Source: an uncultured Gemmatimonadota bacterium | GTDB lineage: Bacteria > Gemmatimonadota > Gemmatimonadetes > Gemmatimonadales > GWC2-71-9 | DNA: 27,955 bases | Assembly: GCA_946887295.1 (NCBI GenBank) | Contig: CAMPKP010000029.1 | Location: 1 to 27,955 of the forward strand | Direction of reading: 5' to 3' | Shown here: in pieces, positions 1-27,955 of the stretch | Numbering within the stretch: position 1 is the stretch's first letter | How the letters are laid out: each line of letters opens with the position of its first letter | The notes under the pieces: model-generated | Database searches by the model: none | What the model saw: only the letters and a program-made list of their open reading frames with translations | What the model was told of the DNA's origin: nothing | Translations under genes and position numbers: made by a program

Positions 1-603
1 GGCGATGAGCGCGGCCTCGAGCACGAGAGCGCCGAAGATGGTGCGCCGGCGCACCCCGACGAACCGCATCACCGCGGCGTCCATCCGCCGCTCCTCCACC
101 TTGAGCAGCATGATGCAGAGCAGGAACACCGCGCTCGCGACGATGGTGATGACCGCGATCGCGCGGTGGAATCGGCTGACCACCTTGAACGTCTGGGACG
201 ACTCCGAGGCGATGGCAGCCGAGGGATGGGCGCGGAAGCCGAAGGCGGACCGGTTGAGCACCGCGGCCCCGCTGTCCGGTGACACGCCCGGTACCAGCCC
301 GATCCCGAACCGGTCCACCCGGTCCGGGGCGTCGAGCAGTGCGGCGAGATCGGGCAGATGCAGCCGGATCCGCAGCGATCGGCGCGAGACTTCGGCCGGG
401 TCCGGGCGGGGCTCGTAGATCGCCGCGACGACGGCGAGGTATTGGAGCGAGTCGGGCCTCGCGCCCAGCCGGACGGTATCGCCCACGGCCAGGTGGAGGC
501 GCTCGGCGGCGGCGCGCTCGATGGCGATTCCGGGGGTCTGATGAGGGGGCGCGGTCGCCTGCGCCAGGGCGAGCACCAAGTGGAGGACGGGGATCACACT
601 CAA
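1..603 (-). CDS. FtsX/MacB-type ABC transporter permease, 3' end cut off by window
   Basis: The minus-strand reading frame is open from a stop at 630 to the window edge. It codes for a protein whose start is uncertain (TTG at 603 or GTG at 597; no clear ribosome binding site). After a short hydrophobic stretch comes a periplasmic region of MacB type, including the pattern IAIERAAAERLHLAVGDTV. The segment at 33-200 then encodes a transmembrane helix (AVITIVASAVFLLCIMLL) followed by RRMDAAVMRFVGVRRRTI, the typical FtsX cytoplasmic loop. Such permeases work with an ABC ATPase to move lipids, peptides or metals across the envelope, or to act mechanically. The ATPase is not in view and may lie beyond the left edge. 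The gene follows the metal operon 24 bp after the beta-barrel gene and is probably its last visible member. The N-terminus is shorter than usual for the family. Confidence 0.75.
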   Translation of the reverse strand, partial: MSVIPVLHLVLALAQATAPPHQTPGIAIERAAAERLHLAVGDTVRLGARPDSLQYLAVVAAIYEPRPDPAEVSRRSLRIRLHLPDLAALLDAPDRVDRFGIGLVPGVSPDSGAAVLNRSAFGFRAHPSAAIASESSQTFKVVSRFHRAIAVITIVASAVFLLCIMLLKVEERRMDAAVMRFVGVRRRTIFGALVLEAALIA

Positions 604-627
604 GGATTCACCGCGGTGGCACGAGTC

Positions 628-1422
628 TCAGGGCGACAGTGGCCGTCCGAAGGGATGCTCGAAGCTCAGGTAGAGGAAAAGGGCGTCAGGCTCGTCCCCG
701 CCGAGGGCGAAGGTGTAGGCCACCCCAGGGACGATCTGGAGGCCGCCGGCGAAATCTAAGGCCCAGCGGATGCCGGGGTTGAGGAGGACCACCTCGTCGC
801 TGGCGCTCTCCCACACGGTTTCGAGCATGAGGTTCACCGACCGGCGGACCCGCCAGATGGCGCTGGCGCCGAGGTTGGCGTCCACGTCCTCCGAGCCACC
901 GGCCAGGGTGAGGCCGGCATTCCAGTGGGTGACGACGGCATCGCTCAGCACGTAGCTCACGGGCAGATTGGTCTGCAGGCCGACCGAGCCGCCGCCGCGC
1001 CCCCGACGCTCGCTGCCGACCGGCAGGATCAGGGAGAGGCGGGGCGCCACGTGAAGCGGAGACTCGCCGTCTCCCACGAGCTGGTAGCGGTAGTTGAGCG
1101 GCACGTCGCCGAGGCCGGTGCCGCTGCCGTCCGCCTGGAGAACCGGCACGGTGTAGCTCAGCTGGTGCCGCATTCCCCGAAAGGGCCATTCCTGGGTGAA
1201 GGCGAACTCCCAGGCACCGCCCCCCCTCGGCCGCGAGAAGGTCCCGATGTGCTGCACCACTCGGGTTTCCTGATTGTAGGCCTCCTCGATCAGGAAGCTG
1301 TTGTCGGCGATGGGGGCGGAAGTCTGGGCCAGGGGCAGCGACCGCGGGAGCAGCAGCGCCGGGAGGAGGAGAGCCAGGGTCCTTCCGGCGCCGAATCGCC
1401 CCACGCGGCAATCGACGCTCAT
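628..1422 (-). CDS. outer-membrane beta-barrel protein (putative transporter/porin)
   Basis: A 264-aa protein. The start ATG overlaps the stop of the ZIP gene (ATGA), so it is translationally coupled. Residues 12-36 form a signal peptide: a hydrophobic run of Leu and Ala ending in a likely cleavage site near ALAQ-like PLAQTS. The rest alternates polar and hydrophobic residues in strand-sized blocks, for example FTQEWPFRGMRHQLSYTVPV and GLGDVPLNYRYQLVGDG, and ends with an aromatic strand (ALFLYLSFEHPF), as expected for a protein inserted in the outer membrane. The size and pattern resemble the uncharacterised barrel family often annotated as transporter or MetA-pathway-like, which is commonly found beside metal transporters. 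I infer that it passes metal or a metal chelate through the outer membrane for the same operon. The specific substrate is unknown. Confidence 0.75.
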   Translation of the reverse strand: MSVDCRVGRFGAGRTLALLLPALLLPRSLPLAQTSAPIADNSFLIEEAYNQETRVVQHIGTFSRPRGGGAWEFAFTQEWPFRGMRHQLSYTVPVLQADGSGTGLGDVPLNYRYQLVGDGESPLHVAPRLSLILPVGSERRGRGGGSVGLQTNLPVSYVLSDAVVTHWNAGLTLAGGSEDVDANLGASAIWRVRRSVNLMLETVWESASDEVVLLNPGIRWALDFAGGLQIVPGVAYTFALGGDEPDALFLYLSFEHPFGRPLSP

Positions 1423-2654
1423 GCCGTGACCAGCAGCCCGGTCAGGTACATCACCACCATGCCGAGCAGCACGCCCGCCGCGTTGAGGGGCGCGAGCAGG
1501 CCTCCGGGCGACCGGCGCGCGAAGAGGCGCCACAGCTCGTACACCACCAGCACGATGGCCCCGGCGCCGACGGCGAAGAACAGCGTGGTCCAGATGGGCG
1601 AGTAAGTGAACCCGCCGATCCACGCCCCGATCACGGTCGGCACGCCCGCGACGGCGCCGAGCAGCAGCAGCGTGCGGAGTCGCGGCCGCTCGTCGGCGAG
1701 CGGGGTCACGATGCCGAGCCCTTCGGTGGTGTTGTGCAGCAGGAATCCGATCACCAGGAAGGTGCCGAGCGCGATCTCCCCGGTGGCGTACGAGGTGCCG
1801 ATGGCGAGTCCTTCGCCGAGATTGTGGAGCCCGATGCCGAAGGCGATGAGCATGGAGATCCAGATGGGCGACCGCTTCCCGCGCACCCCGGCCCGCCACT
1901 GGCCCAGCGCGCCGATGATCAGAGGCGTGCCGAGCAGCCCGAAGAGGACCAGCGCCGGCCCCTGGAAGGCCCCGGGCACCGAGGCCGAGGTGGCGAGCGC
2001 CTCCTCCAGGGCGTCGGCGCCGAGAAAGACGAGCAGACCGATCGTGAGGCTCAGGAAGAAGTCGATCCACCGCCGCCCCACGCCCCGGACGAACGGCAGC
2101 CAGAGGAGGCCGATGAAGACCGGAATGACGCCCGCGTACACACCGAGCAGGGCGAAGGTACCGAGGTAGCGCGCGTCCACCGCCGGCGACCGGGTCGCGA
2201 CGGCGATGTCGGTGGAGAAGGTGAGACCGGTGCTGGTGACCACGGTGACGGTGTGCGGCTCTCCCTCGACCCAGGGATACGGTATCAGGACCCTGCGCCG
2301 CTCCAGCCGCCCGACTCTCCGGCTGCCGTCGACGGTGTGAACCCAGTTCGCGTCGTCCACCATGATCTGCGCGATGGTGACCGCCTCGGGCCCTCCGTTC
2401 ACCACGCTGACCTCCATCACGCCGGGCTCGGGCAGTCGGACCCGCTCCAGGGTCAGCTCCTCGACCGGCGGGAAGGTCGCGCGAAACACGCCGACCGGAC
2501 CGAGCCGGAGGAAGACGAAGACGAGTCCCGCCAGGAGGACGAGCGGAGCCAGGCCCTTGAGCCACAGCGGGACTCCCCCGCCGCGGGGCGGCTCCGGTGA
2601 CAGCGGGGGAACGGGCACGCGACCCGGCTGGGCGGGACTCTCGAGCTCAGGCAC
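1419..2654 (-). CDS. ZIP-family divalent metal transporter with N-terminal extracytoplasmic domain
   Basis: A 411-aa inner-membrane protein. The start is GTG 2654, chosen because AGGAGG lies six bases upstream, inside the end of the preceding oxidase gene, which it overlaps by 8 bp. Residues 31-50 are a transmembrane helix, about 60-160 look like a beta-rich extracytoplasmic domain, and about 165-411 are the ZIP transporter with eight or so membrane segments. The metal-site motifs HNLGEG (277-282) and HNTTEG (307-312) match the signature of ZIP helices IV and V. ZIP proteins move Zn, Fe or Mn toward the cytoplasm. The N-terminal domain is not part of ordinary bacterial ZupT (about 260 aa), and its function is unknown; it might receive metal from the oxidase. 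Membership of a MntR-controlled operon suggests Mn or Fe as substrate, which is inference. Confidence 0.88.
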   Translation of the reverse strand: MPELESPAQPGRVPVPPLSPEPPRGGGVPLWLKGLAPLVLLAGLVFVFLRLGPVGVFRATFPPVEELTLERVRLPEPGVMEVSVVNGGPEAVTIAQIMVDDANWVHTVDGSRRVGRLERRRVLIPYPWVEGEPHTVTVVTSTGLTFSTDIAVATRSPAVDARYLGTFALLGVYAGVIPVFIGLLWLPFVRGVGRRWIDFFLSLTIGLLVFLGADALEEALATSASVPGAFQGPALVLFGLLGTPLIIGALGQWRAGVRGKRSPIWISMLIAFGIGLHNLGEGLAIGTSYATGEIALGTFLVIGFLLHNTTEGLGIVTPLADERPRLRTLLLLGAVAGVPTVIGAWIGGFTYSPIWTTLFFAVGAGAIVLVVYELWRLFARRSPGGLLAPLNAAGVLLGMVVMYLTGLLVTA

Positions 2655-3663
2655 TGGGAACCTCCTGCACCAGGAACACCCCGCTCCATCCCAGCTCGGC
2701 GAACTCGCTCTGGTGGGCGTGGAACATGAAAGGCCCCGGGTGCTTGTAGCTGAACTCCAGGATGGCCCGCTCGCCCTGGGCCAGCGACACCATGTCGGTG
2801 TACTCGTAGCGCTGGAGGTCGGTGCCGGTCCGGTAGAGCCGGTACAGGTTGCCGTGCAGGTGGAAGGAGTTCAGCAGGTCGAACTCGGTCACGTTCACCA
2901 GGTAGATCCGGTTCAGCTCGTGCTGCCGGATCGGGATCGGGTGCTTCTGGTAGTGGAACGCCACGGTGTTGACGGCGTAGACCTCGTTCTCCTTGTCGAA
3001 GTTGGTGTCGAACGCGTTCATCACCATGACCATCTCGTTCGCGGGCGGGCGCCCCTCCCGCGGGTCCACGATGAAGGCGCCGTAGAGGCCCTTGTGGATG
3101 TGCCGCTTGATCGGCACGGTGTGGCAGTGATACAGATGGAGGCCGAAGGGCTCGGCGTCGAACTCGTAGACGAAGCTCCGGCCGGGATGCACCGGCTCGA
3201 AGGCGCCGTCCATGCCCGACGGGTGGATCCCGTGGAAGTGGATGCTGTGCGCGTGGCTGCCCCTGTTGCTGAAGCTGATCCGGAGGCGGTCTCCCTCGGT
3301 GCAGCGGATGGTCGGGCCGGGCACCTGGCCGTTGTAGGTCCAGGCCGGGTAGAAGATGCCGGGCGCCACCTCGATCTCCCGATCCTCCGCGACGATCTCG
3401 TACTCGCGCAGCACCTGGCCGGACGGAAGGCGGGAGACGTTCCCGCCGTCGAACCGGGTGAGGAACGCGGTGGGGTCGAACGAGCCGGGGGCGATCTGCC
3501 CCACGGTGACCATGTCGTGATGGGACTCCTGCGTGGGGCTCCGGGTCGCGCTGGCCTGGCCCAGCGCCTGGAGCGAGATCCCCCCGGCGCCGGCCGCCAG
3601 GCCGACGGTGCCGAGCGCGCCGGCCCTGAGGGCATCGCGGCGGGAGACTTTGCGGTCGGGCAT
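2647..3663 (-). CDS. Tat-exported two-domain multicopper oxidase
   Basis: A 338-aa protein with a twin-arginine leader (SRRDALRAGALG, residues 7-18), so it should be exported folded with its copper. It has two cupredoxin domains. Domain 1 carries HFH (142-144) and HCH (179-181) followed by His188; domain 2 carries HLH (268-270) and HAH (315-317). All eight histidines needed for a trinuclear copper centre are present, but only domain 1 has the type 1 copper cysteine (Cys180); domain 2 has Ala316 there. This resembles small two-domain laccases with type 1 copper in domain 1 rather than three-domain CueO. The family oxidises phenols or metal ions (Cu, Fe, Mn) with O2. Its place between mntH and a ZIP gene suggests a metal ion as substrate, which is not shown. 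It lies 32 bp after mntH. Confidence 0.88.
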   Translation of the reverse strand: MPDRKVSRRDALRAGALGTVGLAAGAGGISLQALGQASATRSPTQESHHDMVTVGQIAPGSFDPTAFLTRFDGGNVSRLPSGQVLREYEIVAEDREIEVAPGIFYPAWTYNGQVPGPTIRCTEGDRLRISFSNRGSHAHSIHFHGIHPSGMDGAFEPVHPGRSFVYEFDAEPFGLHLYHCHTVPIKRHIHKGLYGAFIVDPREGRPPANEMVMVMNAFDTNFDKENEVYAVNTVAFHYQKHPIPIRQHELNRIYLVNVTEFDLLNSFHLHGNLYRLYRTGTDLQRYEYTDMVSLAQGERAILEFSYKHPGPFMFHAHQSEFAELGWSGVFLVQEVPSA

Positions 3664-3695
3664 GGGCTACACTCTCCGGTTGAACATCGTGCGGT

Positions 3696-5051
3696 CTACG
3701 CGACCCATTCCCTGAAGGTCCCCACCAGCAGCCATCCGTTGAGCCCGACGATCGCGGCCGCCACGGTCCAGGCGGTCGCCCCGAGGAGCCGGCCGTTCAC
3801 GAACTCGCCCATCTTCCCCCGCTCGCCCGTGAAGCGGACCAGCGGCACCACGGCGAACGACAGCTGCAGACTCAGGATCACCTGGCTCAGAATGAGCAGG
3901 CCGGCGGCGCCCCGCTCGCCGTAGAGCGCGGTCACGATCACCGCCGGCACGATGGCGATGAGCCGGGTGATGAGTCGCCGGAGCCAGGGGGGCAGGCGGA
4001 TGTCGAGGAAGCCCTCCATGACGATCTGCCCCGCGAGCGTGCCGGTGATGGTCGAGTTCTGCCCCGCGGCGAGCAGCGCCACGGCGAAGAGCGTGCTCGC
4101 CATGGTGGTGCCCAGCAGCGGCGCGAGGAGGTAGTACGCATCGCCGATGTCGGCGACGTCCTGGTAGCCGGTCCGGTGGAACGTGGCCGCGGCCAGGATC
4201 AGGATCGCGGCGTTGATGAAGAAGGCGAACAGCAGCGCGACCGTCGAGTCGAGCGTGGCGAACCGGATCGCCTCGCGCTTCGACGCGGGGTCGGATCCCA
4301 CCTGCCGGGTCTGCACGATCGAGGAGTGCAGGTACAGGTTGTGCGGCATCACCGTGGCGCCCAGGATGCCGATCGCGATGTAGAGCATCGCCGGATTGGT
4401 CACGATCTGGGTGGTCGGCACCAGTCCCCGAATCACCTCCGCCAGCGCGGGCCGCGCCATGAAGAGCTCCACCGCGAAGCAGACCGCGATCGAGCCGATC
4501 AGCACGATGACGAAGGCCTCGAGCCACCGGAACCCCTTGTTCTGGAGCAGGAGGATCAGCAGGACGTCGAGGGCGGTGAGGATCACGCCCCAGAGCAGCG
4601 GAATGCCGAACAGCAGGTTCAGCGCGATGGCCGCGCCGATGACCTCGGCGAGATCGCAGGCCGCGATGGCGATCTCGCAGAGTACCCAGAGCACGAAGCT
4701 GACCGGCCGCGAGTAGTGGTCGCGGCAGGCCTGGGCCAGGTCGCGGCCGGTGACGATCCCCAGCTTCAGCGCGAGCGACTGGAGCAGGATCGCCATGAGG
4801 TTGGAGAGGAGGATCACGCTCAGGAGCGTGTATCCGAAGCGTGCGCCACCCGCTATGTCGGTGGCCCAGTTGCCGGGGTCCATGTAGCCCACGGCCACCA
4901 TGTACCCCGGACCGGCGAAGGCGAGCGCCTTCCGCCAGAACGAGCCTCCGCGAGGCACGCCCACCGAGCCGTGCGACTCGGGCAGGCTCGGGCGGGTCCG
5001 GGGATAGCGCCACCCTCCGGGCGTCTCCAACGCAGGAGTCGAGGCGCTCAT
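3696..5051 (-). CDS. mntH: Nramp-family Mn(II)/divalent metal-proton symporter
   Basis: A 451-aa inner-membrane transporter, a normal length for the family, with about eleven transmembrane helices. The two metal-site motifs of Nramp are intact: DPGN (58-61) in helix 1 and MPHN (235-238) in helix 6, the Met being the soft ligand that favours Mn and Fe over Mg and Ca. It takes up Mn(II), Fe(II) or similar ions with protons. The ATG overlaps the stop of the regulator gene by four bases (ATGA), and GAGGA lies just upstream, so the two genes are translated together. Control by the MntR-type regulator encoded immediately upstream is the expected arrangement. The roughly 40-residue N-terminal extension before helix 1 is soluble and unremarkable. 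The assignment is firm; Mn as preferred substrate rests on the regulator's ligands. Confidence 0.96.
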
Positions 5052-5734
5052 GCGTCCTCGTCACCGGCGCAGCGGACGACCTGACCCAGCTCGCTGCCGA
5101 TCACGTGAGTCCGCCCGGCCACCTCGACGGTGATCGGCCCGCGGAAGGGCTGACGGTCCATCACGGTGAGCCGCACACCGGGCCGCAGGCCGACGGAGGC
5201 GATATACCGCAGCCGGTCCGGCTGGCTCTCATCCACCTGTCGGACCTCGACGCTCGCGCCGACCGGCACCTCCGACAGCGGGATGCCGGCGGGCTCTTGA
5301 ATGTCGCCTTCGGGCGTGGGGATCGGATCGCCGTGCGGATCCACGGAAGGATTGCCGAGCACCGCGGCCATCCGCTCGACCATGGTGTCGGACACCGCGT
5401 GCTCCAGCCGCTCGGCCTCGTCGTGGACGGTGTCCCAGGTGTAGCCGAGGAACGCCACGAGATAGGCCTCGATCAGCCGGTGCCGCCGCAGCATTCGGAG
5501 CGCCGCCCGCCTCCCTTCCGGAGTGAGCTGGACGCCCTTGTAGGGCACGTGCTCCAGGAGACCCTGCTCGGAGAGCCGCTTCACCATCCCGCTCACCGAG
5601 GCCGGCGAGAGCTCCAGCCGCTGGGCGATCTCGCTGGTCGACGCGGTCCGACCCTGCGGCGAAAGCCGATAAATGGCCTTGAGATAGTCTTCCACGGACC
5701 GGGTGAGCGTCTCGTGCGGCAGGGCTGCGTTCAT
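5048..5734 (-). CDS. mntR: DtxR/MntR-family metal-dependent transcriptional repressor
   Basis: A 228-aa cytoplasmic regulator. An N-terminal winged helix occupies about residues 11-70 ([20 protein letters not shown]), a dimerisation and metal-binding domain about 75-145, and a FeoA/SH3-like domain about 150-222. The ligands match MntR: Asp16 in the SVEDYL motif (the position that is Met in DtxR), His85, Glu108, Glu111 and His112. Lys19 stands where Bacillus MntR has Glu11, so the second metal site may differ. The family binds DNA when loaded with Mn or Fe and switches off metal uptake genes. A perfect palindrome with the family core lies 6 bp before the ATG, so autoregulation of the whole downstream operon is likely. 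The start codon is the only one fitting the domain; there is no strong ribosome binding site. Confidence 0.93.
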
Positions 5735-5740
5735 CCGAAA

Positions 5741-5768
5741 CTCAGATTTAGGTGTGCCTAAATCTGAG
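5741..5768. promoter_or_regulatory. MntR/DtxR-type operator, perfect palindrome
   Basis: A perfect inverted repeat: 12-base arms ctcagatttagg and cctaaatctgag separated by tgtg. The core TTAGGnnnnCCTAA matches the known DtxR/IdeR-type box. It sits 6 bp upstream of the mntR ATG and covers the probable -10 element and transcription start, so a metal-loaded repressor bound here would block RNA polymerase. The strength of the repeat is seen directly; the binding protein is inferred from the adjacent gene. Confidence 0.88.
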
Positions 5769-5789
5769 ATCAGCCTTGGCGTATGTCAA
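5761..5789 (-). promoter_or_regulatory. probable sigma-70-type promoter of the mntR metal operon
   Basis: On the minus strand a perfect TTGACA (5789-5784) is followed after 17 bases by CAGATT (5766-5761), a weak -10 that is part of the operator. The -35 overlaps the stop codon of the Nudix gene. The predicted start of transcription falls inside the palindrome, leaving a leader of about 20 bases. Confidence 0.6.
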
Positions 5790-6397
5790 GGTCCGGCAGC
5801 GAGGTGCTCCAGAAGGCTGGACAGTATCCGCTCCGTCATCCCCCAGACGACTGCGTCGTCCAGCCGGTACGCAGCGAATTCCCGGCTCTCGCCGCGGATG
5901 TCGAGTCGGACCATGTGGCGGGTGCCGGGATCGAGCAGGAGGTCGAGCGGAACCCAGTGCGCGGCCGCCACCTCGGGGTTCAGGCTCAGCTGCGGTCTGT
6001 CGCCGAGCGCGAAGACGAAGGGCCGGACGGCGACGGGCGGGAGCAGCGGCGTTCGAGGCACCACATCGTCGAGGCTCCCGATCAGGTCCCCGGGCTGGAG
6101 CGCGATACCGACTTCTTCGGCCGTCTCGCGTATGGCCGTGCTCACCAGATCCGGCTCGTCCGGATCCTGGCGCCCGCCGGGGAGGGCCATGTGTCCGGAC
6201 CACGGATCTCCCGTCCGCTCGGCGCGACGGATGAGCAGGACCGCGTCGGGGTCGGGAGTGAGGATGACGGCGACGGCAGCCCAGACGAGCGGATCGCCCC
6301 GCTCGTCCACCAGGCCTTGGTGGGCGGCGAGGCGATCGCGAAGCCGAATCAGGCGGGCGGTCAGTGGCTGTGCGTGTGGCAGCCGCCTCCGCAGCAT
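5786..6397 (-). CDS. Nudix hydrolase, CoA pyrophosphatase-like
   Basis: About 203 aa if the ATG at 6397 is used. This start lies inside the FmdB gene (37-bp overlap); a GTG at 6310 giving about 174 aa is the alternative, and no ribosome binding site decides. The Nudix box is clear: GHMALPGGRQDP then STAIRETAEEVGI, with the RExxEE residues that bind the catalytic metal. The segment LLIRRAERTGDPWSGHMALPGG resembles the extra motif before the box in coenzyme A pyrophosphatases (NudL/NUDT7-like), which cleave CoA and its derivatives. The substrate cannot be settled by reading alone. The protein is cytoplasmic with no signal peptide. It is co-directional with the genes on either side, and its stop codon overlaps the -35 box of the mntR promoter. 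Confidence 0.85.
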   Translation of the reverse strand: MLRRRLPHAQPLTARLIRLRDRLAAHQGLVDERGDPLVWAAVAVILTPDPDAVLLIRRAERTGDPWSGHMALPGGRQDPDEPDLVSTAIRETAEEVGIALQPGDLIGSLDDVVPRTPLLPPVAVRPFVFALGDRPQLSLNPEVAAAHWVPLDLLLDPGTRHMVRLDIRGESREFAAYRLDDAVVWGMTERILSSLLEHLAAGP

Positions 6398-6588
6398 CCG
6401 CCGCCGGGCGGCGGACCGAGGCGGCTCAGGTCCGCCTGTTTGCCTCCCGAGGCCGGGCGCGCGGTGAGCGACATGAGCCTCTCGAGCTTGCGGCCCTGAC
6501 ACTGGGGACAGGCGACCCTGGTTTCCGAGCGCACGAGCTGGTCGAACTCGGCGCTGCAGGCGCTGCAGCGATAGGTGTAGATGGGCAT
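6361..6588 (-). CDS. FmdB-family zinc-ribbon protein with Cys/His-rich tail
   Basis: A 75-aa protein. It begins with the typical FmdB start MPIYTYRCSACSAEFDQLV and has two CxxC pairs (CSAC at 8-11 and CPQC at 27-30) forming a zinc ribbon. The family is a putative regulatory or metal-binding group with no proven biochemical function. The last 15 residues are a Gly/Cys/His tail (GGGCCGGGCHTHSH) with three Cys and three His, which could bind another metal ion. The gene has its own good promoter 6 bp before the ATG and apparently no leader. Its 3' end overlaps the likely start of the Nudix gene. Confidence 0.9.
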   Translation of the reverse strand: MPIYTYRCSACSAEFDQLVRSETRVACPQCQGRKLERLMSLTARPASGGKQADLSRLGPPPGGGCCGGGCHTHSH

Positions 6589-6594
6589 GGAGAG

Positions 6595-6623
6595 AGATTC
6601 GCCGATCGGGAAAGTGGCGTCAA
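6595..6623 (-). promoter_or_regulatory. probable promoter of the FmdB gene, leaderless type
   Basis: TTGACG (6623-6618), a 17-base spacer, then GAATCT (6600-6595). Exactly six bases separate the -10 from the ATG, so transcription should start at or within a base or two of the start codon. No Shine-Dalgarno sequence fits in this space. Confidence 0.55.
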
Positions 6624-6642
6624 GACCGGCGAAGCGGTCCGG

Positions 6643-7491
6643 TCACCCGAGGTGGGCCGCGAACCAGGCCAGCGTCATGTCGAACACCCGCCGGAGCGCA
6701 GGCGTGTCGTGCTGCCGGGGATCCCACGGATGACCGGCGCCGAAGGTGTGGCCGGCGCCTTCGATCGCCAGGAGGCGGGTGGTCGGGAGCGGGCTCGCGG
6801 CGCGCAGCGCCTCGGCTTCGAGGTGCGACACCGCCTCGTCCTCGGTGCCGTGGACGATGAGCCAGGGCGTTTGAAGCCGGGCCGCGGCGCCGAGGATGTC
6901 CAGGGAGGCGGCGGCGTTCTGCTCGATGTCGTCGAGCACGTCGGTGTAGAGTGGGAGTCGCTGCCCGGTGCGGGCGTTCACGATCTCCTTGACCCCTCGC
7001 TCCCGCCACTCGACCACTTCGTGCGGCGACCAGCGCTCGACGCTGGAGATCGCGGCCCAGGTGACCAGCGCCTGCACCCGCCGGTCGCGGGCCGCGAGCA
7101 GCACCGCGATCCCGCCCCCGCGGGAGTGCCCGACCAGACCGATCGTGCTGGGCGGCGCCACGCCGAGCCCACCGCGCGCCAGGGTCTCCATCACGACCTC
7201 GAGGTCCTGAAGCTCGGCGGAGTACGTGTTGCGGCCGAAACGCTCGGGCCACACGAACTCGCCGCCGCCGTCCACCCCGCTGCCGCTGAGATTGAATGTG
7301 ATGGTCGCGAAGCCGGCCCGGGCGAGCCGCTCCGCCAGCGGCGGGAACATCCCCCAATCCTTGAAGCCCTTGAACCCGTGGATCACGACGATCGCGGGGC
7401 GCGGGGTATCGCGCCCGGCGGCGCGAACGTCCACCAGAATCTCGCCCAGGGAGCCTTTCAGAACGTGCTTGGTGAGGGTCGGCGTGGCCAT
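6643..7491 (-). CDS. alpha/beta hydrolase (dienelactone-hydrolase-like)
   Basis: A 282-aa cytoplasmic enzyme with the full alpha/beta hydrolase set: oxyanion-hole motif HGFKGFKDWG (38-47), nucleophile elbow GHSRGG with Ser123, acid Asp218 in HGTEDEAV, and His248 in GAGHTFG. The family hydrolyses esters, lactones or acyl groups; the exact substrate cannot be read. The start is ambiguous: ATG 7491 is used, ATG 7503 would add four residues, and neither has a good ribosome binding site. The gene follows the LD-carboxypeptidase gene by 32 bp on the same strand and is probably cotranscribed with it. Length and motif spacing are normal, and no secretion signal is seen. Confidence 0.9.
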   Translation of the reverse strand: MATPTLTKHVLKGSLGEILVDVRAAGRDTPRPAIVVIHGFKGFKDWGMFPPLAERLARAGFATITFNLSGSGVDGGGEFVWPERFGRNTYSAELQDLEVVMETLARGGLGVAPPSTIGLVGHSRGGGIAVLLAARDRRVQALVTWAAISSVERWSPHEVVEWRERGVKEIVNARTGQRLPLYTDVLDDIEQNAAASLDILGAAARLQTPWLIVHGTEDEAVSHLEAEALRAASPLPTTRLLAIEGAGHTFGAGHPWDPRQHDTPALRRVFDMTLAWFAAHLG

Positions 7492-7523
7492 GGAAGGGAA
7501 CATGGCCGGTGGCCGCGTGAATG

Positions 7524-8474
7524 TCACCCCGACACGGCGGGCTCGAGCAGCTCGAGCTCGCCTGCGCCGGCATCGAGCCGGGCGCGAACTCCCAACGGCA
7601 GCGTCCACTGGTCGTCGATGTGCCCGATCGGGAATCCGTAGGCGACCGGGATGCCGAGCGGCAGGAAGTACGTCGCGAGCACCTCGTCGAAGCCGAGCGC
7701 GCCGTCTGGCATCGTGCGAGTGAGCTCGGTGAATCGGCCGACGGCCACGCCGGCCAGCCGTGCCAGCGCGCCCGCCATGCGCAGATGCGCCAGCATCCGG
7801 TCCACCCGGTAGAGATCCTCGCCCACGTCCTCCAGGAAGAGGATGGCCCCGTCGACATCGGGCCAAAACGGTGTGCCGATGAGACATTGGAGCAGCGTGA
7901 GATTGCCGCCCAGCAGCGGTCCCTCGGCTACGCCCCCCCGAAGGGTCGCGATGCGGTTTTCCCGGGGGAGCAGTACTTCGACCGGCTCGGGAAGGCGCTC
8001 CAGCCGGCCGGCGGGCACCGCCGCGGTGAGGATCCGCTCGAAGTGCCGGCGGGAGAAGGACGGCATGGGGGCCCTGGCCATGGGGGCGTGGAAGGTCACC
8101 ACCCCCGAGCGCATCGCGACCGCGTTGAGGATCGCGGTGATATCCGAATAGCCGATGAGCGGCTTGGGCCGGCCGGCCAGCGCCGCAAAGTCGACGCCCT
8201 CGAGAATCCGGGTGGCACCATACCCGCCCCGAATGCACCAGATGGCATCCACGCGGGGATCGCGGATCGCGCCGTTCAGATCGGCCAGCCGCTGATCGTC
8301 GGTGCCCGCGAAATAGCCGTGATGCTCCGCGGTGTTGGGGCCCAACGCCGGCTCGTAACCCAGCGCACGGCACAGCGCCTCGGCGCGTGTTAGATCATCT
8401 CTTTCCAACAGGGGCCCCGCGGGGGCCACGAGCGCGATCCGGCTGCCGCGCCTCAAGCCAGGTGGTGGAATCAC
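7524..8474 (-). CDS. LD-carboxypeptidase / MccF-like, peptidase family S66
   Basis: About 316 aa. GTG 8474 is chosen because GGGG lies about eight bases upstream and the protein then starts IPPPGLRRGSRIALVAPAGP, the standard family N-terminus; an ATG at 8522 would add 16 residues and run into the divergent promoter. The catalytic triad is present: Ser110 in GYSDIT, Glu215 in LFLEDVGED and His285 in IGHIDDQ, matching the spacing of Pseudomonas LdcA. The family removes terminal D-Ala from murein tetrapeptides during cell-wall recycling, or cleaves microcin C-type antibiotics (MccF). Nothing nearby points to a microcin, so murein recycling is more likely. It is the first gene of a minus-strand group with the hydrolase at 6643-7491. 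Confidence 0.92.
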   Translation of the reverse strand: MIPPPGLRRGSRIALVAPAGPLLERDDLTRAEALCRALGYEPALGPNTAEHHGYFAGTDDQRLADLNGAIRDPRVDAIWCIRGGYGATRILEGVDFAALAGRPKPLIGYSDITAILNAVAMRSGVVTFHAPMARAPMPSFSRRHFERILTAAVPAGRLERLPEPVEVLLPRENRIATLRGGVAEGPLLGGNLTLLQCLIGTPFWPDVDGAILFLEDVGEDLYRVDRMLAHLRMAGALARLAGVAVGRFTELTRTMPDGALGFDEVLATYFLPLGIPVAYGFPIGHIDDQWTLPLGVRARLDAGAGELELLEPAVSG

Positions 8475-8478
8475 GTTT

Positions 8479-8507
8479 TTGACCCCATAGTCGCTCCGTC
8501 TTAGATT
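8479..8507 (+). promoter_or_regulatory. sigma-70-type promoter of the RsbRD-like gene
   Basis: TTGACC (8479-8484), a 17-base spacer and TAGATT (8502-8507). Transcription would start near 8514, and AGGGGG (8524-8529) lies seven bases before the ATG at 8537. This is one of the best canonical promoters in the window. Confidence 0.65.
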
Positions 8508-8536
8508 GCCGACACTCTTCACAAGGGGGACTGGTG

Positions 8537-9100
8537 ATGCGCGCTTCGCAACCAGCGTTGCTCGCCGCCGGCCGTGTCATCGTCGAGATGCGGGACGCGA
8601 TGGTCGTCCAGTGGGCCGATTGGCTGGGAGACCGGATCACCGCAGCCCCCACGATACCGCGCACCACGGTGGAGCGGGAGTTCCGGCTTCTGCTCGACGT
8701 CGTGTCCGAGATGGTCGGTCCCCTCAGACGCGAAGTCAACACCATCTGGTTCCGCGTGTGCGAGCATTACGGCCGAGTCGCCTCGGCCCGCGGCCTGGCG
8801 GCCGGCGAGGTGGTGGAGGAGCTCCAGTTTCTCCGCGAGCTGCTCACCCGCAACCTCGCCCCGGTCCTCGCGGCCATGCGCGCGCGGCAGGGCATGGCCA
8901 TCATGCTCCGGCTGAACCGCGTGCTCGACAAGGGCATCGCCGTGGCCGTGGTAGGCTATACCGACGCGCTCGTCGCCACGCTGTTCGCGCAGAACGGGGT
9001 GCCGACCGCGGGTGCCGAGTACGATCGAGCCGAAGTGGAGCGCCAGCTCGACACGCTGGAACACGAGTTCAACTCCCTGGTCAAGCAGCCGCAACGATAG
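8537..9100 (+). CDS. stand-alone RsbRD N-terminal-like helical protein
   Basis: A 187-aa, almost entirely helical, soluble protein. ATG 8537 is preferred over the adjacent GTG 8534 because AGGGGG is seven bases away. The middle resembles the RsbRD N-terminal sensor domain found at the front of stressosome proteins and some histidine kinases: a conserved helix around HYGRVASARGLAAGEVVEE followed by LQFLRELLTRNLAPVL, and later LNRVLDKGIAVAVVGYTDAL. There is no STAS, kinase or DNA-binding domain after it, so it may act as a free signal-binding or partner-binding module. The C-terminal 40 residues are charged and probably coiled coil. It is followed on the same strand by a glycosyltransferase. 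Family assignment is by visual pattern only and could be wrong. Confidence 0.6.
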   Translation: MRASQPALLAAGRVIVEMRDAMVVQWADWLGDRITAAPTIPRTTVEREFRLLLDVVSEMVGPLRREVNTIWFRVCEHYGRVASARGLAAGEVVEELQFLRELLTRNLAPVLAAMRARQGMAIMLRLNRVLDKGIAVAVVGYTDALVATLFAQNGVPTAGAEYDRAEVERQLDTLEHEFNSLVKQPQR

Positions 9101-9129
9101 TAGAGCTTCTCCCCGCCCTTCCCTGGCTC

Positions 9130-10257
9130 GTGCCCTTCGCGAGCCTCTTCCGTCTGGCCGACAACCGGCCGAACCTGTCCGAAGCCGTCCCCGCCGCCGG
9201 CACCCTGGTGACGGTCGTGATCCCCGCGCGCAACGAGTCGGCGACGATCGCCACGGTCGTCGGCTCGGTGCGCGCCTCGACCTACCAGCCGCTCGAGATC
9301 GTAGTGGTGGACGACCGCAGCACCGACGATACCGCGGCCATCGTGGAGCGGCTCGCGATGGAGGACGGCCGCCTTCGGCTGGTCCGCGGCGAGCCGCTGC
9401 CGGAAGGATGGTACGGGAAGCCGTGGGCTTGCGTCCAGGGATATCGCGCGGCGCGCGGCGACCTCCTCCTCTTCACCGACGCGGACACCCGGCACGAGCC
9501 GGAGCTTCTCGCGCGCGCGGTCGGCGCCCTGCGGGCCGAGCGGTCCGATCTGGTGACCGTGGCGCCCCGGCAGCGGTGCGAGACCTTCTGGGAGCGGGTG
9601 GTGATGCCGCAGATCTGGCTGCTGCTCGCCCTGCGCTATCACCCCTCGAGAGTGAACCGGGCCAGGCGCCAGCGCGACGTCATCGCCAACGGGCAGTTCA
9701 TCCTGGTGTCGCGGGAGAGCTACGAGGCGGTGGGTACCCATGGGGCGGTGAGGGACGAGGTCGCGGAGGATCTCGCCCTGGCGCAGGCGTTTCTCCGAGC
9801 AGGGCGGAAGCTTCATTTCGCGTTTGCGGAGCGGCTGATGCAGACGAGGATGTATCGGAGCCTGCCGGAACTGATCGAGGGGTGGTCGAAGAACGTGTAC
9901 CTCGGCGGCCGGCGGTCGTTTCCGGAGGAGCCCCGACTGCGCGCGCTGGTGCCCCTCATGCTGCTCGCGGGCTTCCTGTTCTGGCTGGCCCCTCCGGTAG
10001 TGCTGGCGATCACCGCCGCGACCGGTCCGGTGGGCCGTGCCGCGGCGGTCGCATCCGCACTCTCGGCGCTCTTCTGGATGGCGATCAGCTACGGAATGAG
10101 GATTCCAGCCTGGTACGGGCTCCTCTATCCTCTTGGCGCCCTGATGGGGTTGTACATCGCGGCGCGATCGACCTGGCGCGGATCGAGGCGGGTCGAATGG
10201 CGCGGGCGGATCTACCTCGACCAGCGCTCGCCGCGGAAGTCCGAGCGGCGCCGCTGA
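9130..10257 (+). CDS. family 2 glycosyltransferase, membrane-anchored
   Basis: 375 aa from the first usable start, GTG 9130; no ribosome binding site precedes it. The catalytic domain (about 25-260) has VVIPARNES, the nucleotide-binding VVVDDRST (Asp61, Asp62), the metal-binding DAD in FTDADTRH (117-119), the acceptor-base ED (213-214) and GWSKN (251-255). The C-terminus has three hydrophobic segments at about 272-345. This layout fits GT2 enzymes that glycosylate lipids such as hopanoids or carotenoids (HpnB- and CrtQ-like). The reading frame stays open upstream, and codons 9097-9129 read as more of a hydrophobic N-terminal anchor (IVELLPALPWLV) but begin with ATA, so the true start may be unusual. 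The stop is one base from that of the convergent gene. Confidence 0.85.
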   Translation: MPFASLFRLADNRPNLSEAVPAAGTLVTVVIPARNESATIATVVGSVRASTYQPLEIVVVDDRSTDDTAAIVERLAMEDGRLRLVRGEPLPEGWYGKPWACVQGYRAARGDLLLFTDADTRHEPELLARAVGALRAERSDLVTVAPRQRCETFWERVVMPQIWLLLALRYHPSRVNRARRQRDVIANGQFILVSRESYEAVGTHGAVRDEVAEDLALAQAFLRAGRKLHFAFAERLMQTRMYRSLPELIEGWSKNVYLGGRRSFPEEPRLRALVPLMLLAGFLFWLAPPVVLAITAATGPVGRAAAVASALSALFWMAISYGMRIPAWYGLLYPLGALMGLYIAARSTWRGSRRVEWRGRIYLDQRSPRKSERRR

Positions 10258-10258
10258 T

Positions 10259-10915
10259 CTATCTCCGATCCACCACCACGTTCTGCCTCGGAATCCCTCC
10301 ACCCAGCACGCGTCCTTCCGGGTCCACCTTGAGCCGGAACTCCACGTCGCCGATGGCCAACGACAGCGAATCGGGTCCGACCGGGCTCAGGGTGCCGCTC
10401 ACGGTCTGGCCGCCGCCGAGATTGAAGAAGGGTACCCGGTCAGGCGTGGCACCCTTGGCCCGCGAGCGACGGATCGCCTGCTCGAGCAGGGCGAAAGACA
10501 TGTTGAGATAGGGAATCGCGCCGGCCTCGGTCCCGAACACCCGGGTCTCGAGGGATTGCCCCATGATCGCGTCCACCGCGGCGCTGTCCTCCTTGAAGAT
10601 CACGCGGGCTCGCTGCACCAGTTTCGCTTTCACCCGGCCGCTGTCCGCATCCTCCCGTACCGCGACATCGATCATCGGCACCGACGCGTCGGGGGCCAGC
10701 ACCGCGGTGTACCGCTGGAAGGTGTGTTTGGAGTTGTTGAGGGTGAGCGTCCCCTGGATGTTGGTCGGCCCCCGGGAGAAAGTCTCGGTCGCCACGGTGT
10801 CACCGGAATGGCGCACCACGAACGTGCCGCTGTCCGCCGCCGTCTGGGCGACGGCTGGCAGAGTGGATCCGAGCAGAAGTGTCACCAGGCAGATCGATGC
10901 TTTCGCGTATGTCAT
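10259..10915 (-). CDS. exported protein of unknown function
   Basis: 218 aa. ATG 10915 is chosen because it begins a clear signal peptide, MTYAKASICLVTLLLGSTLP with cleavage after AVAQ, near residue 25. The mature part is rich in beta-strand pattern: TFVVRHSGDTVATETFSRG, LTLNNSKHTFQRYTAVLAP, and a final DVEFRLKVDPEGRVLGGGIP. This is like periplasmic proteins in many soil bacteria that have repeated DUF-type strands and a closing residue run about a sugar- or lipid-like ligand, but I do not recognise the family. It is convergent with the glycosyltransferase at 9130-10257 (1 bp apart) and divergent from the methyltransferase module. No ribosome binding site is visible. Confidence 0.75.
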   Translation of the reverse strand: MTYAKASICLVTLLLGSTLPAVAQTAADSGTFVVRHSGDTVATETFSRGPTNIQGTLTLNNSKHTFQRYTAVLAPDASVPMIDVAVREDADSGRVKAKLVQRARVIFKEDSAAVDAIMGQSLETRVFGTEAGAIPYLNMSFALLEQAIRRSRAKGATPDRVPFFNLGGGQTVSGTLSPVGPDSLSLAIGDVEFRLKVDPEGRVLGGGIPRQNVVVDRR

Positions 10916-11076
10916 TGCCACACAGTGGATTGAGGTTGAGCCGGAGGGCAGGCCGACGACGGATGGTAGCCACTTCAGGCGACCGAACGCAATCGCGTAC
11001 CTGCGCGCGGGCAATGGGTTCAGCAAGGGGCGAGCCCGAGGGCTAGGCTGGGTTCCGTTTCCACCCCGGAGCCCCG

Positions 11077-14058
11077 GTGAAGCTGGCGGTGCTGTTGAAG
11101 GGAGTCCGCGCGCTGGAAGACCTTCCCGCCCTCGCGGCCGCCCTGGGCCACGAGCCCCTCTGGGACCCGGTTCCGGGGGGGCGTGAGCCGGTCGTCGTGA
11201 TCGGGCGGCGGGGAGACTTCCCCTGGTACGCAGTGGCCGGAGAGCACGCGGCCGACAAGGCCCGCGCGCTGGCGCGGAGGCTTGCGGCTCGTGGCCGGCT
11301 CTGCGGCGCCATGGGTCTCGATCCGGGTGCCAGGCGGCTCACCCTCACGGTCTCGCTCGATGGCGCGCCGCGGCTCACGGTGGATCTCGACGCCCCCGAT
11401 GCGTCCGCGCTCGCGGCACTTGGCCGGCTCGCGTCCGGCGGCGGGTCCGGCGCGCCCGGCTACGCGGCGCAGGCGGCCGATGCCCTCGGTGGCGAGCCTG
11501 TCGGGCATCGGTTCTTCCGAGAGTTCCGAGCGACGCTGGAGCGCATGGCCGCCGGGCTCCCCGGCCCCTTTCCCGCCGCCGATCGGCATGCCGTCGCGCT
11601 CCTCCAGCTCATGCGCGTCCTCTTCCTCTATTTCATCCAGGCAAAGGGGTGGCTGGGCGGCAACGGCCGGTTCCTCGCCGAAGCGGTGGATGGTTGCCTG
11701 GCCGGAGGGCGCCGGCTCCATCGCGACCTGCTGCGTCCGCTTTTCTTCGGCACGCTCAACCGTCCCCTCGCCGAGCGGGGCCGGACGGCGCTCCGCTTCG
11801 GCCCGGTTCCGTTCCTGAATGGCGGCCTGTTCGAGCCTCACCCGCTGGAGCGAAAGCTGCCGGGCGACGTCTCGAACGACTGCTGGCGCGACACGTTCGA
11901 CCGCCTGTTCGAGCGCTTTCACTTCACCGTCGGAGAGGGAGAGCGCGGCTGCATCGCTCCCGACATGCTGGGCCGCGTCTTCGAAGGCGTGATGGCACCG
12001 GACGAGCGCCGCGCCTCGGGGACGTACTACACGCCGGCAGCCCTGGTCCAGGAGGTATTGGGTGAAGGTCTCGCCGCCATCGTCTCCGAGCGGATGGCCT
12101 GCTCACAGGCCGAAGCGGAGCGACGGCTCGCCGAACCGGACGAGGCCGTGCGGCGGGTGGTGCGGGGGCTCAGAATCCTCGACCCTGCGGTCGGCTCAGG
12201 CGCGTTCCTGCTGGGCGCACTCGACCGGCTCTCGTCGCTGGTCGCGGTCAATGGCGGGATGGCGCCGGCGCGAAGGCGCATCCTCCAGCGCAATCTGTTC
12301 GGCGTCGACCGAAACGGCGCGGCGGTCCGCCTCACCGAGCTGCGGCTGTGGCTGGCGGTCATCGCGGACGACCAGACCGAGCGCCCGCAAGACGTTCAGC
12401 CCCTGCCGAACCTCGATCGCCTGATCCGTCAGGGCGACAGCCTCTTCGATCCCGCGGGCTCGGGGTTCCGGATGCCGGCGGACCGACGACGCGCCTGGGC
12501 GCTGGCCGGACTGCGGCGAGCGGTCGTCATGGCCACCGGTCGGGGCAAGCGCTCGCTGCTTCGCGAGCTCGCCCGGGCCGAAGCGGAGATCGCCGAACGT
12601 TCGCTCGCGGGAGCCGATGAGGGATTGCGGCACACCATCGCCGAGTGCCTGCGGATCGCGCGGGGCGCCGACCTGTTCGGTGCCCGCAGGGGGCTGGACC
12701 CCGCAGGCTCCGCTCGCCTGGCGGACCTGCGCCGGGAGCTCCGGCAGGTCAGCGCGCTGCGGAGGTCGCTCGCCCGGGAGGGCGAGGTGCCCTGGTTCGA
12801 CTACCGGGTACAGTTCGCCGACGTGTTCGCGGCGGGCGGATTCGACCTCGTGGTGGGGAACCCGCCCTGGCTCCGTGCCGAACAGCTCCCGACCGAACTG
12901 CGGCGCCGTCTCGCGGGCCGTTACCGATGGTGGCGCGCGGGTGGCGCAGGCTACGCCAACCGTCCGGACCTGGCGGTCGCGTTCCTCGAGCGGTCGGTCG
13001 AGCTGGCGGCGCCGGGCGGCGTCATCGCCGTGCTGGTCCCCGCCAAGATCGCCACTGCAGGGTACGGCGCGGCGGCGCGGCACGCCCTCGCCGCCGAGAC
13101 GACGCTGGTGGCCGTCGCGGACCTTACCGGCAGCCCGCAAGCCTCGTTCGAGGCGACCGTGTATCCGCTGGCTCTGGTGGCCCGCAGGAAGGCCGCGCCC
13201 GCCCGTCATCCGGTGCGGGTATCCCTGGGCTCCGGCCCGACCGTGCCGCAGAGCGGCCTTCGGGGAGGTGGCCCCTGGATCCTGGGCCGCCAGCCGCTGC
13301 GCGACGCGATCGCCGCCGTGCGACAGGAGCATCCGAGGCTCGACTCGGTGGTCTCGTGCCATCTCGGCCTCAAGACGGGCGCCAACCGGATCTTCCTCGA
13401 TCCTCCCGAGGTCGAGACCGAGGTGCTCCGCTGGGCGCTTCGAGGCCGGGACATCGCTCCGTTCGTTCCGCACCACAGGACCCGCCTCCTGTGGACCCAT
13501 GGCTCCCACGGCTCGCCGTTGGCGCGGCTGCCGCCGAAGGCGGCGGCGTACCTGGCCGCGCACTTGGCGCTGCTCCGCTCGCGAACCGATTTCGCGGGCG
13601 GCGCGCCATGGACGCTGTTTCGAGTCCGGGCGGCGGCGGCGCCGCACCGAGTCGTGTGGGCCGATCTCGCGCGCGGGCTCCGGGCGGCTTCGCTCACCGG
13701 CCTTCACGACACCATCCCGCTCAACAGCTGCTACGTGGCTCTGGCGAGGTCGGATGCCGAGGCCGACCGCATCGCGGCATGGCTCAACAGCAGCTGGATG
13801 CGTGCGGCCGCGCGGGCGGGTGCGGTGCCGGCCGCCGGCGGATGCGCACGATACTCGGCGAACACCGTAGGATCACTGCCGCTGCCGGCCGGCGTGCTCG
13901 CCGACGCCGATCTCACCACACTCGCGCACTCGGCCCGCAACGGCGGCAGGGTGCAGGTCGAACTCGATGACGTCTCCGCCAGACACCTCGACCTCGGCCC
14001 ATCTCACCAGGCGGCGCTGCTCGCCTCGCTCGGAACAGGTGCCGACGATCGTGGCTGA
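11077..14058 (+). CDS. Eco57I/TaqI-type N6-adenine DNA methyltransferase (type IIG/PglX-like)
   Basis: 993 aa, started at GTG 11077 with GGAG five bases upstream. Residues 1-130 are an alpha/beta domain I cannot assign. About 145-330 is the helical region common to PglX and type IIG proteins (LLQLMRVLFLYFIQAKGWLG, then GTYYTP at 315-320). The catalytic core has motif I DPAVGSGAF (369-377), motif II FGVDRN (408-413), GDSLFD (453-458) and motif IV NPPW (595-598), the adenine-N6 signature. About 740-940 is a TaqI-like target-recognition region with LGLKTGANRIF and AAWLNSSW. It would methylate adenine in a specific DNA site using AdoMet. No PD-(D/E)xK or other nuclease motif was found. The 3' end overlaps the helicase gene by 8 bp, so the two proteins are probably made together as one system. 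Confidence 0.92.
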   Translation: MKLAVLLKGVRALEDLPALAAALGHEPLWDPVPGGREPVVVIGRRGDFPWYAVAGEHAADKARALARRLAARGRLCGAMGLDPGARRLTLTVSLDGAPRLTVDLDAPDASALAALGRLASGGGSGAPGYAAQAADALGGEPVGHRFFREFRATLERMAAGLPGPFPAADRHAVALLQLMRVLFLYFIQAKGWLGGNGRFLAEAVDGCLAGGRRLHRDLLRPLFFGTLNRPLAERGRTALRFGPVPFLNGGLFEPHPLERKLPGDVSNDCWRDTFDRLFERFHFTVGEGERGCIAPDMLGRVFEGVMAPDERRASGTYYTPAALVQEVLGEGLAAIVSERMACSQAEAERRLAEPDEAVRRVVRGLRILDPAVGSGAFLLGALDRLSSLVAVNGGMAPARRRILQRNLFGVDRNGAAVRLTELRLWLAVIADDQTERPQDVQPLPNLDRLIRQGDSLFDPAGSGFRMPADRRRAWALAGLRRAVVMATGRGKRSLLRELARAEAEIAERSLAGADEGLRHTIAECLRIARGADLFGARRGLDPAGSARLADLRRELRQVSALRRSLAREGEVPWFDYRVQFADVFAAGGFDLVVGNPPWLRAEQLPTELRRRLAGRYRWWRAGGAGYANRPDLAVAFLERSVELAAPGGVIAVLVPAKIATAGYGAAARHALAAETTLVAVADLTGSPQASFEATVYPLALVARRKAAPARHPVRVSLGSGPTVPQSGLRGGGPWILGRQPLRDAIAAVRQEHPRLDSVVSCHLGLKTGANRIFLDPPEVETEVLRWALRGRDIAPFVPHHRTRLLWTHGSHGSPLARLPPKAAAYLAAHLALLRSRTDFAGGAPWTLFRVRAAAAPHRVVWADLARGLRAASLTGLHDTIPLNSCYVALARSDAEADRIAAWLNSSWMRAAARAGAVPAAGGCARYSANTVGSLPLPAGVLADADLTTLAHSARNGGRVQVELDDVSARHLDLGPSHQAALLASLGTGADDRG

Positions 14059-16255
14059 AGCGCTGGCTCCGGTACCGGATCCCGTGGTGACGGCACTGCA
14101 TCCGGGCGACTGGATGCCGGCGGCCCAGGTCGCCCGGGCGATGGCGCGCCGCCTCGCCCCCGACGAGGACGCGGTGGACCCGCCCCCCGTGTGGCTGCGG
14201 CCCGAGCAGATCAGGAGTTTCCGCCGGACCCTGTACGCGCTGCGGCGGTATGGAGGAGCGCTGCTCGCTGACCCGGTCGGGAGCGGAAAGACCTACGTCG
14301 CGCTGGCCCTGGCGCGCGCGCTCAACCGGGGTCGGCCGACGGCGTGTCTGGTGCCCGCCACGCTGCTGGAGCAGTGGAGGACCACGGCGCGGGCCCTGGG
14401 CGTCGAGCTCGCCGCGGGCTCACACCAGGCGGCGAGCCGTGGGCGTATCTCCCCCGTGAGCCGAGGCCTGGTGATCATCGACGAAGCGCATCACTTCAGG
14501 AATCCCTCCACCTGGCGCTATCGCAACGTGGCACCGTGGCTGGTGGGCCGTCCGGTGCTGCTGGTCACCGCCACGCCGGTGGTGAACCGCCTCGACGACC
14601 TGCTCCACCAGCTCAGGCTCGGCATTCGCGACGACGCCCTGGCCGCCGATGGCGTGGCGTCCCTGAAGTCGCTGCTCGGCCGTGGATGCGGGTCGCCGGC
14701 GCTCGGCAGGCTCGTCATCGAGACACCCTGCCCTGACGGCCTTCGGCCGAAGCGACGCGGCGTCGCGACGACACCGGATCCGGCCGAACGGGAGAGAGCC
14801 GCCGAAGCGCTCGCGTCGATCGACAGGCTGCGGCTTTCCCGGGTGCCGGGAACGGAGGCGCTGGTGCGCGCGGTGCTCCGGCGCGCCGCCGCATCGAGCC
14901 CCGCGGCGCTGCTCGCGGTGCTCCGGCGCTATCGCAGTCTCCTGCTCCACGCCAGGGAGGCAGCCGGAGCCGGGCGCTCGCTGGAGCGCGCCGCGATTCG
15001 CCGCTTCACCGGTGAGATGGAGGATCAGCTCGTCTGGTGGGAGCTGCTGCCGGCGGGCGGGGATCCCAACGATCTCCAGCTCGACGACCTCGACAGGATC
15101 GACGAGGTTCTCCACGATGCCGCCAGGGCCGAGGAGCAGACCGACCGGAAGCTCGAGCGGCTCCGCGCGCTGCTCGCCGATGGACGGCCGACCCTCGTGT
15201 TCACCTCGAGCCGCGCGACGGTCCGCTACCTTCGCGATCGCCTCGGCCCTCCTCCAGTCGCGTGGTGTACCGGAGTCCGGGCGGGTGTGGGACACTGCCC
15301 CATGCCGCGTCCTGCCGTGCTGGGCTGGTTCCGCCAGGCCGCCGAGCGGATCGACCCGCGGCGGGCGCACCATCTCGTCGTGACCGATGTCGCGGCCGAA
15401 GGCCTCGATCTCCAGCGCGCGGCTCGAGTGGTCCACTACGATCTCCCGTGGACGCCGATGCGAATGGAGCAGCGGGAAGGAAGAGCGGTGCGACTCGGCT
15501 CGGCGCACGACGAGGTGGAGGTGGTCGCGTTCAGGCCGGCACCGGCCATCGATCGGGCGCTGCGAATCACGCAGGCGCTGGTTCTGAAGGCCCGGCTCCC
15601 CTCGGCCGCCGGGCTGGGCTCCGAGGGCCGGGGACTCTGGCGCTGGCGGTCGGAGCTGGCGGACGCCTTCGCGGGAGGAGAGGCCGCGCCGGGGGCGGCG
15701 GTGGTTCCGAGAGGACCTGCCGGAGTGCTCGCCGGCTTCGAGCTGTGCGGTCTCGGCCCTGGCTCGGAGAGCAGGCTCGCTTCCGCCCTCGTGTGGATCG
15801 ACCCGGACGGCGGATGGACGGAGGAGGAGCGAATCGTGGCCGCCCGGCTCGCGGATGCGGCGAGGTGCCCTCCGGCGGCACCCGACGCGGCTCGGCTGCG
15901 CGAAGCGCTCTCGCTCGTAGCCGGTCCGGTGCGCTCGCGGCTCGCGCTGGCCCGCGGCAGCCGGTGGGTCGCGCCCGCGGCGGAACCCGGGGCCCACCGG
16001 GTGGCGCTGAGGCTGCACGAGGGTATTCGAGCGGCCGCACCGCGGCGGGATCTGGATGCGCTCGCGGACCTGGAGCGAGCGCTGGCGTTCGTGGGGCGGG
16101 GACACACCGCGGGAGAGTCCGCGGAGCTGGAACGGCTGGCAGGGATGCCGGAAGCGGAGTTCGCCCGGCGTGTGCGGCGACTGCCGCCGCCTGGCCCACG
16201 CTATGACGCGATCGAGGTACGACTCGGCGGGCTGCTGCTCTTCGTTCCGGGGTGA
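14051..16255 (+). CDS. compact superfamily 2 (SNF2/HepA-like) ATPase partnered with the methyltransferase
   Basis: 734 aa if GTG 14051 is used, which overlaps the methyltransferase stop by 8 bp; an ATG at 13967 would add 28 residues of overlap. Motifs of a DNA-dependent ATPase are complete: Walker A DPVGSGKT (74-81), DEAHH (144-148), VTATPV (172-177), VVTDVAAEGLDLQ (443-455) and the arginine finger motif QREGRAVRLG (474-483). The order and spacing are SNF2/HepA-like. Walker A differs from the usual DEVGLGKT. Residues 500-734 are a helical C-terminus with no HKD, PD-(D/E)xK or HNH nuclease motif that I can see. SNF2-type helicases accompany methyltransferases in DISARM and related defence systems, where they translocate on DNA. 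Here I infer an analogous role. Housekeeping genes flank the pair. Confidence 0.9.
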   Translation: MAEALAPVPDPVVTALHPGDWMPAAQVARAMARRLAPDEDAVDPPPVWLRPEQIRSFRRTLYALRRYGGALLADPVGSGKTYVALALARALNRGRPTACLVPATLLEQWRTTARALGVELAAGSHQAASRGRISPVSRGLVIIDEAHHFRNPSTWRYRNVAPWLVGRPVLLVTATPVVNRLDDLLHQLRLGIRDDALAADGVASLKSLLGRGCGSPALGRLVIETPCPDGLRPKRRGVATTPDPAERERAAEALASIDRLRLSRVPGTEALVRAVLRRAAASSPAALLAVLRRYRSLLLHAREAAGAGRSLERAAIRRFTGEMEDQLVWWELLPAGGDPNDLQLDDLDRIDEVLHDAARAEEQTDRKLERLRALLADGRPTLVFTSSRATVRYLRDRLGPPPVAWCTGVRAGVGHCPMPRPAVLGWFRQAAERIDPRRAHHLVVTDVAAEGLDLQRAARVVHYDLPWTPMRMEQREGRAVRLGSAHDEVEVVAFRPAPAIDRALRITQALVLKARLPSAAGLGSEGRGLWRWRSELADAFAGGEAAPGAAVVPRGPAGVLAGFELCGLGPGSESRLASALVWIDPDGGWTEEERIVAARLADAARCPPAAPDAARLREALSLVAGPVRSRLALARGSRWVAPAAEPGAHRVALRLHEGIRAAAPRRDLDALADLERALAFVGRGHTAGESAELERLAGMPEAEFARRVRRLPPPGPRYDAIEVRLGGLLLFVPG

Positions 16256-16300
16256 TCAGTCGCCGGTACCTGGATCCACGGCTTCTCGTCAGGAAGCGCA

Positions 16301-16306
16301 TAGATT
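16301..16306 (+). promoter_or_regulatory. TAGATT -10-like element, leaderless position
   Basis: TAGATT lies exactly six bases before the ATG of the HAD gene, in the 57-bp gap after the helicase gene. No ribosome binding site and no good -35 box are visible. The same hexamer and spacing occur before the gene at 23463. Confidence 0.4.
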
Positions 16307-16312
16307 TCCATC

Positions 16313-16975
16313 ATGCACAATCTCCGCACCGTGCTGTTCGACCTCGACGGCACGCTGATCGATTCGGTTCGACTGATCCTGGACAGCTATCATCATACCC
16401 TGGCCACGCATGGCCTTCCGCCTCGCACCGACGAGGAATGGCTGGAGGGGGTCGGCACACCGCTCATCGCACAATTCGGCGCACTGCGAGAGACGGCCGG
16501 CATGGTGGACGCGCTCATCGCCACGTACCGTGAGTACAACCTGAAGCATCACGACAGCATGGTCACGGTCTACCCCGGCGTGGTGGACGTCGTCCGGGAG
16601 CTCAAGCAGGTGGGCATCGGCACCGGGCTGGTCACCAGCAAGAACCGCTCGGGGGCGATCCGCGGGCTGGCGCTGGCGCAGCTCGAGCCGCTGATGGACG
16701 TGCTGGTCTGCGCCGACGAGGTGGACAACCCCAAGCCCCACCCGGAGCCGGTCGAGAAGGCGGTGCGCCTGCTCGGCGCCGATCCGACCACAACGGTGTA
16801 CGTCGGCGACAGCATTCACGACATGCGGTCCGGCCGCGCGGCGGGCGTGCGAACGGCAGCGGTACTTTGGGGCCCGTTTGGACGGAGCCACCTGGAGGAG
16901 GCCCAGCCGGACTACTGGCTGGAGCGGCCCTCGGATGTGCTGGACCTGGTGGGGGCGAGGAAGCCCTCACCCTGA
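16313..16975 (+). CDS. HAD-family phosphatase (phosphoglycolate/pyrophosphatase PpaX-like)
   Basis: A 220-aa cytoplasmic hydrolase of HAD subfamily IA. Motif I is DLDGT (10-14) with nucleophile Asp10 and acid Asp12, motif II is the Thr/Ser of LVTSKNR, motif III is NPKPHPEP and motif IV is VYVGDSIHDM. The helical cap between residues 18 and 90 is the type found in phosphoglycolate phosphatase and PpaX. It removes phosphate from a small metabolite; substrate choice (phosphoglycolate, pyrophosphate or sugar phosphates) cannot be read from sequence. The ATG is preceded by a -10-like hexamer rather than a ribosome binding site, so the transcript may be leaderless. It converges on the kinase gene with a 21-bp gap. 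Confidence 0.93.
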   Translation: MHNLRTVLFDLDGTLIDSVRLILDSYHHTLATHGLPPRTDEEWLEGVGTPLIAQFGALRETAGMVDALIATYREYNLKHHDSMVTVYPGVVDVVRELKQVGIGTGLVTSKNRSGAIRGLALAQLEPLMDVLVCADEVDNPKPHPEPVEKAVRLLGADPTTTVYVGDSIHDMRSGRAAGVRTAAVLWGPFGRSHLEEAQPDYWLERPSDVLDLVGARKPSP

Positions 16976-16996
16976 GCCCGTTCCCCGCCCTGGCGC

Positions 16997-19900
16997 CTAA
17001 TCGTCCAGGATCTCCCGCAACCGCCGCATCAACTGCTCCACGGTGAACGGCTTCTCCACGAAGCCGGTGTTCGGCGGCATGACACCGTCGGCGGCGATCG
17101 CCTTCTCGGTGTAGCCCGACATGAAGAGGATCTTGAGACCGGGTCGATGCACCCGCAGCCGCTCGGCCAGCTCCTTGCCGCCCATCTCCGGCATCACCAG
17201 ATCGGTCACGACGAGATCGATAGGACGGCCGCTCTCCTCCACGATGCGAAGCGCGTCGGCGCCGTGCCTCGCCTCGAGGACCGTGTAACCCTGGCGCTCC
17301 AGCAGGCGCCGGGCGGAGCTTCTCACCGCAGCCTCGTCCTCGACCAGCAACAGCGTCTCGGTGCCTCCCGGCAGCCGGCGGCGGTCCACTTTCGACGCCG
17401 CCGGCGGCTCGTTGCCGAGGTAGCGCGGCAGCAGGACCGTGAACTTCGCTCCCTGCCCGGGTGCGCTCTCCAGCGTGATATGGCCGCCGCTCTGCTTCAC
17501 GATGCCGTAGACGGTGGAGAGGCCGAGCCCGGTGCCCTTTCCCGGCTCCTTGGTGGTGTAGAACGGCTCGAAGATCCTGGCATGGTTCGCCAGGTCGATG
17601 CCGACGCCTGTGTCGCTCACCTCCAGCCCGACATACGAGCCGGCCCTCACCCCGTTCGGCCGCGCGCCGGATTCGCCGGTCAGCTCGCGATTCGAGGTCG
17701 CGATCGCGAGCCGCCCGCCGTGCGGCATCGCGTCGCGGGCGTTCACCACCAGGTTCATCAGCACCAGCTCGATCTGGCCGGGATCGGCGAGCGCGTACCA
17801 GAGTCCCGGCTCGGTCATGACCTCGACCACGATGTCCGATCCCACCAGCCGCCGGAGCATGCCTTCGGTCTCGGCCACCACGTTGTTGAGCGAGAGCACC
17901 TTGGGCTGGAGCACCTGGCGCCGGCTGAAGGCGAGAAGCTGGCGGGTGAGACCCGCGGCGCGCTGCCCCGCCTGGCGGACCTGCTCGATGTCGCCCCGGA
18001 TGGGATCGCCCTGCCGCACTTCCTCCAGCAGGAGATCGCAGTAGCTCAGAATGGCGGTGAGCAGATTGTTGAAGTCGTGCGCGATCCCGCCGGCGAGCTG
18101 GCCCACCGCCTCCATCTTCTGGGCCTGGCGAAGCTGCTCCTCGCTGCGGCGTAGCTTCTCCTCCGCCGCCCGCTGCTCGCTCACGTCCTGATTCAGGACG
18201 ATGGCCCCTTCGATCCTGCCGCCGGCGCCCGTGATCGGCACGGCGGAGTTGAGGATGACCCGCTCCGACCCGTCGAACCCCTGGATCCGGATCAGCTCGT
18301 TGAGGGAGATCTCGCCCCGCCTGAGGGCGCGGGACGCGGCCCACTCCTCGGGTGCGATCGGCCGGCCACTCTCCACCCACCAGCCCCTGAACTGATCGAA
18401 TCCATCGATGCCGACCTGGCGCTCGGCGCCCCAGAGCTGCTGGCCGGCGGCATTCCCGTACACGATCCGCCCGCCGGGTCCCAGGACCCAGACCCCGACC
18501 GGCAGCGTCTCCAGCACCTGCTGCAGCAGCCGGGTGGATTGGGCCAGCGCCTCGAGGTTGCGGGTGCGCTCGACGGCGATCCCGGCGAGATGGGTCGCGA
18601 TCTCGACTATCCGGAGGTCGTCGGGCGACGGCTCCCGACGCTCGCGGTAGTAGTTGGCGTAGGTGCCGAGCACCAGGCCCGAGGTGGAGAGGATCGGGAC
18701 CGACCAGCAGGCCCGGAGCCCCGCCGCCAGGGCGATCTCTCGCCCCGGATTGTCCCAGAGGGGATCGCTCGCGATGTCGCGCACCGCCACCATGGCACGG
18801 CGATACGCGGCGGTGCCGCAGCTGCCCTGGGCGGGGCCGACAGGCACCACCTGCGCCGCCCTGGCATACTCGGAAGGAAGCGAGGGGGCGCTCGCCAGCC
18901 GCAGCTCCTCGCCGCCGGGTTCCAGCAGCATGAGCGAGGCGACGAACCCGTTGCCGTGCTCCTCGGCGAAGCGGAGGATGCCGTCGAGAATCCCGTCGAG
19001 GGAGTCACCCGCGGCGATCCGCTCGAGCAGCCGGCTCTGCCCCGCCGCGAGCGACTCGGCCCGCTTCCGGTCGGCGATGTCCGAACGCAGCTCGCTCTCC
19101 ACCTCGCGGGCCCGGGTCACGTCCGCCATCGCGCCCACCACGCGAACCGGGTAACCGGCCTGGTCGACGACGACGTAGGCGCGCACCACCACGCGGGCGT
19201 AGGTCCCGTCGCCCCGACGGAAGCGATACTCCTGCTCCCAGGCGCGCTGCCCCCGGCCCAGGGCCCCCTGGATCCCGGCGACCACACGCTCGCGATCCTC
19301 GGCGTGGATGTGCTCGTACCACCAGGCGGCGCTGGTGGTCAGTCCGGGCGGCGCGTGCCCCAGCAGGGCCTCCAGTCCCTCGCCCCAGACCACCCGGTTG
19401 GTGACCAGGTCCCAGTCCCACGGCGCCGTCCCGGTGGCCTGCACGACCAGCCGGTAGCGCTCCTCGCTCTCGCGCAGCTCGGTCTCGGCCCGCTTCCGGT
19501 CGCTGATGTCCTGGACGGCGAAGACGAAGTGCCGCGGATGGCCCTCCGAGCCGGCGACCAGCGTGACCGTGACCAGGCCCCAGGTCGCTTCCCCACTCCG
19601 CCGGAGGCAGCGGTGCTCGGAGGTGTAGCTGGGGCACTCGCCGGCGAGGAGCAGCCGGACGGCCTCCCGCTGCACCGGCCGGTCGTCGGGATGGATGATC
19701 CCCTCCGACAATGCGCCGAGCAGTTCCTCCTCCCGGTAGCCGAGCAGCTCGCACAGCGCCTGGTTGACCCGGGTCCAGCGCCCCTCGGGCGAGGCGACCC
19801 CCATCGGAATCCCGGCGTCCTCGAACACGTCCGGCGGCCGCGCGCCGCCGTTGGTGGGCCGAGACCTGGCGTGGAGCTCCTGGGCGTCGAGGATCCGCAG

Positions 19901-20380
19901 CTCGATCTCGGTGGCGGCACAGGCGGCGAGATCCCTGAGCAGGGCCACGTCGCGCTCGGACCACAACCTCGGCATCCCGTCCACCACGCTGAAGGCCCCC
20001 ACCACGTGGCCCTGGCGGGTGACGAGAGGCACGCCGGCGTAGGCGATCCAGCCCAGCTCGCCAACCGCGGGATTGGTCCGGAGCAGGGGGTGCCTCCGGG
20101 TATCCTCCACCACCAGCGGCTCGCCCGAGACGGCGACATGCCGGCAGAACGAGTGGGTGAGCGGGGAGCCGCGGCGGCTCGCCCACGGCTCGGGCAACCC
20201 GGTGGCGCTCTTGAAGAATTGACGGTCTTCGGTGACCAGGGTGATCAGGGAGACCGGGGCGCCGAGGAGCCGGGCGGCCATCCGGGTCAACCGGTCGAAG
20301 GCCTCTTCGGGAGGGGTGTCCAGCAGCGCGGTCCGGGTGACGGCGGCGAGCCGCTCGCGAGCGTCGGTGGGTGCGAGCAT
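16997..20380 (-). CDS. multi-sensor hybrid histidine kinase (GAF-PAS-PAS-GAF-PAS-HisKA-HATPase-REC)
   Basis: 1127 aa, with no transmembrane segment, so it senses a cytoplasmic signal. Approximate domains: GAF 20-165, PAS 180-300, PAS 305-430, GAF 450-600, PAS 610-735, HisKA 750-820 with His768 in [10 protein letters not shown], HATPase 860-985 ([24 protein letters not shown]), and a C-terminal receiver 1005-1125 with VEDE, phosphoacceptor Asp1060 in [12 protein letters not shown] and the VEKPF lysine. This is the usual hybrid kinase that autophosphorylates and passes phosphate to its own receiver. There is no adjacent response regulator, so it is an orphan. The ATG has no ribosome binding site; TAAGTT lies 11 bases before it. 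It is divergent from the phosphate uptake operon with 131 bp between them. Confidence 0.95.
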
Positions 20381-20412
20381 AGAAGGGAGGGAACTTACTT
20401 CGGCATTCTGAT

Positions 20413-20455
20413 GTCGGCTATCAGTGCCAAAAAGTGCACCGAGATGATAGCTGAC
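20413..20455. repeat. imperfect inverted repeat between the kinase and phosphate-transport genes
   Basis: The arms gtcggctatca (20413-20423) and tgatagctgac (20445-20455) pair with one G-T mismatch (11 pairs, 21-base loop). A third GCTATC occurs at 20469-20474, inside the probable -10 of the DUF47 gene. The repeat lies in the shared 131-bp divergent promoter region, so it may be a regulator site rather than a terminator; no T-run follows. Confidence 0.45.
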
Positions 20456-20467
20456 GGCTTCCGCCGG

Positions 20468-20476
20468 TGCTATCTT
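20468..20476 (+). promoter_or_regulatory. extended -10 element of the DUF47-Pit operon
   Basis: TGCTATCTT fits the extended -10 pattern TGnTAnnnT. Transcription would begin near 20483, about 29 bases before the ATG at 20512. No convincing -35 box is present, which is usual for extended -10 promoters. Confidence 0.35.
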
Positions 20477-20511
20477 CCCGACCGCTCAATCCCGACACCC
20501 GGACGTGACGC

Positions 20512-21132
20512 ATGCGGCTCCTTCCCCGCGACGAAAAATTCTTCGACCTCTTCAGCGCCGTCGCAGCGTTCACCGTGGAGGCGGCTACCCTGCTTCAGGA
20601 GCTGCTCCGCGCCGAGACCGCGCGCCGAACCGCGATAGTGGACCAGATCAAGCGGCTGGAGCACCAGGCCGACCAGGTCACCCACGAGGTCGTCACCCGG
20701 CTCGACCGCGTGTTCATCACCCCGCTGGACCGGGAGGACATCCACCTCCTGGCCTCCCGGCTGGACGACGTGATCGACCTGATCGACGGCACGGCGCGCC
20801 GGCTCCAGATGTTCCGCGCCGGCAAGGCGCCGGAGGGCGCGGTGCTCATCGCCGACGTCATCGGACGGGCGGTGACCCAGCTCCAGGTCGCGGTGCGCTC
20901 GCTGGAGAAGAACAAGGGCGGCACCGTGCTCGAGGCCTGCGTCCAGGTGAAGCGGCTGGAGGAGGAGGGCGACTCCCTCTATCACGAGTGGCTGGGCCGG
21001 CTGTTCGAGGGCGATCCGGACCCGCTGAACGTGATCAAGTGGAAGGAGATCTACGACAACCTGGAGAAGACGCTGGACGACATCGAGGACGCAGCCAACG
21101 TGCTGGAGTCCATCTCCATCAAGCACGCCTGA
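20512..21132 (+). CDS. DUF47 (PhoU-like) regulator of Pit phosphate transport
   Basis: A 206-aa all-helical cytoplasmic protein of the DUF47/PhoU-like group. The family features are visible: MRLLPRDEKFFDLFS at the start, the helix with DQIKRLEHQADQVTHEV, the metal-binding FITPLDREDIHLLASRLDDV, and the closing KWKEIYDNLEKTLDDIEDAA. The acid and His clusters probably bind iron or other metal ions as in PhoU. Its partner is the Pit transporter, whose ATG is only 2 bp after its stop. DUF47 genes are almost always placed this way and are thought to control the activity of Pit. Length is normal for the family. The preceding 29-base leader has only a weak ribosome binding site. Confidence 0.95.
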   Translation: MRLLPRDEKFFDLFSAVAAFTVEAATLLQELLRAETARRTAIVDQIKRLEHQADQVTHEVVTRLDRVFITPLDREDIHLLASRLDDVIDLIDGTARRLQMFRAGKAPEGAVLIADVIGRAVTQLQVAVRSLEKNKGGTVLEACVQVKRLEEEGDSLYHEWLGRLFEGDPDPLNVIKWKEIYDNLEKTLDDIEDAANVLESISIKHA

Positions 21133-21134
21133 GC

Positions 21135-22178
21135 ATGGACGGGGCTGTCGTCTACGTCCTGGCGATCGTGTTGATCGCGCTCGTCTTCGACTTCATCAAC
21201 GGCTTCCACGACAGCGCGAACTCGATCGCCACGGTCGTCTCCACCCGGGTGCTCAGCCCCGGCGTCGCAGTGTTCTGGGCCGCGTTCTTCAACTTCATCG
21301 CGGCCTTCCTGGTGGGGACCGCGGTGGCGCAGACGATCGGCAAGGGGCTGATCCACATCGACATCGTGGATGCCAACGTGATCCTCGGCGGGCTGCTCGG
21401 CGCGATCGTCTGGGACCTGGTCACCTGGCACGCCGGACTCCCCAGCTCCTCCTCCCACGCGCTGCTCGGCGGCTACGCCGGCGCGGCGGTCGCGAAGGCC
21501 GGCTTCGGCGCCCTGATCCCCGGCGGATGGACCCTCCCGCTCCTCTTCATCATCGTCTCTCCCCTCCTCGGCATGATCATCTCGCTCGCGCTGACGGTGG
21601 GTCTCTCCTGGCCCCTGCGGAACGCGTCGCCGGGGCCGGTGGACCGCGTCTTTCGCCGGCTGCAGCTGGTCTCGGCCGGGCTCTACTCGCTGTCGCACGG
21701 CGCCAACGACGCGCAGAAGACCATGGGCATCATCGTCAGCCTGCTGGTGGCCTCGCAGGCGAGCTTCGCCGGCGCCACCGGCTGGCTCAGCAACTTCTAC
21801 CTTCCCACGGCGGATCACGTCCCACTCTGGACCATCCTCTCGGCGCACATCGCCATCGCGCTCGGCACCGCCATGGGCGGGTGGCGGATCGTGAAGACGA
21901 TGGGGTCGCGGATCACGAAGCTCAGACCCTTCGGGGGCTTCTGCGCGGAGACCGCGGGCGGCCTGACGGTGCTGCTGGCCACCTCGCTCGGCGTGCCGGT
22001 GAGCACCACCCACACCATCACCGGCGCCATCGTCGGTGTCGGGGCCGCGCAGCGGGTCTCCGCGGTCCGGTGGGGCGTGGCAGGCCGGATCGTATGGGCG
22101 TGGATTCTGACGATTCCGATGAGCGCCGCGCTCGCGGCGGTGGCCTACCTCTTCCTGCGGCACATCCTGAAGGCGTAA
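21135..22178 (+). CDS. pit: Pit-family low-affinity inorganic phosphate transporter
   Basis: A 347-aa inner-membrane protein with about ten transmembrane helices. Both PiT signature halves are present: GFHDSANSIATVVSTRVL near residue 23-40, and SHGANDAQKTMGIIV in the second half, plus the repeated PSSSSHAL and PVSTTHTITGAIVG. It imports metal-phosphate complexes with protons or sodium. The ATG lies 2 bp after the DUF47 stop, in the standard DUF47-Pit pair, and the two are surely cotranscribed. It ends 16 bp from the convergent glycosyltransferase gene. At 347 aa it is shorter than E. coli PitA (499 aa) but normal for DUF47-linked members. Confidence 0.95.
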   Translation: MDGAVVYVLAIVLIALVFDFINGFHDSANSIATVVSTRVLSPGVAVFWAAFFNFIAAFLVGTAVAQTIGKGLIHIDIVDANVILGGLLGAIVWDLVTWHAGLPSSSSHALLGGYAGAAVAKAGFGALIPGGWTLPLLFIIVSPLLGMIISLALTVGLSWPLRNASPGPVDRVFRRLQLVSAGLYSLSHGANDAQKTMGIIVSLLVASQASFAGATGWLSNFYLPTADHVPLWTILSAHIAIALGTAMGGWRIVKTMGSRITKLRPFGGFCAETAGGLTVLLATSLGVPVSTTHTITGAIVGVGAAQRVSAVRWGVAGRIVWAWILTIPMSAALAAVAYLFLRHILKA

Positions 22179-22194
22179 CCGGTGATCGGGGGGC

Positions 22195-23343
22195 TCAGGC
22201 CGCCTGGGTCATGCCCTTCCCCGCTATCGCTTCCCTGTAGTCCAGAATCAGCCGGTCGTACACCTGGGCCCAATCCCGGGCCCGGGCGGTCTCCAGACCG
22301 CCTTCGGCAAGCCGCCGGCGCAGCGCCGCATCGGTGAGGAGGCGCTCGAGTCCCTCCTCGATCGCCTCGGTGCTGTCGGGCGCCACCAGCCAGGCGTTGC
22401 GGCCGTGCTCCGAGAACTCGAGCACGCCGCCGGAGGCGGCCACCAGCGAGGGGAGCCCCGACCCCATCGCCTCGAGCAGCGAATTGCCGAAGGTCTCGGT
22501 CGGCGAGGGGAAGGTGAACACGTCCGCCGAGGCGTAGGCGGCGGAGAGCTCGTGACCCTGGAGCAGGCCGGTCACGTGCACGCCGGCGACCTCCCGCCGA
22601 CGAATCTCCTGCTCCAGCGGGCCCTGCCCCACAAGCACGAGCTGGGCGGTGCCCCTCAGCGGGGCCAGAGTCTCCCAGGCGCGCAGCAGCAGCTCGAGGT
22701 TCTTCTCCCGGGCGATGCGTCCGATATAGGTGACCAGCAGATCTCCGGGCCCGAGACCGAACCGGGCGCGATAGTCGTCGCTCCGGAAACGGGGGTGGAA
22801 CCACTCGGGATCTACGCCGCGGCTCCAGATCCCGGTGTGCAGGACGCCCCGGCTGTGCAGGTGCTGCTCGTAGATGCGGGAGGGGCAGAGCACCTTGTTG
22901 GCCTGGCCGTAGAACCACCGCAGGTAGTGCCACCCCGCGCGCAGCGCCCAGGTGACACCGTACCGCGCGGCATACTGGTCGTAGTCGGTATGGGCGGAGG
23001 CGACCAGTGGGAACCCCAGCTGCCGGGCTGCCTTCACCCCGGCGATGCCGAGGGAAAACTCGGTCGCCACGTGCACCACGTCGGGCCGGAAGCGGGCCAG
23101 GTCATCCACCACGTCGCGCATCCGGGGAAACGCCCACTGGACATCGGGATAGAGAAAGAGCGGGACGCTGGGGGAGCGATGGACCTCGGGACGGTCCGCT
23201 AGGCCGGGTGGGAGGGCGTAAGTGGCCGAGTAGACACGAAGCTCGTGGCCGCGCGCCTGCAGGGCGTCGGTCAGCCGGAGCAGGGTCACGCCGACCCCGC
23301 TCACCATCGGCCAGTAGACTTCCGAGAAGAGGGCTATACGCAC
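22195..23343 (-). CDS. family 4 glycosyltransferase (GDP-mannose/MgtA-like)
   Basis: A 382-aa GT4 enzyme of GT-B fold, starting at GTG 23343 (MRIALFSEVYWPMVSGVG, the typical family N-terminus). The C-terminal domain has IGRIAREKNLELLL and the ETFGNSLLEAMGSGLP motif (EX7E) that binds the sugar nucleotide. The WSRGVD motif preceding it is typical of GDP-mannose-dependent alpha-mannosyltransferases such as MgtA/PimB-like proteins. It probably adds a sugar to a lipid or diacylglycerol in the inner membrane. The acceptor cannot be told from the sequence. There is no partner gene on its strand. It is convergent with pit and divergent from trhA at 23463. Confidence 0.92.
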   Translation of the reverse strand: MRIALFSEVYWPMVSGVGVTLLRLTDALQARGHELRVYSATYALPPGLADRPEVHRSPSVPLFLYPDVQWAFPRMRDVVDDLARFRPDVVHVATEFSLGIAGVKAARQLGFPLVASAHTDYDQYAARYGVTWALRAGWHYLRWFYGQANKVLCPSRIYEQHLHSRGVLHTGIWSRGVDPEWFHPRFRSDDYRARFGLGPGDLLVTYIGRIAREKNLELLLRAWETLAPLRGTAQLVLVGQGPLEQEIRRREVAGVHVTGLLQGHELSAAYASADVFTFPSPTETFGNSLLEAMGSGLPSLVAASGGVLEFSEHGRNAWLVAPDSTEAIEEGLERLLTDAALRRRLAEGGLETARARDWAQVYDRLILDYREAIAGKGMTQAA

Positions 23344-23450
23344 GGGCTCAGTATCGCCTCACCGGGTCACGTTTTCGTGTGCCGGACCGGGTCGGCCGGC
23401 CCCTGTACCCTATTCCGGAGCCTCGCGGGCGACAAGGTCGGCCGCGCCGC

Positions 23451-23456
23451 TAGATT
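23451..23456 (+). promoter_or_regulatory. TAGATT -10-like element, leaderless position
   Basis: TAGATT lies exactly six bases before the ATG at 23463. GCGACA (23429-23434) stands 16 bases upstream as a partial -35. No Shine-Dalgarno sequence fits in between, so transcription would start at the ATG itself. Confidence 0.45.
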
Positions 23457-23462
23457 CCCTCG

Positions 23463-24098
23463 ATGCGCGTCCGCGAGCCCTTCAACGCCGGCTCCCACCT
23501 CGTCGGCCTCCTCCTGGCGGCCGCGGGGACCTGGTTCCTGGTCCGCCTGGCGCACGACCGAACCCAGCTCCTGGCCTTCGCGGTCTACGGGGCCACGCTC
23601 ATCCTGCTCTACGCCGCCAGCACCATCTACCATGGTCTCCCCCTCGGCGAGACCGGCCTCCGGCGGCTCAGAACGCTCGACCACATCGCCATCTATTTCC
23701 TGATCGCCGGCACCTACACCCCGGTGGCCATGATCACCCTGCGCGACTCCAACGGCCCGGCTCTCCTCGCCGCGAGCTGGACCATCGCCGCATTGGGAAT
23801 CCCCTTCAAGATCCGGTGGCTCGACGCTCCGGTATGGATCTCGACGGGCACCTACCTCGGCATGGGGTACCTGGCGCTCGTCGCGGTGGTGCCGCTGGCC
23901 CACGCGGTCGGCGCGGGCGGGCTCGCCTGGCTGGTGATGGGAGGGATCGCCTACACCGTCGGAGCCATCATCTACGCGGCCGAGCGGCCCGACCCGCTCC
24001 CGGGCAGGTTCGGCCACCACGGGCTCTGGCATCTGATGGTTCTCGCCGGCAGCGCCTGCCACTTCGCCTTCATCGCGCTGCACGTCGCTTCAGGCTGA
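23463..24098 (+). CDS. trhA: hemolysin III / TrhA family seven-helix membrane protein
   Basis: 211 aa with seven transmembrane helices, a PAQR-related fold. Conserved residues are present: STIYHGL (the Ser and His of the zinc site), LDHIAIYFLIAGTYTPV, and FGHHGLWHLMVLAGSACHF near the end, with the His residues that bind zinc in eukaryotic PAQR receptors. Bacterial members keep membrane fluidity steady and rarely act as true hemolysins. The gene stands alone and the ATG has a -10-like hexamer six bases before it. It is followed 81 bp later by malate synthase. Confident family call; the physiological role is from general knowledge of the family. Confidence 0.94.
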   Translation: MRVREPFNAGSHLVGLLLAAAGTWFLVRLAHDRTQLLAFAVYGATLILLYAASTIYHGLPLGETGLRRLRTLDHIAIYFLIAGTYTPVAMITLRDSNGPALLAASWTIAALGIPFKIRWLDAPVWISTGTYLGMGYLALVAVVPLAHAVGAGGLAWLVMGGIAYTVGAIIYAAERPDPLPGRFGHHGLWHLMVLAGSACHFAFIALHVASG

Positions 24099-24179
24099 GA
24101 CGCCCCCGGCCCTCCCCTGTCGGCGGTGCCCCTGCCCGGCTACACTCCGGCCCGAACCGACTCCGCCGGAGCCTGCAGA

Positions 24180-25757
<1,578 letters not shown>

Positions 25758-25771
25758 CACATGCCTGCTCA

Positions 25772-25844
25772 CTGGGGCGGCTGGGGTCGAACCAGCAACC
25801 TCCCGGTTAACAGCCGGGCGCTCTGCCGATTGAGCTACACCCCA
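25772..25844 (-). tRNA. tRNA-Asn (anticodon GTT)
   Basis: A complete cloverleaf on the minus strand: acceptor arm TGGGGTG with CGCCCCA (one G-T pair), D-arm GCTC/GAGC, anticodon arm CCCGG-CTGTTAA-CCGGG with GTT at the anticodon positions, and T-arm GCTGG-TTCGACC-CCAGC. The discriminator base is G, as expected for Asn. The 3' CCA is not encoded, so it must be added by tRNA nucleotidyltransferase. Confidence 0.95.
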
Positions 25845-25870
25845 AATATCCGTGGATACGCGGGACAGTC

Positions 25871-25900
25871 ACTTTACACGCCCGTAGCGCGAGCGGTCAA
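25871..25900 (-). promoter_or_regulatory. promoter of tRNA-Asn
   Basis: TTGACC (25900-25895), 18 bases, then TAAAGT (25876-25871). The predicted transcription start is about 20 bases before the tRNA 5' end. The sequence is strong compared with its GC-rich surroundings. Confidence 0.55.
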
Positions 25901-25919
25901 GGCCATGTGAGTCGGAGTC

Positions 25920-25948
25920 TTGACCCCGCTGCCGGGGCACACAAAGTT
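25920..25948 (+). promoter_or_regulatory. possible promoter of the molybdenum hydroxylase operon
   Basis: TTGACC (25920-25925) and AAAGTT (25943-25948) are 17 bases apart, about 75 bases before the ATG of the iron-sulfur subunit. The -10 is poor. The spacer contains the palindrome ccccgctgccgggg (25924-25937). Confidence 0.3.
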
Positions 25949-26023
25949 GTCGGAATCTCGCGCAGTCGCCTCGCCAGTCCGCCCCGGCAGCGTCCTCCCC
26001 GGATCGGAAGGAGCCACCCACCG

Positions 26024-26509
26024 ATGACACGCCCCGTCACCCTTGCCATCAACGGCGAGGAGCACCACGTCCAAGTCGAGCCACGGTCGCTCCTGGTCCA
26101 TGTCCTCCGGGACGACCTGAACCTCACCGGAACCCACATCGGCTGCGACACCAGCCAATGCGGGGCCTGCACCATCCTCATGGACGGCCGGGCGGTGAAG
26201 AGCTGTACCGTCCTGGCGATGCAGGCGGAGGGACACCGGCTTACGACCATCGAGGGGATCGGCGCGATGGGGGACCTCCATCCGCTGCAGCAGGCGTTCT
26301 GGGACAAGCACGGCCTGCAGTGCGGGTTCTGCACGCCCGGCCTGATCATGACCGCGGTGGACCTGCTGGCAGCCAATCCCGATCCCACGGAGCCCGAGAT
26401 CCGCCACGCCATCGACGGCAACTACTGCCGCTGCACCGGGTATCAGAACATCGTCGCCGCCATCCAGGCGGCCGCCGCCGTGCTCCGGTCCACTCCGCTC
26501 GCGGTCTGA
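26024..26509 (+). CDS. [2Fe-2S] subunit of a molybdenum hydroxylase (CoxS-like)
   Basis: 161 aa from ATG 26024, with GGAAGGAG about ten bases upstream; the frame is open further upstream but this start fits the family. It binds two [2Fe-2S] clusters: a plant-ferredoxin-type one held by Cys41, Cys46, Cys49 and Cys61 ([11 protein letters not shown]), and a second in the helical domain held by Cys100, Cys103, Cys135 and Cys137 (QCGFCTPG and CRCTGY). It passes electrons from the molybdopterin site to a flavin subunit. The small subunit of aerobic CO dehydrogenase, xanthine dehydrogenase and related enzymes has this exact layout. The large-subunit gene starts 9 bp later, so the gene order begins S-L. 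Confidence 0.94.
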
Positions 26510-26518
26510 GGCCCGGCC

Positions 26519-27955
26519 ATGGCTACCATCTTCGGCTCCGCGATCAAGCGCCGTGAGGACCCCCGGCTCATCACGGGCTCCGCGACCTACACCGACGACG
26601 TCAAGCTTCCCGGGCTCACCTACGCCGCGATCCTGCGGAGCCCGTACGCGCACGCGCGCATCACCCGAATCGACCCGACCGCGGCGAGGCGCTCGCCCGG
26701 AGTGATCGCGATCTACACCGGAGCCGAGATCAAGGACCGTGTAGCCCCGGTCCCCTGCGCCTGGAACGTCCCCAACTGCGACCTCAAGGTGCCGCCCCAT
26801 CCGCTGCTGGCCCACGACAAGGTCCGCTACGTCGGCGACGGGGTCGCCATGGTCGTCGCGAGCACCCGGGCCGCCGCCCGCGACGCCATCGACCTCATCG
26901 ACGTGGACTACGAGCCGCTCGAGGGCGGGGTCGACCCCGAGAAGATGGCCTCGCGCGGGGCACCCCAGCTCCACGAGGAGGTACCCGGCAACGTCGCCTT
27001 CACCTGGGTGGTGGCCGGCGGCGACGCGGAGGAGGCGTTCCGGACCGCCGAGGTCACGGTCAAGGAGCGGCTGGTGCAGCAGCGGCTGCTGCCCACGGCC
27101 ATGGAGACCCGGGCTGCGGTGGCGAGCTACAACAAGGGAAGCGGCCAGCTCACCCTCTGGGTCACCAGCCAGAATCCCCACATCCACCGGTTCCTCTGCT
27201 CGGTGATGCTCAAGGTTCCCGAGCACAGGCTGCGGGTGATCGCGCCCGAGGTGGGCGGAGGGTTCGGCAGCAAGATCCCGGCGTATCCCGACGAGGCCCT
27301 CGTGGCGCTCGCGGCGATGGACCTCGGACGCCCGGTCAAGTGGACCGAAGACCGCTCGGAGAACTACAAGGCGACGACGCACGGCCGGGACCACGTCCAG
27401 CACGTGGAGCTGTGCGGCACCAGGGACGGCAGGATCACGGGTCTGCGCACCAAGGTGTACGCGGGTCTCGGCGCCTACGCGTCCACCGCGGCGCCGGGGA
27501 TACCCACCATCCTGCATGGCCTGGTCTACTCCGGGCCGTACACCATCCCCAACATCCACGGCACGATCTACGGCGTGTACACCGCCGGCACCCCGGTGGA
27601 CGCCTACCGCGGCGCGGGCCGGCCGGAGGCCGCGTACCTCATCGAGCGGCTGGTGGACATCTATGCCCGGAAGATCGGGATGGACCCGGTCGAGGTGCGG
27701 CGCAAGAACTTCATTCCGTCCGACCAGTTCCCCCATACCGTCGCCACCGGCCTGGTGTACGACTCCGGCAACTACGAGCCGGCGCTCGACAAGGCCGTCA
27801 AGATCCTCGACTATGCCGGCTTCCGCCGCCAGCAGGCCGAGGCCCGCGCGCAAGGCCGCTATCTCGGCGTGGGGGTCATCTCCTACATCGAGATCTGCGG
27901 ACTGGGGCCGTCGCAGGTGGCCGGGGCGGTGGGCTTCGGGGGCGGGCTCTACGAC
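26519..27955 (+). CDS. molybdopterin large subunit, form II CoxL-like, cut off by window end
   Basis: 479 codons are visible from ATG 26519 (GAGG seven bases upstream) with no stop before the window end; full-length members are about 780 aa. It begins with the usual MATIFGSAIKRREDPRLITG. Seen features: EVGGGFGSK (GGGFGS at 246-251), which contacts the cofactor, and AYRGAGRP (362-369), which is the active-site loop. Form I CO dehydrogenases have AYRCSFR with the essential Cys at that place; here it is Gly-Ala-Gly, the form II pattern, so CO oxidation is doubtful and another substrate, such as a purine or aromatic aldehyde, is possible. With the upstream 2Fe-2S gene it forms the S-L part of a form II operon; a flavin subunit (M) would be expected beyond the window. 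Confidence 0.92.
   Translation, partial: MATIFGSAIKRREDPRLITGSATYTDDVKLPGLTYAAILRSPYAHARITRIDPTAARRSPGVIAIYTGAEIKDRVAPVPCAWNVPNCDLKVPPHPLLAHDKVRYVGDGVAMVVASTRAAARDAIDLIDVDYEPLEGGVDPEKMASRGAPQLHEEVPGNVAFTWVVAGGDAEEAFRTAEVTVKERLVQQRLLPTAMETRAAVASYNKGSGQLTLWVTSQNPHIHRFLCSVMLKVPEHRLRVIAPEVGGGFGSKIPAYPDEALVALAAMDLGRPVKWTEDRSENYKATTHGRDHVQHVELCGTRDGRITGLRTKVYAGLGAYASTAAPGIPTILHGLVYSGPYTIPNIHGTIYGVYTAGTPVDAYRGAGRPEAAYLIERLVDIYARKIGMDPVEVRRKNFIPSDQFPHTVATGLVYDSGNYEPALDKAVKILDYAGFRRQQAEARAQGRYLGVGVISYIEICGLGPSQVAGAVGFGGGLYD

Follow-up and report, generated by a model that had tools for sequence, protein, structure and literature searches.

A mostly vertically inherited methyltransferase–SNF2 helicase pair of Gemmatimonadota, a candidate epigenetic module

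Few DNA methyltransferases belong to a core genome, and those studied in most depth, Dam, CcrM and CamA, act alone; we know of no SNF2 partner for CamA. SNF2–methyltransferase partnerships of known function mostly serve defence, as in DISARM, BREX and the type ISP enzymes, the last of which are single chains bearing a nuclease. Restriction and BREX-type enzymes often change their target, with the recognition domain swapped or quickly altered. DISARM is described as combining a methyltransferase with DrmA, DrmB and DrmC (PMC9142583).

Here we analyzed a pair of genes in a 27,955-nt stretch of DNA from an uncultured Gemmatimonadota bacterium (the window). An earlier note, made from the letters alone, had read the pair as a candidate phage-defence or restriction system in which an Eco57I-type adenine methyltransferase (MTase) overlaps a compact SNF2/SF2 ATPase by 8 bp. 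Pfam confirmed both enzyme assignments, while the 8-bp overlap depends on a helicase start at GTG 14051. All window features described below lie on the forward strand.

The MTase gene (11077..14058) starts with GTG and encodes an adenine (N6) DNA methyltransferase of the Eco57I family, 993 aa long, with Pfam matches to Eco57I (1.1e-19) and N6_Mtase (2.8e-9). The closest relatives of the window among named records are Gemmatimonadales metagenome assemblies, with 79% identity in locus L001. The AlphaFold model (pLDDT 89.1, pTM 0.83) has CamA as its closest solved fold, and the protein displays the spacer–MTase–target-recognition architecture found in type IIG/IIL enzymes. The alignment places the SAM-binding motif I, DPAVGSG, at residues 369-375 (12181..12201), where D369, P370, G373 and G375 are invariant in 90 aligned sequences; the catalytic motif IV, NPPW (residues 595-598, 12859..12870), is likewise invariant in 90 aligned sequences. 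The target-recognition region, whose boundaries we set at about residues 706-900 (13192..13776), falls in the part matched structurally to CamA, M.BseCI and MmeI.

The N-terminal domain (residues 1-105, 11077..11391) presumably occupies the place where MmeI and DrdV bear their nuclease, and the structural match begins at residue 139-140 of the MTase, compared with 159 of MmeI and 148 of DrdV. The predicted secondary structure runs in the order three strands-helix-strand, like restriction-endonuclease-like folds. Position and strand order would suit a rival reading as a restriction system, its nuclease being hidden or unusual and lying in this domain or in the C-terminal domain of the helicase. 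However, a conserved D...(D/E)xK is absent from the MTase N-terminus in three homologue sets, no lysine in the first 150 residues is at least 70% conserved in any of the three, and the recognition region shows no sign of swapping, which makes such a system very improbable. The idea that restriction is built into one of the two chains is thus unsupported, as judged from the MTase N-terminus. An active nuclease, of the hidden kind that the earlier note had suggested looking for, was not recognised by Pfam or from conserved residues. We infer that the domain is a degenerate or replaced nuclease; since it lacks conserved catalytic residues in the nuclease place, the MTase most probably leaves DNA uncut.

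The second gene encodes an SNF2/SF2 ATPase and ends at 16255. Comparison with homologues places its start at GTG 14051 or GTG 14039, giving an overlap with the MTase gene of 8 or 20 bp, respectively; the longest open frame runs from ATG 13967, which is an unlikely start. The database protein P0123, which shows full identity over 734 aa, has a length that fits GTG 14051. Among 20 aligned homologues, P0128 and P0173 start at this position, whereas five (P0161, P0179, P0191, P0234, P0240) have a start codon matching GTG 14039. We retain both starts because the codon matching GTG 14051 is GTC or GTA in two related loci. Pfam matches are to Helicase_C (2.3e-13), ResIII (5.8e-9) and SNF2-rel_dom (1.2e-8), and the protein, modelled by AlphaFold (pLDDT 88.1, pTM 0.88), has the two RecA lobes and the conserved SF2 motifs of the SNF2 family. 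Across 73 helicases, the Walker A motif PVGSGKT (14273..14293) has an invariant G107, with G105 and K108 conserved in at least 90%; D172, E173 and H175 of the Walker B motif DEAH (14480..14491) and Q502, R503, G505 and R506 of motif VI, QREGR (15470..15484), are invariant. The C-terminal domain (15644..16252) matches no Pfam family above cut-off, and the structure matches, which cover about residues 66-562, stop short of it.

The two genes belong together. More than 2000 homologues each of MTase and helicase were found at E<=1e-3, with about 8000 candidates scored. After the removal of 12 duplicates, 90 loci were retained; the MTase ORF was recovered in 83 of them, and 77 extend at least 1.2 kb beyond its stop. 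A helicase adjoins the MTase in 76 of these 77 (L007 and L118 included; the exception is L125). Homologues so abundant, paired so regularly, argue against chance, and the sequences indicate a genuine two-gene MTase–SNF2 unit. Only one distant pair was found outside the phylum, in Lujinxingiaceae (L052), with 35% identity and none of the shared neighbours.

We also examined 295 genomes sampled evenly across the class. At E<=1e-30, the threshold applied both to these 295 genomes and to the 102 of the family of G001 (the genome that holds L001), the MTase is matched in 132 of the 295 and lacks a match in 163. The helicase is matched in 102 of the 295, all within the 132. Among the 30 MTase genomes lacking a helicase match, 20 were fetched: 17 have a diverged helicase beside the MTase, and of the other three, two are interrupted by an insert and one reaches the end of its contig, with a helicase found in all three genomes. 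As for the remaining ten of the 30, the helicase is present in G059 and G097, a strong match occurs in G130, G141 and G277, and the SNF2 matches in G014, G057 and G226 are partial or separate. No helicase match at E<=1e-10 was found in the genomes of G157 and G186. G157 keeps a whole MTase between neighbours of the divergent tier, with the helicase absent there and elsewhere at this threshold. In G186, only the first ~350 MTase codons remain, in the usual upstream neighbourhood and with no helicase, a remnant that reads as a natural loss.

Several apparent departures from this pattern were examined and rejected. A joint loss of the MTase N-terminal domain and the helicase was suspected and dismissed on homologue comparison. 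In-frame stops in some whole-genome matches were not taken as decay, since the gene lies within a long open frame in the loci compared, L002, L012, L030 and L224. G067 and G202 only appeared to have an MTase without a helicase: the gene is split by an insert, and helicases are present in those genomes.

The insert in G067 spans 11.6 kb (L223:1455-13098) and has terminal inverted repeats of 40 nt that are 83% complementary and a 14-bp target duplication (16 bp with two ambiguous bases). It encodes Cas1 (PF01867, 3.1e-42) and matches DNA_pol_B_2 weakly, below the cut-off (0.0018), and thus appears casposon-like by its ends and integrase, with a putative polymerase. In G202, an insert with similar ends sits at the same MTase site; its contents are mostly unseen, and the only long ORF seen in it has no Pfam match. 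Casposons sit at tRNA 3' ends and elsewhere, according to a review (PMC9939771). A literature search for casposons together with the name Gemmatimonadetes found none.

The first four Foldseek matches of the helicase are RapA (two) and CSB (two). This would suit a reading in which the helicase is the primary component, acting in recycling or repair as RapA or CSB does, with the MTase supplying strand or location information. However, none of the 102 class-sample genomes with a helicase lacks the MTase, whereas G157 has the MTase without the helicase. The MTase therefore looks like the senior partner, and we regard a leading SNF2 protein as improbable.

To analyze the distribution of the pair, we used the family of G001, whose genomes are mostly incomplete. 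The MTase was matched in 88 of the 102, some matches being fragments. As a yardstick for incomplete assemblies, rpoB was found in 69 of the 102, a comparison that favours the MTase because the rpoB domain offers a shorter target. The MTase is present in 61 of the 69 rpoB-holding genomes and absent from eight, and is thus near-universal in this family. For contrast, type I HsdM (HsdM_N), a typical mobile system, occurs in 15 of the 102. The pair is nevertheless dispensable, as indicated by these eight genomes, the G186 remnant and the 163 of 295 class genomes with no match. No relatives were found on viral contigs, and all matches in phages (5 records) and plasmids (331 records) were partial, below 60% identity and none covering 80%.

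The genes around the pair are of the housekeeping kind, as the earlier note had described. In the window, the upstream neighbours are ZIP, a multicopper oxidase, MntH, MntR, NUDIX, an alpha/beta hydrolase and GT2; downstream lie a HAD phosphatase, a hybrid histidine kinase, a PHO4-type transporter, GT4 and HlyIII/TrhA. The GT2 glycosyltransferase (HpnB-like, 8506..10257) and the HAD phosphatase (PpaX-like, 16313..16975) are recurrent neighbours. ORFs of the 90 loci were clustered, giving seven upstream marker clusters (NUDIX, MntR, MntH, hydrolase, GT2, S66 peptidase and C10) and seven downstream ones. Among first-tier loci, at least two upstream markers occur in 30 of 41 with at least 6 kb upstream, and at least one downstream marker in 38 of 48 with at least 3 kb downstream, 32 loci having the HAD phosphatase. 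Corresponding counts for the divergent tier are 10 of 20 for upstream and 14 of 17 for downstream markers. Most exceptions bear other recurring neighbours, while L052 bears none. The pair thus mostly keeps one neighbourhood, with synteny counted at this locus only.

We then compared the trees of both proteins with that of rpoB. Of 30 genomes chosen, eight had no rpoB match and one (G008) had a broken rpoB, leaving 21. Across these, the rpoB tree shares 13 of 18 splits with the MTase tree and 10 of 18 with the helicase tree, and no conflict with it appears among branches at 95 or above. Distances correlate with those of rpoB at r=0.71 for the MTase and r=0.73 for the helicase, with none of 5000 permutations as high. 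The MTase and helicase trees share 8 of 18 splits and have one well-supported conflict (at least 95), the place of G010. Given the congruence with rpoB, the pair is old and mostly vertically inherited. A mobile defence island is unsupported, with both neighbourhood and tree against it.

The recognition region shows no sign of domain swapping. Its identity tracks that of the catalytic core at r=0.953, with a largest shortfall of 0.17 (179 sequences and 15,930 pairs, MTase homologues only). In the near set, the region is slightly less conserved than the core (0.61 versus 0.68-0.73), so that specificity may drift.

Vertical inheritance and near-universality are compatible with defence too. The strongest rival explanation is an innate defence that is inherited vertically and lacks a nuclease: the MTase would mark self, and the SNF2 motor would translocate on incoming DNA without the mark and block its replication or expression, a BREX-like outcome. 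Against it stand the shared neighbourhood, the near-universal presence and the congruence with rpoB, together with the lack of any sign of recognition-domain swapping, the absence of recognised defence neighbours in the window and the one genome (G157) that has the MTase without the motor. We consider this defence unlikely. The phage-defence or restriction role proposed by the earlier note is disfavoured by the same distribution, mostly single neighbourhood, tree congruence and steady recognition region, and by the lack of any close viral, phage or plasmid relative.

A public methylome offers a candidate target. In Gemmatirosa kalamazoonensis KBS708, the m6A motifs RGATCY, ATGCAC and CCAGN7TCA are each more than 99% methylated (PMC3974934), and we infer that G157 is this strain. 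With the Eco57I and N6_Mtase models, G157 yields no more than two loci, the MTase counterpart of the pair and an HsdM-like gene. The bipartite motif CCAGN7TCA suggests the HsdM-like gene, the only other such locus; ATGCAC or RGATCY may therefore be the target of the solo MTase, unless enzymes of families outside those tested make both marks. MTases with the architecture of CamA, MmeI and PglX often read asymmetric sites, and ATGCAC is preferred over RGATCY for this reason. The assignment is unsure because a D12 family methylase, the candidate RGATCY enzyme, gave no match in G157. If the assignment is right, the MTase would be active and able to work without the motor. ATGCAC is neither enriched nor avoided, with 232 observed versus 239 expected in 957 kb of tier 1 loci and 223 versus 228 in 638 kb of tier 2 loci, and these counts are therefore uninformative on the motif.

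With fair though not strong confidence, we propose that the pair is a core-genome, mostly vertically inherited m6A module of Gemmatimonadota, with a dedicated SNF2 motor that would help to write or read the mark and with an epigenetic output. The MTase, of the CamA/MmeI/PglX architecture and most likely non-cutting, would methylate the host chromosome at a single short motif, steady and probably asymmetric. The helicase would be a translationally coupled SNF2 translocase on double-stranded DNA that works with the MTase, most likely by tracking on DNA or removing proteins bound to it, which would allow methylation of the sites or reading of the mark. Its effect may be on gene expression or chromosome maintenance and not restriction. 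The architecture, invariant motifs, pairing, shared neighbourhood, mostly vertical inheritance and in-step divergence of the recognition region are observed features; the activity, motif, physical complex, translocation and epigenetic output are proposals.

A tentative extension, possible but on balance doubtful, is that the pair resembles a chromatin remodeller: an SNF2 motor lastingly tied to a steady-target core-genome methylase and inherited vertically across the class, which would open protein-covered DNA for methylation or read the mark. If so, DISARM- or BREX-like defence pairs could have arisen from a housekeeping module, or both could have a common ancestor, and not only the reverse. 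A core-genome methylase that keeps an SNF2 partner across a poorly studied soil phylum would represent a novel mode of bacterial epigenetics. The pair also calls for caution, as programs that detect defence systems by scoring lone MTase or SNF2 matches can take housekeeping genes for DISARM or BREX remnants. Cultured strains and the one public methylome (PMC3974934) make the proposed module directly testable.

Profile comparisons place the pair near several described systems. The best PADLOC models are DrmMI for the MTase (101 bits, nearly tied with the type IIG model at 96) and DrmD for the helicase, for which the NCBIfam DrmD model gives 98.5 bits, far under its cut-off of 610. NCBIfam PglX models give the MTase 25-45 bits against cut-offs of 400-900, the best being 44.9 versus 900. 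Among the 15 flanking window proteins, PADLOC recognised no DrmA, DrmB, DrmC, PglZ or BrxC and no nuclease gene, as the earlier note had stated, and returned two weak generic matches, a CARF model on MntR and a hydrolase model on the HAD protein. In the neighbourhoods of homologous pairs, annotation of the commonest neighbour clusters brought up no DrmA or DrmC either. The MZB/DUF1998 domain of DrmB (PF09369) was found in none of the 102 family genomes at E<=1e-5, while controls match in 8 of 14. Profiles thus spoke against a DISARM or BREX identity, and a remnant of either was rejected on the sub-cut-off scores, the lack of MZB in the 102 genomes and the lack of a partner in the window.

By the tests made, the pair appears to fall outside DISARM, BREX, type IIG and type ISP. 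It differs from DISARM in that its DrmMI- and DrmD-like proteins stand without DrmA, DrmB and DrmC in the window, and from BREX PglX/BrxX, which works with the BrxHI helicase, in MTase scores far under the PglX cut-offs and the lack of recognised PglZ or BrxC in the window. Type ISP LlaGI and LlaBIII combine nuclease, motor and MTase in one chain, whereas here there are two chains and no recognised nuclease; the structure compared, 5ffj, is a nuclease-deletion mutant. MmeI and its type IIL/IIG relatives are fused nuclease-methyltransferases, whereas the window MTase lacks conserved nuclease residues, has a separate SNF2 gene and is near-universal in its family. No description of such an MTase–SNF2 pair appeared in the titles and abstract openings covered by our literature search, most subscription papers being out of reach. 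CamA is alike in fold and distribution, although its solved chains are numbered to 577 and the 993-aa window MTase matches from residue 287. Near-universality, a kept neighbourhood, congruence with rpoB and a steady recognition region thus suggest that the MTase behaves like core-genome epigenetic methylases such as CamA.

Directly upstream of the MTase-helicase pair, the window encodes a conserved protein of 255 aa (10259-11026, minus strand), which has no match in Pfam or NCBIfam and belongs to a neighbour cluster (C20) present at 10 of the 90 homologous loci. At many loci, an ECF sigma factor, a zf-HC2 anti-sigma-like protein and DUF4097 proteins (clusters C6, C11 and C5) are also encoded near the pair, and the side on which they lie, upstream or downstream, varies with lineage. 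Outside Gemmatimonadota, a distant MTase-helicase pair with 35% identity was found in a member of the Lujinxingiaceae (L052), and it shares no neighbours with the other loci.

In G157, which is probably Gemmatirosa kalamazoonensis, the MTase is retained in its usual neighbourhood (L125), and the helicase was not found anywhere in the genome (E<=1e-10). This solo MTase provides a natural test of whether the motor is required. G186 is a natural loss of the pair: only the first ~350 codons of the MTase gene (L234:7639-8676) persist, within the usual upstream neighbourhood, and the helicase was not found (E<=1e-10).

In two genomes, the MTase gene is interrupted by an insert. In G067, an element (L223:1455-13098) splits the gene and leaves its last ~75 codons beyond the break. 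In G202 (L201 and L224), the MTase gene holds an insert at the same codon, with inverted ends resembling those of the G067 element; this insert is known from ~2.5 kb at one end, where the single long ORF has no Pfam match. The G202 helicase, with an open frame of 748 aa, lies on the other of these two contigs. The G067 element carries terminal inverted repeats of 40 nt, is flanked by a target duplication of 14-16 bp, and encodes Cas1 (3.1e-42) together with a weak match to DNA polymerase B (0.0018). The G067 insert is thus described as casposon-like.
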